Positions 1 through 64,000 of a DNA stretch of 64,000 bases are shown piece after piece. Source of the DNA: Actinomycetes bacterium (GTDB lineage: Bacteria > Actinomycetota > Actinomycetes > Streptosporangiales > Streptosporangiaceae). The stretch's first letter is position 1, and each line of letters starts with the position of its first letter. The notes under the pieces are model-generated. The model made no database searches. It saw nothing but the letters and a program-made list of their open reading frames with translations, and was not told the DNA's origin. The translations under genes and the position numbers were made by a program. The stretch covers positions 62,001 through 126,000 of the forward strand of contig JAJYTD010000008.1 of the NCBI GenBank assembly GCA_021793235.1, written 5' to 3'.

Positions 1-2
1 TG

Positions 3-1259
3 CTTCGCGACGACGTGCGGGTGGCCGAACGCATGGCGTGGCTGCTGGGCACCAGCCGCTATGTCACTGAGCTGCTGCTGCGCGCTCCCGGGGCCGTGGC
101 GCTCCTCGCCGACGACGCCGACCTCGTGCAGCGGCCGGCCTCGGTCCTGCTCACGGAGGCCGACGCCGCCCTGCGCCGCCACGATTCGGCTGAGAACGCC
201 GTAGCGGCCGTACGCGCGCTGCGCCGCCGCGAACTGCTCCGCACAGCGGCCGCCGACCTTTTGGAGGTCGCCACGATCGACGCCGTGGGCGATGCGCTCA
301 CCACGATCTCCGCGGTGACCATAGAGGCCGCGCTGCGCGCCGCCCGCATCAGGGTGGCCCGGCAGCGCGCCGAGGAGCCGTGCACCCGGGTGTGCGTGAT
401 CGCCATGGGGCGTTTCGGCGGGAACGAGCTGACCTACGCCAGCGACGCCGACGTGATGTACGTCCATGACCCCCTGCCCGGGGCGGATCCGGCCGCGGCC
501 GCGGCGACGGCCGAAGCGATCGTCCGCGAGATGCGCCGGCTGCTGGAGACCCCCGCAGCCGACCCGCCGCTGCTGCTCGACGCCGATCTGCGCCCCGAGG
601 GCAAAAGCGGCCCGGTCGTGCGCACCCTGGATTCCTATGCGGCCTACTATCGGCGCTGGTCTGCAACGTGGGAGAGCCAGGCGCTACTGCGGGCCGCGCC
701 GATCGCCGGCGATATGGAGCTGGGTGCGCGCTTCGCCTCCATCATCGACCCGATCCGCTACCCCCGGGGCGGGGTGGACGACACCGCTCTCCGCGAAATC
801 CGCACGCTCAAGGCGCGGATGGAGGCCGAACGCCTGCCGCGCGGCGCCGATCCCCTGCTGCACACCAAACTCGGACGGGGCGGTCTCTCCGATGTCGAAT
901 GGGTGGCCCAGTCTCTCCAACTGCGGTATGCCCATGCCGTGCCCGCCCTGCGCACCACGGGAACCCTCCAGGCACTCGACGCCGCCGTGTCCCATGGCCT
1001 GCTGGACAGCGATGACGGGGCCACGCTGGAGGTGGCCTGGCGGCTGGCCGCGCGGGTGCGGGGGGTGATCATGCTGGTGCGCGGCAGGGCCGGCGATTCC
1101 CTTCCCACAGGCACACGCGATCTGGCCGCGCTCGCAGGCGCTATGGGTTACCGCGATGACGACGATGGGGAGGGCGCCTCGGTCCAGTTGCTGCAGGACT
1201 ACCGCCAGGCCACTCGCCGCGCCCGCACCGTCATGGAGAAAGCCTTCTATGGCGCCTGA
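3..1259 (+). CDS. glnE: Glutamine synthetase adenylyltransferase, C-terminal part (partial)
   Basis: The gene enters from the left edge, so only about 418 C-terminal residues are visible. GlnE attaches AMP to glutamine synthetase, and removes it, according to nitrogen status. The nucleotidyltransferase signature GRFGGNELTYASDAD lies near residue 137 and is followed by the long helical C-terminal region ending in a run of arginines and MEKAFYGA. From its position this is the second (adenylylating) catalytic domain; the deadenylylating domain lies outside the window. A glutamine synthetase-family gene (glnA2) and nadE follow nearby, an arrangement common in actinobacteria. The gene converges on the next gene with only 13 bases between stops. 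Confidence 0.93.
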   Translation, partial: LRDDVRVAERMAWLLGTSRYVTELLLRAPGAVALLADDADLVQRPASVLLTEADAALRRHDSAENAVAAVRALRRRELLRTAAADLLEVATIDAVGDALTTISAVTIEAALRAARIRVARQRAEEPCTRVCVIAMGRFGGNELTYASDADVMYVHDPLPGADPAAAAATAEAIVREMRRLLETPAADPPLLLDADLRPEGKSGPVVRTLDSYAAYYRRWSATWESQALLRAAPIAGDMELGARFASIIDPIRYPRGGVDDTALREIRTLKARMEAERLPRGADPLLHTKLGRGGLSDVEWVAQSLQLRYAHAVPALRTTGTLQALDAAVSHGLLDSDDGATLEVAWRLAARVRGVIMLVRGRAGDSLPTGTRDLAALAGAMGYRDDDDGEGASVQLLQDYRQATRRARTVMEKAFYGA

Positions 1260-1272
1260 ACCGACCGCGCCG

Positions 1273-1608
1273 TCACCAGAAGACGGCCACCCCGACGTTG
1301 AGGACCGTCAGGATTCCGGCGGTCGCGGCGAGACCGGTGGCGGGTTTGCGCAGGTTCAGTACGCCCACCACCGCGACGGCCAGCGCAACGACGAGCTTGA
1401 CGCCGATCTTGATGTGGTCGACCTCCGCGTCGCCCATTTCCGCCAGCCCCACCAGTACCAGGCCGGTGACCAACTGCAGCAGGGAGCTGTGCAGGATCAC
1501 CTTGGGCGACTTGTCGCTACCGGTGATGAGCTGCATCAGAAACCCGCTGAGGATTCCGGCCATCCCCAGCAGGTGCAAGAAGACGAATATCGCGTAGATG
1601 AACTCCAT
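1273..1608 (-). CDS. Small four-helix membrane protein
   Basis: This 111-residue protein has about four hydrophobic segments: residues 5-25, 35-55, 65-85 and 92-110. A short SDKSPK loop and an EMGDAEVDH loop separate them. The ATG start at 1608 is clear. I recognise no enzyme motif and call it a conserved integral membrane protein of unknown role. A perfect TTACTAC/GTAGTAA inverted repeat lies only 10 bases upstream of the start. The gene is therefore probably repressed by a BlaI/MecI-type regulator, which would hint at a cell-envelope stress role; that role is inference from the site alone. No blaI-like gene is present in this window. Confidence 0.8.
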   Translation of the reverse strand: MEFIYAIFVFLHLLGMAGILSGFLMQLITGSDKSPKVILHSSLLQLVTGLVLVGLAEMGDAEVDHIKIGVKLVVALAVAVVGVLNLRKPATGLAATAGILTVLNVGVAVFW

Positions 1609-1617
1609 ACCACGACA

Positions 1618-1636
1618 TTACTACGGCATGTAGTAA
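1618..1636. promoter_or_regulatory. BlaI/MecI-like operator
   Basis: This is a perfect 7-base inverted repeat, TTACTAC then five bases then GTAGTAA. It lies 10 bases upstream of the ATG of the small membrane protein at 1608. The TACTAC/GTAGTA half sites match the general form of BlaI/MecI-family operators. The assignment rests on this resemblance; the repressor would act from elsewhere in the genome. Confidence 0.6.
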
Positions 1637-1687
1637 ACATGGTCCGGAGCCTTGACGCAGTGACATAACCATTCGGCACCCGGCCCG

Positions 1688-2407
1688 TCACGGCTCTCGC
1701 CCGACAGCCGCCCGCCTGCGCCGACGGGTGTCGAGGGCCAGCATTGCGGCGCCGGCGAACAGCAGGCCCAGGCCGGCCGCAGACACGGCGGCCGGCGGCA
1801 CCGTCGGCTCGCTCCCCGACGTGCCCGCCACAGCGGCCGCGGTCGCGGTGGGCGATTCCGGAGCGGAGGGTGCGGCGGCCTCCGCGGCGCTCCCGACCTC
1901 CTCCGCCGGCCTCCGGAGCCGGTCGGCGTCGGTGACACAGGCGACGGGAGGGGCGCCCCGGGCCGTCCGAGCGCAGACCGTGGTCGTTACGTACCGCGTA
2001 TCCTCTGGGGCCTCCGCCAGCCGGATCCTGGTCCTCCGCTCGACTTTTCCGCCCGGTGCGATGGTGACCGTCCAGGTGACACCGTCGCCGGCGACCGCCG
2101 CATCCGCCCCCGCGTCCAGCAGTTCGGCCTCGTCGGGAAGGCGCTGCGATACCAGCAGGTCGGCGACTTCAGCCGTTCCCCTGTTACGCAGAATGACGGT
2201 GTACTCGATCCCGTCGCCCGGCTCCGCCTCGTCGCGCTCGTCGGTGACGGTGAGGGACAGCGCCGGCGCCTCTGCCCCGCCGGTCCCCTCCGAAACTTCG
2301 GAGTACGCGGGCACGGCGGGGCTCCCCACCGCGGCCACCGCCCCCGCCACCAGGATCGCCGAAGCGCGATACCCCCGAGGACGATCGAACCTGTCGAGCA
2401 CGGCCAT
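1688..2407 (-). CDS. Exported DUF11-type surface protein with C-terminal membrane anchor
   Basis: This 239-residue protein starts with a basic N-terminus and a hydrophobic segment at about residues 17-35, a signal sequence. A DUF11-like beta-sandwich follows at residues 45-145, with phrases such as PGDGIEYTVILRNRGTAEV that are typical of the family. Two cysteines, in TTVCART and VACVTD, could form a disulfide. A low-complexity Ala/Pro/Ser/Thr stalk of about 45 residues precedes a hydrophobic helix and an RRRRR tail, so it should be tethered to the outer face of the membrane. I prefer the ATG at 2407 over the TTG one codon earlier because AGGAG stands just upstream. The adhesion-like role is uncertain. 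Confidence 0.75.
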   Translation of the reverse strand: MAVLDRFDRPRGYRASAILVAGAVAAVGSPAVPAYSEVSEGTGGAEAPALSLTVTDERDEAEPGDGIEYTVILRNRGTAEVADLLVSQRLPDEAELLDAGADAAVAGDGVTWTVTIAPGGKVERRTRIRLAEAPEDTRYVTTTVCARTARGAPPVACVTDADRLRRPAEEVGSAAEAAAPSAPESPTATAAAVAGTSGSEPTVPPAAVSAAGLGLLFAGAAMLALDTRRRRRAAVGREP

Positions 2408-2868
2408 CAACTCCTGTCAGATCCCGCGGATCTTCTTCACGGAGGCGCCTCTCCCACGAACACCCACGACTCCGACAACTACGCGCATCTATTTGCTAAC
2501 GGAACGTGACACGCCCAATCGTCCCCGACACGCTTTTTCCAGAGCCGCCCCCGCACGGACGATCCGGGGCATACCAGCGCAGAACTGCAGACCGCGTCAA
2601 CGGCCCTCGTACCGGGATCGCGGACCGCCCCCGAGCGGATAAGGCACCCGTCTCGTGCGCCGCCTGCTCTTAGCCGGAATCCAGAACCGACCGCGGGGAG
2701 AGGTCCGGCGCACCGGCCCCGCGGAGAAGCGGACGGCTGGCCGGCCGCTCCGGGAGCCGAACCCCGAACAGGGAGCGATCACGGTGCACCCGGACATTCT
2801 CGGGGCGGTGGCCCGCACGCATGGCCGACCGGCAGCGCGAAGCCCGGTTGCGCGCCGGTACGGGTTCC
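2408..2868. other. Intergenic region, no gene supported
   Basis: These 461 bases lie upstream of the DUF11 gene and behind the nadE stop. The ribosome binding site AGGAG of the DUF11 gene lies at the left end. The open frames here have poor third-position composition and no family resemblance. Positions 2480-2520 are relatively AT-rich and may carry the promoter, but I see no clear boxes. Confidence 0.5.
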
Positions 2869-4623
2869 TCAGGGCGTCCAGCGGGTGGTGATGGGCACGC
2901 GCCGGTCGCGGCTGAGGTTGCGGGAGCTGATCTTGGGACCAGGCGGGTACTGGCGGCGCTTGTACTCGGCCCGGTCGACCATCCGGATGACCCTGGCGAC
3001 CAGTTCGGGGGCGTAGCCCGCGGTGGTGAGCTCCAGCAGCCCCTTGTCCGTGCCGATGTAGGCGTCCAGCAGCGAGTCCAGCACCTCGTAGTCGGGAAGG
3101 GAGTCGGTGTCGAGCTGATCGGGGCGCAATTCCGCACTCGGCGGCTTGGCGATGGAGTTCTCCGGGATCGGCGGGACCTCACCGCGGCGTTCGGCGTCGG
3201 CGTTGCGCCACCGGGCCAGCTCCCAGACCATCGTCTTCCAACAGTCCTTGATCGGCGCGTAGCCGCCCACGGAGTCGCCGTAGAGCGTGGAGTAGCCGGT
3301 GGCCAGCTCACTCTTGTTGCCTGTGGCCAGAACGAGGTGGCCCTCCTGGTTGGACAGACTCATCAGCAGCGTGCCGCGCACCCGCGCCTGCAGGTTCTCT
3401 GCCGCCAGACCGTCAAGGGTGACAGCGTCCTCGAAGGCGGTGACGATCGGCGCGATGGGGATGGTGCGCCCGTTGATGCCCTGGCGCTTCACCAGTTCCT
3501 CGGCGTCGGCCACGGAGTGGTCGCTGGAGTAGCGGCTGGGCAGCAGCAGTCCGTGCACACCGGCCGCACCCACGGCGTCCACGGCGATGGCCGCGGTCAG
3601 CGCGGAGTCGATACCGCCCGAAAGCGCCACCAGCACCGACCGGAAACCGTTCTTGGTGACGTAGTCGCGCAGGCCCACGACGAGCGCGCGATAGACCTCA
3701 CCGATGTCGGAGGCGGGATCGGGGCGGGGCGTCAGCACGGGCTCCATCGGCTCATACTGCGCGGTCGGCTCCTCGGAGACGGTATAGCGGACGACGCGGA
3801 TACCGCCGGCGGACTCGGCCGCAAGCGGCGGTGCGGGCGCTTCGGGCAACTGCAGGTCGGTGACAAGCAGGAAATCCTCGAATTGCGGGGCGCGCGCCAC
3901 CAATTCCCCGTCGGAGTCCACAATGAGGGAATCGCCCTCGAAGATCAGTTCGTCCTGGGCCCCGCTCATGTTCACATAGCCGACGGCCGCACCGGTCTCG
4001 CGTGCGCGGCGCTGGCACAACGCGAGCCGCACATCGTCCTTGCCGCGTTCGTAGGGCGACCCGTTGAGCGTGATGAGCAGCCCGGCGCGGGCCTCGCGCA
4101 CCGCTGTGACAGGCCCGCCCTCCTGCCACAGGTCCTCGCAGACCGCGAAGGCGATGTCGGCGCCGTGTACCCGTACCACCGCCAGCGTGTCGCCGGGGAC
4201 GAAGTTGCGGAACTCGTCGAAAACGCCGTAGTTGGGCAGGTGGTGCTTTGCCGAGGTGAGCCTGACCCTCCCCTGGTGCAGCACCGCGGCGGAGTTCTGG
4301 GGGGCTCCGGCGGGCTGCCCGAACCGGGCGCCCAGCCCCTCGCGCCGGCTCAGGAACCCCACTACGACCGGGAGGTCGCCCAGGCCCTCGGCGGCGAGCC
4401 GCTCGGCCAACGCGTGCGTCGCCTTGACCGAGGCGGAGACGAAGGCGTTGCGCAGGGCCAGGTCCTCCACCGGGTAGCCGGTGACGACCATCTCCGGGAA
4501 CACCGCGATGTGCGCTCCGGCGTCCGCGGCACGCCTGGTGTAGTCGAGGACGGTCTGACAGTTGTGCTCCAGGTCCCCTACCGTAGGGTTGACCTGCCCC
4601 ATGGCAATTCTCAGTTGCACCAC
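2869..4623 (-). CDS. nadE: Glutamine-dependent NAD+ synthetase
   Basis: This 584-residue, two-domain enzyme makes NAD+ from nicotinic acid adenine dinucleotide using ATP and glutamine. The N-terminal nitrilase-like glutaminase domain (residues 1-280) shows the Glu-Lys-Cys triad in FPEMVVTGYP, SAKHHLPNYG and FAVCEDLW. The C-terminal synthetase domain has the ATP-pyrophosphatase P-loop LSGGIDSAL near residue 336 and the GNKSELATGYSTLYGD segment. The start is one of two adjacent GTG codons (4623 or 4620); no strong ribosome binding site is visible. It is divergent from glnA2. Length and domain order fit the glutamine-using actinobacterial form. Confidence 0.96.
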   Translation of the reverse strand: MVQLRIAMGQVNPTVGDLEHNCQTVLDYTRRAADAGAHIAVFPEMVVTGYPVEDLALRNAFVSASVKATHALAERLAAEGLGDLPVVVGFLSRREGLGARFGQPAGAPQNSAAVLHQGRVRLTSAKHHLPNYGVFDEFRNFVPGDTLAVVRVHGADIAFAVCEDLWQEGGPVTAVREARAGLLITLNGSPYERGKDDVRLALCQRRARETGAAVGYVNMSGAQDELIFEGDSLIVDSDGELVARAPQFEDFLLVTDLQLPEAPAPPLAAESAGGIRVVRYTVSEEPTAQYEPMEPVLTPRPDPASDIGEVYRALVVGLRDYVTKNGFRSVLVALSGGIDSALTAAIAVDAVGAAGVHGLLLPSRYSSDHSVADAEELVKRQGINGRTIPIAPIVTAFEDAVTLDGLAAENLQARVRGTLLMSLSNQEGHLVLATGNKSELATGYSTLYGDSVGGYAPIKDCWKTMVWELARWRNADAERRGEVPPIPENSIAKPPSAELRPDQLDTDSLPDYEVLDSLLDAYIGTDKGLLELTTAGYAPELVARVIRMVDRAEYKRRQYPPGPKISSRNLSRDRRVPITTRWTP

Positions 4624-4830
4624 AATGATGAGGGTAGCCCGCTTCCGGCGGCCCCTGTCGGCGCGCCCCTCCCGCCATCTTGCGAGAATACGTGCACGGA
4701 CGTACGCAAAGCGGGATCAACCTGCGTTAATGCGCCGGAAGCCTCGGGAAGGCACACTGTGTGGCAGGCGTCCGTACGAGGCTCGGCTGATACGCCGGAC
4801 GGGCTTGCCCGGCAACGAGGAAGGTGAACC

Positions 4831-6192
4831 GTGAACCGACAGCAGGAATTCGTGCTCCGCACGTTGGAGGAGCGTGATATCCGGTTCGTCCGACTGTGGT
4901 TCACCGACGTGCTCGGTTATCTCAAGTCGGTGGCCGTGGCCCCCGCCGAACTGGAGGCCGCCTTCAGCGAGGGCATCGGGTTCGACGGATCCGCGATCGA
5001 AGGGTTCGCCCGGGTGTACGAGGCCGACATGCTGGCCCAGCCCGATCCCTCGACATTTCAGGTGCTGCCGTGGCGCAATGAGCCGCACGGCACCGCCCGG
5101 ATGTACTGCGACATCCTGATGCCGGATGGCAGTCCCAGCTACGCCGACCCGCGGCATGTGCTCAAACGCCAGCTCGGCAAAGCCTCCGATCTGGGGTTCA
5201 CGTTCTACACCCACCCCGAGATCGAGTTCTACCTGCTGAAGAAGATGCCCGAATACGGCGAGCTCCCCGAACCCAACGACTCGGGCGGCTACTTCGACCA
5301 CACGCCGCACAACAGCGCGCACGACTTCCGGCGCAACGCGATCAACATGCTGGAAGCCATGGGCATCTCGGTGGAATTCAGCCACCACGAGGGCGGTCCC
5401 GGTCAACAGGAGATCGACCTGCGCTACGCCGACGCGCTCACCACCGCCGACAACATCATGACATTCCGCCTGGTCATGAAGGAGGTGGCGATGGAGCAGA
5501 ACATCTACGCCACCTTCATGCCCAAGCCGTTCACCGAGTACCCGGGCTCGGGCATGCACACGCACATGTCGCTGTTCGAAGGCGACCGCAACGCCTTCCA
5601 CGAACCCGGCGCGGAGTACCAGCTTTCCAGGGTGGCCCGCGGTTTCATCTCCGGGCTGCTGCGCTACTCGGCCGAGATCACCGCGGTATGCAACCAGTGG
5701 GTGAACTCCTACAAGCGGTTGTGGGACAACGCCGCGGCCTCCGCGGGAGCCGGCGGCGAGGCGCCGGCGTATGTGTGCTGGGGGCACAACAACCGCTCTG
5801 CCCTGGTGCGGGTGCCGATGTACAAGCCCACCAAGAGCAACTCCAGCCGGATCGAGTTCCGTTCCCTGGACACCGCGTGCAACCCCTACCTGGCCTACGC
5901 GGTGATCCTCGCGGCCGGCCTGAAAGGCATCGAGGAGGGCTATGATCTTCCCCCCGGCGCCGAGGACGACGTGTGGAAGCTGACCGACTCCGAGCGCCGC
6001 GCGCTGGGTATCTCACCCCTGCCGCAGAGCCTGGACGAGGCGGTCCGGGCCATGGAGAGCAGCGAACTGGTGGCCGAGACCCTGGGCGAGCACGTCTTCG
6101 ACTTCTTCCTGCGCAATAAGAAGGCCGAGTGGGAGTCCTACCGCCGCCAGGTGACCCCTTATGAGTTGCAGCGGTACCTGCCGACACTGTGA
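4831..6192 (+). CDS. glnA2: Type I glutamine synthetase-like enzyme GlnA2
   Basis: This 453-residue protein of the glutamine synthetase I family joins ammonia or an amine to glutamate with ATP. It shows the N-terminal beta-grasp, the FDGSAIEGFARVYEADM segment, the metal-binding HPEIEFYLL strand, the GSGMHTHMSLF loop and NRSALVRVP. Length and neighbours (glnE, nadE) match the actinobacterial GlnA2 group rather than the housekeeping GlnA1. The S. coelicolor GlnA2 has been reported to act as a gamma-glutamylpolyamine synthetase. A tyrosine is kept in GYDLPPGAED, aligned with the adenylylation tyrosine, but the surrounding residues differ from NLYDLPPEE. Adenylylation by GlnE is therefore doubtful. 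A GAAGGTGA ribosome site precedes the GTG start. Confidence 0.93.
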   Translation: MNRQQEFVLRTLEERDIRFVRLWFTDVLGYLKSVAVAPAELEAAFSEGIGFDGSAIEGFARVYEADMLAQPDPSTFQVLPWRNEPHGTARMYCDILMPDGSPSYADPRHVLKRQLGKASDLGFTFYTHPEIEFYLLKKMPEYGELPEPNDSGGYFDHTPHNSAHDFRRNAINMLEAMGISVEFSHHEGGPGQQEIDLRYADALTTADNIMTFRLVMKEVAMEQNIYATFMPKPFTEYPGSGMHTHMSLFEGDRNAFHEPGAEYQLSRVARGFISGLLRYSAEITAVCNQWVNSYKRLWDNAAASAGAGGEAPAYVCWGHNNRSALVRVPMYKPTKSNSSRIEFRSLDTACNPYLAYAVILAAGLKGIEEGYDLPPGAEDDVWKLTDSERRALGISPLPQSLDEAVRAMESSELVAETLGEHVFDFFLRNKKAEWESYRRQVTPYELQRYLPTL

Positions 6193-6194
6193 CT

Positions 6195-6247
6195 GGGCCG
6201 GCCGTGCGCACCGCTTTGGCCAGGCGGGCTCGGGCGGTGGCCGGCCC
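6195..6247. terminator. Possible convergent terminator
   Basis: GGGCCGGCC at 6195-6203 pairs with GGCCGGCCC at 6239-6247. It lies between the stops of glnA2 and the response regulator. The loop is long (35 bases) and there is no T-run, so this is a weak call. Confidence 0.35.
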
Positions 6248-6283
6248 CGCGGGTGCCGGCCGCCCGTCCACCGGATGCTCCTG

Positions 6284-7006
6284 TCAGTCCATGTCGAGGA
6301 ACTTCTCCCGCACCGCATAGACCGCGGCTTCCGTGCGGGAGTGCAGCTGCAGCTTCTCCAAGATGTTGCGCACGTGGTTCTTCACGGTGTTCTCGGAGAT
6401 GAACAGCGCGTTGGCGATCTCCCTGTTGTTCAGCCCCCGGGCCACCAGACGCAGCACCTCCATCTCGCGGTCGGTGAGCTGGGTGGCCGGAACCGGGTGG
6501 GCACGCGCTTTCTCGCGCCGGGCCAGGGTGGTGAACTCCCCGATGAGCTTGGTGGCCATCGACGGGTTGATGAACGACTGGCCTCCGGCGATCGCGCGCA
6601 CCGCCTCGGGCAGTTCGTCAACGGAGATCTCCTTGAGCAGATAGCCGGTGGCACCCGCCTTGAGCGCGCTGAAGAGGTCGTCCTCCTCGTCGCTCATGGT
6701 GAGCATGACGATCTTGGCGCCGGGGATCGTGTCCTTGATGCCCGCGCAGGCGTCGATGCCGCTGATGCGGGGCATCCACACATCCATCAGGACGACATCG
6801 GGCACCAGGCGGGCTGCTTGTGCCACGGCTTCCTCACCGTCCCCCGACTCCCCGACGACGTCGATGTCGGGCTCTTCGTCGAGAACAGAGACGAGGCCAC
6901 GCCGGAAAAATGCGTGATCATCGACGACGAGCACTTTGATGGCGGCTCCGGCGACTTCTTCTTCCACGGGCTGAGCCGGATCCTGGGCGGGGGACTGCCC
7001 ACTCAC
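6284..7006 (-). CDS. LuxR/NarL-type response regulator (orphan)
   Basis: This 240-residue protein has a receiver domain at residues 23-140: acidic pocket VVDDHAFFRRG, phosphoacceptor Asp in VLMDVWMPRISG, switch Thr in MLTMSDEED and Lys in GYLLKE. A LuxR-type DNA-binding domain follows at residues 172-236 (LTDREMEVLRLVARGLNNRE, then ISENTVKNHV). All phosphorylation residues are intact. No histidine kinase is adjacent, so the partner is unknown. The first 22 residues are an acidic, proline-rich tail. The start is GTG at 7006 with AGGAAGGAA upstream. It converges on glnA2, but nothing ties it to nitrogen control. Confidence 0.9.
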   Translation of the reverse strand: MSGQSPAQDPAQPVEEEVAGAAIKVLVVDDHAFFRRGLVSVLDEEPDIDVVGESGDGEEAVAQAARLVPDVVLMDVWMPRISGIDACAGIKDTIPGAKIVMLTMSDEEDDLFSALKAGATGYLLKEISVDELPEAVRAIAGGQSFINPSMATKLIGEFTTLARREKARAHPVPATQLTDREMEVLRLVARGLNNREIANALFISENTVKNHVRNILEKLQLHSRTEAAVYAVREKFLDMD

Positions 7007-7615
7007 AACGGAATTCCTTCCTGGCGCGAAGTAGCCGGATAGCGGGATTATTCAAGTATGCTCCGGCGGACCCGTGGAATGCATCCCAGAACGGGCCCGC
7101 GTGCTGGGATAGGCTTCGGGAGACCGTTGCTCCGCACAGTTTATTCTATTGGTCCGCGTATCGACAGCCGTGGAACTCCTACGCCGCACCGTGTGCACAA
7201 GAGTGTTCTCCCCCGCCGCCCACAGACCTCGGCACAATATATACATCTCCACGTGAACACTGCGACCATTTATCCCGGATCGCGGAATTTTTCGGGCGCA
7301 CGGAGGGAAATTCATTCCGATCCGGCTCCGCGCGCCGCTCCCGCTGTATTCCTCTCGGACACTTCAAAGGCTCGGGTCCGCTCGGCGCGTTGGCCCCTCC
7401 GCGCCGACCGCTCCACCGGGCGGGCCCCGGCAGCGGGTGGCCTGGGAGAGCGCAGGGAAGATCAAAGGCTGCCAAACCGTTACAGAAGTCGATGGGAACG
7501 GCGAAATCCCGTCGTGCGATGATGGCTTCCACCGGCGACGGCCACGTCGCCGGACCCGTTACCTACACCGTCCGGGGACGCCGCAACGGCGCTTCGAGAC
7601 ATCGGAGGAACGCAC
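7007..7615. other. Long non-coding region upstream of panB
   Basis: These 609 bases separate the divergent response regulator and panB. The stretch is clearly less GC-rich than its surroundings, especially 7130-7330 (for example cacaatatatacatctcc). The open frames present lack coding-like third positions. The panB ribosome site ATCGGAGGAACG is at the right end. I see no convincing riboswitch or RNA gene, but an RNA of unknown type cannot be excluded. Confidence 0.5.
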
Positions 7616-8455
7616 ATGAGCACCACCGCATCCGCCCCTGCCCTCTATGGGGGCACGTCCACCCGTCGCGTCACTGTCCGCGACATCGCCCGAGCCAAGG
7701 AGCGCGGCGAGCGCTGGCCGATGCTCACCGCATACGACGCTCTCACCGCGCGCGTGTTCGACGAGGCCGGCATCCCCGTTCTGCTCGTCGGGGACTCCGC
7801 CGCGATGGTCGTCTACGGCCATGAATCGACGGTTCCGGTCACCGTCGACGACCTGCTTCCGCTCACCGCCGCCGTCGCCCGTTCGACCAAGCGCGCCCTG
7901 GTCGTCGCCGACCTGCCGTTCGGCTCCTACCAGGGATCTGTCGAGCAGGCCCTGGCCTCAGCCGGACGCTTCATGAAGGAAGGCGGCGCACAGGCCGTCA
8001 AACTTGAGGGCGGACACCGCGTCGCCCCACAGGTGGAATCCCTGGTCGCAGCCGGTATTCCCGTCATGGGCCACCTCGGGCTCACCCCGCAGTCGGTCAA
8101 CGCGCTGGGCGGCTACCGGGTCCAGGGCCGCGGTGAGGCCGGGGCCGCGCTGCTCTCCGACGCCAAGGAGCTGGAACGCGCGGGCGCCTTCTCTGTCGTC
8201 CTCGAATGCGTACCCAGCGACCTGGCGCAAGACATCACCGAGCAGTTGACGATCCCCACCATCGGCATCGGCGCCGGTCCGCACACCGACGCCCAAGTAC
8301 TGGTATGGCAGGACATGGCCGGACTGAGCCCGCGCGTGGCCAAGTTCGTCAAAACCTACGCCAACCTCGCCGAGTCCCTCTCCGAGGCCGCCACGGGCTT
8401 CGCCGAGGAGGTCGTCGGCGGCACCTTCCCGGACGAGGCGCACTCCTACTCCTGA
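7616..8455 (+). CDS. panB: 3-methyl-2-oxobutanoate hydroxymethyltransferase
   Basis: This 279-residue enzyme transfers a hydroxymethyl group from 5,10-methylenetetrahydrofolate to 2-oxoisovalerate, giving ketopantoate, the first committed step to pantothenate and coenzyme A. Family features are visible in order: [19 protein letters not shown], the metal-binding Asp in [23 protein letters not shown], the GHLGLTPQS loop and [20 protein letters not shown] near the end. The ATG start has a strong GGAGG. It stands alone here, without panC or panD. A 15-base-pair hairpin follows directly. Confidence 0.96.
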
Positions 8456-8476
8456 CGCCTCTTCTGACGCCTCTGC

Positions 8477-8514
8477 CCGCGTCCGGGTCCGACACTCCGC
8501 GGACCCGGACGCGG
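8477..8514 (+). terminator. Strong GC hairpin terminator after panB
   Basis: The arms CCGCGTCCGGGTCCG (8477-8491) and CGGACCCGGACGCGG (8500-8514) pair perfectly over 15 bases around an 8-base loop. It begins 22 bases after the panB stop. There is no T-run, as is common for actinobacterial terminators. Just before it the 11-base unit CTGACGCCTCT occurs twice in tandem, the first copy covering the panB stop codon. Confidence 0.75.
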
Positions 8515-8576
8515 CCCCGAAAGCTACTCGGCGGTACAGTTTCGGCAACTCAGGCGCGATGACCCAGGGAGGCACC

Positions 8577-9614
8577 ATGCGCATCTCCATGCCGCTGCAG
8601 TACGCCGGGGATCCCAAGCCGGCCGTCGACCAGATCGTCGAGTTGGAAAAGGTCGGACTGGACACCGTATGGGTGGCCGAGGCCTACGGCTACGACGGCC
8701 CGACCTTCATGGGATACATCGCGGCCCGCACCGAGACGGTGCGGATCGGCTCGGCCATCCTGCCGCTCTACACCCGCACCCCCGCGCTCATCGCGCAGAC
8801 CGCCGCCGGCCTGGACTACCTCTCCGACGGCCGCGCTGTTCTCGGCCTGGGCGCCAGCGGCCCGCAGGTCATCGAGGGCTGGCACGGAATCCCCTACATC
8901 AAGCCCCTCGCACGCACGCGCGAGGTCGTCGAGATCTGCCGCAAAGTGTGGGCGCGCGAAGAGCCGCTCACTCATGACGGCACGGTCTTCACCCTCCCGC
9001 TGCCTGTGGACCAGGGCACCGGCCTCGGCAAGCCGCTGAAGATCATCAACCACCCGGTGCGCGGGTCGATCCCCATCTACCTGGCCTCGCTCGGGGAGAA
9101 GAACGTGCGGCTCACCGCCGAGATCGCCGACGGCTGGCTACCGCACCTGTTCATCCCGGAAAAGGCCGACCAGGTGTGGGGCGAGTCCCTTGCCGCGGGC
9201 AAGGCCGAGCGCGATCCGGCCCTGGGCGAACTGGAGATCTCCGCCGGCGGACTGCTGGCCATCGGAGAAGGCGAGGAGACCCGGAAGCTGGCCGACTTCA
9301 CCCGCCCGATGATCGCCCTCTACGTCGGCGGCATGGGCGCCAAGGGGAAGAACTTCTACAACACCCTCGCCCGCCGCTACGGCTACGAGGAGGCGGCCGA
9401 GCAGATCCAGGACCTCTACCTCGACGGTAAGAAGGACGAGGCCGCCGCCGCAGTTCCGGACGAGATGGTCGAACTGACCAACCTCGTCGGCCCCGAATCC
9501 TACGTACGCGAGCGCGTCGAAGCGTTTTGCGCCGCCGGTGTCACCCACCTCAATGTCACCCCGGTCGGCGGCGACCCGGTGAAGCTCATCGAGAAGGTCA
9601 AGAGCTGGCTGTGA
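8577..9614 (+). CDS. LLM-class F420-dependent oxidoreductase
   Basis: This 345-residue luciferase-like TIM-barrel protein belongs to the group that uses reduced coenzyme F420 for hydride transfer. It shows the N-terminal barrel strand MRISMPLQYAGD, the AEAYGYDGPT and GSAILPLYTRTP segments and the LGASGPQVIEGWHG flavin-cleft region. I recall it as closest to the Rv3520c-like family. I chose the ATG at 8577 because GGGAGG stands just before it, rather than the upstream in-frame ATG at 8559. The substrate is unknown. It converges on an F420:NADP reductase gene, a plausible supplier of its cofactor. Confidence 0.88.
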   Translation: MRISMPLQYAGDPKPAVDQIVELEKVGLDTVWVAEAYGYDGPTFMGYIAARTETVRIGSAILPLYTRTPALIAQTAAGLDYLSDGRAVLGLGASGPQVIEGWHGIPYIKPLARTREVVEICRKVWAREEPLTHDGTVFTLPLPVDQGTGLGKPLKIINHPVRGSIPIYLASLGEKNVRLTAEIADGWLPHLFIPEKADQVWGESLAAGKAERDPALGELEISAGGLLAIGEGEETRKLADFTRPMIALYVGGMGAKGKNFYNTLARRYGYEEAAEQIQDLYLDGKKDEAAAAVPDEMVELTNLVGPESYVRERVEAFCAAGVTHLNVTPVGGDPVKLIEKVKSWL

Positions 9615-9633
9615 GGCCCCGGCCTTCGCCACG

Positions 9634-9665
9634 TGCGCGGGCTCTGGTCCGCCAAAGCCCGCGCA
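9634..9665. terminator. Convergent terminator between the two F420 genes
   Basis: TGCGCGGGCT (9634-9643) pairs perfectly with AGCCCGCGCA (9656-9665) over 10 bases, with a 12-base loop. It sits between convergent stops and could serve both strands. Confidence 0.6.
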
Positions 9666-9681
9666 ACGGAGGCCGCTCGCC

Positions 9682-10368
9682 TCAGACGTCGGTGATCCGC
9701 AGTCCCGCGTGCACCTTGTAGCGGCGGTTGACGGCGATCAGGTTGGCGGTGAGGGCCTCGACCTGGTGGGCGTTGCGCAGCCGGCCGCCGAAGATCCCGC
9801 GCACCCCGGGGATCTCGCTCGCCAGCGCCCGCACGATATCGGTGGCTTCGCGGTCCTCGCCGAGCACCAGGACATCCAGGTCGATCTCCTCGACCTTCGG
9901 GTCCAGCAGCGTCACCGCGGAGACATGGTGGAAGGCGGCCACCACCCGGCTCCGCGGCAGGACCGCCGCGGCCTGCTGAGCAGCGCTGCCCTCCTCGACG
10001 GGCAAAGGGTAGGGCCCTTTCTTGTCGAAGCCCAGCGGGTTCACGCAGTCGACGACGATCTTGTCGGCGAGCCGGTCCTCCAGCGAGACCAGCAGTTCGC
10101 GGTGGCCCTCCCAGGGAACGGCGACGATGACGATGTCGCCCTGTTCTGCCGCGCCGGCATTGTCGAGTCCGCGTACGGGAAGGTCCGCGCCGAGCTCCTG
10201 GGCCGCCGACGCCGCGCGTTCGGCGCTGCGCGACCCGATGATCACCTCGTGTCCGGCGAGCGCGAACCGGCGCGCCAGGCCGCGTCCCTGGTCGCCTGTT
10301 CCGCCCAGTACCGCGACCGAGACCCCGGTGACATCAGGCAGGTCGTATGGAGATTTCTGATCTGGCAT
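9682..10368 (-). CDS. npdG: NADPH:coenzyme F420 oxidoreductase
   Basis: This 228-residue Rossmann protein moves hydride between NADPH and coenzyme F420, supplying F420H2 to LLM-class oxidoreductases. The N-terminal nucleotide motif SVAVLGGTGDQGRGLARR is followed by IIGSRS, which reads NADPH. DIVIVAVPWEGH and DCVNPLGFDKKGPYPLP are family-typical. The C-terminal half has the GIFGGRLRNAHQVEALTANLIAVNRRYK helix seen in archaeal and actinobacterial F420 reductases. An upstream in-frame ATG at 10380 is an alternative start. Its placement tail-to-tail with an F420-dependent oxidoreductase supports the assignment. Confidence 0.9.
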   Translation of the reverse strand: MPDQKSPYDLPDVTGVSVAVLGGTGDQGRGLARRFALAGHEVIIGSRSAERAASAAQELGADLPVRGLDNAGAAEQGDIVIVAVPWEGHRELLVSLEDRLADKIVVDCVNPLGFDKKGPYPLPVEEGSAAQQAAAVLPRSRVVAAFHHVSAVTLLDPKVEEIDLDVLVLGEDREATDIVRALASEIPGVRGIFGGRLRNAHQVEALTANLIAVNRRYKVHAGLRITDV

Positions 10369-10426
10369 ACCCTTGATCATCCCAGGTGGCGCGGCCGCCC
10401 GCACAGCCGGGGCAGCCGCGGCGGGG

Positions 10427-11071
10427 CTACCTGGTACCGGCCCGCAGAACCACCAGGGTGCAGGTGATGTTCTCCTTGGCGTGGTAAACCGTGCCGGGGA
10501 CGGCCTCCTCCAGGACGGCCGCTCCCCGGTGTTCGAGCTCGGCCACCCGGGCGCGGTAGCCCTGCGGCTCCCAGATGCGGTCCAAGATGGTCAGGACCAC
10601 CGGCGCGCCCGGGCGTGCCACCCGCACCAGTTCGTCCATCGCCTCCGGTCCGACATGGCCTTCGGTGAGCGTCCCGACGCAGATGACCGCGTCGTAGCCG
10701 GAATCGGGGAAAGACAGTTTCCGGGTGAGGTCGGCTTTGGCCAGGGAACGGTAGACGCCCTTGGCGCGCGCTTGGTCCAGCATGGCCGCGGAGATGTCGA
10801 TCCCGTCGATGGCGGTCAGACCGTTCCGGGCGAGCGCGGCACCGACCAGCCCGGTGCCGCAGCCGGCATCGAGTACGGAGGGCTGTGTCCCGTCCTCCGC
10901 CGGGCGGATCAGTTCGGCGAGGCGGGCAGCAGCGCGCTCAGGTGCCGCATACCCCATCTCCTCGGTCGTGTCGTGCTCGTAGCGGACCGCCCACTCGTCA
11001 TAGGTCGACTCGCACTCGTCGGGGGTGCTCAGGGCGTAGACGCGTTCCAGCATGGGGTGGTGCTTGTTCAC
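10427..11071 (-). CDS. Class I SAM-dependent methyltransferase
   Basis: This 214-residue protein has the methyltransferase motif I VLDAGCGTGLVGAAL near residue 67, an acidic motif II in IDGIDISAAML and the post-I segment YDAVICVGTLTEGH. The layout resembles the Williams-Beuren-type (METTL27-like) methyltransferases, whose substrates are mostly unknown. The start is GTG at 11071 with a textbook AGGAGG about 9 bases upstream. An AT-rich stretch lies beyond that and probably contains its promoter. It sits next to peptidase genes, but I see no functional link. Confidence 0.85.
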   Translation of the reverse strand: MNKHHPMLERVYALSTPDECESTYDEWAVRYEHDTTEEMGYAAPERAAARLAELIRPAEDGTQPSVLDAGCGTGLVGAALARNGLTAIDGIDISAAMLDQARAKGVYRSLAKADLTRKLSFPDSGYDAVICVGTLTEGHVGPEAMDELVRVARPGAPVVLTILDRIWEPQGYRARVAELEHRGAAVLEEAVPGTVYHAKENITCTLVVLRAGTR

Positions 11072-11099
11072 CGGTCACCTTCCTCCTCGGGGACCCTTA

Positions 11100-11165
11100 T
11101 GACGTAACCCCCAATACGGACATAAAACACAATTAGTAAAGCTTGTATCATTTATCACTAAACTT
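11100..11165. promoter_or_regulatory. AT-rich island upstream of the methyltransferase gene
   Basis: This stretch is strikingly AT-rich for the region. It contains TTAGT (11133-11137) and ACTAA (11157-11161) as inverted arms spaced 19 bases apart, with TTTAT and ATAAAA runs around them. It most likely holds the promoter of the methyltransferase gene. Exact boxes are not clear. Confidence 0.4.
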
Positions 11166-11181
11166 CGCTCACCATAGCGGA

Positions 11182-12120
11182 TCACCTCAGCGCGGGCTCA
11201 TCCAGGGTGAGCGTGCCGGCCTCGGCGTCGAGCCTGGCCGCAACACCGAGGGGGACGGTGAGCTGGGCCGGGCAGTGCCCGAACCCGAACCCCCATACGA
11301 CCGGGACTCCCAGCGGGGCCAGGCGCTCCCGCATGAGTTCCCGGATCATCTCCGGACTCGGCGTGCAGTCCGTCCAGGACCCCAGCAGAATTCCCGCGAC
11401 ACCGCGCATCCAGCCGCTGCGCAGCAACTGGGTGAGCATCCGGTCGATGCGGGAGGCGTCCTCGCCGACGTCCTCCAGCAGCAGGATCCCCCCGGCGGCC
11501 GACGCCCGGCTGTGCGGAGTGGCAACCCCGTCATTGAGCAGGCTCAGGTTGCCGCCGATCACCGTGCCTCGCGCGGTACCGCCGACCAGCGCGGTCGCCG
11601 TAGGCGGGGCCAGCCTCATCTGCGACTCCGGGGCGAACAGGGTGGCGCGCAGCCGCTCGGCCGCCGCTGTGTCCCCGACGAAGTAGCGAGTGCCGATGAC
11701 CGGCCCGTGCAGCGTCACCGTGCCGAGTTCCACCGCGAAGGCCTCGTGCAGCGCGGTGACGTCGCTGAACCCGACAAGCGCCTTGGCCGGGGCGCGCCGC
11801 AGCGCGTCGAAGTCGAGCCGGTCCAGCATCCGGTGTGCGCCGTCGCCGCCGCGGACGCACAGGACCGCCGCGGTGTCCGGATCCAGCCATGCCCGTTGCA
11901 GGTCGCCCGCGCGGTCGGCGTCGGTCCCCGCCAGATAGGGCAGGACGGGGTGGCGGTCGCGGACATGGCCGCCGATGCGCACATCGAGTCCCCACCCGCG
12001 GACGATGCCGATGGCCGCGTCCAGAAGGTCTGCGGCCACGGGGCTGCACGGGGCCACCGCGGCGACCCGGTCCCCCGGCCGCAGCCGCGGCGGCCGGATC
12101 GGTGCGGCCGCCCGCGTCAC
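11182..12120 (-). CDS. LD-carboxypeptidase, peptidase family S66
   Basis: This 312-residue serine peptidase should remove the terminal D-alanine from murein tetrapeptides during peptidoglycan recycling, or act on related amide bonds. Visible features are CVRGGDGAHRMLD, the nucleophile serine in GFSDVTALH, the glutamate in LLLEDVGED and the histidine in GFGFGHCPAQLTVPLG, which complete the S66 Ser-Glu-His triad. The reading frame is open further upstream, but the family length of about 300 and the GTG at 12120 fit best. It is followed upstream on the same strand by M20 and M55 peptidases. I see no signal peptide, so it should be cytoplasmic. Confidence 0.88.
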   Translation of the reverse strand: MTRAAAPIRPPRLRPGDRVAAVAPCSPVAADLLDAAIGIVRGWGLDVRIGGHVRDRHPVLPYLAGTDADRAGDLQRAWLDPDTAAVLCVRGGDGAHRMLDRLDFDALRRAPAKALVGFSDVTALHEAFAVELGTVTLHGPVIGTRYFVGDTAAAERLRATLFAPESQMRLAPPTATALVGGTARGTVIGGNLSLLNDGVATPHSRASAAGGILLLEDVGEDASRIDRMLTQLLRSGWMRGVAGILLGSWTDCTPSPEMIRELMRERLAPLGVPVVWGFGFGHCPAQLTVPLGVAARLDAEAGTLTLDEPALR

Positions 12121-12324
12121 GGCCGCTGTTCCACGGCCGAAGCGTCGGCCGCGGCACCGGACGCCCGCGTGTACGGCGAGAGCTCGGCGGGCGGCGCCGC
12201 GCGGAACACGGACTTCTTCCGGACGTCGGAGGGGGAGCACATGGCCGCCGATGCCTCTTTTCCGTTGGGGGACGTCTCTTCTCGTTGGCCGTTCGGGCGC
12301 GCACCGGCGGAGAGCATCCGGTGG

Positions 12325-13695
12325 TCAATCAACGGTGGTCAAAAACCGGTCCAAGACGCGCAGGCCGAATCGGAGGGCGTCGACGGGAACGCGCTCGTCG
12401 ACGCCGTGGAACAGCGCGCTGTAGTCCAGGGACGGCGGCAGCCGCAGCGGCGAGAACCCGTACCCGGCGATGCCGAGTTCGGCGAACTGCTTGGCGTCGG
12501 TGCCCCCGGTGATGCACACCGGAACGACCTGCGCCTGCGGGTCATACGCCAGCAGCGCCGCCCGCATGGCCGCGAACGTGGGCGACTCCACCGGCGACAT
12601 CAGCGGGATGGACCGGTGCCGGTACTCCCAGTCGACGCGCGGCCCGGTGAGTTCATCGAGCGCCGCGCGAAACTCCTCCTCCGCGCCCGGCAGGACGCGG
12701 CCGTCCACCCCGGCGGTCGCCGTCTCCGGGATCACGTTGACCTTGTAGCCGGCGTCGAGCATCGTCGGATTGGTGCTGTTGCGCACCGTGGAGCGGACCA
12801 GCGCGGCGGCCGAGCCCAAGCGTTCCAGCAGCCCGTCCAGATCGCGCTGCGGATCGAAGTCCGGCGCGTCCAGATCGGTCTTGTGGCCGACGGCGGCCGC
12901 GATCTCGGTGATCGCCGCCCGGGTGACGGGGGTGAGCCGGACCGGCCACGCATACGCGTCGATGCGGGCCACAGCGGCGGCCAGCGCGGCCACCGCGTTG
13001 TCGTCGTTCGCCTTGGAGCCGTGTCCGGCGGTGCCGTTCGCCGTCAGCCGCAGCCAGGAGGTACCGCGCTCACCGGCTCCGATCGGATAGAGACGCACGG
13101 GTCGGCCATCAGCGGTCGCGGCGTGGAAGGTGTAGGCACCCGATTCACCGATGCCCTCGGTGCACCCCTCGAACAACGCAGCGTGCTCGCGCACCAGCCA
13201 GTCGGCACCGTAGGCGGCGCTGTCCTCCTCGTCGGCGGTGAAAGCGAGGACGATGTCGCGGCGGGGGCGCCGCCCGGTACGCGCCCACTCGCGCACGAGC
13301 GCGACCATCATGGCGTCGACGTTCTTCATGTCGATGGCGCCGCGGCCCCATACCATGCCGTCGCGCACTTCCCCGGAGAACGGATGCACCGCCCACCGTG
13401 CGGGGTCGGCCGGGACGACATCCAGGTGGCCGTGGACGAGCAGCCCGGAAGCGGAGGGGTCCGTCCCCGACACGCGGGCGACCACGTTGGCGCGTCCCGG
13501 CGCCGACTCCAGGACCACCGGGTCCAGCCCGGCATCGGCGAGCCGCTCGGCGACGTACTCCGCGGCCGGACGCTCCCGGCAGTCGCCCCCGCCCCGGTTG
13601 GCCGTATCGATCCGGATCAGATCGGAGGTGAAGCGGACCACCTCGTCGTCCGCGGTCTCCCAGGAATCCACCGGCCGCCTCTCCTCAACGCTCAC
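12325..13695 (-). CDS. M20-family metallopeptidase or deacylase
   Basis: This 456-residue zinc hydrolase has the full M20 pattern: HGHLDVVP (first ligand, near residue 89), GRGAIDMKN (bridging Asp), AFTADEEDSAAYGA (general base and ligand) and a final ligand in SALFHGVDERVP. The dimerisation or lid domain with TANGTAGHGSKA lies at residues 200-345. Substrates in this family are dipeptides or N-acyl amino acids, and I cannot choose. The start is GTG at 13695. It lies 54 bases after the M55 gene and 204 before the S66 gene on the same strand, so the three may form one peptide-degrading unit. Confidence 0.9.
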   Translation of the reverse strand: MSVEERRPVDSWETADDEVVRFTSDLIRIDTANRGGGDCRERPAAEYVAERLADAGLDPVVLESAPGRANVVARVSGTDPSASGLLVHGHLDVVPADPARWAVHPFSGEVRDGMVWGRGAIDMKNVDAMMVALVREWARTGRRPRRDIVLAFTADEEDSAAYGADWLVREHAALFEGCTEGIGESGAYTFHAATADGRPVRLYPIGAGERGTSWLRLTANGTAGHGSKANDDNAVAALAAAVARIDAYAWPVRLTPVTRAAITEIAAAVGHKTDLDAPDFDPQRDLDGLLERLGSAAALVRSTVRNSTNPTMLDAGYKVNVIPETATAGVDGRVLPGAEEEFRAALDELTGPRVDWEYRHRSIPLMSPVESPTFAAMRAALLAYDPQAQVVPVCITGGTDAKQFAELGIAGYGFSPLRLPPSLDYSALFHGVDERVPVDALRFGLRVLDRFLTTVD

Positions 13696-13749
13696 GTGCG
13701 ATCTCGCTCCCGTCGGCCCCGCCGTGCCCGCGCCTCGCCCGGCCCCGCT

Positions 13750-14583
13750 TCATCCGTACCGGGACTCCACCGCATCGGATATGAGGGTGGCCACGGCCTT
13801 GAAACAGCGGATCATCTCATAGGCGGTGGGGGACGTGTAGCGGACACGTCGCTCTGCCACCGCCTCCACACCGGGGACCATGGCCGCGGCACCGGCGAGC
13901 TGGGCCGCGTCGACCTCGATCTCCACGGTCAGCGGAGCGTGCCGAACGGGAGCGACGCGCCCGGCCGCCGCCATCGCGGCCTCGGCCGCCGCGGCGATGT
14001 CGGCGCGGGTTCGGGCGGGGGGACGGCAGATGGCGGCGTAGCGCGACACGTAGTCCTTGACGGCGACCGTGCGGGCGCCCGGGGCATAGGAGGCGGCATC
14101 GGCGCAGGCACGGTCGTCGCCGGTGACCAATACGACAGGGCTGCCGTACTCGGCGGCGACCCGCGCGTTGAGCCGCCCCTCACTGGCGGGTTCCCCGTCG
14201 AGCCACACACCGGTGATCGAATTGGGCAGGTAGGTGTGGGCGAGCACGCCTTCGGCCCCGGCTCCGCAGTGGTAGCCGACAAAGGCCACCGCGTCGACGT
14301 CGCCGTGTTGCACGCCTTCGACCATGGTCAGATCCTTGTGCCGCCCGGTGAGCATCGACGCGCGTTCGTCGAGCCGCTCCAGCAGCAGGTTGCGCATGGT
14401 GGCGTGCGCTTCGTTGACCAGCACCTCGGCGGCTCCTCCGGCGAAGAAGCCGGCGATGGCGCCGTTGACGTCGGAGGTGAACATGGAGCGGCAGCGCTGC
14501 CACTGCTCTGTTCCCGGCTCCACATCCGCGGGCCAGGTGACCCCCGTCGCGCCCTCCATGTCAGCGGAGATAAGGATCCTCAC
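13750..14583 (-). CDS. M55-family D-aminopeptidase (DppA-like)
   Basis: This 277-residue enzyme resembles DppA, a zinc D-aminopeptidase that forms decameric rings and cleaves D-Ala-containing peptides. The defining N-terminal metal motif is present as ISADMEGATGV (Asp8, Glu10). Further ligands are expected in NEAHATMRNLL, FVGYHCGAG and the EPASEGRLNA region. The start is GTG at 14583 and family length is normal. It is positioned upstream of M20 and S66 peptidases. D-amino-acid specificity together with an LD-carboxypeptidase suggests turnover of cell-wall peptides; this is inference from neighbours. Confidence 0.9.
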   Translation of the reverse strand: MRILISADMEGATGVTWPADVEPGTEQWQRCRSMFTSDVNGAIAGFFAGGAAEVLVNEAHATMRNLLLERLDERASMLTGRHKDLTMVEGVQHGDVDAVAFVGYHCGAGAEGVLAHTYLPNSITGVWLDGEPASEGRLNARVAAEYGSPVVLVTGDDRACADAASYAPGARTVAVKDYVSRYAAICRPPARTRADIAAAAEAAMAAAGRVAPVRHAPLTVEIEVDAAQLAGAAAMVPGVEAVAERRVRYTSPTAYEMIRCFKAVATLISDAVESRYG

Positions 14584-14612
14584 AGCAGGCGATCCTAACG
14601 CTCCGGCGGGTT

Positions 14613-15464
14613 TCAGGGCAGGGTCAGGATCTCCGCACCGTCATCGGTGATGACCAGGGTGTGCTCGAACTGGGCGGTGCGTTTGCGGTCGGCGGTGACC
14701 GCGGTCCAACCGTCCTCCCAGATGTCGTAGTCGATCGTTCCCAGGGTGATCATCGGCTCGATGGTGAAGGTCATCCCCGACTGCATGACGGTGGTCGCGC
14801 GCGGGTCGTCGTAGTGCGGGACGGCCAGGCCGGAATGGAATTCCGGGCCGACGCCGTGCCCGGTGAAGTCCTGCACCACGCCGTAGCCGAAGCGCTTGGC
14901 GTAGGACTCGATGACGCGGCCGATGACGTTGATCTGCCGCCCGGGCCGGCATGCCTTGATGCCGCGCATCATGGCCTCGTGCGTGCGCTCCACCAGCAGC
15001 CGCGATTCCTCGTCGGCGTCGCCTGCGAGGAAGGTCGCGTTGGTGTCCCCGTGGACACCGTGGATGTAGGCGGTGATGTCGATGTTGACGATGTCGCCGT
15101 CGGAGATGACGGTGTCATCGGGGATACCGTGGCAGATGACCTCGTTCAGCGAGGAGCACAGCGACTTGGGGAAGCCCTTGTAGCCCAGGGGGCTCGGATA
15201 GGCGCCGTGGTCGCAGAGGAACTCGTGGCCGATACGGTCGAGCTCATCCGTTGTCACACCCGGCTTGACGTGGGCGCCGACCTCGCGCAGTGCCTGGGCG
15301 GCGATCCGCCCGGCCGTCCGCATCGCCTCGATGGTCTCGGGAGTCTGTACGTCTCCCAGCACCCCCTCGGTCGGGTGTTTCTTTCCGACGTACTCCGGCC
15401 GCTCGATGGAGGAGGGGACCGAACGTGGCGGCGAGATGCGCCCGGGAACCAGCGGGGTAGTCAT
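14613..15464 (-). CDS. map: Methionine aminopeptidase, type Ic
   Basis: This 283-residue enzyme removes the initiator methionine from new proteins. All five metal ligands of the pita-bread fold can be seen in [36 protein letters not shown] and AQFEHT. The first 40 residues, with [12 protein letters not shown], form the proline-rich extension typical of actinobacterial type Ic enzymes, which is thought to bind ribosomes. I use the ATG at 15464; the open frame runs 26 codons further but with unlikely composition. The product acts in the cytoplasm and is normally essential. Confidence 0.95.
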
Positions 15465-15579
15465 GCCTGCAAAGTTTAGTCGCGACCACCACCTCCTGAT
15501 CCGCGTCGAGAGCACGGCGGGCGGGTAAGAGCACGGATGCAAGCTATGCGAAGCTGGAACGATTCAGCGGGAGTCGACC

Positions 15580-15780
15580 ATGAGCGACTGGGAGCACACC
15601 ATCTCCGGAGGCGACCGGCGGTGGTGGTATTGCCTCAGACACAACAAGCCCGAACAGGGCCCCGGGTGCCCCCGCAAGTACCGCCTCGGCCCTTACCCGG
15701 ATGAGGCGAGCGCGGCGGGGGCACTGCACACCGTCGCCGAACGCAACGAGGCATGGGACGAACAGGACGAACGCGACTGA
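15580..15780 (+). CDS. Small SPOR-like conserved protein
   Basis: This 66-residue protein is divergent from map. It has a WWYCLRHNKPEQGPGCPRKYRLGPYPDEASA core followed by an acidic helix ending in WDEQDERD. The pattern of a tryptophan-rich strand, a glycine turn, LGPYPDEASAAGAL and a helix resembles a half-size SPOR-type fold. Short proteins of this kind occur beside map in many actinobacteria. Two cysteines (CLRHNKPEQGPGC) could bind metal or form a disulfide. The ATG start has GCGGGAG upstream. No activity is known to me. Confidence 0.75.
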   Translation: MSDWEHTISGGDRRWWYCLRHNKPEQGPGCPRKYRLGPYPDEASAAGALHTVAERNEAWDEQDERD

Positions 15781-15786
15781 TCGCTG

Positions 15787-15806
15787 GTCCGCTCCGCAGA
15801 GCGGAC
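15787..15806. terminator. Convergent terminator
   Basis: GTCCGCTC pairs with GAGCGGAC around a CGCA tetraloop. It starts 7 bases after the stop of the 66-residue gene and lies between convergent genes. Confidence 0.6.
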
Positions 15807-15853
15807 ACGCTGCTGCGGGACCGCGATGCGCCTTCGTGGCTGCTTTCCCGCCC

Positions 15854-16444
15854 TCAGTCGAGGATGCGCGGGCCGCTCACCACGTCGAGGAAGCGGTGCA
15901 GCCGGTCCCGCAGCCCTGCCTTGCGGCGCGCGTCCGGCTGCCCGGCCGCGGTGCTGACCAGGTGCTGCAGCCCCTCGAAGGTCAACGGCGCGGTGTCGGG
16001 GGTGAGGCTGATGGCGTCGTTGGCCAGGGCGGCCAGTTCGCCTCCGCCCTGGTCGAGTGCGAGGACGGTGGCGCCTGTGCGCCGGGCATCGTCCACACGC
16101 TCCAGCAGCGGAACCGGAGCCGCATCCTCCTCAGCGACCACGAACAGGGTCTCCCCGCGCCGGGCCTGCTCCAACCGCTCCAGGCCGATACGCAGATGGG
16201 AGGGGGCGTCCGGCGGCGGATTCCAGCGCACCAGGCTGGGCGCCAGCTGGGGCAGGCCCGCATAGCGGCTCTCGTCGTCCAGGTGCGCCGCGAGGTGCCA
16301 GGGCTCGTCGTCGGGGGTTCCCACGAGCAGGAGACCACCCGGGTCACGGGTCCGGCGCAGCGTACGGGCGAACTCCTCCGTGCGCTCCACCCAGGGTGTC
16401 GAGGCCAGGATCTCACGCAGTACGGCGACGTGTTGGGCTTCCAT
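15854..16444 (-). CDS. Conserved hypothetical protein
   Basis: This is a 196-residue soluble protein starting at ATG 16444 (MEAQHVAVLREIL). The middle alternates strand and helix, for example GGLLLVGTPDDEPWHLAAHLDDES and TGATVLALDQGGGELAALANDAISL. It vaguely recalls a sugar-isomerase (SIS) fold, but I would not assign it. It has no signal peptide or membrane segment. The longer open frame upstream has unlikely composition and I reject it. It lies between map and the ABC importer operon on the minus strand, about 134 bases after the last transporter gene, so it could be read through from that operon. Confidence 0.7.
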   Translation of the reverse strand: MEAQHVAVLREILASTPWVERTEEFARTLRRTRDPGGLLLVGTPDDEPWHLAAHLDDESRYAGLPQLAPSLVRWNPPPDAPSHLRIGLERLEQARRGETLFVVAEEDAAPVPLLERVDDARRTGATVLALDQGGGELAALANDAISLTPDTAPLTFEGLQHLVSTAAGQPDARRKAGLRDRLHRFLDVVSGPRILD

Positions 16445-16578
16445 ACCTCTATGGTGCCCGCTGGTCCCGCACAAAGGCCTCCGATCCGGGAAGATCGCGG
16501 GCGCCCGCCGGACCCGTGCCGCGGCCCGAGGGGACCCGGCGTGCACGGCACCGCTCAGGGTGCCGCGCACGGCGCCGC

Positions 16579-17607
16579 TCAGGGGCCGAAGACCGCCCGC
16601 GCCCAGTGGCAGGCCGCCTGGGAGACCCGTCCCCCGTCGAGGATTCCCGGGTCGGTGGTGCGGCAGCGGTCGGCCACACCGGCTTGCTCTGCCTCTCCTG
16701 ATGCGAGGACCTGGCATCTGGCGTGGAACCGGCAACCGCCCGGAACACTGGCCGGGTCCGGAGGTTCTCCTTCCAGAACCACCGGATCGCCCGCGCCCGC
16801 CTCCGGCAGTACCGACAGCAGAGCACGGGTGTAGGGGTGCTTCGGCGCCGTCAGTACCTCTTCGACCGTTCCCACCTCGACCACGCGTCCCAGATACATC
16901 ACGGCCACCCGGTCGGCGATGTTCCAGGCCAGCCCCAAGTCGTGGGTGACCACCAGGGCGGACAGGCCGAGGTCGCCGCAGAGCCGCAGCAGCAGCGCCA
17001 GGATCTCCCCGCGCACCGACGCGTCCAGGGACGCCACCGGCTCGTCGGCGATGATCACCTCAGGTTCCAGGATCAGCGCCCCGGCGATGACGACGCGCTG
17101 CCGCTGCCCGCCCGACAGCTCGTGCGGGTACCGCAGGAAGAACCGCTCGGGCGGGCGCAGCCCCGCACGCGCGAGAGCGCGGGCCACGCGTTCCTCCTCG
17201 TCGGCGGCTGCCCCCTCGTGGATGCGCAGGCCTTCGGCGACAGCGTCGTAGACGGTGTGCCGAGGGTTGAGCGAGCCGCTGGGGTCCTGCAGCACCAGCT
17301 GGACCCGCCTGCGGTAGGCCTTCAGCGCGCGCATCCCGTACTCCAGCGGGGCGCCGTCGAACACCACCCGGCCACGGGCGGGCCGCTCCAGGCCGAGGAG
17401 TGTACGCGCGAGTGTGGTCTTGCCGCACCCGGACTCCCCCACCAGCGCGACGATCTCGCCGGAGTGGACGTCCAGGTCGACGCCGTCGACCGCACGGACG
17501 CTCCCCCGCCCGCCGCGCCCCTTGAACGCGACATACAGGCCTGATGAGCTCAGCGTGGGCGCGGCCGCGGTCTGCTCCGCACCGGCTTTCCGCAGATCCG
17601 CGGTCAC
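16579..17607 (-). CDS. Peptide ABC importer, second ATPase (OppF/DppF type)
   Basis: This 342-residue ATPase has Walker [10 protein letters not shown] near residue 58, the Q-loop in [16 protein letters not shown], the signature LSGGQRQR, Walker B VIIADEP and the switch His in VVTHDLGL. The C-terminal oligopeptide-transporter extension with [11 protein letters not shown] carries cysteines that in this family can hold an iron-sulfur cluster. The start is GTG, overlapping the upstream stop as GTGA, so it is translationally coupled to the first ATPase gene. It is the last gene of the five-gene operon and drives import with its partner. Confidence 0.94.
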
Positions 17608-18641
17608 GGCGCCGCCTCACGGGTCGGGCCCGCAGGCGCCGGGGCACCGGCCGCGGCCGCCTCTTCTGCTGACAGTACCCGCACACACGCCGCGGCCCGA
17701 TCCGCCTGCGGGGCGCTCGGGCGGACGGGCCACAGGAGGGGGTCGACCGCGGCGCAGCGGTCTTCGGCGACCGGGCAGCGGGGCCGGAACGTACATCCGG
17801 CGGGGAGGGCGGCCGGATCGGGCGGGTCGCCGGGGAGCCCGCGCGGGGCGCGCCGGGACTTCGGGTCGCCGATCGTGGGGAAGGCCGCGCTCAACGCCGA
17901 ACTGTAGGGGTGGCGGGCGTCGGCGAAGACAGCGGAGGCCGGCCCCTCCTCGACGACCCGTCCGGCGTACATGATGGCCAACCGGTCGCAGGTGTCAGCC
18001 AGGACCGACAGGTCGTGGCTGATCATCAGCATGCTGATGCTCTGTTCGTCGACCAGCCGGTCGATGAGCCGCAGGATCTGCGCCTGGATCATCACGTCCA
18101 GTGCGGTGGTGGGTTCGTCGGCGATGACGATCTGCGGTTCGCAGGCCAGCGCCATCGCGACCATGACGCGCTGGCGCTGGCCGCCGGACAGTTCATGGGG
18201 ATAGGCCTTGGCCCGCCACTGCGGCAGGCCGACCTGGTCGAGGAGCGCACCCACCCGCCGAGCCGCCTCGGCCCGGGTGGCCCCGCGGTGCAACAGGATC
18301 GGTTCGGCGATCTGGTCGCCGACGCGGCGCACGGCGTTGAGGGAGTGCATCGCCCCCTGGAACACGATGGCGGCGCCCGCCCACCGGACAGCGCGCAACC
18401 GTCCCCAGCGCATGGTCAGCACGTCCTCGCCGTCGAGCAGGACGCGCCCGCTCAGCCGGGCCGACTTGGGCAGCAGCCGCAGCAGCGCGAGGGCCACCGT
18501 CGACTTGCCGCAGCCCGACTCGCCGGCCATGCCGAGCGTGCTTCCGGGGGCCAGGGACAGCCCGATCCCCCGGACGGCCGGCACGTCACCGGCCGCGGAC
18601 CGGTAGGTGACGTGGAGGTCTTCGACTTCCAGATGGTTCAC
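17604..18641 (-). CDS. Peptide ABC importer, first ATPase (OppD/DppD type)
   Basis: This 345-residue ATPase shows Walker [11 protein letters not shown]-loop [15 protein letters not shown], signature LSGGQRQR, Walker [12 protein letters not shown], switch His in ISHDLSV and the C-terminal [17 protein letters not shown] extension. I place the start at the GTG at 18641 ([14 protein letters not shown]), which overlaps the permease stop as GTGA. The frame upstream overlaps the permease and is not needed. It is coupled to both neighbours and pairs with the downstream ATPase as a heterodimer on the cytoplasmic face. Confidence 0.94.
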
Positions 18642-19546
18642 CGGCGCTCCCGCAGTCGTGGGTTGAACACGGCTTCCACAGCCCGCCCGCACACCGTGAA
18701 GGCGAGCGCGACGAAGGCGATGGCCAGCCCGGGCGGGATCAGGTACCACCAGATTCCGGAGCTGACGGCCCCCGCCGTGCGGGCCTCCTGCAGAATCGCC
18801 CCCCAGGAGATGGTCGCGGGGTCGCCCAGTCCGAGGAAGGCCAGTGTCGATTCCATGATGATCGACTCCGCCACGAGGAGGGTCGTCTGCGCCAGGACGA
18901 CGGGCATCACGTTCGGCAGGACGTGGCGGAGCATGATGTGCCCGTGTCCGCCACCGAGCGCGCGGGCCCGCTCGATGAAGGGGCGCGCCTCCACCGCGAG
19001 GGTCTGCGCGCGCACTATACGGGCCGTTGCCGGCCAGGCCGTCACCCCGATCGCGATGATGATGGTCACCGTGCTGCGGCTCATCACCGCGGCCAGCGCG
19101 ACCGCCATCACCAGGGCGGGAAGCACCGCGAACCAGTCGGTGACGCGCATCAGCACGTTGGCGCTCCAGCCGCCGAAGTGCCCGGCGGTGATGCCGATCA
19201 GAGTGCCCAGCGCGACCGAGACGAATGTGGCCAGGAACCCGACGGTGAGCGAGATGCGGGCGCCCCAGACGACCATGGCGAGCACGGAGCGGCCGAATGC
19301 GTCGGTGCCCAGTGGGTACCGGGCGCTCGGCGATTCGAAGCGTCCGCCGGAGCCCCCCGTGACGGTGAGGCCGGCCGGGTCGATGAACAGCGGTGCGCTG
19401 AGCGCGATCGCGGCGAGCACCACCAGGCCGGCCAGCCCGGCCAGCCCGGCCCGGTTGCGGGCGTACTCGCGGCAGAACTCGGCGAACGCACGGCGGCGCC
19501 GTTCCCAGACCAGAGAGCGGCGTGGCGCCGCGGCCTGGCCGCTCAT
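18638..19546 (-). CDS. Peptide ABC importer, second permease (OppC/DppC type)
   Basis: This 302-residue membrane protein has an N-terminal cytoplasmic arm, a first helix at about residues 29-50 (GLAGLAGLVVLAAIALSAPLF), an outside loop with SPSARYPLGTDAFGRSVLAMVVWGAR, and the core permease helices. The EAA loop reads RARALGGGHGHIMLRHVLPNVMP. About six transmembrane helices are visible. The start ATG at 19546 overlaps the upstream permease stop as ATGA. It forms the heterodimeric channel with the DppB-type permease. Confidence 0.93.
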   Translation of the reverse strand: MSGQAAAPRRSLVWERRRRAFAEFCREYARNRAGLAGLAGLVVLAAIALSAPLFIDPAGLTVTGGSGGRFESPSARYPLGTDAFGRSVLAMVVWGARISLTVGFLATFVSVALGTLIGITAGHFGGWSANVLMRVTDWFAVLPALVMAVALAAVMSRSTVTIIIAIGVTAWPATARIVRAQTLAVEARPFIERARALGGGHGHIMLRHVLPNVMPVVLAQTTLLVAESIIMESTLAFLGLGDPATISWGAILQEARTAGAVSSGIWWYLIPPGLAIAFVALAFTVCGRAVEAVFNPRLRERR

Positions 19547-20586
19547 GTCCGCACCCGCGGATCCAGCAGGGGGTAGACCACGTCGGCCAGGAGGTTCATC
19601 AGGATCACCGCGCCCGCGAAGACGACGAAGAGGGCCTGCACGGTCGGCAGGTCGGGGACCTTGAGCCCGGAGTAGAACAGTGAGCCGAGCCCGGGCCAGG
19701 CGAACACGGTCTCGATGAGGATGACGCCCGACGCCACCCGGCCGAGGTTGAGGAAGATCAGCGTGATGGTGGGCAGCAGCGCGTTGGGCACCGCGTGCCG
19801 ACGCAGCACCAGGGAGTCGCGCAGTCCCTTGGCGCGGGCGGTGGTGAGGTAGTCCGCGCCCATCTCGTCCAGCAGTGACGACCGCATGACCATCATGTAC
19901 TGGGCATAGACCACCGCGACCATGGTGGTGACCGGCAGCACCAGGTGGTGCGCCACGTCCAGGGCGACGGGGAGCGCACCGGTGACGCCCGGCGTCATCA
20001 TCCCGTTCGTGGGAAACAGCCCGATGCCCGAGGCGAACACCACGATCAGCAGGAGGCCGAGCCAGAAGGACGGTACCGAGTACAGGGTCAGCGCCACTCC
20101 CGTGTTGACCCGGTCCATGACCGATCCGCGCCGCCATGCTGCGCCGGTGCCCAGTGACAGCCCGATGAGCGCGGCGACCACCGTCCCGGTTCCGGCGAGC
20201 AGCAGCGTGGGACCGATCCGCTCGGCGATCAGGTCGGCGACGGGGACCCGGTACTGGTAGGAGGTCCCGAAGTCGAACCGGAGCAGGCCCAGGCAGTAGT
20301 CGACGAACTGCTGCGGCAGCGGCTTGTCCAGGCCGAACTCGCGGCGCAGGGCCTCCAGTTGCGCGACGCTCACGTTGCGGCCCTGCGTCAGTGCCTGAAC
20401 GGGGTCGCCGGGCAGCACTCGGAACAGGAAGAAGCTGGTGACCATCACGGCGAGCAGCGACACCGCAGCGGTGAGCAGCCGACCTCCCAGATAACGGAGC
20501 GTCGGGGAGAGGCCGCGGCGGCCGCCCCGGGGCGTGCCCGGGGCGGTGCCGTGTCCGGTTGCGGCCGGGGCGGCGGAACGGGTCAC
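19543..20586 (-). CDS. Peptide ABC importer, first permease (OppB/DppB type)
   Basis: This roughly 347-residue membrane protein begins with about 30 basic, Gly/Pro-rich residues. The first helix is RYLGGRLLTAAVSLLAVMVTS, then FRVLPGDPVQALTQGRNVS, a classic DppB entry. The EAA loop reads TARAKGLRDSLVLRRHAVPNALLP. About six helices are visible. I chose GTG at 20586, five bases after the binding-protein stop; a start within the first 30 residues is also possible. It is coupled to the second permease by an ATGA overlap. Confidence 0.9.
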   Translation of the reverse strand: MTRSAAPAATGHGTAPGTPRGGRRGLSPTLRYLGGRLLTAAVSLLAVMVTSFFLFRVLPGDPVQALTQGRNVSVAQLEALRREFGLDKPLPQQFVDYCLGLLRFDFGTSYQYRVPVADLIAERIGPTLLLAGTGTVVAALIGLSLGTGAAWRRGSVMDRVNTGVALTLYSVPSFWLGLLLIVVFASGIGLFPTNGMMTPGVTGALPVALDVAHHLVLPVTTMVAVVYAQYMMVMRSSLLDEMGADYLTTARAKGLRDSLVLRRHAVPNALLPTITLIFLNLGRVASGVILIETVFAWPGLGSLFYSGLKVPDLPTVQALFVVFAGAVILMNLLADVVYPLLDPRVRT

Positions 20587-20590
20587 CGTG

Positions 20591-22426
20591 TCACTCGCGA
20601 TCGTCGGCGGTCGAGGAGCGCCGCCAGATGAGGAAGGCGCCTCCGGCGACGGCCAGGACGACGGCGGCGGCAAGTCCGGCGATGGCGCCGGTCGACATGC
20701 CCGAGCCGACGCTCGCGCTCGCCGCGACCGGGGTCGCCGAGGAGAGGCTCCAGTGCCCGTCCTGGCCCCAGATGTTGCCGCCGGGGTCGGGCTGGACCTG
20801 AATGGAGCCGATCTGGTCGGAGCGGTAGGCCTCCAGGGTGTCGGCGTAGGTCAGCACGTTGACGACGGCCTCCTCGTAGAGGATCGCCTGCATCTTCTTG
20901 ATGTGTTCGGCGCGCTGTTCGGGGTCGTCGTAGGCGCCGAGCTGCTTCTCGTAGAGTTCGTCGTACTCCTCGTCGCAGAAGTAGGCGTCACCGCGCATCG
21001 TTCCGGGCTCTTCGGGGAGCGCGTCGCAGGTGTGGATACCGAGCACGTAGTCGGGGTCGGGGTTGACGCTCCACCCGGTGAAGATCAGGTCGTACTCGCC
21101 GCTGTGCAGCGCGTCGCTGAGGACTCCGGGGTCGACGGTCCGGTTGTCGATCTCGATGCCGATCTCGGCGAGCCGCTCCTGGAGGAGCTTGCCCATGCTG
21201 ACGTAGTCGGGGCGGTCGTTGTGGACGTGCATGCGCAGTTCCAGGGGGTCGCCGTCGGGCGATTCCCGGACACCGTCCGCACCCATCTCGTAGCCGGCCT
21301 CGTCGAGCATCTCGTTGGCGGCGTCGGCGTCGAAGTCGAGGCGGTCCTGGGCCGCGGGCTCCCAGTGGTAGGTGTCGTAGCGCGCGGGGATGTAGCCCTG
21401 CGCCGGGACCGCGTAGCCGCCGTAGACCTTCTCGACTATTTCGTCCTTGTCGATGGCCCGCATGATGGCCTGGCGCAGCACCTTGTCCTGCAGCGCCGGG
21501 TGCCCGTCGCCGAACTCGTCGCCGTCCCGGGTCCTGGCACCGGGGTTGATGGTGAACGCCTGGAACCGCTTCCCGGTGGCCTGGTTGACGGTGATGTTCT
21601 CCGCGTTCTCCAGGTCGTCGGCCTGGGCCGGAGTGAGCCCGCTGATCAGCGAGACCTCGCCGCTGCGCAGCGCCTCGACTTGGGCGTCCTGCTCGGGCAT
21701 GAAGCGGAACACGAGCCGGTCGAACGCGGGCGGATCCCGCCAGTAGTCCTCGTTGGCCTCCAGGGTGACCGACTGGTTCGGCTGGTGGCCGGTGATGATG
21801 AACGGTCCGCTGCCGACGATGGGAAAGCCCTCATCGTTGTCGAACTCGCCGAAGTCCTCGACCTCCGCCCAGATGTGCTTCGGCACGATCGGGATGTCCA
21901 GGGCGAGCATGGTCGCCTGGGGTTCGGCGAGTCCGATCTCCAGTGTGGTGTCGTCGGGGGCGGTGACCTCCTCGAAGTTGGCGACGAAGTTGCCGTTGGC
22001 GGTGGCCGCGTCCTCGTCCTCCATCATCGTGGTGTAGGTCCAGGCGATGTCCTCGGCCGTGAGCGGCTCGCCGTCGCTCCACCGCACGTCGTCGCGGATC
22101 GTGTAGGTCCAGGTAAGGCCGTCCTCGGAGATGTCCCACGATTCCGCGAGCGCGGGGATGGCCTCGGTGGTCTTGGGGTCGTAGTTGGTCAGGTAGTCGT
22201 AGTTCAGCCGGTGGAGGTTGGTACTGATGAGCCGCTGCGCCAGGAACGGGCTGAGGGAGTCGACCGGCTGCGAGACCGCGATGGTGAGGGTGTCCGGCCC
22301 TCCCTCCCCACCGTCGGCGTTGGCGGTGGCGGTCGGCAGCGCCGAGACGGCGAACGCCATGGCGGCGCCCAGGGCAGGCAGTCGGCGAAAGCGCCTTTGT
22401 CCGGGGGGGTCCTGCTGTGTGACCAT
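20591..22426 (-). CDS. Peptide-binding protein (family 5) with C-terminal membrane anchor
   Basis: This 611-residue extracellular solute-binding protein supplies the importer encoded downstream. A signal peptide covers residues 1-37 (basic RRFRRLP, then a hydrophobic stretch ending ATANA). Family 5 features include DYLTNYDPKTTEAIPALAES, WTYTIRDDVRWSDGEPLTAEDI and IVGSGPFIITGHQPN. There is no lipobox cysteine near the signal cleavage site. The protein instead ends with a helix GAIAGLAAAVVLAVAGGAF and an LIWRRSS basic stop, so it should be held by a C-terminal anchor. That is unusual for a Gram-positive binding protein. The ATG start at 22426 has GAGGGG upstream. Confidence 0.92.
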   Translation of the reverse strand: MVTQQDPPGQRRFRRLPALGAAMAFAVSALPTATANADGGEGGPDTLTIAVSQPVDSLSPFLAQRLISTNLHRLNYDYLTNYDPKTTEAIPALAESWDISEDGLTWTYTIRDDVRWSDGEPLTAEDIAWTYTTMMEDEDAATANGNFVANFEEVTAPDDTTLEIGLAEPQATMLALDIPIVPKHIWAEVEDFGEFDNDEGFPIVGSGPFIITGHQPNQSVTLEANEDYWRDPPAFDRLVFRFMPEQDAQVEALRSGEVSLISGLTPAQADDLENAENITVNQATGKRFQAFTINPGARTRDGDEFGDGHPALQDKVLRQAIMRAIDKDEIVEKVYGGYAVPAQGYIPARYDTYHWEPAAQDRLDFDADAANEMLDEAGYEMGADGVRESPDGDPLELRMHVHNDRPDYVSMGKLLQERLAEIGIEIDNRTVDPGVLSDALHSGEYDLIFTGWSVNPDPDYVLGIHTCDALPEEPGTMRGDAYFCDEEYDELYEKQLGAYDDPEQRAEHIKKMQAILYEEAVVNVLTYADTLEAYRSDQIGSIQVQPDPGGNIWGQDGHWSLSSATPVAASASVGSGMSTGAIAGLAAAVVLAVAGGAFLIWRRSSTADDRE

Positions 22427-22663
22427 GGATTGTCCAACCCCTCTGGATGGTGGGGAGACGGGATCTGGCCGTCTGTTGTTGGTTGTTTACCAGCGCGGCC
22501 GGAAAAGCGTCAACGATTTACACTTCCCCTGTCACACAATGTTCACGCCGCCCCAATTGCCGTCGTCGCTTCCGCCGGAGTACCGTGCTCTGCCCGCCTT
22601 TACGGCCCGGTGGAAAACCACCTGGATTCGCCAGGGATGTCGACGCCCGCTACGGTTCCGCCC

Positions 22664-23377
22664 ATGATGGGGCACTCTCACGCGCTGAGCGGCGTGGTCG
22701 GATGGATGGCGATCGTTCCTTTGGTCCAGGGAACGGAGTTCCTCGGCATCCGATTCGACCTCGGCCCCGGTGAGATCATCGCGGGCGCGCTGGTCTGCGC
22801 GGGTGCGGCCCTTATCCCCGACCTGGACCACAAGAGCTCCACCATCACCCAGACCTACGGCGTGGTCACCCAGGTCCTCAGCTCCCTGTTCAACTGGCTG
22901 TTCGGCGGGCACCGGAACGGAACCCACTCGCTGCTGTTCGCACTGCTCATGGGCGGCGCGGCGCAGGCTCTCGCCCTCTGGTCGGATTTGGCGGTGCAGA
23001 TCTTCGTCTTCCTGCTGATCGGCATCGCCTTCAACGGCCTCGGGTTCGGGATGGAGAAGAACCGCGTCGCCGCGGAGATCATCAACGCCATGGCCACAGC
23101 GGGCATCACGCTCGCCCTCTACTCCGCGGGGACCGACTACTCCTGGATGGGCCTGGCTGTGGCGTTCGGCTGCCTGCTGCACTTCATCGGCGACATGGCC
23201 ACCCAGATGGGCGTTCCTCTGCTATGGCCGGTCAGCAAGTACCGCTTCGGCCAGAACATCGGCTTCACCACCGACGGCAAGGTGGAGCGCAACGTCGTCA
23301 CGCCGGTGCTGACGATCGCCATCATCCTCTACTCGTTCTACCTGTTCCCGTGGCCGGAGCTGCTGCCCGAATCCTGA
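22664..23377 (+). CDS. YdjM-like membrane-bound metal-dependent hydrolase
   Basis: This 237-residue integral membrane protein starts MMGHSHALSG, with histidines that open the family's metal site. ALIPDLDHKSSTITQ, GGHRNGTHSLLF and LLHFIGDMATQMGVPLLWP carry the remaining conserved Asp and His residues. It matches the YdjM/DUF457 group of putative membrane-bound hydrolases, of which E. coli YdjM is SOS-regulated. About five or six transmembrane segments are seen. The substrate is unknown. An in-frame ATG at 22637 would add nine residues. It is divergent from the peptide-binding protein. Confidence 0.85.
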   Translation: MMGHSHALSGVVGWMAIVPLVQGTEFLGIRFDLGPGEIIAGALVCAGAALIPDLDHKSSTITQTYGVVTQVLSSLFNWLFGGHRNGTHSLLFALLMGGAAQALALWSDLAVQIFVFLLIGIAFNGLGFGMEKNRVAAEIINAMATAGITLALYSAGTDYSWMGLAVAFGCLLHFIGDMATQMGVPLLWPVSKYRFGQNIGFTTDGKVERNVVTPVLTIAIILYSFYLFPWPELLPES

Positions 23378-23446
23378 CCCCGAAGGTTCCGCGGCACGGC
23401 GCCCGCCCGGCGTGACCGGCCCAACGGCTGCCGCTACGCTGATCGC

Positions 23447-24109
23447 GTGACACGTACCACGGAGACCCTCACCCCGGAACTGCACGCCTACCTGGTGGCC
23501 CACAGCGCCCCGGTCGACGATGTCCTGCACGACCTCGCCGCGGAGACCGCACGGCTGTTCCCCGACAGGGTCGGCCTGCAGATCGGCCCCGAACAGGGCA
23601 CCTTCATGACCCTGCTGGCGCGGCTCAGCGGCGCCCGCGACGTCGTCGAGATCGGCACGTTCACCGGCTACTCCTCGATCTGCCTGGCCCGCGGCATCCC
23701 CGCCGACGGCACCCTGCTGGCCTGCGACACCAGTGAGGAGTGGACCTCTGTGGCGCGCCGCTACTGGGAGCGCGCGAAGGTCGCCGACAAGGTGACGCTG
23801 CGGCTGGGCCCGGCGCTGGACACGCTGCGCGCCCTGCCCGAGGAGCCGCAGTTCGACCTGGCCTTCATCGACGCCGACAAGGAGGGCTATGTCGGCTACT
23901 GGGACGAACTGGTGCCGCGGATCCGCCCGGGCGGTGCGCTGCTGGTCGACAACACCCTCTCGCACGGGCGGGTGATCGACCCCTCCGAGACCTCCGCCCC
24001 CGTACAGGGCATCCGCGACTTCAACGACCACGCCCTCGCCGACGACCGGGTCGACCTCGTCCTGCTGCCCATCGGCGACGGACTCACCCTGGCGCACAAG
24101 AAGGCGTAA
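23447..24109 (+). CDS. O-methyltransferase, caffeoyl-CoA type
   Basis: This 220-residue class I methyltransferase of the small cation-dependent O-methyltransferase family transfers a methyl group from SAM to a catechol-like hydroxyl. Motifs are QGTFMTLLARL, VVEIGTFTGYSSICLARG (SAM site), the metal-binding DLAFIDADKEGYVGYWD and GGALLVDNTLSHGRV. The start is GTG at 23447. The natural substrate is not predictable. It lies upstream of sbcD on the same strand, with about 120 bases between. Confidence 0.92.
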   Translation: MTRTTETLTPELHAYLVAHSAPVDDVLHDLAAETARLFPDRVGLQIGPEQGTFMTLLARLSGARDVVEIGTFTGYSSICLARGIPADGTLLACDTSEEWTSVARRYWERAKVADKVTLRLGPALDTLRALPEEPQFDLAFIDADKEGYVGYWDELVPRIRPGGALLVDNTLSHGRVIDPSETSAPVQGIRDFNDHALADDRVDLVLLPIGDGLTLAHKKA

Positions 24110-24231
24110 CCCCGCCGACGCGTCCGCGCCGGTCGGCACGTCCGCGCCGAACTGTTGCGGTCCCGTTTCACCGAACAGATCCGCGTGGATTCCCGGACAT
24201 ACCGGCCGCCTCTCCAGTAACCTGCCGGACC

Positions 24232-25383
24232 ATGCGGCTCTTGCACACCTCGGACTGGCACCTGGGGCGGTCGTTCCACCGGGAGAACCTGATCGACGCG
24301 CAGGCGGCGTTCATCGACCACCTCATCGACACCATCCGCGCCGAGCGGATCGACGTGGTGGTGGTGTCCGGCGACCTCTACGACCGCGCGCTGCCGCCCC
24401 TCGACGCCGTCCGGCTGTTCGGCGAGGCACTGCGCCGCATCCGCGACACCGGGGCCCGGGCCGTCCTCATCAGCGGCAACCACGACTCCATGGTGCGGTT
24501 GGGCTATGCCACCGAACTCATCGACGCCTCCGGTGTGCACGTGCGCAGTTCACTGGAATGCGTCGGCGAGCCCGTGCTGATCGACGATGCGCACGGCCCC
24601 GTCGCCTTCTACGGCATCCCCTACCTGGAACCCGAGATCGCCCGGCACCACTGGCGGCTCACCGAGCGCGGCCACCCCGCCGTCCTCGGCCACGCCATGC
24701 AACGGGTCCGGTCCGACCTGGCCACCCGCCCCGCGGGCACCCGGTCGGTGGTCCTCTCCCACGCCTTCGTCAGCGGGGCAGAGCCCTCCGACAGCGAACG
24801 CGACATCTCCGTGGGCGGCGCCGCACACGTGCCCGCGTCGGTCTTCGACGGCGCCGACTACACAGCGCTCGGCCACTTGCACGGCCGCCAGCGCATGACC
24901 GACACCGTGCGCTACTCCGGGTCTCCCCTGGCCTACTCCTTCTCCGAAGAACACCACGTGAAGGGATGCTGGATCCTGGACCTGGACGCCTCAGGGCTCG
25001 CCTCGGCCGCGTTCGCCGAAGCACCCGTCCCCCGGCCGATCGCCCGCATCTCCGGGCGGATCGACGACCTGCTCACCGCGCCGCGGTGGGAGCGCTACAC
25101 AGACCACTGGCTGCAGATCACCCTCACCGACCCGATCCGCCCGGTGTTTCCCATGGACCGGCTCCGCGAGCGCTTCCCGCACGCCCTCTCCCTCGGCTTC
25201 GCCCCGGATGAGGACCGCGCCCGCGACGACCGCACGTGGACACGGCGCGTCGCCGACCGGTCCGGACCGGACCTGGCCATGGACTTCATCGACTGGGCCC
25301 GGGGGGCACCGCCCACCGACGAGGAGCGGCGCCTGGTGCGCACCGCTTTCGAGGAGGTCCGGATGCGGGAGGCCACGCGCTGA
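24232..25383 (+). CDS. sbcD: Nuclease SbcCD subunit D
   Basis: This 383-residue Mre11-like phosphoesterase is the nuclease subunit of SbcCD, which opens DNA hairpins and trims protein-blocked ends. The five phosphoesterase motifs are present: DWHLG, GDLYDRA, GNHDSMV, VLSHAFV and ALGHLHG. The ATG is at 24232, after a stretch with only weak ribosome-site resemblance. Its stop overlaps the sbcC start as TGATG, so the subunits are made together. The C-terminal 110 residues form the capping region that contacts SbcC. Confidence 0.95.
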   Translation: MRLLHTSDWHLGRSFHRENLIDAQAAFIDHLIDTIRAERIDVVVVSGDLYDRALPPLDAVRLFGEALRRIRDTGARAVLISGNHDSMVRLGYATELIDASGVHVRSSLECVGEPVLIDDAHGPVAFYGIPYLEPEIARHHWRLTERGHPAVLGHAMQRVRSDLATRPAGTRSVVLSHAFVSGAEPSDSERDISVGGAAHVPASVFDGADYTALGHLHGRQRMTDTVRYSGSPLAYSFSEEHHVKGCWILDLDASGLASAAFAEAPVPRPIARISGRIDDLLTAPRWERYTDHWLQITLTDPIRPVFPMDRLRERFPHALSLGFAPDEDRARDDRTWTRRVADRSGPDLAMDFIDWARGAPPTDEERRLVRTAFEEVRMREATR

Positions 25384-28300
25384 TGCTGCTGCACACCCTC
25401 ACCGTCCAGGCGTTCGGGCCGTTCGCCGGCACCGAGACCGTCGACTTCGACCGGCTCGGCGCGGGCGGGCTGTTCCTCATCCACGGTCCCACCGGCGCCG
25501 GCAAGACCTCTGTCCTCGACGCCGTGTGCTTCGCCCTCTACGGGCGGGTTCCGGGTGCGCGCGAGGACGCCCGGTCACCGCGGAGCAACCACGCACCACC
25601 CGATCGACGCCCCGAGGTGGCCCTGGAGGCCACCATCCGGGGACGGCGGCTGTCGATCACCCGTTCGCCGCGGTGGCAACGGCCGAAGAAGCGCGGCACC
25701 GGTACCACCGAGGAGAAGGCCAAGGTCGTCGTCGAAGAACGCGTCGACGGCCAGTGGCGGGGGTTGACCAACCGCCCCGATGAGGCCGGGCAGCTCATCA
25801 GCGACCTGCTGGGCCTGTCCCTACCCCAGTTCTGCCAGATCGTGCTGCTCCCCCAGGGGGAGTTCGCGCGGTTCCTGCGGGCCGACGCCAGGGAGCGGCG
25901 CGACTCCCTGGAGCGCCTCTTCAGCACCGGCGTCTTCGCCCGGGTAGAGGAATGGCTCAGCGAGCACGCCCGCGGGCTCAGGTCCGCGGTGGAGGCCACC
26001 GAGGCCGCCGTTGTCAGCACCGCCGACAGGATCGCCGAGGTCGGCCGCTCCCCCCGGCCCGACATCGACGGGAGCGGTCAGGGCGCGCGAAGGCGTCCGG
26101 GCGGGCCGAGCGGCCTGGATGTGCTGGTTCCGTGGGCCGCCGAGCTCGCCTCGGTCACAGCGGCGACCGCGCACGACGCCGAGCTGGTGGCGTCGGACAT
26201 CATCGGCGAGCGCGACCGGGCCCGGACCGCGTTCGAGCAGGCGCGGGCGCTGCAGGAGCTCCGGGACCGGCATGCCGACGCCGTCCGGCGCGAGGCCGCG
26301 CTCTCTGAGCGCGCCGAGGAGCGGCGGGCGCTCGACCGGGAACTGGCCGACGCCGAACGCGCGGCCGCGGTCGTTGTGCTGCTGGATGCCGAGGAGTCCC
26401 GCCGCACCCGGATGGACAAGGCCGAACTGACCGCGGACGAACGCCTCACCCTTGTCGCCGGGCTCGTGGACGCCCCGGAGGAGGCCGGATCCCCGCGTCG
26501 GACCGAACACGACCGGCTGCGATGGGCCGAACGGCTGCGCCGAGACGAGATCGCTCGCCTGGAGAGCCTGCGCGGCGACGCCGACCGGCGCTTCGCCCTG
26601 CAGAGCGAGATCAGTGAGCTCGACACCCGGATCGAAGCCGCGAAGCAGGAACTGGCGCAGTGCCGGCAGCGCACCGCCGAACTCCCCGAGCAGCGCACGC
26701 GGTTCGCCGCGGAACTGGAGGAGGCCCGGGAACGCACCGGGGCCCGGGACGGCGCCACCGCCGCCCTGGAGCTCGCCCGGCAGCGCCAGGAGGCCGCGCG
26801 GTCGAGTGCCGCGCTGGAGACGGAGCTGGCAGCAGCCGACCAATGGCGTATCGCGGCCGTCGACGCCGACCAGGCGGCGCGGGAGGCCCTGCTGGAGATC
26901 CAGCGGCGGCGTATCGAAGGCATGGCGGCCGAGCTCGCCGCCTCACTCGAAGCCGGGAGGCCGTGCCCGGTCTGCGGTTCTGTGCAGCACCCTGTGCCCG
27001 CGGCGAGCAGCGCCGAACGGCCGACCGCCGAAGACGAGGAGAAGTCCCAGCTCGCTTCCGAGGCGGCGCGGGAGCAGCGCATCAGCGCCGAGAACGCGGT
27101 CGCCTCGCTGGCCGAGCGGCTCACCGCGGCACGGACCGCCTCAGGAGGGCTGGGCGAGCCGGAGGCCCGCGATCTGGTGGCCGAGTACCACAGGGAACTG
27201 GCGGAGATCGATGCCGCGGCCGCGCGGGTCGCGCACCTGACCGAACAGCTCGGTGCGCTCGACGCCGCGCTGGAGGAGGCGCGTTCCCGCGAATCGGACC
27301 TCGGCCGGGAACTGGCCGAGCTCACCGAACGCCGCGCCGCGCGCACGGAGGAGTCGGATCGGCTCACCGAGCGGCTCGACACCGCCCGCGGCGACGACCC
27401 CGACCTGGCAAGCAGGATCACCCGGATCGGCGGCGAGGCCGACCTGCTGGCATCGGCCGCGGAAGCGCTGGACCAGCGCGCCGTCGCAGCCGAGGAACTG
27501 CACAACGCGGAACAGGAGGCGCGGCGCGGTCTCGCAGAGGCCGGATTCGCCGACGCCGCGCAGGCGCGGGCCGCCGAGCGAAGTGCGGACCAGCGCCGAT
27601 CCCTGCGCGAACGCGCACGCGCCTACGACGACGAGCGGGCCGCCGTCCGCGCGGAACTCGACGATCCCACGCTGACCGAAGCCGCCGCACATCCCGCTCC
27701 CGACCTGCCCGGCCTCCAGCACACCCTGCGCACCGCGGAAGAGGCGGCCGAGGCCGCGCTGACCTGGCGGGACCGCCTCTCCCAGCGGGCCGGGCGGCTG
27801 GCCGACCTACGCGCCGAACTCCAAACGCGGCTTTTCGCCTCGCGTCCGGCCCGGCAGCGGCACGCCGTGGCCGACGGCCTCGCCCGGCTGGCCGCCGGAA
27901 CCGCGCAGGACAACCGCGAGAACGTCCGGCTGTCGGCTTATGTCCTGGCCGCTCGCCTGGAGAGGGTGGTGGACGCGGCCAACGACCGGCTGACGACGAT
28001 GTCGGCCGGGCGCTACGAACTCCGGCACACTGTCGACAAGGCCGCGGGCGACCGCTCCCATTCCGGCGGCGGGCTGGGCCTGCGCGTCCTGGACGCCTGG
28101 ACCGGTCAGGAACGCGACCCGGCGACCCTTTCGGGTGGCGAGACGTTCATCTGCTCACTCTCCCTGGCCCTGGGCCTGGGCGACGTGGCCACCCAGGAGG
28201 CGGGCGGCACCGGAATCGACACCCTGTTCGTGGACGAGGGCTTTGGCACCCTGGACGAGGACACCCTGGAGGAGGTCCTGGAGGTGCTCGACTCCCTGCG

Positions 28301-28418
28301 CGACGGCGGCCGTGCCGTCGGCGTGGTCAGCCACGTCGCCGATCTGCGCGCGCGCATCACCACCCGCCTCACGGTCACCAAGTCCCCCACCGGCTCCCAC
28401 CTGAAGCAGGTGGGATAG
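25383..28418 (+). CDS. sbcC: Nuclease SbcCD subunit C (SMC-like ATPase)
   Basis: This 1011-residue Rad50-like ATPase is the partner of SbcD. Walker A is GPTGAGKTS near residue 38. Two long, Glu/Arg/Ala-rich coiled coils (about 190-520 and 545-850) flank the zinc hook CPVC at about residue 527. The C-terminal lobe has the signature TLSGGETFICSLSLALGLGD and Walker B TLFVDEGFGTLDE. A small insertion with Gly/Ser/Arg-rich residues (SGQGARRRPGG) lies in the first coil. Length is typical. It is translationally coupled to sbcD. Confidence 0.95.
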   Translation: MLLHTLTVQAFGPFAGTETVDFDRLGAGGLFLIHGPTGAGKTSVLDAVCFALYGRVPGAREDARSPRSNHAPPDRRPEVALEATIRGRRLSITRSPRWQRPKKRGTGTTEEKAKVVVEERVDGQWRGLTNRPDEAGQLISDLLGLSLPQFCQIVLLPQGEFARFLRADARERRDSLERLFSTGVFARVEEWLSEHARGLRSAVEATEAAVVSTADRIAEVGRSPRPDIDGSGQGARRRPGGPSGLDVLVPWAAELASVTAATAHDAELVASDIIGERDRARTAFEQARALQELRDRHADAVRREAALSERAEERRALDRELADAERAAAVVVLLDAEESRRTRMDKAELTADERLTLVAGLVDAPEEAGSPRRTEHDRLRWAERLRRDEIARLESLRGDADRRFALQSEISELDTRIEAAKQELAQCRQRTAELPEQRTRFAAELEEARERTGARDGATAALELARQRQEAARSSAALETELAAADQWRIAAVDADQAAREALLEIQRRRIEGMAAELAASLEAGRPCPVCGSVQHPVPAASSAERPTAEDEEKSQLASEAAREQRISAENAVASLAERLTAARTASGGLGEPEARDLVAEYHRELAEIDAAAARVAHLTEQLGALDAALEEARSRESDLGRELAELTERRAARTEESDRLTERLDTARGDDPDLASRITRIGGEADLLASAAEALDQRAVAAEELHNAEQEARRGLAEAGFADAAQARAAERSADQRRSLRERARAYDDERAAVRAELDDPTLTEAAAHPAPDLPGLQHTLRTAEEAAEAALTWRDRLSQRAGRLADLRAELQTRLFASRPARQRHAVADGLARLAAGTAQDNRENVRLSAYVLAARLERVVDAANDRLTTMSAGRYELRHTVDKAAGDRSHSGGGLGLRVLDAWTGQERDPATLSGGETFICSLSLALGLGDVATQEAGGTGIDTLFVDEGFGTLDEDTLEEVLEVLDSLRDGGRAVGVVSHVADLRARITTRLTVTKSPTGSHLKQVG

Positions 28419-28672
28419 CGGTCGAGGAGGGACTTTCCCGCGGCCTGCCGTATACCTCACCCTTCCCAGCGCGGCTGCGCTACGCCGGCACACCGGCAGG
28501 GCGCCCCGCACGCTGCGGCCCGTCGCCGCGCCCCACCGGGAGAGCCGCGCTTTTCGGTCGGTGCAGGGATTCCTTTCTGTCCAGAACAGCGCTCAGCACC
28601 GAAGCGTTGTCCGAGAGACCGGTCTGTGCTTCTGTCCGGCACGCCGCCTCTTTCGGGAAGGCACAGAGAACG

Positions 28673-29326
28673 ATGGCCATCTCGATCGTCCCTGCTCGAC
28701 CCGAGGCGGCACACCGTGCGGCCGCTGTGCTGCGTTACCCCCCGCGTTCGCTGGTCCTGGTCGGCGGGGTCCCCGGCGCGGGCAAGAGCACACTGCTCAA
28801 CCGGGTCTATGGGCTGGACGGGACCGAGACCGCGACGGCGTGCTCGGCCCAGGGCGTGCGGATCGTCGACTCCCAGCAGTCCCGGAACCTGCTGACGCCC
28901 CGGCTGCGCACGGTCCCCTACCCCGCTTGGCGGTGGGCGGTGCACGTAATGCACCACGTACGGATCGTCCTCGCCCTGCGCAGCGGGAACCCGGTGATCG
29001 TGCACGAGCCCGGGACACGGTGGACCATACGCCGGCTCCTCGCGTGGTACTGCCGGTGCTTCGCGGCCGAGGCGCACCTCGTACTGATCGATGCCGCCCC
29101 GGAGGAGGCCCTGCGCGGCCAGGTCCTGCGCGGACGCCGGGTGACCTCCCGCAGCCACCGCGCGCATACCCGCCGGTGGCGGCGGCTGCTCGCGGCCTGC
29201 GCCAAAGGCCCTGAGGCGGTGGTTCCGGGAGCGCGGTCTCTGGTGCTGCTGGACCGGGAGCAGGCACGGAGGCTGACAGCGGTGGAGTTCACCACCGCCC
29301 TGTCCGGGGCCGCCTCGCGGCAATGA
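28673..29326 (+). CDS. P-loop ATPase or kinase-like protein
   Basis: This 217-residue protein has a Walker A GGVPGAGKSTLLNRV at residues 29-43 and a second acidic strand AHLVLIDAAPEEALRGQ near residue 138. An arginine-rich lid SRSHRAHTRRWRRLL follows, like the lid of zeta-toxin or AAA_33-type kinases. It should bind ATP and may phosphorylate a small molecule; the substrate is unknown. The start ATG at 28673 follows GGGAAGG. It is downstream of sbcC but separated by 254 bases, so I do not assume shared function. Confidence 0.75.
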   Translation: MAISIVPARPEAAHRAAAVLRYPPRSLVLVGGVPGAGKSTLLNRVYGLDGTETATACSAQGVRIVDSQQSRNLLTPRLRTVPYPAWRWAVHVMHHVRIVLALRSGNPVIVHEPGTRWTIRRLLAWYCRCFAAEAHLVLIDAAPEEALRGQVLRGRRVTSRSHRAHTRRWRRLLAACAKGPEAVVPGARSLVLLDREQARRLTAVEFTTALSGAASRQ

Positions 29327-29338
29327 CAGAATGTCAGG

Positions 29339-29758
29339 GTGGATTCGCTGGTCAACATCGCCGTGTTCGGGATTGTCGGCGCCGCCATGATGGCGGCTCT
29401 CGTCGGGCTCCTGCTGGTCGTCAGCAGCCGGGGCTCCGGCAGGGCAACGCCGCTGCTGTTCGGGACGGTATCGGTCGTACTGCTCATCGGGGTTCCGTCG
29501 CTGGCGGCGCTGGACCTGCTGAGCGGCGACCCGGCGGCCGGGGTCGGCCGGGCCTTCCTCGCGGCGTTCTGTGTCGTTGCCGTCATCTACGCCGCCAACG
29601 TCTCCCTGCTGCCGCTCGTCGCCCGGCGCGCGGCAGCCGCCCGGGGCGGCCCCCTGAGCGCGGAACTGCGCCTCTCCCCCGCCATACTCGTCGGCGGTCT
29701 GCTGATTTGCGCGCTCCTCGGTCTGGTCGGCGCCGGGCTGGCGACCGTCGTCAGCTGA
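29339..29758 (+). CDS. Small integral membrane protein
   Basis: This 139-residue protein has four hydrophobic segments: about residues 5-28, 38-58, 68-92 and 113-135. It starts at GTG 29339, 12 bases after the previous gene, so co-transcription with the P-loop protein gene is likely. Its stop overlaps the convergent oxidoreductase gene by 8 bases. I recognise no family. Confidence 0.7.
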   Translation: MDSLVNIAVFGIVGAAMMAALVGLLLVVSSRGSGRATPLLFGTVSVVLLIGVPSLAALDLLSGDPAAGVGRAFLAAFCVVAVIYAANVSLLPLVARRAAAARGGPLSAELRLSPAILVGGLLICALLGLVGAGLATVVS

Positions 29759-30686
29759 GTACCGCGGCCTCTTCCGCTTCTCCGCTCTCCCCGGCGCTCC
29801 TGCGCACTGCGGGGATGACCTCGGCGAGGGGGTCCCGGTACGGCCCGTGGGTGCAGATGTAGCTGAAGCCGAACCGCTCCCGGGCGGCCAGCAGCTCCGC
29901 AGCGATCTCATCGACGGTGCCCACGAGGACGTAAGGGGAGTCCAGGACCGCACGGGCGGTATCGAGGCCGCTCTCGCCGTAGAGTTCCGCCAGTTCGGCG
30001 GCCTTCTTCTCGGCGTCGTCGGTGATGAACACGCCCTGGATCAGCACGTTGAACTCCAGGGCGTCGGCGCGAGAGCCCGCGCGCGTGCGGACGAACTCGA
30101 CCCGCCGCAGTGTCTCCTCGACTCCGGCCAGGCGGAACGTGCCCATCTTCGCTCCCTTGACCTGGGTGATGCCGCCGAAGCCGATGATGTCGGCGTGCCG
30201 TGCGGCCAGATCCAGCGCACGCTCCCCGTGCCCGCCGATCAGCAGCGGGGGCCGCGGCACCTGGTGCGGCAGCGGCTGCTGGCCGTCCTCGGCGAACAGC
30301 CGGTCCAGCTCACCGATGCTCTGCTCCAGGCGCTCCATGCGCTCTGCGTGTGTCCGCCAGGGGATCCCGGCGCTCTCGAACTCCGATTTCATGTACCCGC
30401 CGCCGAGGCCGAGCTCCAGGCGCCCGCCGGAGACCCGGTCCACGGTGGCGGCTTCCCTGGCCAGCATCGCCGGGTTCCAGAATTCGTTGTTGACGACCAG
30501 AGTGCCCAGCCGCACCCGCGTCGTGGCCGCTGCTGCGGCGGCGAGCATCGCGAACGGAGACGGCGCACCGAGGTGGTCGGGCGCGAGGATGGCGTCGTAG
30601 CCCAGTTCCTCGCTGCTCCGGCAGAAGTCCGTCCAGCGGTCGATCTCCAATTGACCGAAATTGACTCCGAACCGAAATTTCGTCAT
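29751..30686 (-). CDS. LLM-class F420-dependent oxidoreductase
   Basis: This 311-residue luciferase-like barrel protein begins MTKFRFGVNFGQ and contains DAILAPDHLGAPSPFAML, RVRLGTLVVNNEFWNPAML and GGRLELGLGGGYMKSEFES, typical of the MSMEG_2516-like F420 group. DIIGFGGITQVKGAK and a C-terminal YVLVGTVDEIAAELL follow. I use the ATG at 30686; the upstream frame adds 11 less likely residues. It is the second F420 enzyme of this class in the window. The substrate is unknown. Confidence 0.85.
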   Translation of the reverse strand: MTKFRFGVNFGQLEIDRWTDFCRSSEELGYDAILAPDHLGAPSPFAMLAAAAAATTRVRLGTLVVNNEFWNPAMLAREAATVDRVSGGRLELGLGGGYMKSEFESAGIPWRTHAERMERLEQSIGELDRLFAEDGQQPLPHQVPRPPLLIGGHGERALDLAARHADIIGFGGITQVKGAKMGTFRLAGVEETLRRVEFVRTRAGSRADALEFNVLIQGVFITDDAEKKAAELAELYGESGLDTARAVLDSPYVLVGTVDEIAAELLAARERFGFSYICTHGPYRDPLAEVIPAVRRSAGESGEAEEAAVLS

Positions 30687-30814
30687 GGGGAAACCCAACC
30701 CGAATTCCGGCTCGGGCACCAGAGGCTTACGCCGGAAACGAAAAGATTCCGCTCTCGGCTCACGCCTGTGGCGGCACGCCCGGCCGCCCGCACTGGTGGA
30801 ACGGCGTTTTCCCG

Positions 30815-32854
30815 CTAGTACTGCTTCGATCTCCGGTCGAGTTCTTGGAGATAGGCGTTGTAGGCGTCCATATCGGCGTCGTCGGAGCCGCCCCGCCTGC
30901 TGTGCCGTTCGCGGCGCCGCTCGGTCCGCTCCTCATCGCGCGACCACTGCACGGACAGGGCGACCATCACGAGCAGGGTGGGCACTTCACCGACCGCCCA
31001 GGCGATACCGCCGCCCATGTACTGGTCTTCGGCGAGCCCCTCGTTCCACGGCACGTCGAACTGCCCGTAGTACTCCATGGCCAGCGGGGCTGACTGCATC
31101 ATGATGGTGATGCCGAAGAACGCGTGCACTCCCATGGCCGCCAGCAGCAGCACGATCCGCAGCAGGTAGGGCATCTTGCGCGGCGCCGGGTCCACCCCCA
31201 CGATGATCCAGTAGAAGAGGAAGCCCGTGAGCAGGAAGTGGATGTTCATGAAGATGTGGCCGAGGTGGTCGTTCATGAGCACCCCGAACATCGGGGTGAA
31301 GTAGAGCGCGTAGGGGCTGAGCACGAACAGCGGCACGGCCACGGCCGGATGCGTCACGAACCGGGAGTAGCGGCTCTGCAGGAGGGCGTTGAGCCATTCC
31401 CGCGGTCCCCGGTCGCCGCGCTGTTCGGCGGGTTTGAACGCGCGCAGAGCCAGAGTCACGGGAGCGCCGAGGACCAGGAGAATGGGGATCAGCATCGACA
31501 GCAGCATGTGCTGGAGCATGTGGGTGCTGAAGAGCAGCATCGCGTAGGTACCGAAACCGCTGAGCAGGACCGCGACGATGCAGACCAGCCCGGCAACCCA
31601 GGCGACGCTGCGGCCCCAGGGCCAGGTGTCGCCGCGTCGCCTCAGCCGGACGACGCCGGCGGCGTACAACCCGCCCATGACCACCACGGCCATGATGAAG
31701 AAGAGGTCGGGCCGCCACAGCGTGAGCAGCGTCGTCGCGCTCATCGGCGGGGGCATGGGAAAGCCCAGCAGCAGGGTGACCCGGTCGATGGTGCCCTCGG
31801 CCGGCGGAGGCGGTGCGGTCCGGCTCAACGCGGCGGACAGCCCCATGACGGTGGCCATGATCGCGATCTCTACTCCGGCGAGGCGGATGAACAGGCTGCG
31901 CCCGCCGGCTTCGGCGATCCGGGGGATGGTCGAGCGACGGTGCACCCAGCCGACGAATCCCAATGCGGCGAAGAGCACGATCTTGACCAGCATGATCAGG
32001 CCGTAGGAGGTGGTGAACAGTTCCAGCACCCCGTAGAGGCGGCTGATGGCGCTGGCGGTGCCGCCGATGGCGACGCCGATGTAGGCCCACAGTGCGATGC
32101 GGCTGAACCGCCGGGCCGCCACGGGGGCGTGCTCGCCCGTGGAGCGCAGGCCGTGGAAGGTGACGGCGACCAGCCCGCCCACCCACACCGAGACCGCGAT
32201 CACGTGCAGGGCGAGGCCGGTGATGGCGAGTTCGTGGTTTCCCGATGAGGCCGAATGCCCGGTGAGAGCGGGAGGCACCAGCCCGGCGAAAGCCACGGCC
32301 AGCAGCGCGAAGGCGCCGGTGGCCGAATCGGTGGTGCGGCCGAACAGCGCGACCGCGGTGGCCAGCAGGATCACGACCATCAGTCCGATGCCTTGCGCGA
32401 CCGACCCGGCGTAGCTGGTGAGCTGGTTGCCCACGACCTCGGAAAGCCGCAGCCCGAACAGGTCGGAGAGCTGGAAGACCAGCTTCGCCGCCGCGGCGAC
32501 GGCCCAGGCCAGGCCGGTCCAGGAGGCGGCCCGGACATAGGACAGGGCCTGCTTGCCGAGGACGCCCTTGTCCGAGGGAAGCAGGAAAGTAGCGAGCAGC
32601 AGCAGACCGATCGTGAGGACCGCGGTAACGTCCACCGCCACCGTGGCCACGGGCAGGCCCCATCGTGTCAGCGGTCCGGCATCGGGCAGGCCGGGGATGA
32701 CCCGGGCGGTCACCGTTCCTCCGGCGACCAGGGCGATGATCAGCGCGATCAGACACGCGGCAGTGGAGGCGACGGCGATCACGATCGCCGTGTCGCTACC
32801 GTTGTGCGGGCGGGTCCGGGTCTGGCTGCTATCAGGGGGAGCCACGCGTGTCAC
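30815..32854 (-). CDS. CopD-CtaG fusion: copper transport and cytochrome oxidase assembly
   Basis: This 679-residue polytopic membrane protein is a fusion. Residues 20-330 form a CopD-like domain of about nine helices (GHSASSGNHELAITGLALHVIAVSVWVGGL carries its conserved region). Residues 375-650 form a CtaG/caa3-type domain of about seven helices with AMLLFSTHMLQHMLLS, DHLGHIFMNIHFLLTGFLFYWI and GVHAFFGITIMMQ, whose histidines are expected copper ligands. The fusion is common in actinobacteria and is linked to copper delivery to the aa3 oxidase. The start is GTG. A 40-residue membrane protein gene lies just upstream on the same strand. Confidence 0.9.
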   Translation of the reverse strand: MTRVAPPDSSQTRTRPHNGSDTAIVIAVASTAACLIALIIALVAGGTVTARVIPGLPDAGPLTRWGLPVATVAVDVTAVLTIGLLLLATFLLPSDKGVLGKQALSYVRAASWTGLAWAVAAAAKLVFQLSDLFGLRLSEVVGNQLTSYAGSVAQGIGLMVVILLATAVALFGRTTDSATGAFALLAVAFAGLVPPALTGHSASSGNHELAITGLALHVIAVSVWVGGLVAVTFHGLRSTGEHAPVAARRFSRIALWAYIGVAIGGTASAISRLYGVLELFTTSYGLIMLVKIVLFAALGFVGWVHRRSTIPRIAEAGGRSLFIRLAGVEIAIMATVMGLSAALSRTAPPPPAEGTIDRVTLLLGFPMPPPMSATTLLTLWRPDLFFIMAVVVMGGLYAAGVVRLRRRGDTWPWGRSVAWVAGLVCIVAVLLSGFGTYAMLLFSTHMLQHMLLSMLIPILLVLGAPVTLALRAFKPAEQRGDRGPREWLNALLQSRYSRFVTHPAVAVPLFVLSPYALYFTPMFGVLMNDHLGHIFMNIHFLLTGFLFYWIIVGVDPAPRKMPYLLRIVLLLAAMGVHAFFGITIMMQSAPLAMEYYGQFDVPWNEGLAEDQYMGGGIAWAVGEVPTLLVMVALSVQWSRDEERTERRRERHSRRGGSDDADMDAYNAYLQELDRRSKQY

Positions 32855-32879
32855 TCCGTCAGGGTCGTAGATGCCGGGA

Positions 32880-33002
32880 TCAGGGGCGATGTCGGATCAC
32901 CACGGCGGCGATGACCGCGCCGACCAGAAGCCCCGCTCCGCCCCACAGCCATGGCGCGTTCTCCGCGGCCACGCCTTGGGCGAGGAGACCTGCGAGCTCC
33001 AT
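32880..33002 (-). CDS. 40-residue single-helix membrane protein
   Basis: Translation from ATG at 33002 gives a 40-residue protein: a short N-terminus MELAGLLAQG, then NAPWLW, then one hydrophobic helix (GAGLLVGAVIAAVVI, residues 22-36) and a basic end RHRP before TGA. GAGGTGGTG lies upstream as a plausible ribosome site. Third codon positions are almost all G or C. It ends 25 bases before the CopD-CtaG start on the same strand, so a shared transcript is likely. It may be a small accessory subunit of the oxidase assembly system; that is inference. Confidence 0.6.
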   Translation of the reverse strand: MELAGLLAQGVAAENAPWLWGGAGLLVGAVIAAVVIRHRP

Positions 33003-33434
33003 CGCGGACACCACCTCAGAGCCAGGGTAAACCGTCGACTACAGCATGTCGGACATACCGGTCGCAACGACCAGACTCAGGACACGCCGCCGTCCCCGGA
33101 GTCGGCGGACCCGCACCGAGTCGTCTGCGGCCGCGGGGATCCTCCACCGAAATCCGGACTCCAGCCGCGCCCAGATGCCATCCTGGGCGGAACCGCCGTC
33201 CTCTTCCCGAAAGTCGCCCGGATATCGGCCAGATATTCACTTAATACCGGATAAGCACTGTTTCCACAGGCGGCTCCGGCGATAAAGAACGACGATAGTG
33301 GTTCAGGAACCCGTTCGCGGTACAGTCTGCAAACCGAAACGCCGGGCCACGAGCCCAGCCCGATCTATTTCCATAATTCCAACGGGGCCCACATCGCACA
33401 CCAACACGGCCATTTGACTATGAAGGGGATGCCG
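33003..33434. other. Intergenic region before the allantoinase-like gene
   Basis: About 430 bases carry no supported gene. The right part (33230-33420) is less GC-rich, and GATAGT near 33293 could be a -10 box for the allantoinase-like gene. The AAGGGG ribosome site of that gene lies at 33423-33428. Confidence 0.4.
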
Positions 33435-34745
33435 ATGCCCCAATTCGATACCGTCATCCGTTCGCAGCGCGTCGTCACCCAGGAGGGGGTGGTACCGGCC
33501 GCGGTCGGCATCCGCAGTGGGCGCGTTACCGCTGTCTGCTCCTATGATGCTCCGCTGTGCAGCGACCGGGAGACCGACCTGGGCACCGTGGCCCTCCTCC
33601 CCGGCGGCATCGACCTGGACGTCACCGTCCAGCCGCCCGGCCGACCGCTCCGGGAAGGGTATGCGGCGACCGACACGGCCGCGCTCCGCGGCGGGGTGAC
33701 GACCATGGTCATCACCCCGGCCCCGGCAGACCCCGCGATCACCCGGCTCGTGGCGCTGGACACCCATGCGACGGCCGCCGCCAAGACCACCGCGCACGTT
33801 GTGTTCCTCGGTGGCATCACCGCCCGCAGTACACCCGCCGACCTGGCCGATCTACGGGCGGCGGGCGCGGCGGGCTTCCACTGCTCGCTTTCCGGCGAAG
33901 GACCCGGCGCCTTTGTGGACGACACCCGGTTGCACAAGGCGATGGCGGAGGCGGCCGCCATGGAGGTACCGCTGTTCGTCCACGCCGAGGACGCGCGTGA
34001 ACTGGTCACGCCGGCGCGGGCGGGCAACAGCGCGTTCCTGGCGTCGCGGCCGCCCCGCGCGGAGCGACGCGGACTGGAGCGGGTCGTCGCCGCGGCACGG
34101 GCGACGGGGGCCCGCACGCACGTCTCGCCCTTCACGGCGGCCGAGTGCGCGGCGGTTCTGGCCGCGGCACGCGCCATCGGGGTCCCCATCACCGCCCACA
34201 CCTGTCCGCACTACCTGTGCCTGCCCGCCGAGCACGTCCCTGACGATTCTCCGGCCCACCGCTGCCGTCCGCCGCTCCGTTCCGGCGCCAACCGGGACGC
34301 CCTGTGGCGGGCCCTGCTGTCGACGGAGGACTCCGCCATCACCACGATCGGATCGGGGCACCGGCCGGGCACCGGTGTCGCAGCGCTCCCCTGGACACTT
34401 CCGGCTCTGTGGACGGCGGCCGCCCGACGCGGCCGCGGCCTGGCCGACCTGGTCCGCTGGACCGCTGCCGCCCCGGCGGAGCTGATACGTCTGCACGCCA
34501 AAGGCCGTATCGCCTCCGGGTACGACGCCGACCTGGTGGCTTTCGACACCGCCGCGCAGCAGACGGTCCCCGCCGACGATCCGGGCCCCTACGCCGGCAG
34601 GAGCCTCAACGGCCGGATCACGCGTACCTGGGTCGGCGGCCGTGACGCGTTCCCCCCCGAAGAGGGCTCTTACGCGCTGTCAGAACGGCGCGAAATCCCC
34701 ATTCATGCCGGCGATGGCCGACCCGGTGCGCAACAGTGGGGGTGA
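33435..34745 (+). CDS. Allantoinase/dihydroorotase-like protein lacking the metal site
   Basis: This 436-residue protein aligns throughout with allantoinase of the amidohydrolase superfamily: VIRSQRVVTQEG, LLPGGID, GGVTTMV, FVHAED, TCPHYL, RPPLRSGANRDALW and KGRIASGYDADLV. Five of the six expected metal ligands are changed. The HxH motif reads D62-V-T64, the carboxylated lysine position is H149 in GAAGFHCSL, the histidine of the HVLHLS segment is P232, and the aspartate of the SDHxP segment is G308. Only H183 remains. Catalysis of the usual kind seems impossible, while the fold-defining segments persist. The start ATG at 33435 has AAGGGG six bases upstream. A second apparently inactive enzyme gene follows on the same strand. 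Confidence 0.85.
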   Translation: MPQFDTVIRSQRVVTQEGVVPAAVGIRSGRVTAVCSYDAPLCSDRETDLGTVALLPGGIDLDVTVQPPGRPLREGYAATDTAALRGGVTTMVITPAPADPAITRLVALDTHATAAAKTTAHVVFLGGITARSTPADLADLRAAGAAGFHCSLSGEGPGAFVDDTRLHKAMAEAAAMEVPLFVHAEDARELVTPARAGNSAFLASRPPRAERRGLERVVAAARATGARTHVSPFTAAECAAVLAAARAIGVPITAHTCPHYLCLPAEHVPDDSPAHRCRPPLRSGANRDALWRALLSTEDSAITTIGSGHRPGTGVAALPWTLPALWTAAARRGRGLADLVRWTAAAPAELIRLHAKGRIASGYDADLVAFDTAAQQTVPADDPGPYAGRSLNGRITRTWVGGRDAFPPEEGSYALSERREIPIHAGDGRPGAQQWG

Positions 34746-35007
34746 GAGCGATGGCGCCGAGGAGGAACCCGCGCCGACGTATCCGAGGAGCCGAGACCCG
34801 CGAGTGCCGGGTGGCCATAACGCCGGCGCCCACGGCCGCACATCGCGCACGGCCGCGGGGCACGGCCGTCCTGGCTCCGTGTGTCCTGGGCCGTCCGGAA
34901 CAAAGGCCGCGGCGCTGTCCAGCGTGACCGGGCCGCAGGGAGAGGATATTTTCGAGTGAAGAGGATGATCCTTCTTTCGGCCCCGGTCTTGTGGAGGCGG
35001 TGCACGC

Positions 35008-36171
35008 GTGTCACGCACGGAACCGGCAACGTTCACGCGGGTCGCGAGCATCGACGCGACCCTGGTGCGGCTACCGCTGGTCCATCCCAGGTCGCGCGGT
35101 GCCGCCGCCGACCCGCGCCCCCGTTTCGCCCGGCACGCCCTGGTCCGTGTGGCCGACGACCGCGGAACCAGCGGCTGGGGGGAGATCCCGCTGGCCGAGC
35201 CGACCCGATGGCGGGCGCTCGTGGAGTGTTTCGCGCCTGCCCTGCTCCGGCACTCCTGGCACCGCCCCACCGAGGCCGCCGGGGCCTGGGCCCACCTTCC
35301 CCGGTGCCCCTCTGTGGCGGCCGCGCTGGACACCGCCTGCTGGGACCTGTGGAGCAGGCAGCGCGGTGCCCCCTTGTCCCATGCCCTGGGCGGGGCCCGC
35401 ACCGCCATCACCGCGGGCGTCACCGTGGGGCGCCAGCCGTCCCTCGACTCGCTGGTGCGGGAGGTCAACCGGCAGGTCGGCAGCGGCTTCCGGCGTATCC
35501 GGCTGGAGATCGGCCCGGGATGGGACATCGAGGTCGTGCGCGCCGTCCAGGACAGCTACCCGTTCCTGGTCCTCCAGGTGGACGCGCGCGGACGCTACAC
35601 CGAGGACCCCGCCGATCTGGCGGCGCTGCGCGCGCTCGACGACTACGGCCTGCTCGCCATCGAGCAGCCCTTTCCCGACAGCGATCTGGCGGCGCACGCC
35701 CGGCTGTGCCGTGATCTGCATACGCCGATCGCCCTGAGCACGTCGATCGACTCGCTGGAGACGCTCGACGAGGCCATCCGCCTGGAGGCGGCCAGGTCGC
35801 TCAACCTGCGCGCGGTGCCCTTGGGCGGGCTGACACCGGCACGCCGCGCCCACGACCGTGCGGCCGACGCGGGCTGGAACGTGTGGTGCGGATCAGACAC
35901 CGAATCGGGTGTCGGCCGCGCCGCCGCTGTCGCGCTGGCTTCCCTTCCGGGTATCACACTGCCCAGCGAAATGCCCGGTGCGGGCGGGTACTTCGCCCGT
36001 GACCTGGTACGGCCGCCGGTTCGCGCGCACGACGGCATCGTCCCGGTCCCGCTGCTCAAGCCGGGGCTGGGCCACGATATCGACCGGAAGACGCTGCGGG
36101 ACCTGGCGGTCGACTCCGTCTCCCTCTCCCAGCAGGACCGCGGTCCGTCCCGGCCGGAGCATTCGCCCTGA
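35008..36171 (+). CDS. Enolase-superfamily protein (OSBS/NSAR-like) lacking catalytic residues
   Basis: This 387-residue protein aligns well with o-succinylbenzoate synthase/N-succinylamino acid racemase: SVAAALDTACWDLW, GPGWDIEVVRAV, VLQVDA, LLAIEQPFPDSDL, NVWCGSDTESGVGRAAAVALASLP. The KxK motif (expected KLKI) reads R165-L-E167, the second catalytic lysine is R268, and the metal ligand in LDES is S244 (LSTS). Metal ligands D192 and E219 remain. The acid-base pair is therefore gone, so the protein should not catalyse the usual proton transfer. The start is GTG at 35008 with GGAGG ten bases upstream. It follows the allantoinase-like gene by 262 bases. Confidence 0.85.
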   Translation: MSRTEPATFTRVASIDATLVRLPLVHPRSRGAAADPRPRFARHALVRVADDRGTSGWGEIPLAEPTRWRALVECFAPALLRHSWHRPTEAAGAWAHLPRCPSVAAALDTACWDLWSRQRGAPLSHALGGARTAITAGVTVGRQPSLDSLVREVNRQVGSGFRRIRLEIGPGWDIEVVRAVQDSYPFLVLQVDARGRYTEDPADLAALRALDDYGLLAIEQPFPDSDLAAHARLCRDLHTPIALSTSIDSLETLDEAIRLEAARSLNLRAVPLGGLTPARRAHDRAADAGWNVWCGSDTESGVGRAAAVALASLPGITLPSEMPGAGGYFARDLVRPPVRAHDGIVPVPLLKPGLGHDIDRKTLRDLAVDSVSLSQQDRGPSRPEHSP

Positions 36172-36357
36172 CACGGATCCCGCGAGCGCCCCTACACGTC
36201 CGGGGGCGGTCTCTTGGCGCGGGTCGAGGGGCTTCTGCCAACGGATACCGCCGCGCCGGGCCGCGATGTGGCCGACCCCGGTCGGCGCCTTCTCTTGCCG
36301 CTGCGGCCGCCTTTCGGGAATGATCATGGTCCCGGGCAGTCGGCAGGGAGGGCAGTG

Positions 36358-36729
36358 TTGGCGCTGTACGAGGTGCACGCCCGCAAATGGCAGAACGGGT
36401 GGGAACTGCAGATCGGAGACGTGGGCGTGACCTGGTCGCCGACACTCCGCGGCGCTGTCGCGCGTGCCCGCGAGCACATCAGCGCGCACCTGCCGGCCGA
36501 GGAGCACGACGTTGAAATACGGGTCCTGCCCACGGTCGGCGACGATCTCGACCGGGTGGCTCAGGAGACCCGAACGGCCCTGGAGGAGGCGGAGGAGGCA
36601 CTGCGCGTCGCCTCGGCCAAGACCCGGCAGGCCGTCTATCGGCTGACCAACGCGGGGCTCAGTACCGATGACGTCTCCCACCTGCTGGGGCTCTCCCCTG
36701 ACCAGCTGCACGAACTCGTTGCCGACTGA
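36358..36729 (+). CDS. HicB-like protein with C-terminal helix-turn-helix
   Basis: This roughly 123-residue protein starts with a HicB-like beta-alpha-beta half (LYEVHARKWQNGWELQIGDVGVTWSPTLRGA). A charged helical stretch of about 40 residues follows (DDLDRVAQETRTALEEAEEAL), and a small helix-turn-helix (RLTNAGLSTDDVSHLLGLSPDQL) closes the protein. Such proteins are common orphan regulators in actinobacteria. No HicA toxin gene is beside it. The start is TTG at 36358 (AGGGAGGG five bases upstream) or GTG at 36355. It may be the regulator of the two upstream genes, but that is inference from order. Confidence 0.75.
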   Translation: MALYEVHARKWQNGWELQIGDVGVTWSPTLRGAVARAREHISAHLPAEEHDVEIRVLPTVGDDLDRVAQETRTALEEAEEALRVASAKTRQAVYRLTNAGLSTDDVSHLLGLSPDQLHELVAD

Positions 36730-36798
36730 TCCGGCCGGCCGCCGCTCGGGGGAGGCCGACCGGCCCCTGCTCCACCGGCCCACACCCCATGCACATAC

Positions 36799-36813
36799 CA
36801 GACGGTCGGTCTG
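36799..36813. promoter_or_regulatory. TetR-type operator upstream of the MaoC gene
   Basis: CAGAC-GGTCG-GTCTG is an inverted repeat with 5-base arms. A GATAGA box, similar to a -10 element, lies at 36815-36820. The site is about 50 bases upstream of the MaoC-like start, a position where a repressor would block transcription. The TetR family is suggested by the site's length and form only. Confidence 0.5.
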
Positions 36814-36863
36814 CGATAGAGTCGGCGCCAGGTTCCAACCGGCCGTGAGGAGCGCACACAATC

Positions 36864-37319
36864 ATGCGGACATTCGCCGATGTCTTTGAACTGGTCGCCG
36901 CCGAGGGCGAGCACCTGGGCTACAGCGACTGGCTCACCATCACCCAGGACCGCATCGACCGGTTCGCCGACGCCACTGGCGACCACCAGTGGATCCACGT
37001 GGACCGGGAGAAGGCAGCGGCGGGGCCGTTCGGCACCACGATCGCGCACGGATACCTCTCCCTCTCCCTCCTCCCCCATTTCGGGCCCCAGATCTACACG
37101 CTGGAGAAGCCCCCGACGATGGGGGTCAACTACGGCCTGAACCGGGTCCGCTTCCTGCAGCCGGTCACCGAGGGCTCGCGGGTGCGCGGCGGTATCGAAC
37201 TCACCGAGGCCAAAGAGACCCCCAAGGGCCGGCTGCTGACGATGCAGCACCAGGTGGACATCGAGGGCGAAGAGCGCGCGGCCCTGGTCGCCGAAGCGCT
37301 CGTGCTGCTCGTCCCCTGA
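36864..37319 (+). CDS. MaoC-family enoyl hydratase
   Basis: This 151-residue single hot-dog-fold protein hydrates enoyl-CoA esters. The hydratase signature FADATGDHQWIHVD at residues 34-47 contains the catalytic Asp and His, and GPFGTTIAHGYLSLSLLP follows. It is about the normal length for an (R)-specific hydratase and acts in fatty acyl-CoA metabolism. The ATG at 36864 follows GAGGAG. An operator-like repeat lies upstream. It converges on the hypothetical protein gene 22 bases away. Confidence 0.92.
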   Translation: MRTFADVFELVAAEGEHLGYSDWLTITQDRIDRFADATGDHQWIHVDREKAAAGPFGTTIAHGYLSLSLLPHFGPQIYTLEKPPTMGVNYGLNRVRFLQPVTEGSRVRGGIELTEAKETPKGRLLTMQHQVDIEGEERAALVAEALVLLVP

Positions 37320-37340
37320 CTTTGGCCGCGCGGTCGGCCC

Positions 37341-37799
37341 TCAGCGGAGCAAGCCGATCAACCGCCTTTTCACCGGACCGGGTGCGCGCCAGCGGAGCCG
37401 ACGCTCCAGCCGGTCGGCACGGGCACGCTCCCGGGCGGCCTCCTGTTCGGCCCGCCTCAGCCGGTCCTGCCAGTCCTTGGGCGGCTCCGGTACGGCTTCT
37501 CCGCCGCCGGCCAGGATCCCGGCAGCGGAGACCCAGTGCACGCCGTAGACCTCCTCGACCATCCGATCCAGGTCGGTGTCTTCGGCGCCGAGGTGGCGCG
37601 CCCGGGCGAAAGCCGCCGTGCGCTCCAGCCGGACGGCGCCGCGGCCGTGCGGCGGCGCCCCCGGCACGGCCACGCAGACCAGTCCGGCGTTCTCGGCGTC
37701 CGCTGTCTCGGTGAGCACGGCCAGTCCGCGGCGTGCGGGCCGACATCCGGCCGTGTCGCCGTCCCGGTGCTTTCGGCTGCCGTCACCGGTGATCGCCAC
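37341..37799 (-). CDS. Hypothetical protein downstream of a glycosyltransferase
   Basis: This 152-residue protein starts at GTG 37799 and overlaps the end of the glycosyltransferase gene by 17 bases. Residues 25-75 look folded (GLAVLTETADAENAGLVCVAVPG, RTAAFARARHLGAED). The C-terminal 50 residues form a highly charged coiled coil (RLRRAEQEAARERARADRLERRL) ending in PVKRRLIGLLR, a possible membrane-surface helix. The coiled-coil tail suggests it binds a partner, perhaps the neighbouring glycosyltransferase. I do not recognise the family. Confidence 0.65.
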   Translation of the reverse strand: MAITGDGSRKHRDGDTAGCRPARRGLAVLTETADAENAGLVCVAVPGAPPHGRGAVRLERTAAFARARHLGAEDTDLDRMVEEVYGVHWVSAAGILAGGGEAVPEPPKDWQDRLRRAEQEAARERARADRLERRLRWRAPGPVKRRLIGLLR

Positions 37800-39789
37800 C
37801 CCGGTCCCCTTCCCATGTCCACTCGTGCTCCATCAATGCGCTGGTGCGCCTGCCCGGCCACTGTCGGAGGCCGCCGCGCAGGAAGTAGCCGAGGTCCTCG
37901 GCCCAGGTGTGGCCGCGGGCCCTGCGGCGCATCATGTATCCCAGCCCGTGCGTCCGGTAGATCCGCCCGCCCGCGTTGTCCACCGCCAGCAGCAGTTGTG
38001 TATCGATGGCCCGGGGCAGCGGGCGGAATCCGCCGACGTCCTCCAGCGCACCGCGGTCCATCAGCAGCGACCCTCCGGCCACGAACCGGGTGGCGAGTTC
38101 GGTCTCTCCTCCCCGCCACACGGTCCGGTCGATCTCCTCCAGGTAGACGAACTCCTGCGCACAACCGACCAGGTCCGCACCCGCGTAGGTGCGGGCCAGG
38201 AGCAGGTCGGCGAGATGCTCGGGCCCGTACCAGTCGTCGTCGTCCCACTTGGCGATGGCAGTGCCCCCCGCCCGGGCCACCGCGTCGTTGAGCACCGAGC
38301 CGAACACCTGATCCCCGTCGGCTTCATGGACGGTGAGCTCGCGCCCGGTGGCCTCGCGGAAGGCGGCGATCGCCGAGTCCACCTCCGGCAGATCGGCACC
38401 GAATCCGTGCAGAGTGAGCACGACGTCGTATTCCACTCGGCGCTGGCGGGCCACCTGCCGCAGCGCGAAGTCCACCATCTGCGGCCTGCGGGTGCACAGC
38501 AGTACCGAGACCCCGGGCTCCGGCGCGGGCGGGAGCCCTGCTGCTGTCCCCAGAGACCGCCAGCGGGCCAGCACCCCGTGTGTACGCAGCGCCTCCCGCC
38601 GGAGCCGGACGCTGTGCTCCTCCCGGAGCAGCCGATCGCCGAGGTCGGCTTCCCGCACCGACGTCAGCAACCCGATGACCCCCGCTCCCAGCGCGTGTGC
38701 CCACGGCGGAACGCGGTCGGCGATCAGCGGTACCCCGCCGGCCGCCAGGCCGGCGACGGCCCGCACCGCTGCGAGCGGACCGCTGTGCCCGGACCAGCCG
38801 ACCCGGACTCCGCGCAGGTTCCGGAGCCGGACCAGGTCGACATCGGTGACCGTCCCCGCACTCGACAGGCGGGCGTGCACCCGGCGCGGGCCCGCGATGA
38901 CAGGCCGCCCGTCGCGCACCGTGAGATCGGCGACCTCGCCGCCGCACTCGGTGGTGAACCCGATCGGGTTCACCACCATCTCGTCGATCGGCGGCACATG
39001 CGAGGGCCCCAGCTCCCCAGGCGCGTCCTCCCTGATCCGCGCGATTCCTCCGGGGCCGGCGAGCCGGCCCCAGGACAGCCCGTCCAGCCCGGGGCGGTCC
39101 AGTGCGGGGACCCGGGGCTGCTCCCACTGCGGCAGCGCGCTGTCGCGCGTCCGCAGTACGAGGTCGGCGATCGGGGTGACTCTTCGCGTCGGTACCGGGC
39201 CTGCGGCCTTGACACCGGACGTTTCGGGGGCGCCGGGACGCCACAGGCCGGCGTCCGGGCCGTGCAGTGCGGGCAGCGGCACGGCTGCGGGCGGGCGGTG
39301 CCGTCCGCGCGTGCCCGAGGCCACCGCGTCGAGCACGCGGGAGACTTCGGCCGGTTCCAGAAAGCGCAGTTCGCAGGCCCATCCCCCGGTGCTGTCGTCG
39401 AGCCGCCGAACGCGCAGGTCGTGGAGGTCGCGCCACTGGCCCAGTCCGGGGGCGGTGGGCAGCGGCGGTTCCTGGTGCCGGGAGCCGGCCGCGATGACGA
39501 CGGCCACCTGTTCGGCGCGCGGCAGTCGGGAGCTTGACGTGACCGCCCGGCGCAGGTCGGTGAGGGAGGCTGCGACCACGGCGACGAGGCCGGCCGCGGT
39601 CTCCTGCTCCTCCTTGTCAAAAAGCCGGATGTCCTGCTCCAGACGTACGCTGTCGAGATCGGCGACCTTGTCGTGCTCTTCCAGGGGCAGCCGCGTGAGG
39701 TGGGCCGCTGCCCCCTCACCAATGTGGCACAGCACGGCGGGGCGGTTCCCGCGCAGCCGGAGCCCTTCCCTCAGCAGAGCGGTGATCAC
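37783..39789 (-). CDS. Two-domain glycosyltransferase with C-terminal GT2 domain
   Basis: This 668-residue protein has a C-terminal family 2 glycosyltransferase domain (about residues 440-650) starting GVSVLLCTRRPQMVDFALRQV, with the DxD-like metal site AKWDDDDWYGPEH and RFVAGGSLLMDRGAL. The N-terminal 430 residues include GVRVGWSGHSGPLAAVRAVAGLAAGGVPLIADRV, recalling a second, degenerate sugar-transferase-like domain. It has no membrane segment. The GTG start overlaps the methyltransferase stop as GTGA, so the two are coupled. Together they probably decorate a cell-surface polymer; the donor and acceptor are unknown. Confidence 0.8.
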   Translation of the reverse strand: MITALLREGLRLRGNRPAVLCHIGEGAAAHLTRLPLEEHDKVADLDSVRLEQDIRLFDKEEQETAAGLVAVVAASLTDLRRAVTSSSRLPRAEQVAVVIAAGSRHQEPPLPTAPGLGQWRDLHDLRVRRLDDSTGGWACELRFLEPAEVSRVLDAVASGTRGRHRPPAAVPLPALHGPDAGLWRPGAPETSGVKAAGPVPTRRVTPIADLVLRTRDSALPQWEQPRVPALDRPGLDGLSWGRLAGPGGIARIREDAPGELGPSHVPPIDEMVVNPIGFTTECGGEVADLTVRDGRPVIAGPRRVHARLSSAGTVTDVDLVRLRNLRGVRVGWSGHSGPLAAVRAVAGLAAGGVPLIADRVPPWAHALGAGVIGLLTSVREADLGDRLLREEHSVRLRREALRTHGVLARWRSLGTAAGLPPAPEPGVSVLLCTRRPQMVDFALRQVARQRRVEYDVVLTLHGFGADLPEVDSAIAAFREATGRELTVHEADGDQVFGSVLNDAVARAGGTAIAKWDDDDWYGPEHLADLLLARTYAGADLVGCAQEFVYLEEIDRTVWRGGETELATRFVAGGSLLMDRGALEDVGGFRPLPRAIDTQLLLAVDNAGGRIYRTHGLGYMMRRRARGHTWAEDLGYFLRGGLRQWPGRRTSALMEHEWTWEGDRGGDHR

Positions 39790-40796
39790 GATGCGTTCCG
39801 GGTGAAGACGCGGGCGCCCTTCTCCGTCACCTCGTCACGGGAGGTCAGCTCCTGGTGCTCGGTCAGCCAGCGGTCGCTGATGGCGCGTTCGTCGCCGCGG
39901 TCGGCGTCGTCGAGGACGAGGACCGCGTCGAAAGCGCAGCGCGGCAGCAGCACCGGTACGGCCGGGTAGCGCGCCTGCTCCGCCGTCGCCTCGGGCGGGC
40001 CGTCAACGAACACCAGCCCGATGCCGTGCAGGTCCGCGACCGCCTGCTCGTCGTACCACGGCCGGGGCGCCGCCGAGTCGGCCTGGCCCGGAGGCGTCCA
40101 GTCGGTGAGCGGGGCGTGCCGGACCTCGACGACGTCGCTCAGGCCGTGGGCGGCCACCAGTTCCCGGGACAGTTCCGCGTAGCGCTCGTCGTGCTCCAGC
40201 GCCACCAGGCGGCCACCGCCCGCCCGACGCAGCGCGTAGCCCATCCAGACGCTGGAGGCACCGCTCCCGCACTCCACCACCAGCGTGGGCCGGTGCTCGT
40301 CAATGGCCGCGACCAGGATCCGCAGCACATCCGGCGATGCCGCCCAGCCACGCAGGGACGGCATGAAGGGGGCCGTGTTCTCCAAAGCGAGGAAGTCGCG
40401 GAGCTCGGTCCAGGCGACCTGCTGTTCGTAGTCGTGGCGGCCCTGCCGGACGAGGTCGCGGGCGAGCCCGGGCAGCGACTGCTTCCGGATCCGCCGCACC
40501 TCGCCCTTAGTCGCGTCGAGCGAACTGATGATCTCCACCCGGTCCTGGGCTATCGCCTCGGAGACTCTGTGCGTGTGCGCGTCCAGTTCCCTGCTCAGTC
40601 GCCGCACCATGCGGGTCAGCCGCCACACGAGGATTCCGGTCCCCCCGGCGGCGACGCCGACCGCGCCGGTGGCGGCCAGCTGCACGGCGGCGACCCAGTC
40701 GAGGAGGCCCAGCACGGCCAGGACGCTGAGCCCTGCGGCTCCGATGAGGCCCGAGGCGACCGCTAAGACCGTGAATCGGGCACGTAGGGATCGCAC
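39786..40796 (-). CDS. Membrane-anchored SAM-dependent methyltransferase
   Basis: This 336-residue protein begins with two transmembrane helices (about residues 10-30 and 35-55). A coiled-coil stalk (RRLSRELDAHTHRVSEAIAQ) and then a class I methyltransferase domain follow, with TLVVECGSGASSVWMGYALR, LVALEHDERYAELS and LVFVDGPPEA. The start GTG at 40796 has CTGGAGG upstream; the frame before it is not coding-like. It is followed by an overlapping glycosyltransferase gene. Membrane tethering suggests modification of an envelope glycan at the inner face of the membrane. Confidence 0.82.
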   Translation of the reverse strand: MRSLRARFTVLAVASGLIGAAGLSVLAVLGLLDWVAAVQLAATGAVGVAAGGTGILVWRLTRMVRRLSRELDAHTHRVSEAIAQDRVEIISSLDATKGEVRRIRKQSLPGLARDLVRQGRHDYEQQVAWTELRDFLALENTAPFMPSLRGWAASPDVLRILVAAIDEHRPTLVVECGSGASSVWMGYALRRAGGGRLVALEHDERYAELSRELVAAHGLSDVVEVRHAPLTDWTPPGQADSAAPRPWYDEQAVADLHGIGLVFVDGPPEATAEQARYPAVPVLLPRCAFDAVLVLDDADRGDERAISDRWLTEHQELTSRDEVTEKGARVFTRNAS

Positions 40797-41155
40797 GGTG
40801 AGACCTCCAGAGTCATCGGGGAGACCCCGCCCTCGGCGCCCCGGCGATGTGTCGGGGCAGGCTCCGACAGCGCCCGGCGGGCCGGTGCGCACCGGCCCGG
40901 AGGCAAAGACCTGCGGCGGGATGGAAATGACACTAACGCACGGAATGCGGATGCGGTAAGGAGAAATCGCGTTCAAAACACACGCATCTCTGAATTCCAT
41001 TTTCGTTCACCGGAGAATAACCGCCGATTCACGGAATTGGCCGGACATCCCGATTCCCGGGATGCCGTCGCCGGTCCGCTCACCAGCCCGTCGCCGCCAG
41101 GCGCCTCCTCCGGCAGGGATGCCAGGGTGCGCCCGCGAACACCGCGAACCGCCCA
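40797..41155. other. Intergenic region
   Basis: About 360 bases upstream of the methyltransferase operon contain a relatively AT-rich part at 40920-41040 that may hold its promoter. No gene is supported. Confidence 0.4.
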
Positions 41156-41475
41156 ATGCGTTGGCCAAAGGAAGGCCTCAGACGGCGGTGGGACAACGGC
41201 AACCCGGCCGGGGTCATCACCGCGTTCGCCCAGTCCCTTGCCATCCGCCCCGGCCCTGGCCGCAGGACCAGCGTCTGGACGTGTGCCGCTTCTACGTGCG
41301 CACGGTGACCGCCGACACCGAGGCGTTCCTCGCCGACAAGCCCAACCGGTCGACCGTGTGGCTGGAGGACGCGCAGGCCTGGTTCCCCCGCTTCTGGGAC
41401 CGCATCGGCGGAGAGGGCGACTACTCTGCGGCCGCCGCCGAGTTCGGCGTCAAGCACAACGCGAGCGCGTCCTGA
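41156..41475 (+). pseudogene. Frameshifted small gene of unknown function
   Basis: Two adjacent frames both look coding. From ATG 41156 the frame reads MRWPKEGL..RRWDNGNPAGVITAFAQSL, with third positions nearly all G or C. After about 41240 that quality moves to another frame, which contains DVCRFYVRTVTADTEAF, KPNRSTVWLEDAQAWFPRFW and a natural end GVKHNASAS before TGA. A single-base change in the C-rich run around 41240-41275 would join them into a protein of about 105 residues. I do not know the family. A sequencing error cannot be excluded. Confidence 0.5.
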
Positions 41476-41700
41476 CCCGTCCGACCGTGCCCGCCCGGAG
41501 CGCGAGAGACCGGCGGGGCCGTGGCCGGAGCACGCCGGTATGGCGCCGATCGCCCGGGGGTGCCCGCCAAGCGGCCAATCCCCGATCGCACTGCCATGCA
41601 GGCGGTACCGGGCGGATCGCGCCGTTGCTGATAGCTTTTTACCTGCGACCAAGATCGCTAGCACACCGAAAAACGTGTCAGAGGAAGGTGCGTAAGTCAC

Positions 41701-42315
41701 ATGCCTGCGCCGTATTCGCTTCCGGATTTGCCCTACGACTACGCGGCACTGGAGCCGTGGATCTCCGGCCAGATCATGGAGCTCCACCATGACAAGCACC
41801 ATGCCACCTATGTCAAGGGCGCCAACGACGCTCTGGAGAAGATGGCCGAGGCCCGCGACAAGAGTGAGCTGGGCAACATCAACCTGCTCGAGAAGAACCT
41901 GGCGTTCAACCTGGCCGGCCACGTCAACCACAGCGTCTTCTGGCCGAACCTCTCCCCGGACGGCGGCGACAAGCCCGAAGGCGAACTGGGCGCCGCGATC
42001 GACGACCAGTTCGGGTCCTTCGACGCTTTCCGCGCGCACTTCAGCGCCGTTGCGACCGGTGTTCAGGGCTCCGGTTGGGCGATCCTCGCCTGGGACATCC
42101 TCGGCCAGCGGCTGATCATCGAGCAGCTCTACGACCACCAGGGCAACCTGGCCGCGGGCTCCTACCCGCTGCTGATGCTGGACATGTGGGAGCACGCCTT
42201 CTACCTGCAGTACAAGAACGTCAAGGCGGACTACGTCAAGGCGTTCTGGAACGTCGTCAACTGGGCGGACGTGCAGCGCCGCTTCGATGACGCGCGCAAG
42301 GTGAGCCTGGCCTAG
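41701..42315 (+). CDS. sodA: Superoxide dismutase, Fe/Mn type
   Basis: This 204-residue enzyme converts superoxide to oxygen and hydrogen peroxide. All four metal ligands are in place: His in [16 protein letters not shown], His in [12 protein letters not shown], and Asp and His in [23 protein letters not shown] is also typical. Sequence reading alone does not decide between iron and manganese. No signal peptide is present. The ATG has GAGGAAGG upstream at somewhat long spacing. A perfect 12-base-pair hairpin follows. Confidence 0.96.
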
Positions 42316-42369
42316 GCCGCACTGGCGGCGAACCGTCCGCCGGTACCTGCGGGCGGGAACAAGAGCACA

Positions 42370-42396
42370 GGGGCGGCGCCCTCCGGGCGCCGCCCC
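42370..42396 (+). terminator. Terminator after superoxide dismutase
   Basis: GGGGCGGCGCCC (42370-42381) pairs perfectly with GGGCGCCGCCCC (42385-42396) around a TCC loop and is followed by TTGT. It also stands just beyond the convergent HAD gene's stop and may serve both. Confidence 0.8.
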
Positions 42397-42415
42397 TTGT
42401 CGGCTGCCTGAGCCC

Positions 42416-43099
42416 TCACGGCTGGAGCGCCCGGACGGCCGCAGCGGGTGAGGAGACCACGGGGTGCCCCGTGGCTTCCAAGCGGTCCCGGCTCATCAGG
42501 CCGCCGGCGACGAGGATGGCGTGCGCTCCGGCCTCGCGCGCGGCGCGCGCGTCGTCGTCGATGTCGCCGATGAGCACCACCGTCGCCGGGTCGATGCCCT
42601 GCTCTTCCAGGTGCCCCACGAGATGTTCGGCCTTGGAGTCGTGCACGGCGTCGAACCTGCGCCCGTCGACACGGGTGAAGTGCTCCGCCAGGCCGCGTTC
42701 GGCGACCAACGGCACGACGTGGTCGTGGTCTGCCATGGACAGCAGTGATTGGGATCCGCCGGCCGCCGACCAGTCCCGCAGGACATCAGGGACGCCTTCA
42801 GCCAGTCGGCAGGCGGGCAGCGCCTCGCTGTAGTGCAGATGGTATATCCGGTTCATCCGCTCCCATTCGCCGTCGGCGAATGGGCGGCCGAGCAGCTCCT
42901 CATAGCAGGCGATGATCGGCCTGCGGAAGATGGAGCGCCAGTGGTCGAGACCGACGGGGGCGCGCCCGAACTGCGCGCAGATCCGGTTCACGGCGGTGAG
43001 GTTGGCGTGGTTGTCGTCGAGCAGGGTCCCGTTCCAATCCCAGACGATGTGGTGGACCTCTGATCGGTGAGGGAACACGTAATCTGCCACATCCTGCAC
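42416..43099 (-). CDS. HAD-family hydrolase with DxN motif
   Basis: This 227-residue phosphatase-like protein has HAD motif I as IVWDWNGTLLDD. The second aspartate of the usual DxDGT is asparagine, a variant known in some HAD proteins that may weaken acid-base catalysis. Motif II is LLSMADHD, motif III the Lys in DSKAEHL, and motif IV VVLIGDIDDDARAAREAG. The cap domain lies at residues 38-115. The start is GTG at 43099. The substrate is unknown. Confidence 0.82.
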   Translation of the reverse strand: MQDVADYVFPHRSEVHHIVWDWNGTLLDDNHANLTAVNRICAQFGRAPVGLDHWRSIFRRPIIACYEELLGRPFADGEWERMNRIYHLHYSEALPACRLAEGVPDVLRDWSAAGGSQSLLSMADHDHVVPLVAERGLAEHFTRVDGRRFDAVHDSKAEHLVGHLEEQGIDPATVVLIGDIDDDARAAREAGAHAILVAGGLMSRDRLEATGHPVVSSPAAAVRALQP

Positions 43100-43237
43100 T
43101 GTAAGGGCATACGGGGACCCTCTGCGGAGGGCGGTGGTTGACTGCGGGACACCCCGGGCATCTGATAGTCACCGAACAGGCACTCAGAGATACTGAACGT
43201 GTCGGTGCCTCCCGCCCCTCGCCCCGAGGACGTACAT

Positions 43238-45190
43238 ATGCGATATGCTTTTTGTCTCGCGCTCCCCGCCGCGGTGGTTCTCGTCTCGACCGCTGTGGCC
43301 GCACCCGCTGCCGCTGAGGCCCCGTCGTTGGTGATCGAGGACGACACCACCCAGCCGGCGTTCTCCTATGCCGACGCGATCTACCACGAGGTCGATATCC
43401 AGACCGAGGCCGACAGCGACGGCGACGGCGCCGCCGACACCGTCCGGCTTCGCGTGATGCGCCCCGAGGAGACCGGCGCGGGCCTGAAGGTCGCCACGAT
43501 CCTGGAGCCCAGCCCTTACTGGGCGGGGGTCAACGAACCCGAGATGTATGACGTCGACCTCGACGACGACAACGCCGGTACGGTGCCCGGCGGGTGGCGG
43601 CCGGAAAGCGACGGGCTCACCGGTGACGACGATCCGGGACTGGCCGCGGCACCGGGCGGGCCGTCCGCCGAGGGGACCCTGTTCGGCTACTACGACAACT
43701 ACTTCCTGCCGCGCGGCTACGCCATCGCCCAACTCGACAGCGTGGGAAGCGGGGACTCCACCGGTTGCCCGACCACGGGCGGCCGCAATGAGACGCTCGG
43801 GGTGAAGGCCGCCGTGGACTGGCTGAACGGCCGCGCATCCGGGTGGGATCCCGACGGCGGCGAGGTCACCGCAGAGGAATGGTCCACCGGCGACGTCGCC
43901 ATGACCGGGATCTCCTACAACGGGACCCTGCCCGTGGCCGCGGCCACCACTGGGGTGGAGGGCCTGCGGACCATCGTGCCGCAAGGCGCCATCTCCTCCT
44001 GGTACGAGTACTACCGCGACAACGGCGGCGTGGTCGCACCGGGCGGCTACCAGGGCGAGGACGCCGATGTCCTCGCCAAAGGGGTCTACACGCGCGCGGA
44101 CACCGACATCTGCCGCTCCGTGATCGAGGGGATCTTCGCGGAGCAGGACCGGGAGAACGGCGACTACACCGATTTCTGGGCGGAGCGCGACTACCGCGAC
44201 GACGCCGGGAGCATCACCGCGAGCGTCTTCCTCGCGCACGGCCTCAACGACTGGAACGTCAAGACCGACCAGGCCGTCCGGCTCTGGGCGGAGTTGGCCG
44301 ACCACGGGGTCCCGCGCAAGCTCTGGCTGTACCAGGCCGGCCATGCCAACCCCTTCCCCCTGCGGACGGACGAGTGGCTGCGCCAGCTCCACTCCTGGTT
44401 CGACTACTGGCTGTACGGCCTCGACAACGGCATCGTGGAGGAGCCGCCGGTCGACATAGAAAACGCCGATCTCAGTTGGTCGCAGCACAGCGACTGGCCG
44501 GTCGAGGGCACCGCTCCGGTGCGGCTGCGGCTGGGCGCCGCTGACGGGGCGATCGGCGAACTCGCCGCGGCCCGCCCGGGCAAGAGCCGGAAAGAGAGCT
44601 TCCGCGACGCCGGGCGGACCCTCACCGCCGACACCCTCGCCACCGATCCGGATGCGGCCGGCCGCAACGCCCTCGTCTACCGCACCGCCGAACTGACCGA
44701 GGACGTGCGCGTCAGCGGAATCCCCGAGATCTCGGTCCGTGCGTCGATGCAGGGCTCCTCGCCGTACCTGACGGCGCTGCTGGTCGACTACGGCACCGAC
44801 ACCCGCCCCACCGGCGCCGTCGACTACGACGAGGACGACGAGGTCTGCTACGGCGAGGGCGTGCCCGAAGACACCGGCTGCACCTTCCCCGCCCGCCACA
44901 TACAGGAGACGGGCGACTACAAGATCGTCACACGCGGCTGGCAGGACGCCCGCAACCGCCGCTCCGACGCCTGGCAGGCGCCGGTCGTCAGCGGCAGGAT
45001 GTACCGGTACTCCTGGCAGATGCAGGCGCAGGACTACGTGTTCAAGGCCGGCCATCGGATCGGCATCGTGCTGATCTCCACCGACCACGACTACACGCTG
45101 CGCTACCCCTCTGGCACGAAGGTCACGGTGGACACCGGTAGGGCCGTGGTGGAACTGCCCGTCTCCAGCGGGCGCTCCGCTCTCACCTGA
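43238..45190 (+). CDS. Exported X-prolyl dipeptidyl peptidase, family S15
   Basis: This 650-residue secreted serine peptidase removes X-Pro dipeptides. A clear signal peptide (residues 1-27, ending AAPAAAEA) precedes the alpha/beta hydrolase domain. The nucleophile is in GISYNGTLP, the Asp in HGLNDWNVK and the His in YQAGHANPFPL. A C-terminal jelly-roll domain begins near SGIPEISVRASMQG and ends with HRIGIVLISTDHDYTLRYP. I chose the ATG at 43238 with GAGGA seven bases upstream rather than an earlier GTG. Acidic Asp-Gly repeats (SDGDGAADTV) near the N-terminus resemble calcium-binding loops. Confidence 0.9.
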   Translation: MRYAFCLALPAAVVLVSTAVAAPAAAEAPSLVIEDDTTQPAFSYADAIYHEVDIQTEADSDGDGAADTVRLRVMRPEETGAGLKVATILEPSPYWAGVNEPEMYDVDLDDDNAGTVPGGWRPESDGLTGDDDPGLAAAPGGPSAEGTLFGYYDNYFLPRGYAIAQLDSVGSGDSTGCPTTGGRNETLGVKAAVDWLNGRASGWDPDGGEVTAEEWSTGDVAMTGISYNGTLPVAAATTGVEGLRTIVPQGAISSWYEYYRDNGGVVAPGGYQGEDADVLAKGVYTRADTDICRSVIEGIFAEQDRENGDYTDFWAERDYRDDAGSITASVFLAHGLNDWNVKTDQAVRLWAELADHGVPRKLWLYQAGHANPFPLRTDEWLRQLHSWFDYWLYGLDNGIVEEPPVDIENADLSWSQHSDWPVEGTAPVRLRLGAADGAIGELAAARPGKSRKESFRDAGRTLTADTLATDPDAAGRNALVYRTAELTEDVRVSGIPEISVRASMQGSSPYLTALLVDYGTDTRPTGAVDYDEDDEVCYGEGVPEDTGCTFPARHIQETGDYKIVTRGWQDARNRRSDAWQAPVVSGRMYRYSWQMQAQDYVFKAGHRIGIVLISTDHDYTLRYPSGTKVTVDTGRAVVELPVSSGRSALT

Positions 45191-45201
45191 GTCCACCGGG
45201 T

Positions 45202-45232
45202 CGGCGGCGGCTTACCGGCCCGGCCGCCGCCG
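45202..45232. terminator. Convergent terminator
   Basis: CGGCGGCGGC (45202-45211) pairs with GCCGCCGCCG (45223-45232). It lies between the stops of the peptidase and the DUF4126 gene. Confidence 0.6.
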
Positions 45233-45835
45233 TCACGGTCCGGCCTGCCCGGCACGCAGCCTGCGGCGGCGCCGACGGCTACGCCAGGCCCAGATGCCGA
45301 CCGCGGCGGTCAACGGCAGTACAACCAGGACGAGGATCGGCAGCACAATGGCCAGAAGCGAGGTCACGGCGCTGGCGATGTCCTCGGCCGTGCTGACGAC
45401 CGGGCCGCCCGCGCCGAAGGTGACCGTGTTGAGCACGGGCCGGGCCGCCGCCTTGAGTCCGTGGAAGGCGAGGGCGATGAGGGCCCCCACCACGATCGGC
45501 CACCAGGATCCGTCCCCGTCGGCTGCGGAGGCGATATCGGCCGCGGTGATCGCGGAGGCGCCGGCACCGAAGGTGATACCGCCGGAGGTGGGGCGGACGA
45601 ACGTCTGCACCACGTCGTTGACGCTGTCCACGGCGGGGATCTTGTCCGCCGCGACCTCCAGTACCAGCAGCACCCCGAGTACCACCAGCACCACCGGATG
45701 CTCCAGCCACTGCCACCCCGGCCCGAGCGGGAGCAGGTCGGTGTAGCGGGCGAGGATACCGACGGCCAGCAGCGGGACGTAGGCGTTGAGGCCGGCGGCC
45801 GAGGCCAGTCCGGTCCCCGTCAGTATCTCCAGCAT
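45233..45835 (-). CDS. DUF4126-family membrane protein
   Basis: This 200-residue membrane protein starts MLEILTGTGLASAAGLNAYVPLLAVGILARY, which is characteristic of DUF4126. About five hydrophobic segments, the KIPAVDSVNDVVQTFVRPTSGG loop and a FGAGG motif repeated in two halves (ITFGAGASA and VTFGAGGPV) suggest an internal duplication. It ends with a strongly basic tail. The function is unknown. The ATG start at 45835 is clear. Confidence 0.82.
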   Translation of the reverse strand: MLEILTGTGLASAAGLNAYVPLLAVGILARYTDLLPLGPGWQWLEHPVVLVVLGVLLVLEVAADKIPAVDSVNDVVQTFVRPTSGGITFGAGASAITAADIASAADGDGSWWPIVVGALIALAFHGLKAAARPVLNTVTFGAGGPVVSTAEDIASAVTSLLAIVLPILVLVVLPLTAAVGIWAWRSRRRRRRLRAGQAGP

Positions 45836-45930
45836 GCGTGTCGGCCCCGTCTCCTCTGTCGCGCCGCGTCCGGCACGGGATGAGACGCCGCCGACGGGCC
45901 GATCGGTTCCGCGTAACGCGGATCGGCCGG

Positions 45931-46185
45931 CTATTGGCTGTAGTCCTCCACCTCGGACACGGGTCGGATCCGTGCGTCGTTGGGGTTCTCCCCGAACTCA
46001 TCGCGCGCCCGGCGCTGGCGCAGCAGGTCCCAGCACTGGTCGAGGGACTGCTCCAGTTCCCGCATCCGCCGGCGCTCTTCCGGGGTCAGCCGGTGCTCGC
46101 TCTGCTCGCGGAGACCACGCTCCTCGGTGACCAGATCACTGATCCGGTTGAGGATACTGTTCTCCCAGCTCTTGGCGTCGCTCAT
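45931..46185 (-). CDS. DUF2630-family small protein
   Basis: This 84-residue, helix-rich soluble protein starts MSDAKSWENSILNRISDLVTEE. LREQSEHRLTPEERRRMRELE and a long helix with DQCWDLLRQRRARDEFGENP follow, matching DUF2630. The start ATG at 46185 fits the family length. Its role is unknown. Confidence 0.8.
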   Translation of the reverse strand: MSDAKSWENSILNRISDLVTEERGLREQSEHRLTPEERRRMRELEQSLDQCWDLLRQRRARDEFGENPNDARIRPVSEVEDYSQ

Positions 46186-46375
46186 GGGGTCAATGGTCGG
46201 CGCCGCCCGCCCGCTTGGCAAGCACCCCGCCTTTCCCGCGTCGGCGCGGCCCCGCTTGCGGGAAGGAACCGGTGTTCGTTGCGCACCGCCACGGGGAATC
46301 TCTTCCGGACCGCCTGACACCTGCCACGGCAAAGGACATTTCCTGCGCCGGCCCGAAACCCGGTTGGGAGCCCCG

Positions 46376-47002
46376 TTGAAGATCTATGCTGATCACCCCG
46401 CACGCCTCTGCGCCCAGGTCCTCGCCGACCTCTTCGCAGCGGCCTGGATCGCCACCTGGATCTGGGCGGCGGGCGCAGTGCACGGCGCGATCAGCGCGCT
46501 GGCCCGCCCCGGGAAGCTCATCGCCGACGCCGGCGACGGGGTGGACGAGCACATGGCCGATGCCGCCGACAAGGTGCGGCAGGTGCCGCTGGCCGGCGAC
46601 GGCCTGGCGGCGCCGTTCGGCAGTATCGGCGACGCGGGCGCCTCGCTCGGCGACGCGGGGCGGGGCCTCCAGGAGACCGTGGCGGACATGGCCCTCGCGC
46701 TGTCGCTGATCACCGCCGTGCTACCGGTCCTGTTCGTCGTCCTCACGTGGCTGCCGGCGCGGGCGCGCTGGGTTCGGCGCGCCAACGGCGCGCTGAGACT
46801 GCGCGCGATGGGCGGGGAGGCCGGGGCCCGCCTGCTGGCGCTGCGGGCGCTGACCTCTGCCTCGCCGGCGCGGCTGGCCGCCGTCCACGCCGACCCGGTG
46901 GGCGCGTGGCACGCCGACGATACGGCCGCGGTCCACGAGCTTGCCGCGGTGGAACTGCGGCGGCTCGGGCTGCGTTCTTGGACGCTGCCGGGGAAAGCCT
47001 GA
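46376..47002 (+). CDS. Membrane protein of unknown function
   Basis: This 208-residue protein starts at TTG 46376 (MKIYADHPARLC). It has a first helix at residues 18-40 (FAAAWIATWIWAAGAVHGAI), an acidic amphipathic loop with three GDAGASLGDAG-like turns, and a second helix at about residues 105-128 (LITAVLPVLFVVLTWLPA). A basic cytoplasmic C-terminal domain of about 75 residues follows. It is 48 bases upstream of the histidine phosphatase gene and may share its transcript. Family unknown to me. Confidence 0.72.
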   Translation: MKIYADHPARLCAQVLADLFAAAWIATWIWAAGAVHGAISALARPGKLIADAGDGVDEHMADAADKVRQVPLAGDGLAAPFGSIGDAGASLGDAGRGLQETVADMALALSLITAVLPVLFVVLTWLPARARWVRRANGALRLRAMGGEAGARLLALRALTSASPARLAAVHADPVGAWHADDTAAVHELAAVELRRLGLRSWTLPGKA

Positions 47003-47049
47003 GAAGACACCGTCCTTCCCCCGCATTGTGCGAACGAGGTGATGATGTG

Positions 47050-47667
47050 ATGGACGCGGCCACCGAGCTGATCGTGGTGCGCCACGGCGAGACGGTCTGG
47101 CACGCGGAGAACCGCTATGCGGGCAGCAGCGATATCGAGCTGACCGCCGCGGGCGAGGAGCAGGCCGAGGCCCTGGGCCGGTGGGCGGCGACGGCCGGGC
47201 TCACCGGCATCCGGTGCTCCCCGCTGATGCGGGCGTCGCGCACCGCTGCCGCGGCCGCGCGGCACACCGGTCTTCCAGCGCACGTCGACGACAGGCTCGT
47301 CGAAGTGGACTTCGGCAGGGCCGAGGGCATGACAGCCGACGAGATGCGCGAACGCCTTGGCCGTGTCCGGCAGAGGTTCGAGGTCGACCCGGTCCGCCAC
47401 CACCTGCCCGACGGGGAGGACCCCACGGCCGCCATCGCACGCGGCCGTGCCGCGCTGGCCGCCGCCGCGGCCGCGCACGAGGGCGGACGGGTGCTGATCG
47501 TGGCGCACGGGACGCTGCTCCGGCTGGTCCTGTGCTCGCTGCTGGGCGTTCCTCCGCGCTCCTACCGGGACGTGTTTCCCAAGGTCGAGAACTGCCGCGG
47601 CGCCCGCCTGCGGCACCATGACGGCGCCTTCGGCCTCCTCGGCTTCAATGAGGCGTTCCAGGCCTGA
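47050..47667 (+). CDS. Histidine phosphatase family protein
   Basis: This 205-residue phosphoglycerate mutase-like phosphatase has the catalytic histidine in IVVRHGETVWHAENR, the second arginine in SPLMRASRTA, the acid in VEVDFGRAEG and the second histidine in VLIVAHGTLLRL. These residues are complete, so it should be active on a phosphorylated small molecule. The start is ATG at 47050 or GTG three bases earlier, with GAGGTGATG as ribosome site. Confidence 0.9.
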   Translation: MDAATELIVVRHGETVWHAENRYAGSSDIELTAAGEEQAEALGRWAATAGLTGIRCSPLMRASRTAAAAARHTGLPAHVDDRLVEVDFGRAEGMTADEMRERLGRVRQRFEVDPVRHHLPDGEDPTAAIARGRAALAAAAAAHEGGRVLIVAHGTLLRLVLCSLLGVPPRSYRDVFPKVENCRGARLRHHDGAFGLLGFNEAFQA

Positions 47668-47822
47668 CGCCGGCCTGGCGGAGCCGGACGAATCGGTGCG
47701 GGTGCGGATAACCGTCGGGAGGTGAGCCGAAAAACACCCATACTCGTATGTGCGGGCGCCTGCCGCAGATGCGATCGGGATGGTGCGGCCGCGGAAGCGG
47801 CGCGGAGAACACGCACACCCGC

Positions 47823-47839
47823 ATACCACGAGGGGGTAT
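47823..47839. promoter_or_regulatory. Probable CsoR operator overlapping the csoR ribosome site
   Basis: ATACC (47823-47827) and GGTAT (47835-47839) form an inverted repeat with a 7-base centre, ACGAGGG. It fits the pseudo-palindromic GC-centred sites used by CsoR proteins. It ends 4 bases before the csoR ATG, so CsoR would repress its own operon, with copper relieving repression. Confidence 0.6.
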
Positions 47840-47843
47840 ATTG

Positions 47844-48167
47844 ATGGTGGAACACAAAGGAAACCAGGGGAACACGAGGATGGCGACCTACGGCTACCAC
47901 GACGACAAGCAGAGCCACGTCAACCGGCTGCGCCGGATCGAGGGCCAGGTCCGTGGGCTGCAGCGGCTCGTCAACGACGACGCCTACTGCATCGACATCC
48001 TGACCCAGACCGCGGCCGTGAACAAAGCCCTGCGTTCCTTCGCCCTGTCCATGCTCGACGAGCACCTCAAGCACTGTGTCGCCCAGGCACTGGCCAACGG
48101 GGGCGAAGAGGCCGACGAGAAGGTACGCGAGGCGTCTGAGGCCATTGCCCGGCTCGTGCGCTCCTGA
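47844..48167 (+). CDS. csoR: Copper-sensing repressor CsoR
   Basis: This 107-residue all-helical repressor has HVNRLRRIEGQVRGLQRLV, then the Cys-His-Cys copper site: Cys in DAYCIDILTQ, then His and Cys in LDEHLKHC. These three ligands define the copper-sensing branch of the DUF156 family. The start ATG at 47844 has GAGGGGG eight bases upstream; ATG 47880 is a shorter alternative. copZ follows 31 bases later. A copper-exporting ATPase gene, usual in such operons, is not next to it here. Confidence 0.92.
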   Translation: MVEHKGNQGNTRMATYGYHDDKQSHVNRLRRIEGQVRGLQRLVNDDAYCIDILTQTAAVNKALRSFALSMLDEHLKHCVAQALANGGEEADEKVREASEAIARLVRS

Positions 48168-48198
48168 ACCGCCGAACCACCGATGAACAGGGGGACCC

Positions 48199-48408
48199 AT
48201 GGCCGGCACCACCATCACTGTCACCGGCATGACCTGCGAGCACTGCGTGAAGGCCGTCAAGGAGGAGGTCGCGGCCCTGCCCGGCGTCACCTCGGTGGAC
48301 GTCGAACTGGGAAGCGGCCGGGTGACCATCGACAGCGACGCGCCGCTGACACGGGAGCAGCTCGAATCCGCTATCGACGAGGCGGGATACGAGATCGCCG
48401 GCTCCTGA
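48199..48408 (+). CDS. copZ: Copper chaperone CopZ
   Basis: This 69-residue heavy-metal-associated domain has the metal-binding loop GMTCEHC at residues 10-16 and a complete beta-alpha-beta-beta-alpha-beta fold (AVKEEVAALPGVTSVDVEL, AIDEAGYEI). It carries Cu(I) in the cytoplasm. It is in one operon with csoR and is closed by a hairpin. The ATG at 48199 follows AGGGGGA. Confidence 0.93.
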   Translation: MAGTTITVTGMTCEHCVKAVKEEVAALPGVTSVDVELGSGRVTIDSDAPLTREQLESAIDEAGYEIAGS

Positions 48409-48423
48409 GGCCTTCTCAGCCTG

Positions 48424-48452
48424 CGCCCCACTGGCTCCGTGGCAGTGGGGCG
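48424..48452. terminator. Terminator after copZ
   Basis: CGCCCCACTG (48424-48433) pairs perfectly with CAGTGGGGCG (48443-48452) around a 9-base loop. It lies between the convergent copZ and ndh genes. Confidence 0.65.
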
Positions 48453-48522
48453 GGCGACGGACCGGCCCGCCGGCCTCGCAGGTGACCGGTGTGGAGCAGC
48501 ACGCGCGAACCCGGCGCCGACC

Positions 48523-49884
48523 TCAGGGACGCTGCGGCTCCCGCAGCCGGGCGGCCTCCCTGCGCGCCGTCTCGGCGTCCAGGTAGTGGCCCGCCTCGAT
48601 GTCGACGAACGTGGAGGGTTTTCCGTGGGCGAACCCCAGCCGGGCCACCTCTCCCCCGGTCAGTGCGCGGATCATCCAGTTGGTCATCACCCGGGTACGG
48701 GCGGGGACTGACGGCAGCGACCACAGGTGGTAGCCCCGCGTCACCGCGAACGCCGGGAGGCCGGACAGGTCATAGCCCAACGGGCGGGCCACCGCGTCGC
48801 GGCCGCCGAGGTCGACCACCAGCCCGTAGTCATGGTGTTCGAACGTGCGCAGGGGCCGCTTCAGCAGCGAGGCGATGACGTTGTCCGCGGCGGTGGCGCC
48901 CTGGCGCTCCGCGTACTGGGCGGTGGGCGGGCACAGTGCCCCGTCTTCTCCCTTGGTGAGGTCGGGGACCGCGGCCGCGTCGCCCACGGCGAAGACACCG
49001 GGCAGCCCGGGTGCGGAGAGGTCGGCGTCGACGTTCAGCTTGCCCTTGGTGGTGGGCGCACCAAGTGACTCCATCAGCGGACTGGGAGAGGTCCCGGCCG
49101 TCCAGATCAGCGTCCGGCACGGCAGCACCCGGTCGTCGGTCAGCGCCACCTTGTGTTCGGTGACCTCGCGGACCGTCACCTCCAGCTTCACCTCGACGCC
49201 GAGAGCGCGGAGCAGGTCGAGCGCCTCGTCGCCGAGCTTGGTCCCCAGCTCGGGAAGCAGCCGCGGAGCGATGTCGACCAGGTGCCATTTGATCGCGGGG
49301 CGCAGGTCCGGGTAGCGCTGCGCCGCCTCCAGGGTCAGCCGCCGCAGCGTCGCCGCCGTCTCCACTCCGGTATAGCCGCCGCCGACCACGATGAACCGGC
49401 AGCGCTCCTCGCGCTCTACGGGATCGGTGGTGGCGTTGGCGAGTTCCAGTTGGGCCAGCACGTGGTCGCGCAGCACGACCGCCTCGGCGAGGTTCTTGTT
49501 GCCGAAGCCGTGCTCGGTCAGACCGGGGATGTCGAAGACCCGGGTCAGGCTGCCCGGTGCGAGGATCAGGCGGTCATAGCGCTCGCAGGTGACCTCATCG
49601 GAGATCTTCTTGACGACCACAGTGCGGGATTCGGTGTCCACGCCGACGGCCGAACCGGGTACCATGCGGGTCCGGTTCAGCACCCGATGCAGCGAGACCG
49701 CCAGCGACTGCGGCGTGAGCAGCCCTGATGCCACCTGGGGGAGCAACGGAGTGTAGAGCATGTAGTCGTTCGGCGAGATGAGCACGATCTCGGCAGCGCT
49801 CTTCGGTATTCGCCGTTCAAGTCGGCGCAGGGCGTGCAGCCCTGCGAAACCAGCACCGATCACCACGATGCGAGGCCGCGACAT
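48523..49884 (-). CDS. ndh: Type II NADH dehydrogenase
   Basis: This 453-residue flavoprotein passes electrons from NADH to the quinone pool without pumping protons. The N-terminal FAD motif is VVIGAGFAGLHALRRLE, the central NADH motif VVGGGYTGVETAATLRRL, and VFAVGDAAAVPD is the second FAD contact. The YMLYTPLLPQVASG segment is typical. The C-terminal 90 residues contain the amphipathic region that attaches to the membrane. The start is ATG at 49884; the long upstream frame is not coding-like. It is divergent from a small exported protein gene. Confidence 0.93.
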   Translation of the reverse strand: MSRPRIVVIGAGFAGLHALRRLERRIPKSAAEIVLISPNDYMLYTPLLPQVASGLLTPQSLAVSLHRVLNRTRMVPGSAVGVDTESRTVVVKKISDEVTCERYDRLILAPGSLTRVFDIPGLTEHGFGNKNLAEAVVLRDHVLAQLELANATTDPVEREERCRFIVVGGGYTGVETAATLRRLTLEAAQRYPDLRPAIKWHLVDIAPRLLPELGTKLGDEALDLLRALGVEVKLEVTVREVTEHKVALTDDRVLPCRTLIWTAGTSPSPLMESLGAPTTKGKLNVDADLSAPGLPGVFAVGDAAAVPDLTKGEDGALCPPTAQYAERQGATAADNVIASLLKRPLRTFEHHDYGLVVDLGGRDAVARPLGYDLSGLPAFAVTRGYHLWSLPSVPARTRVMTNWMIRALTGGEVARLGFAHGKPSTFVDIEAGHYLDAETARREAARLREPQRP

Positions 49885-50062
49885 CGTCGAACCACTCCCC
49901 CCAAACGGCCCGGTATCGCAGGTTGGGTCCATGCCTTCAGCGATCGCCGGGCGGGACAGGACATCTGGTGCACGGCTGCCCGTACGCTGTGCCGCCAAAC
50001 ATCGCCGCGGCGAGCGGTGGGATCGGTTCCCGCCGCGCATCATGCCGCCCCACCAGCAAGGC

Positions 50063-50085
50063 AAATACTTACTGTTACTGTATTT
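50063..50085. promoter_or_regulatory. AT-rich inverted repeat between ndh and a small exported protein
   Basis: AAATAC (50063-50068) and GTATTT (50080-50085) form an exact inverted repeat across 11 bases that contain TTACTGTTACT. A third related copy, GTATTG, lies at 50090-50095. The stretch 50060-50096 is the most AT-rich in this region. It probably contains the promoter and a repressor site, but for which gene is unclear. Confidence 0.5.
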
Positions 50086-50153
50086 ACTCGTATTGTAGTC
50101 GCCGGCCGTGGTCGTCGACACCGGACCCCAGATGTTCAAGGAGGACAACACCC

Positions 50154-50405
50154 ATGCGTACGCCAGAGAAGACGGTGGCCGTCGCGATTCTGACCGGAGC
50201 CCTGGTGGGAGTCGGCGCGACTGCGGCGCTCGCGCAGAACGAGCCCGCACCCGGGACCGTCGGATCCGAGTCCGGGGCATCTCAGACGCCCGCTGAGTCT
50301 GAGGCGCCGACAGAGGAGACCGGTGACTCCAGCACCCTGGACAAGCTGAACGACATCGACCTCTCCGACCCGCTCAGCCTGCTGGGGAGTGGCCTCCTGG
50401 GCTGA
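50154..50405 (+). CDS. Small exported acidic protein
   Basis: This 83-residue protein has a signal peptide (VAVAILTGALVGVGATAALA, cleavage near residue 27). The mature part of about 56 residues is acidic and Ser/Glu/Pro-rich (ASQTPAESEAPTEETGDSS) and ends with DLSDPLSLLGSGLLG. AAGGAGG stands 9 bases before the ATG at 50154. There are no cysteines. The function is unknown. A 16-base-pair hairpin follows. Confidence 0.75.
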   Translation: MRTPEKTVAVAILTGALVGVGATAALAQNEPAPGTVGSESGASQTPAESEAPTEETGDSSTLDKLNDIDLSDPLSLLGSGLLG

Positions 50406-50426
50406 CCACCGGGCGGCGATCGGCGC

Positions 50427-50462
50427 GCACGGCGGGCCGGCGGTTTCGCCGGCCCGCCGTGC
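50427..50462. terminator. Very strong hairpin terminator
   Basis: A perfect 16-base-pair stem: GCACGGCGGGCCGGCG (50427-50442) with its complement at 50447-50462, and a four-base loop GTTT. It lies between convergent genes. Confidence 0.8.
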
Positions 50463-50528
50463 CGTCCGCGCTCTGGGCCGTCCCGCGTCCGCCCACGGCC
50501 GAAGTCCGGCCACCGCGGGCCGGGCCCG

Positions 50529-51101
50529 TCAGGACGAGTCGAGCAGCGCGGCGGTCCCCATGGACAGCAGCAGTTCTGCCATCTGCTCCTCGGGAAGCCC
50601 GCCTGCGCTGTGCGGTGTGGAGTTGAGCAGGCCGAACGTCGCGTGCACAGCGGCGCGCAGGGTCACGGGCGGACTCCACGGGCGGAGTTCGGCCAGGACC
50701 GCTACCCATTCCTCGACATAGCCGCGCTGCAGTCGGCGGATGCGGCGCCGGTCGGGCTCGGGCACATTGCCCAGCTCGCGGTCGTACACGGTGATCAGCG
50801 CGGGCTCTCCCAGCGCGAAGGCGATATGCCCGCGGAGCAGGGCCTCCAGCGCGGCGCGCGGGTCAGCGGCCGCGGCGACACGCTGCCTGCCGTCTGCGGC
50901 CAGCCGTTCGCTGACGTCGAGCAGCATCGCGGTGAGCAGCCCCTCCTTGCCCGGGAAGTGCCGGTAAAGGGCCGGGCCGCTCGTGCCGACCGCGCGCCCC
51001 AGATCCTCGATCGAGACGCCGTGGAAACCGCGTTCGGCGAACAGCCCGGCGGCGGCGTGCAGGATCGCCGCCCGGCGCGTGCCCGCGCTGCGGTTCACCA
51101 T
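50529..51101 (-). CDS. TetR-family regulator of the acyl-CoA carboxylase operon
   Basis: This 190-residue repressor has an N-terminal helix-turn-helix ([47 protein letters not shown], described here in part; the recognition helix is around SGPALYRHF). A helical ligand domain follows. It is divergent from accD1. Two tandem 16-base operators lie between the two genes, so it very probably controls the carboxylase operon and itself. The ligand is likely an acyl-CoA intermediate; that is inference from context. Confidence 0.88.
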
Positions 51102-51167
51102 CCCGCCTCCTCTTCAACTCCTCCTTCGGCCGGCGCCCGCTCGCAACAGACACGGCCATGGACACCG

Positions 51168-51211
51168 GTGTTAATGTACGCTAACATCCTCGCGTTAGTG
51201 ACCATTAACAC
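51168..51211. promoter_or_regulatory. Two tandem TetR operators in one 44-base palindrome
   Basis: Two 16-base sites with GTTA and TAAC ends lie at 51170-51185 (GTTAATGTACGCTAAC) and 51194-51209 (GTTAGTGACCATTAAC), 24 bases apart start to start. They are arranged so that the whole is symmetric about 51189.5: GTGTTAATG at 51168 matches CATTAACAC at 51203, and CTAAC at 51181 matches GTTAG at 51194. The region ends 13 bases before the accD1 start. Confidence 0.75.
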
Positions 51212-51224
51212 TTCAGGAGGGCGG

Positions 51225-52850
51225 ATGGGCAGGGCGCCTGTGATCACCTCTTCGGTCGACACCGCCGGCGCGGCCTTCGCCGCCAACGCCGCGGCGAACC
51301 GGTCCCTCGCCGCCGAACTGCGCGAACGGATCGCCCATGCCGCCCTCGGCGGCCCGGAGAAGACCCGGATCCGCCATGTGGAGCGCGGCAAGCTCCTGCC
51401 CCGCGACCGGGTGAACGCCCTACTCGACCCGGGTTCCCCCTTCCTCGAACTGTCACCACTGGCGGCCTGCGACCTCTACGGCCCCGATGGGCAGGACGCC
51501 CCCGCCGCTGGGCTGATCACCGGGGTGGGCCGAGTGTGCGGCCGCGAGGCCGTGGTGATCGCCAATGACGCGACGGTCAAAGGCGGCAGCTACTACCCGA
51601 TGACCGTCAAAAAGCACCTGCGTGCTCAGGAGGTGGCCCTGCACAACCGGCTGCCGTGCATCTACCTGGCCGACTCCGGCGGCGCGTTCCTGCCCATGCA
51701 GGATGACGTCTTCCCCGACCGCGAACACTTCGGCCGGATCTTCTACAACCAGGCCACCATGTCGCGCCTGGGCATCCCGCAACTCGCGGCGGTGCTGGGC
51801 TCCTGCACGGCCGGGGGCGCCTACGTCCCGGCCATGAGCGACGAGGCGGTGATCGTCCGCGACCAGGGCACCATCTTCCTCGGCGGCCCGCCGCTGGTGA
51901 AGGCCGCGACGGGCGAGGTCGTCACCGCGGAGGAGCTGGGCGGCGGAGACGTGCACGCGCGGGTATCCGGCGTCGCCGACCACCTCGCCGAGGACGATGC
52001 CCACGCCCTGGCCATCCTCCGCCAGATCGCCGCGACCTTCGGCCCCCGCCCCGAACCCGCATGGGACCGGCAGGAGGCGCGGCCGCCTGTGCTCGACCCC
52101 GACGAGCTCTACGGCATCGTCCCGGCCGACACCCGCACCCCCTATGACGTGCGCGAGGTCATCGGCCGCATCGTCGACGCCAGCGAATTCACCGAATTCA
52201 AGGCCGAGTACGGACCGACCCTGGTGACCGGGTTCGCCCATATCCACGGCCACCCGGTGGGGATCATCGCCAACAACGGCATCCTGTTCAGCGAGTCCGC
52301 CATGAAGGGCGCGCACTTCATCGAACTGTGCGACCGGCGCCGGATCCCCCTGGTCTTCCTGCAGAACATCTCCGGGTTCATGGTGGGCCGCGACTACGAG
52401 GCCGGCGGCATCGCCAAGCACGGCGCCAAGATGGTCACCGCTGTGGCGTGTGCACGGGTGCCGAAGTTCACCGTGGTCATCGGCGGATCGTTCGGTGCGG
52501 GCAACTACAGCATGTGCGGCCGGGCCTACTCGCCCCGGTACCTGTGGATGTGGCCGAACGCGCGGATCTCGGTCATGGGCGGCGAACAGGCCGCCTCGGT
52601 GCTGGCGACGGTCCGCCGCGACCAGCTGGAGGCGCGCGGACAGGACTGGCCGGCCGAGGCCGAGGAGGAGTTCAAGGCGCCCATCCGCGAGCAGTACGAG
52701 CGCCAGGGCGACCCCTACTACTCGACGGCCCGGCTCTGGGACGACGGTGTGATCGACCCCGCCGACACCCGCACCGTGCTGGGACTCGCGCTGGCCAGCG
52801 CCCGATACGCCCCGCTGGAGCCGGTGGGCTACGGCGTCTTCCGGATGTGA
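51225..52850 (+). CDS. accD1: Acyl-CoA carboxylase beta subunit, methylcrotonyl-CoA type
   Basis: This 541-residue carboxyltransferase moves CO2 from biotin to an acyl-CoA. The N-terminal crotonase-like half has [18 protein letters not shown] and [20 protein letters not shown]. The C-terminal half has [34 protein letters not shown] and [20 protein letters not shown]-like residues. The MQDDVFPD and MCGRAYSPR segments favour 3-methylcrotonyl-CoA carboxylase of leucine breakdown. The ATG at 51225 has AGGAGG. The alpha subunit follows after 6 bases, then an acyl-CoA dehydrogenase. Confidence 0.9.
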
Positions 52851-52856
52851 GGTGCG

Positions 52857-55187
52857 ATGGTGATGGATACGGCGATCGGAGCCGTCGGCTCCTTCGGAGC
52901 GGCCGACACGGCCGGGACCACCACGGTGCTGGTCGCCAACCGGGGCGAGATCGCCGTGCGGATCATGCGGACCCTGCGCCGGCTGCACCTGCGCTCCGTC
53001 GCAATCCACAGTGACGGCGACCCGGACGCCCCGCACGTGCGCGCCGCCGACACCGCGGTGCGCGTCGGCGGTCCCGGGCTCGCCGACAGCTACCTGAACA
53101 AAGCGGCGATCATCGAAGCTGCCCTGGCGACCGGGGCCTCGATGATCCACCCCGGCTACGGTTTCCTGGCGGAGAACACCGCCTTCGCGCGGGACTGCGC
53201 CGCGGCCGGGCTGGTGTTCGTCGGTCCGCCGCCCGAGGCGATCGACGCGATGGGCGACAAGATCAGGGCCAAGGCCACCGTCGCGGCCGCGGGGGTTCCG
53301 CTGCTTCCCGGCTTCGCCGAAGATCCCGCGCGCCCCATGAATGACGCGGAGCTACAGAGAGCGGCCGCCGGCGTCGGCTACCCGCTGCTGCTCAAGCCGT
53401 CGGCCGGGGGCGGCGGCAAGGGCATGCGGCTGGTCCGCGCCCCCGATGAGCTCGCCGCTGCCGCGGCGGCGGCCCGCCGGGAGGCGGCCGCGGCGTTCGG
53501 GGACGCGACACTGCTGGTGGAACGGTTCGTGGAGCATCCTCGCCACATCGAGGTGCAGGTGCTCGCCGACACCCACGGCAACGTGGTGCACCTGGGCGAA
53601 CGCGAATGCAGCCTGCAGCGGCGGCACCAGAAGATCGTCGAGGAGGCGCCGTCTCCCCTGTTGACCCCCGATCAGCGCAGCGCCATGGGCCAGGCCGCGG
53701 TCGCGGCCGCCAAGGCCTGCGGCTACGTCGGTGCGGGCACAGTGGAGTTCATCGTGCGCACGGACACACCGGACGCACAGACGCGCAGCGGGCAGGCCGC
53801 CGGTCCCGAACCCGGGAACGGCGATGGGCAGGCCCCGGGGGGATCCCCGGCTCCACGTGAAGCCGGCCGCGCCGCCCTGCCGCCCCGGGTTCCTTCCCTG
53901 CGGACAGCAGGCGGCCTCGACTACTCCTTCCTGGAGATGAACACGCGGCTGCAGGTGGAGCACCCGGTCACCGAGGCCGTCGTGACGGTCGGCGGCCGAC
54001 GCGGGATCGACCTCGTCGAGTTGCAGCTGCGTATCGCGCGCGGCGAGCCGCTGCCGTTCTCCCAGGAGGACATCGGGTGGTCGGGGCACGCGGTGGAGTC
54101 CCGCGTCTACGCCGAGGACCCCGAACGCGGCTTCCTGCCCACCGGCGGCCGGGTGCTGCTGCTCGCCGAACCCGAAGGGACCGACGTCCGCGTCGACTCC
54201 GGCATCGACGACCGCACCGAGATCACCTCCGCCTACGACCCGATGCTGGCCAAGGTCATCACCTGGGGGCCGGACCGCTCCGCCGCACTGGACCGGATGG
54301 ACACCGCCCTTGCCGACTACACCCTGCTGGGCTGTGTCAGCAACGTAGCGTTTCTGCGCCGCCTCTTGCGCCGCCCCGAGGTGGTCGCCGGCGACCTCAG
54401 CACCGACCTCACCGAACGCCTCCGCCCCGACCTGGTGCCCTCTGCCGAGGACGGGATTCCCGCGGTCCTCTACGCGGCCGCCGCGCTGGACCACCAGCTC
54501 GGCCTGGAACCCGGCGGCCCGCTCGCCGACCGCTTCGACGTCCCTGACGGGTGGCGTATCGGCGAACCCGCATGGACGGCATGGCGGCTGCGCTCACCGG
54601 GGCACGGGCCCGCGGTGGTGCGTGTGCGGCGCCGCACACCACCGGACGCGCCGCTCGGCCCGTGCACCACCGGCCCGGGTATCGGCTACACGGTCCGGGT
54701 CGGCGATGCCGCTGCCGTCCCAGCGCACGCGTCGCGTTCCGCGGACGGCCGGTCCCTGACCGTCTCCTTCGGCGGGCGGACGGTGACCTATTCCCGCGCC
54801 GCCGACGACGGCGGCCTGTGGCTCGGCCGCGCCGGCGCCGCCTGGCGGTTCGCCCACGAGCCCGCGTTCGCGCCGAGCCGCGGCACCGCCCGGATCGGCG
54901 ACGGGTCGGTGCGCAGTCCGATGCCGGGCACCGTGCTGGCCGTCCCCGTCGAGGAAGGGCAGCATGTCACCGCCGGAACACCGGTGGTCGTCGTCGAGGC
55001 GATGAAAATGGAGCACGCGGTCCCGGCTCCCCTCGACGGCGTCGTCACCCGGTTGGAGGTCCGCACCGGGCAGTCCGTCGCCATGGACATGCTGCTCGCC
55101 GCCATCATACCGGAACCCGAACCAGGCGGCGGACCGGTCACCGCGGCCGCCGAATCCACCGAATCCGCCAAGGAGCCAGGGCATTGA
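52857..55187 (+). CDS. accA1: Acyl-CoA carboxylase alpha subunit (biotin carboxylase plus carrier)
   Basis: This 776-residue protein first charges biotin with CO2. The biotin carboxylase domain (residues 20-470) has VLVANRGEIAVRIMR, the ATP loop KPSAGGGGKGMRLV and FLEMNTRLQVEHPVTE. The C-terminal carrier domain has biotinylation motif EAMKMEH (Lys near residue 718). An unusual insertion of about 45 Gly/Pro/Arg-rich residues (about 300-355) separates GTVEFIVRTDTP from FLEMN, where other enzymes have a short turn. It stays in frame. The ATG at 52857 follows GAGGTG, and the stop overlaps the next start as TTGA. Confidence 0.92.
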   Translation: MVMDTAIGAVGSFGAADTAGTTTVLVANRGEIAVRIMRTLRRLHLRSVAIHSDGDPDAPHVRAADTAVRVGGPGLADSYLNKAAIIEAALATGASMIHPGYGFLAENTAFARDCAAAGLVFVGPPPEAIDAMGDKIRAKATVAAAGVPLLPGFAEDPARPMNDAELQRAAAGVGYPLLLKPSAGGGGKGMRLVRAPDELAAAAAAARREAAAAFGDATLLVERFVEHPRHIEVQVLADTHGNVVHLGERECSLQRRHQKIVEEAPSPLLTPDQRSAMGQAAVAAAKACGYVGAGTVEFIVRTDTPDAQTRSGQAAGPEPGNGDGQAPGGSPAPREAGRAALPPRVPSLRTAGGLDYSFLEMNTRLQVEHPVTEAVVTVGGRRGIDLVELQLRIARGEPLPFSQEDIGWSGHAVESRVYAEDPERGFLPTGGRVLLLAEPEGTDVRVDSGIDDRTEITSAYDPMLAKVITWGPDRSAALDRMDTALADYTLLGCVSNVAFLRRLLRRPEVVAGDLSTDLTERLRPDLVPSAEDGIPAVLYAAAALDHQLGLEPGGPLADRFDVPDGWRIGEPAWTAWRLRSPGHGPAVVRVRRRTPPDAPLGPCTTGPGIGYTVRVGDAAAVPAHASRSADGRSLTVSFGGRTVTYSRAADDGGLWLGRAGAAWRFAHEPAFAPSRGTARIGDGSVRSPMPGTVLAVPVEEGQHVTAGTPVVVVEAMKMEHAVPAPLDGVVTRLEVRTGQSVAMDMLLAAIIPEPEPGGGPVTAAAESTESAKEPGH

Positions 55188-56377
55188 CCGCTGATACCAC
55201 TCCAGCCACCGCCGCCACCCGGGCCGCGCACGGCCTGTCCCCCGAACACGAGGAGCTGCGCCGCACCGTCGAGGCGTTCGCTCGCGAGGAGGTCGCTCCG
55301 GTCATCGGCGACTTCTACGAGCGCGGCGCGTTCCCCTACGGCATCGTGGCCAAGATGGGGCGCATGGGGCTGTTCGGCCTGCCCTTCCCTGAGGAGTACG
55401 GCGGTATGGGCGGCGACTACTTCGCCCTCTGCCTGGCGCTGGAGGAACTCGCCCGCGCCGACTCCTCCGTGTCGATCACCCTGGAGGCCGGGGTATCCCT
55501 CGGGGCGATGCCGATCTACCGGTTCGGCAGCAGCGAGCAGAAGAGGACCTGGCTGCCCCGGCTGTGCTCGGGTGAGGCCCTGGGGGCCTTCGGGCTGACC
55601 GAACCCGGCGGGGGGTCCGACGCGGGCGGCACCCGCACCACGGCCCGGCTGGTCGACGGCGAATGGGTGGTCAACGGGACCAAGTCCTTCATTACCAACT
55701 CCGGAACCGACATCACCGAACTGGTCACCGTCACCGCCGTCACCGGGGAGCGTCCCGACGGCCGCCCGGAGATCTCGGCCATCCTGGTGCCGGTCGACAC
55801 CCCCGGGTTCTCCCTCGGGCAGAAGTACTCCAAGGTGGGCTGGAGCGCCTCTGACACCAACGAGCTCGTCTTCGACGACTGCCGGGTGCCCGAGACCAAC
55901 CTGGTCGGCGAGCGGGGCCGCGGCTACGCCCAGTTCCTGCAGATCCTGGACGAGGGCCGGATCGCCATCGCCGCGCTGTCGGTGGGCCTGGCCCAGGGCT
56001 GCGTGGACGAGAGCCTGCGCTATGCCGCCCAGCGGGAGGCGTTCGGCAAGCACATCGGCCAGTACCAGGCCATCCAGTTCAAAATCGCCGACATGGAGGC
56101 CCGCGCGCACACCGCCCGCCTCGCCTACTACGACGCGGCCTCCCGCATGCTGGCCGGGGAGCCGTTCAAGAAGCAGGCCGCGATCGCGAAGTTGGTGGCC
56201 TCCAACGCCGCCATGGACAACTCCCGTGACGCCACCCAGATCTTCGGGGGCTACGGGTTCATGAACGAGTACCCGGTCGGCCGGTTCTACCGCGACGCCA
56301 AGATCCTGGAGATTGGCGAGGGCACATCAGAGGTGCAGCGCATGCTCATCGCCCGGGAACTGGGGCTTCCGGCCTGA
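55184..56377 (+). CDS. acdH: Acyl-CoA dehydrogenase, probably short or branched chain
   Basis: This 397-residue flavoprotein oxidises acyl-CoA to enoyl-CoA. It shows GLFGLPFPEEYGGMGGDY, FGLTEPGGGSDAGGTRTTA (FAD contact), FITNSGTDITE, GQYQAIQFKIADM and the C-terminal LEIGEGTSEVQRMLIARELG. The glutamate of GEGTSE is the expected catalytic base of short and branched-chain enzymes. The TTG start at 55184 overlaps the accA1 stop and has AAGGAG upstream. Neighbours point to isovaleryl-CoA of leucine breakdown as substrate. No HMG-CoA lyase gene is inside this operon. Confidence 0.9.
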   Translation: MTADTTPATAATRAAHGLSPEHEELRRTVEAFAREEVAPVIGDFYERGAFPYGIVAKMGRMGLFGLPFPEEYGGMGGDYFALCLALEELARADSSVSITLEAGVSLGAMPIYRFGSSEQKRTWLPRLCSGEALGAFGLTEPGGGSDAGGTRTTARLVDGEWVVNGTKSFITNSGTDITELVTVTAVTGERPDGRPEISAILVPVDTPGFSLGQKYSKVGWSASDTNELVFDDCRVPETNLVGERGRGYAQFLQILDEGRIAIAALSVGLAQGCVDESLRYAAQREAFGKHIGQYQAIQFKIADMEARAHTARLAYYDAASRMLAGEPFKKQAAIAKLVASNAAMDNSRDATQIFGGYGFMNEYPVGRFYRDAKILEIGEGTSEVQRMLIARELGLPA

Positions 56378-56423
56378 CGCCGCCCCCGGGCCGCCCGCGC
56401 CTGCCGGCGGTTGCCCGAGAGCG

Positions 56424-56981
56424 TCAACCGCGGAAGAGCCGCCAGGCCGCCAGGGCCGTCTCGGCAGCGGGAGCCCGATCCTCTGCTGTGATCCACCAGG
56501 TGATCACTCCGGTGAGGGCACCGGCGAGGTAGGCGGCATGGACGTCGACGGGCACGTCGCCGAATCCAGCGGGGCGCGCGCCTTGGCGGAAGCGCTCTCC
56601 CAGCTCCATGGCGAGCCGTTCCTGGATCCGGTTGGCGAAGCGGGCGCTGCCCTGGGCGGACAGCATCCGGCGGTAGAGGACCGCGTTGGCCGCCACATGC
56701 TCGAACATGTCGACCAGGGGCCGGGGGGCCAGATCGCGCGGCGCGTCCAGCGGGCACAGCGCCGCGGAGCGCGCCACCCGGGCGATCGCGCCTTCCATGG
56801 CATCGGTCACAAGCGCGTCCAGGTCCGCGTAGTGCTGGTAGAGGGTCGCCCGGTTGACCGCCGCCCGCTTGGCGACCTCCGTCATCGTGATGGTGCTCAG
56901 CTCACGGTCGGCGGCCAGTTCGAGGACGGCGGCATGCAGTCGGGCCCGGGTGCGTTGGGCGCGGGGGTCGTCGGTGTTCAC
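56424..56981 (-). CDS. TetR-family regulator divergent from a DsbA-like gene
   Basis: This 185-residue repressor starts at GTG 56981 with TTGGAGC upstream. The helix-turn-helix spans STITMTEVAKRAAVNRATLYQHYADLDAL. A ligand-binding helical domain follows with DMFEHVAANAVLYRRMLSAQG. A perfect TCGACA/TGTCGA palindrome lies between it and the DsbA-like gene, so it probably represses both. Ligand unknown. Confidence 0.85.
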   Translation of the reverse strand: MNTDDPRAQRTRARLHAAVLELAADRELSTITMTEVAKRAAVNRATLYQHYADLDALVTDAMEGAIARVARSAALCPLDAPRDLAPRPLVDMFEHVAANAVLYRRMLSAQGSARFANRIQERLAMELGERFRQGARPAGFGDVPVDVHAAYLAGALTGVITWWITAEDRAPAAETALAAWRLFRG

Positions 56982-57010
56982 GCTCCAACTATACGACACT
57001 TGTTGCTTAC

Positions 57011-57024
57011 TCGACATTTGTCGA
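57011..57024. promoter_or_regulatory. TetR operator between divergent genes
   Basis: TCGACA-TT-TGTCGA is a perfect 14-base palindrome. A degenerate copy, CGACACTTGT, lies just to the left at 56993-57002. It is 15 bases from the DsbA-like ATG and about 30 from the TetR start. Confidence 0.65.
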
Positions 57025-57038
57025 TTATCTTTCCCGTC

Positions 57039-58016
57039 ATGCGAATCGACATGTGGGCGGATGTGGTCTGCGCCTGGGCGTACATCGGCAAACGGCGATT
57101 GGAAAAAGCGGTGGCCGCCTGGACGGGCGAGCCCGCCGAGGTGGTCTGGCGGCCGTTTCGGACCGATCCCATGGCCCCGGCCGAGGCGGCACCGATGGCG
57201 CAGACGCTGCGGGATCCCCTGGTGGACGACGCACTCCGGCGGTGCGCGCCGGGCCTGTCACCGGAAAAGAACCGGGTGCGGGTATCCAGGGTCGCGGCCG
57301 CCGAGGGCCTGGGGCCTCCCTGGGGTGCCGCGTGGCGGGCCAACAGCCATGATGCGCACAGGCTCATCGCGCTCGCCTACGAATCCGGCGGCGCCCAACT
57401 GCAGGGCGCGGTGGCGGAAGGGGTGATGAAGGCCCACTTCATCGACGCCCTCGACATCAGTACACCCGAGGTCCTCGGCCGAGTCGCCCGCGACGCCGGA
57501 TTTCCCGCGGGTGCCGGACTGCTGGCCGGAGACACCGGGGAGGAACACCTCCGTGAACTACTGCTGCGGGGCAAGGCCATGGGTGTGCGAACCTCGCCGA
57601 CAATGGTGGTGAACGGCATGGCGCTCGCCGGCGCCCAACCTCCCGAGGCCATCGTGGACTTCCTGCTCCGCTCCAGCGAGCACTCCCCGCGGCGGCTCCC
57701 CGAGGAGGTGGAGCGCTTCCGCCACGCGGAGTCCCTGCTGGCCCTCGGCGACCCGCTCGGTGCCCTCACCATGCTCCGCCCGCTCCTGGCCGACCACGGC
57801 GACGACAAGGGCATCCGCCTGCTCGCCGCCCGCGCCTACTTCCATTCCGCGCAGCTCGGGCGCGCCCGGCACATGTTGGAACCGCTGGCCGAGGAAGCAC
57901 CGGACGACTCCTACGTCCAGCTGCTGCTCGGGCGCGTCCTTCAGCGGCAGAGCCAGGACGCGCAAGCAGCCCCCTACCTGCGTATAGCAGCTGTGATGAC
58001 GCCCGATTACGCCTAA
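57039..58016 (+). CDS. DsbA/FrnE-like oxidoreductase with one active-site cysteine, fused to TPRs
   Basis: This 325-residue protein has an N-terminal FrnE-type DsbA domain (residues 1-215): MRIDMWADVVCAWAYIGKRRLEKA, a helical insertion, and the cis-proline loop GVRTSPTMVVNG. The usual CPWC active site reads CAWA, so the second cysteine is missing. It cannot form the normal disulfide and may act by a monothiol or non-redox mechanism. Residues 225-325 form about three tetratricopeptide-like repeats (LLALGDPLGALTMLRPLL, LLAARAYFHSAQLGRARHML, LLLGRVLQRQSQDAQAAPYL). There is no signal peptide, so it is cytoplasmic. Confidence 0.85.
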   Translation: MRIDMWADVVCAWAYIGKRRLEKAVAAWTGEPAEVVWRPFRTDPMAPAEAAPMAQTLRDPLVDDALRRCAPGLSPEKNRVRVSRVAAAEGLGPPWGAAWRANSHDAHRLIALAYESGGAQLQGAVAEGVMKAHFIDALDISTPEVLGRVARDAGFPAGAGLLAGDTGEEHLRELLLRGKAMGVRTSPTMVVNGMALAGAQPPEAIVDFLLRSSEHSPRRLPEEVERFRHAESLLALGDPLGALTMLRPLLADHGDDKGIRLLAARAYFHSAQLGRARHMLEPLAEEAPDDSYVQLLLGRVLQRQSQDAQAAPYLRIAAVMTPDYA

Positions 58017-58048
58017 GGGAGCGAGGCGGGCGACCGACATTCCTCGCC

Positions 58049-58104
58049 GATCTTGACGTTGTGCACGCACGCACGCGCCTTTTGACGTGCACGACGTCAA
58101 GATC
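58049..58104. terminator. Long convergent terminator
   Basis: A 19-base arm at 58049-58067 (GATCTTGACGTTGTGCACG) pairs with 58086-58104 with a single G-T wobble, around an 18-base loop. It lies between the DsbA-like gene and thrS, which converge. No T-run is present. Confidence 0.7.
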
Positions 58105-58115
58105 AGGGAAACCGC

Positions 58116-60089
58116 CTAAACGCGTTCGCGCACGGCAGCGACGATCTCGACCACCGCATCGTCGACCGGTACACCGTTGTTCTGCGAGCCATCCCGGTAG
58201 CGGAAGGACACCGCGCCTTTGCTGACGTCGTCGTCGCCGGCCAGCAGCATGAAGGGCACCTTCTGCTTCTGGGCGTTGCGGATCTTCTTCTGCATGCGGT
58301 CGTCGCTGGAATCGACCTCGACCCGGATCCCCTCGGCGCGCAGCTTCGCCGCGATCCCCTCCAGGTAGGGCACGTGCTCGTCGGCGATCGGGATGCCGAC
58401 CACCTGCACCGGCGCCAACCAGGCCGGGAACGCGCCCGCGTAGTGTTCCAGCAGTACGCCGAAGAACCGCTCGATGGAGCCGAACAGCGCGCGGTGGATC
58501 ATCACCGGGCGCTGCCGGGAGCCGTCGGCGGCGGTGTACTCCAGGTCGAACAGCTCGGGCAGGTTGAAGTCCAACTGGACGGTGGACATCTGCCAGGTAC
58601 GGCCGATGGCGTCACGCGCCTGGACGGAGATCTTCGGGCCGTAGAAGGCGGCGCCACCCGGGTCCATGACCAGTTCCAGGCCCTGCTTCTCGGCCGCCTC
58701 GCGCAGGGTGCTGGTGGCCTCTTCCCAGATTTCGTCCGCCCCGACGTACTTCTCCGGGTCCTTGGTGGACAGCTCCAGGTAGAAGTCGTCCAGGCCGTAG
58801 TCGCGCAGCAGGTCCAGCACGAAGGTCAGCAGCGAGTCGAGCTCGTCTGCCATCTGCTCCTTGGTGCAGTAGATGTGCGCGTCATCCTGGGTGAACCCGC
58901 GGGCACGGGTCAGGCCGTGCACCACCCCCGACTTCTCGTACCGGTACACGGTGCCGAACTCGAAAAACCGCAGCGGCAGCTCGCGGTAGGAGCGCCCGCG
59001 CGCGTCGAAGATCAGGTTGTGCATCGGGCAGTTCATCGGCTTCAGGTAGTAGTCCTGACCACCGTCGAGCTGCATGGGGGGGTACATGCCCTCGACGTAC
59101 CAGTCCAGGTGCTGGGACTTCTCGAAAAGCTTCGCCTTGGTGATGTGCGGGGTGTTGACGAACTCGTAGTCCGCTTCCTCATGCCGCCTGCGCGAGTAGT
59201 CCTCCATCACCTTGCGGACCACGCCGCCCTTGGGGTGGAAGACCGCGAGGCCGGACCCGATCTCGTCCGGGAAGGAGAACAGGTCCAGTTCCGCGCCGAG
59301 CTTGCGGTGGTCGCGCTTCTCGGCCTCCTCCAGGAACGCCAGGTACTCCTTGAGCTTGTCCTTACTCTCCCAGGCGGTGCCGTAGATCCGCTGGAGCTGC
59401 GGGTTCTTCTCGCTGCCGCGCCAGTAGGCCGCGGCCGAGCGCATCAGCTTGAACGCCGGGATGACCCGGGTGGTGGGCAGGTGCGGGCCCCGGCACAGGT
59501 CCTTCCAGCACAGCTCGCCGGTGCGCGGATGCAGGTTGTCGTAGATGGTCAGCTCCCCGGCGCCGACCTCGACACCCGCGCCTTCGGCCGCCTCGTCGGC
59601 GCCGCCCTTGAGCCCGATCAGCTCCAGTTTGTACGGCTCTTCCGCCAGTTCCGCACGCGCGTCCTCATCGGCGACGGCACGGCGCGCAAAGCGCTGCCCC
59701 TGCTTGACGATCTGCTGCATCTTCTTCTCGATGTTCTTCAGATCGTCGGGGGTGAACGGCTCCGCGACATCGAAGTCGTAGTAGAAGCCGTTGTCGATGG
59801 GCGGGCCGATGCCCAGCTTCGCCTCGGGGAACAGCTCCTGCACGGCTTGGGCCATGACATGGGCGGTGGAGTGCCGCAGGATCGCGCGGCCCTCCTCGGA
59901 ATCGATGGCGATCGGTTCGACGGCGTCGCCGTCGGCGAGTTCGTGGGCGAGGTCGCGCTGCTCCCCGTTGACCCGGGCCGCGATCACAGTGCGCCCGTCC
60001 GCGTCCAAGGCCTGGCCCGCCGTCGTTTCGGCCGCCACCACACGCTCGGCTCCGGCGAGGGTGATACGCAGCTCAGGCACGGCGGACAC
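58116..60089 (-). CDS. thrS: Threonyl-tRNA synthetase
   Basis: This 657-residue enzyme charges tRNA-Thr. It has an N-terminal TGS domain (residues 5-62). The editing domain carries zinc-type motifs [12 protein letters not shown] and DLCRGPHLP. The class II catalytic core holds the zinc cysteine in [35 protein letters not shown] (motif 2) and [12 protein letters not shown] (motif 3). The C-terminal anticodon-binding domain has [12 protein letters not shown]. The GTG start has AGGAG. I see no T-box leader. It converges on the DsbA-like gene. Confidence 0.97.
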
Positions 60090-60455
60090 GGGAACTCCTC
60101 TTACAGGTCGCTGGTGCTTTATCCGGCACCGCCGGGCGCGGCGGGTGCTGGCGGGGTGGCGCGAGGCGGCATCCCGCCGACTCCCGTACCCTCTGTTTCG
60201 ATGCTATCGGTTCTGCCGCCCCTCCTCGGCCTGATGGGCACCGCTTCCGGTCCCCGTGTCCACTGCCCGGCGCTGGCCGCGGTGGCCGTGCGCCCGTGGT
60301 CCTACGACCTCCTGCGGTGGGACGACGGCGGCCTGCCGCGTGCCGTGCAGATCGGGGCAGACCGAGCCCGCGCCCCAGAGCACGGCTAGCGCCCTCCTCA
60401 GATTTCCGTGCTAGGGACCGTTACCCTGGCTGGATCCGGCCGATATTGTGACGTC
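60090..60455. other. Intergenic region upstream of thrS
   Basis: About 366 bases. A frame from ATG 60200 to 60389 on the plus strand (62 residues, containing RVHCPALAAVAVRPWSYDLL) has fairly GC-rich third positions but no ribosome site or family resemblance, so I do not call it. The thrS ribosome site lies at the left end. Confidence 0.4.
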
Positions 60456-60845
60456 ATGTCTCCGAGCCCATTGACCGGCACTGACGCTCCGGACCCGGCG
60501 ACATCCCCCTCCTCACGCGATCGCTCCCGGCGATGGCGCCGTTTCCGTGTCCATCTGCGCGTCTGGCGGATGCGCATGCATGCGCATCCAGTGCTCAGTT
60601 GGGCGTGGCGGATCGTCGTGGCGGTCGTCGGCGGCGTCATCCTGCTCACCGGAATCGTGATGTGCGTGACCCCCGGCCCCGGCGCGGCCGCCATCATCCT
60701 CGGACTCGCAATCCTCTCCACCGAATTCCGTTGGGCTCGGGTCCCGCTCCGCTACGCCCGCCGCTGGGCGTATCGAGCCCGGGAGAAGGCCGTGGAGGCA
60801 CGGTACCGGCGCCGTGCACGCCGGAAACTGCGCCTGCGCCTTTAG
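60456..60845 (+). CDS. PGPGW-family small membrane protein (TIGR02611-like)
   Basis: This 129-residue protein has a basic, disordered N-terminus of about 40 residues, then a re-entrant membrane pair (IVVAVVGGVILLTGIVMCV, AAAIILGLAILST) around the loop TPGPGA. The tail is strongly basic (RRWAYRAREKAVEARYRRRARRK). It matches the PGPGW/TIGR02611 family often found near thrS in actinobacteria. The start ATG at 60456 is preferred over an upstream GTG-rich extension. Function unknown. Confidence 0.82.
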   Translation: MSPSPLTGTDAPDPATSPSSRDRSRRWRRFRVHLRVWRMRMHAHPVLSWAWRIVVAVVGGVILLTGIVMCVTPGPGAAAIILGLAILSTEFRWARVPLRYARRWAYRAREKAVEARYRRRARRKLRLRL

Positions 60846-61071
60846 GATCGGCTCCGGTAGAACCGCGCTATCGGACAGCCAGTGTCGCCCCGTGTCCACG
60901 GCCTGTCGAGTCCGGCCCACCCTCTTTGCCCGGAAGACCCCACAGCACCGACGCATCTCTCATCATCCCTCGCCCACGTGGGATGGAACAGGCACACCGG
61001 GCTCGGCCCGGTATCGAGCGGAATGCGGACCGCCCTTCGCATCGGTCCGGCGGCGCATGACCGGAGACAAA

Positions 61072-61103
61072 AGAAAAAGCCGATCCCGTGTAAGCGGGGC
61101 CGA
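61072..61103 (-). terminator. Terminator after tRNA-Val
   Basis: On the minus strand CCCG-CTTACA-CGGG within a GC-rich stretch is followed by GGCTTTTTCTTTT, a clear T-run. It begins 14 bases past the tRNA 3' end. Confidence 0.65.
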
Positions 61104-61116
61104 CCTCTCAAGAAAG

Positions 61117-61190
61117 TGGGCGATACTGGACTCGAACCAGTGACCTCGTCGGTGTGAACGACGCGCTCTAGCCAACTGAGCTAATCGCCC
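61117..61190 (-). tRNA. tRNA-Val (anticodon CAC)
   Basis: The minus strand folds as a full tRNA. The acceptor arm GGGCGAT pairs with ATCGCCC, with discriminator A at 61117. The D arm has TAGCTCAGTTGGCTAGAGC. The anticodon stem CGTCG/CGACG has loop TTCACAC (anticodon CAC), and the T arm GGTTCGAGTCC is normal. CCA is not encoded. It reads GTG valine codons, frequent here. Confidence 0.97.
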
Positions 61191-61629
61191 TAGGGGTGTC
61201 CTGCCGCGCTCGGCGAGGCGGACAAGGAAGACTCTAGCGCATCTGGTGGGGTGGATGGCGCAACTGCACTCCCCCCGAAGACAACAAGACTGTGACCGAT
61301 GTCTCAGTGCCGAGTCCAATGTTCTGGTCAAGCGCACATCAAACACGAAACCCCCTCCTGCGAGGGGGGTCCATGCCCGCAGAGGACACCTGAAACGTCC
61401 CCATTTCTCCGTTTGCGTGACATGGCACACAAAGGATCCGGAAATTCCTGGTTTCCGCAGCTCATTACAGTGACGAAGGACCGGCAAGCCGTGGCGGACG
61501 CCCCTTGCCCGATCCGAGATGAGAAGTCTTCCGGTCGCGCGTCATAGACCGTGCCCGGCCGCGTCACAGCGGAAGAGACGGCAGCAGACCCGCACATCGC
61601 GGGGCCGGACGAGAAAAGGTTTGGCGAAC
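61191..61629. other. Intergenic region between tRNA-Val and ssgB
   Basis: About 440 bases without a supported gene, less GC-rich than average. A hairpin CCCCCTC (61351-61357)/GAGGGGG (61362-61368) with a CTGC loop lies in the middle. Read on the minus strand it is followed by TTTCG. I cannot assign it to a gene; it could shield the tRNA unit from upstream transcription. Confidence 0.4.
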
Positions 61630-62049
61630 ATGAACAGTAGCGGCACCACTGCCAGCGCCGAGCTGGGCCTTCGGCTCGTGGTCCCCGACCGCGCGGCGGT
61701 TCCCCTGGTCGCGCGGCTGGACTACACCGCCGATGATCCCTACGCCATCAAAGTGGCCTTCCACACCGGCGAGGACGACCCCGTCGAGTGGATCTTCGCG
61801 AGGGAGCTGCTGACCGTGGGCATCGTGCGCCCCGTCGGCGAAGGGGACGTCCGGGTCTGGCCCGACAAGGGCGACGGCGAGCGGACGATCAACATCGCTC
61901 TGTCCTCTCCCTTCGGACAGGCACAGTTCGACGCCGCTGTCTCTCCACTGGCGGAATTCCTGCACCGCACCTACGAGATCGTGCCGGCCGGCCGAGAGGG
62001 CGACTACATCGACCTGGACGGCGAGATCGAGCGCCACCTCCACGACTGA
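61630..62049 (+). CDS. ssgB: SsgA-like sporulation and cell-division protein, SsgB type
   Basis: This 139-residue actinomycete-specific protein belongs to the SsgA-like family; SsgB recruits FtsZ to sporulation septa in Streptomyces. Core motifs match: ELGLRLVVPDRAAVPLVARLDY, DDPYAIKVAFHTGEDDPVEWIFARELL, GDVRVWP and ALSSPFGQAQFDA. The neighbours (thrS, a PGPGW protein, tRNA-Val, an aminodeoxychorismate lyase) resemble the ssgB locus of other actinomycetes. It implies sporulation septation in this organism. The C-terminal tail is acidic. Confidence 0.88.
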   Translation: MNSSGTTASAELGLRLVVPDRAAVPLVARLDYTADDPYAIKVAFHTGEDDPVEWIFARELLTVGIVRPVGEGDVRVWPDKGDGERTINIALSSPFGQAQFDAAVSPLAEFLHRTYEIVPAGREGDYIDLDGEIERHLHD

Positions 62050-62195
62050 GAGAACCGAAGCACAGATCGTCCGCTGAGCGCGACGGCAACCCCGGGGACC
62101 GGTATGTCCGGCACCAGCGACATACAGCTAGGAATCTGTTTTTTGGTTTACCCGCGAAATCACGGAAGAAACCCCTTCGGCCGGGCATTTGCGAA

Positions 62196-62227
62196 GAACG
62201 CCGCACCCTCGAAAAGGTGCGGCGTTC
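62196..62227. terminator. Convergent terminator
   Basis: GAACGCCGCACC (62196-62207) pairs perfectly with GGTGCGGCGTTC (62216-62227) with an 8-base loop. It is followed by CTCGTCTC rather than a T-run. It lies between ssgB and pabC. Confidence 0.75.
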
Positions 62228-62238
62228 CTCGTCTCGGA

Positions 62239-63081
62239 TCAGGGGTCCATGTTGGTCGCGGCCCTCTCCGCGAACACCTCCATGGTCTTCCGTGTCACCG
62301 GCCCCGGGGCCGCGGGCAGCGCCCGGCCGTCGATCGCCCGGATCGGCTGCACGTCCCGCCCGGTGGAGGTGAGGAACGCCTCTGAGATCCTGCCGAGCGC
62401 CGACATCGGGATGTTCACCTCCTCGCCACCGGCCCACTCCAGCACCAGCTCGCGAGTGATTCCGGCGAGCGGTCCGGCCCACAGCGGCGGTGTGAGGAGG
62501 CGGCCGTCGAGCACCACGAAGATGTTGCTGCCGGTTCCCTCGCACAGATCACCCACGGTGTTAGCAAAAATCGCCTCTGCTCCGCCCCGCTCCTTCGCGT
62601 ATTCCAGAGCCAGCACGTTCTCGGCGTAGGACGTCGTCTTCAGCCCGGTCAGCGCCCCGTTCTCGTTGCGCTTCCAGGGCACCACCGTGACATCCGCGGT
62701 CGCCGCGGCCGCCGGGAACGGCCCCACCGCCACGATGCAGGTGGGCTCCGCACCGGTGCGCTCAGACCCCAACGGCCCAGAACCTCCCGTGACCGTGATC
62801 CGCACCCGGGCAGGCTCCATCTCCGGATTCGCGTCCATCGCCTGGCGGACACCGTCGGCGATGAGATCAAGGTCGAGTGCCGGCAGCCCGATGCCCGCGG
62901 CCGAGTGCGCCAGTCGGCGAAGATGCCGGGTGAGCGCGAACGGCTGGCCGGCCACCCCCTTCAGCGTTTCGAATACCCCGTCGCCCACGGTGATCCCGTG
63001 GTCGAGCACGGAAATCCGGGCTTCCTCCGCATCGAGAACCCTCCCTCGCCCGTATCCGGCACCGGCGATCCACACCCGCAT
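62239..63081 (-). CDS. pabC: Aminodeoxychorismate lyase / class IV aminotransferase
   Basis: This 280-residue PLP enzyme of fold type IV most likely releases pyruvate from 4-amino-4-deoxychorismate to give p-aminobenzoate for folate. SVLDHGITVGDGVFETLK near residue 28 is the family opening. The PLP lysine is in GLKTTSYAENV, and EAIFANTVGDLCEGTGSNIFVV contacts the cofactor. A branched-chain or D-amino acid aminotransferase role cannot be excluded by sequence reading. Start ATG at 63081 with GAGGGG nine bases before it. No pabAB genes are next to it. Confidence 0.85.
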   Translation of the reverse strand: MRVWIAGAGYGRGRVLDAEEARISVLDHGITVGDGVFETLKGVAGQPFALTRHLRRLAHSAAGIGLPALDLDLIADGVRQAMDANPEMEPARVRITVTGGSGPLGSERTGAEPTCIVAVGPFPAAAATADVTVVPWKRNENGALTGLKTTSYAENVLALEYAKERGGAEAIFANTVGDLCEGTGSNIFVVLDGRLLTPPLWAGPLAGITRELVLEWAGGEEVNIPMSALGRISEAFLTSTGRDVQPIRAIDGRALPAAPGPVTRKTMEVFAERAATNMDP

Positions 63082-63440
63082 GGCTGTCATCCCCTCGTCG
63101 TGTATTTCCTCGTGGCCTGATCCTGCCACCTCCGCCCCTCCGCCGAGGGCTCCCCATAGGAGCTGAGAGGGTCGGAGGCAATCCCCCTGACCAGCACCGG
63201 CCGGTCCGCCATAGAGACGGGGAACACCGGGTAGCGTGTCGAGCCGATCCGGCACACTCCTTTTCCGCCGGGAGGACGCCACTCCGGCCGGACAGGAGAA
63301 CCGGACGGACGGGTTACGAATGGCTATCATCTGGGCAACGCTTATGGGGATCCCTGCCCCGGGGGTCCAGCGGGCGACCACGGCTCTCCTCCTGTGGGCC
63401 ACCGGCCGCCCGCACCAGACGACGACAGATCAAGAGAGCT
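63082..63440. other. Intergenic region between pabC and the roadblock gene
   Basis: About 360 bases between divergent genes with no supported gene. The ribosome site of the roadblock gene, AGAGAG, is at the right end. Confidence 0.4.
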
Positions 63441-63872
63441 ATGACCTCACGGAGCACTGCCCCCGGCGAATTGAGCTGGTTGCTCGATGACCTTCTCACG
63501 CGCGCGCAGGGCACGCAGCACGCCATCGTGCTGTCCACCGACGGCCTGTTGATGGCCTCGTCCAGCAGAATCGACCGCTCTGCCGCGGAGCACTTGTCCG
63601 CCATCGCGTCGGGGCTGCACAGCCTGGCCGGGGGCGCCAGCAAACAGTTCGGCGCCGGAGGGATCAGACAGAGCATCATCGAAATGGACGAGGCCTTCCT
63701 TTTCGTCGCCGCAGCCGGCGAAGGGGCCTGCATGGCCCTTCTGGCCGACACCGAATGCGATGTCGGCCTGGTCGCCTACGAGATGAACAAGGTGATCCAG
63801 CGCGTCGGCCAGTACCTGTCCGCCCCGCCCCGCCCCGACATGCCCACCACCCCCGCACCCGTCGAACATTGA
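63441..63872 (+). CDS. Roadblock/LC7-domain protein
   Basis: This 143-residue protein is a single roadblock fold: LSWLLDDLLTRAQGTQHAIVLSTDGLLMASSS, then IASGLHSLAGGASKQFG, then MDEAFLFVAAAGEGACMALLA and a long helix GLVAYEMNKVIQRVG. Such proteins bind small Ras-like GTPases and in actinobacteria usually sit in conservon (cvn) clusters. Here no sensor kinase lies upstream, and the 128 bases after it do not start a DUF742 gene. The cluster may be incomplete or lie beyond the window. Confidence 0.88.
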   Translation: MTSRSTAPGELSWLLDDLLTRAQGTQHAIVLSTDGLLMASSSRIDRSAAEHLSAIASGLHSLAGGASKQFGAGGIRQSIIEMDEAFLFVAAAGEGACMALLADTECDVGLVAYEMNKVIQRVGQYLSAPPRPDMPTTPAPVEH

Positions 63873-64000
63873 CCGGTTCCGCACCGCGCACCCGCCCGCG
63901 CCGGGCCGCTGCCCGCCTTCCCGGGGGGCGTCGACACCGGCGCCCTCCTTCTTCCTGCTCCCCGGAACCGGCAGCAGCCCGCCTGGGAATTTCGATTTCG
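63873..64000. other. Right-edge sequence, no gene recognised
   Basis: The last 128 bases after the roadblock stop show no convincing start or coding pattern on either strand. Confidence 0.4.

Follow-up and report, generated by a model that had tools for sequence, protein, structure and literature searches.

The features described here lie within a contiguous stretch of 64,000 nucleotides (the window) and are listed in Table 1. An allantoinase-like gene is flanked by a divergently oriented gene for a CopD/CtaG-like membrane protein on one side, and by genes for an enolase-superfamily (MenC-like) protein and a further protein on the other. The names of these neighbours rest on NCBIfam; the last one, with a weak PaaZ match, is presumably MaoC-like. 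No gene of ureide or purine catabolism was found beside the allantoinase-like gene, as its neighbours are the CtaG-like gene, alanine dehydrogenase (ald) in relatives, the MenC-like gene and the MaoC-like gene. A small protein encoded at 36268-36729 (+) has no NCBIfam match; it was also found close to the locus in L207 and in 12 of the 66 relatives.

Table 1. Features of the locus; positions are those of the window, and residue numbers those of the allantoinase-like protein.
Feature	Position	Strand	Evidence
CopD/CtaG-like membrane protein, divergent neighbour	30815..32854	-	NCBIfam; 64/66 loci
Allantoinase-like protein, predicted pseudoenzyme, 436 aa	33435..34745	+	stop-free frame, TIGR03178 match, model, fold search
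Residues 62-64, former HxH metal ligands, now D-V-T	33618..33626	+	H in 0/64 scorable clade rows, 35/35 active rows
Residue 149, former carboxylated lysine, now H	33879..33881	+	K in 0/65 clade rows, 35/35 active rows
Residue 183, sole kept metal-ligand histidine (VHAED)	33981..33983	+	H in 65/65 clade rows, 35/35 active rows
Helix, residues 205-226, RPPRAERRGLERV..., tightened in the clade, candidate interface	34047..34112	+	entropy comparison
Residue 232, former beta-6 metal histidine, now P	34128..34130	+	H in 0/65 clade rows (P in 62), 35/35 active rows
Residue 308, former SDH aspartate, now G, followed by loop deletion	34356..34358	+	G in 65/65 clade rows; D in 35/35 active rows
Gap where relatives carry alanine dehydrogenase (ald)	34746..35007	.	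ald in 64/66 loci
Enolase-superfamily protein (NSAR/OSBS-like), syntenic, catalytic lysines lost	35008..36171	+	TIGR01928 menC; alignment
MaoC-like protein, conserved downstream neighbour	36864..37319	+	weak PaaZ match; 55/66 loci

The frame of the allantoinase-like gene is open over its entire length, and the motifs TCPHYL, FVHAED and GGVTTMV are present, both as the earlier note on this DNA had claimed. The GC content at codon position 3 was 0.85 (calculated for the slightly longer ORF 33420-34745). A shadow ORF was rejected because two stops interrupt the displayed frame on the reverse strand of the gene and the orthologues keep the forward frame. The best family match was allantoinase AllB (TIGR03178, E 1.5e-82), with a score of 277.8 bits that does not reach the curated cut-off of 357.85. 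The closest solved structures are the allantoinases of E. coli and Bacillus (3e74, 8hfd, and 3hm7). Structure prediction gave five models with pLDDT values from 80.5 to 52.3. In the one with pLDDT 80.5 (pTM 0.84), the amidohydrolase TIM barrel and beta-sandwich are present, and the top fold match was allantoinase 3hm7 (E 2e-32, TM 0.82).

The metal site was then located by alignment. Residues D62, T64, H149, and P232 fall on the ligand columns when the protein is aligned pairwise with E. coli AllB (3e74, 8hfd). This alignment is gapped at SDH; in a MAFFT alignment, G308 is in the column of the SDH aspartate. All these residues are where the earlier note had placed them. Its statement that every ligand was lost holds for five of the six, but not for the sixth, as H183 of VHAED is retained. 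In addition, and unnoticed in the earlier note, the protein has a deletion of ~13 to 16 residues directly downstream of SDH, at the site of a loop that ends in AWGG in most active relatives. With such a site, the protein would be unable to hold a two-metal centre, and it would probably not use the standard mechanism to hydrolyze dihydroorotate, allantoin, or hydantoins. Among the intact enzymes, the allantoinase of genome G199 (L170, 6216-7406) has all six metal ligands, yet it too is without the loop after SDH.

Relatives of the protein were collected in a first survey of 60 genomes, including the window's own, and in a second survey, in which six peptide patterns were searched against the GTDB species collection. 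Those with 53-70% identity were named Nocardiopsis, Streptomonospora, Allosalinactinospora, or unclassified Nocardiopsaceae bacterium, with one record of Glycomyces fuscus. The remaining peptide-pattern matches, from Bacillus and Azospirillum, had only 25-28% identity. Within the GTDB family, matches with E <= 1e-90 were found in 68 of 297 genomes and 17 genera; removal of the intact G199 left a clade of 67 genomes in 16 genera, with the window's genome among them. Of the 66 other genomes, 64 were read (G135 is not among them, and G255 was read as L041 only, an identity inferred from coordinates), which together with the window gave 65 clade rows. Two loci were not among these rows: L129 from G199, which is intact and is represented by the active row L170, and the broken L113 from G006. 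Residues 62 and 64 could be scored in 64 rows, as L149 is unplaceable there; the identity of this gap row was inferred from its match, which starts at residue 94. The five ligands H62, H64, K149, H232, and D308 were absent from all clade rows (0/65) and present in all 35 intact relatives. These 35 active rows are the next-best matches of the same class, of which 22, plus G199, had been seen to be intact beforehand; in the independent part of this control, chosen before inspection, 12/12 keep the ligands. Thus, the substitutions are common to the orthologues, a check that the earlier note had proposed. A recent lesion or sequencing error is therefore rejected as their origin.

Six of the family matches with E <= 1e-90 report a stop codon, and all ORFs in the orthologue alignment are at least 394 aa long. 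The orthologue frames read intact except in G006 and perhaps in G319 (L149), which has a divergent start. The G006 orthologue (L113/L052) is split over two frames and represents a broken copy in one species. In G085 (L207), which groups within the Nocardiopsaceae rows in the enolase tree, the gene is absent from the locus. The gene is thus not indispensable, as it is missing in one genome and broken in another. A search of 394 genomes of the class with the clade profile found no ligand-depleted member outside the GTDB family. Scores of at least 575 bits were obtained for 21 rows, including the window's genome, all in family f1. G206, in which the gene is split over two contigs, scored 377 and 361 bits, and the broken G006 copy 284 bits. 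The top score of any other match was 368 bits. The eight loci that ranked next (L198-L205) were intact.

In the phylogeny, the 65 rows group as a single clade with a long stem branch (SH-aLRT 100). The clade nests among actinobacterial allantoinases, in agreement with common descent. At the corresponding locus of G082, where ald and an enolase-like gene are neighbours, a relative with 42% identity is encoded (L208, 4580-5968). This L208 protein has also lost the metal site, but with other residues (VDADV, GFVAH, HLLRVS, and SAGHAP), and the loop after SDH is still there. It is sister to the clade with support of 100/99, and the two together are sister to four intact allantoinases, including that of G199, with support of 92/87, which is under the tool's star threshold. 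L208 is an intermediate of the decay; in the simplest reading, the metal centre would have been lost first and the loop later. The G082 relative did not reach E <= 1e-90 in the family search, and similar intermediates could be missed elsewhere.

The gene is under purifying selection. The Nei-Gojobori dN/dS, another check from the earlier note, had a median of 0.25 (range 0.14-0.42, 22 close pairs), which is well below 1. The medians of the neighbours were 0.19 for the enolase-like gene (18 pairs), 0.16 for ald (22), 0.29 for the CtaG-like gene (22), and 0.19 for the MaoC-like gene (17). The allantoinase-like gene is therefore inside the range of its neighbours (0.16-0.29), and evolves faster than ald.

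The allantoinase-like gene also keeps its surroundings. The order and strand of the CtaG-like, allantoinase-like, and MenC-like genes were held in 59/59 long loci (the 60 read minus L129, with the broken copy L113 included), and ald lies between them in 58/59. No ald copy was found in a search of the window's own genome, although such an empty answer is weak alone. An ald operon as the explanation for the gene is weakened, because the window's genome is without ald and yet the gene has been retained.

The gene was also compared with the occurrence of allantoinases that score over the cut-off. An allantoinase over the cut-off was found in 13 of the 20 genomes examined, and the other seven, including the window's own, were without one; six of these seven hold the ligand-depleted gene intact, and in G006 it is broken. 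The gene thus occurs independently of allantoinase. Loss of the allantoin pathway as a general cause is rejected, as 13/20 genomes pair a cut-off-level allantoinase with the ligand-depleted gene.

The enolase-superfamily protein downstream scored 193.8 bits against TIGR01928 (menC), slightly under the cut-off of 200.65. Its model had a pLDDT of only 71.7, and the fold search returned N-acylamino acid racemases with 32-34% identity. The protein shares the enolase-superfamily fold with N-succinylamino acid racemase/o-succinylbenzoate synthase (NSAR/OSBS), but differs in the loss of the catalytic lysines: among 60 rows, the equivalent of K168 is found in none, that of K170 in one, and that of K269 in none (one gap). 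The equivalents of three further residues are kept in 9/60 (D245), 59/60 (E220), and 52/60 (D195). It is not the genome's only MenC, as a MenC-like ORF on contig C76 (L171) retains KVKV, IDVN, EQP, ADES, and LKVQPLGG. This ORF belongs to a separate men cluster, in which we take the ORFs to be menF-, menD-, menC-, menB-, and menE-like by their motifs (menD also by separate evidence). The enolase copy in the window is therefore surplus.

Elsewhere in the family, 19 further enolase-like relatives were read, of which seven have the catalytic motifs and twelve do not. Three of these twelve (L207, L208, and L221) are at the same kind of locus; at the other nine, no relative of the allantoinase-like protein was found in the stretches read (4.6-14 kb). 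Near six of the seven outside enolase loci with listed ORFs is an ORF that is presumably GuaB-like. The midpoint-rooted enolase tree places the intact rows in one group and divides the motif-less rows among three. The window carries a depleted allantoinase next to a depleted NSAR-like enolase, two proteins of unrelated TIM-barrel superfamilies that are co-kept across Nocardiopsaceae; the locus would then encode two putative pseudoenzymes. It is unlikely that they cooperate, whether in a hetero-complex or as a pair of sensors for related N-acyl/N-carbamoyl amino compounds; against a joint function, the depleted enolase persists without the depleted allantoinase in G085, and the stretches read at the nine loci elsewhere showed no relative of the latter.

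The present constraint was located by entropy tests that shuffle sites and ignore phylogeny. On the predicted model, the pocket-side strand ends of the clade had lower entropy than the rest of the protein (0.73 vs 1.14 bits, permutation 0.0006); in the active rows, this difference was sharper (0.45 vs 1.25 bits). The values for the opposite strand ends were 1.15 and 0.97 bits. For stretches, 35 clade rows were matched in diversity to the 35 active rows (mean identity 0.60 each). The most relaxed stretch in the clade is ~62-85, around the old HxH. The most tightened one is 207-226, with a mean entropy difference of -1.10 bits relative to the active rows and 0/2000 site shuffles as low. This stretch belongs to the helix 205-226, for which the active consensus, RPPEAERRAVEQV, is similar to the clade sequence RPPRAERRGLERV but variable; the helix residues are therefore not new, but became fixed. 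The corresponding helix in L208 is RPPRAERRAIERV. The tightening of this helix points to a putative interface. In the pocket, S151, H183, E185, H259, C262, S307, and H309 show little or no variation within the clade, whereas S151 is found in 0/35 and C262 in 1/35 active rows.

We consider that the protein is an ancient, vertically inherited, Nocardiopsaceae-wide pseudoenzyme of the allantoinase branch, repurposed for putative partner or ligand binding, and assign this reading a probability of about 0.7. The earlier note had likewise proposed a bacterial pseudoenzyme under selection and not in decay, which agrees with the shared substitutions and the low dN/dS. In such a protein, the two-metal centre would be gone and the allantoinase fold kept. 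The protein would act by binding, a step that is less certain than the loss of the metal centre. A small ligand might be held in the remaining beta-4 to beta-8 half-pocket formed by the seven conserved residues, and helix 205-226 might dock a protein partner, with the protein as a scaffold or regulatory subunit. A binding or scaffolding role is made likelier by the tightened helix together with the conserved half-pocket. Several observations count against this reading: the partial conservation of the pocket would also fit a new catalytic site; the tightened helix residues are not new; the loop deletion, which also occurs in the intact G199 allantoinase, is not unique to the clade; a PyrC paralogue without zinc ligands is reported to be active; and the gene is missing in G085 and broken in G006.

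Compared with AllB (3e74, 8hfd, 3hm7), the protein is alike in fold, in overall sequence, and in the TCPHY and VHAED motifs, but differs by the absence of five of six metal ligands and of the loop, by its score below the TIGR03178 cut-off, and by the lack of adjoining purine genes. The animal CRMP/DPYSL proteins are also inactive cyclic-amidohydrolase relatives with a retained pocket; CRMP-4 is reported to keep two of the six metal residues (PMC4051505). They differ in belonging to the dihydropyrimidinase branch, to animals, and to neuronal roles, and rank lower among the fold matches.

Of the other explanations, continued catalysis at a relocated site that uses one metal or none and is built from S151, H183, E185, H259, C262, S307, and H309 is unlikely. 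The near-invariance of these residues in the clade, and the rarity of S151 and C262 in active rows, are what such a site would show, and migrated catalytic residues are mentioned in a pseudoenzyme review (PMC10211241). A PyrC paralogue of P. aeruginosa without zinc ligands is reported as active (PMC2770081), so that ligand loss is strong evidence but falls short of proof. However, five ligands (the HxH pair, the lysine, the histidine of beta-6, and the aspartate) are jointly lost and the lid loop is deleted, and the retained residues are mostly common to active allantoinases and not new.

A role as a subunit of another nucleotide-metabolism enzyme is improbable. The genome has a separate PyrC (L002), in which HxH, the two other histidines, and the aspartate are all present and which directly adjoins an ORF that is presumably pyrB-like. 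The allantoinase-like gene is neither linked to pyrB nor replaces PyrC there, so the Pseudomonas arrangement is not directly applicable. That arrangement is nevertheless a close functional precedent: the PyrC'/pDHO protein of Pseudomonas is likewise a bacterial cyclic-amidohydrolase pseudoenzyme without zinc ligands, and it is reported to be needed for aspartate transcarbamoylase (ATCase) activity although inactive itself (PMC7053772). It belongs to the dihydroorotase branch and is an ATCase subunit, whereas the protein in the window belongs to the allantoinase branch. The tightened helix would be compatible with a subunit interface; the NCBIfam-named neighbours are not nucleotide genes, and the gene is intact in six of the seven genomes without a cut-off-level allantoinase. 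A relic drifting to loss, as the broken G006 copy and the missing G085 copy could suggest, has hardly any probability, as one ligand-depleted ancestor was followed by 16 genera with the gene at a dN/dS near 0.25, with stretches more conserved than in the active enzymes.

Public annotation likely names this gene allantoinase or dihydroorotase, which would predict purine or pyrimidine chemistry of which the protein is probably incapable. If the protein is indeed a repurposed pseudoenzyme, it would be a bacterial example that offers dozens of orthologues, numerous active relatives for comparison, and a mapped constraint shift, and in which the transition from a metalloenzyme to a binding protein could be studied at named residues. 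No description of the protein or of the pair was found in the open-access literature. Another cyclic-amidohydrolase-like ORF was observed on contig C45 of G000 (L172, 7221-8738), in a row with ORFs that we take to be CoA transferase-, cyclase-, and MmgE/PrpD-like by their motifs.
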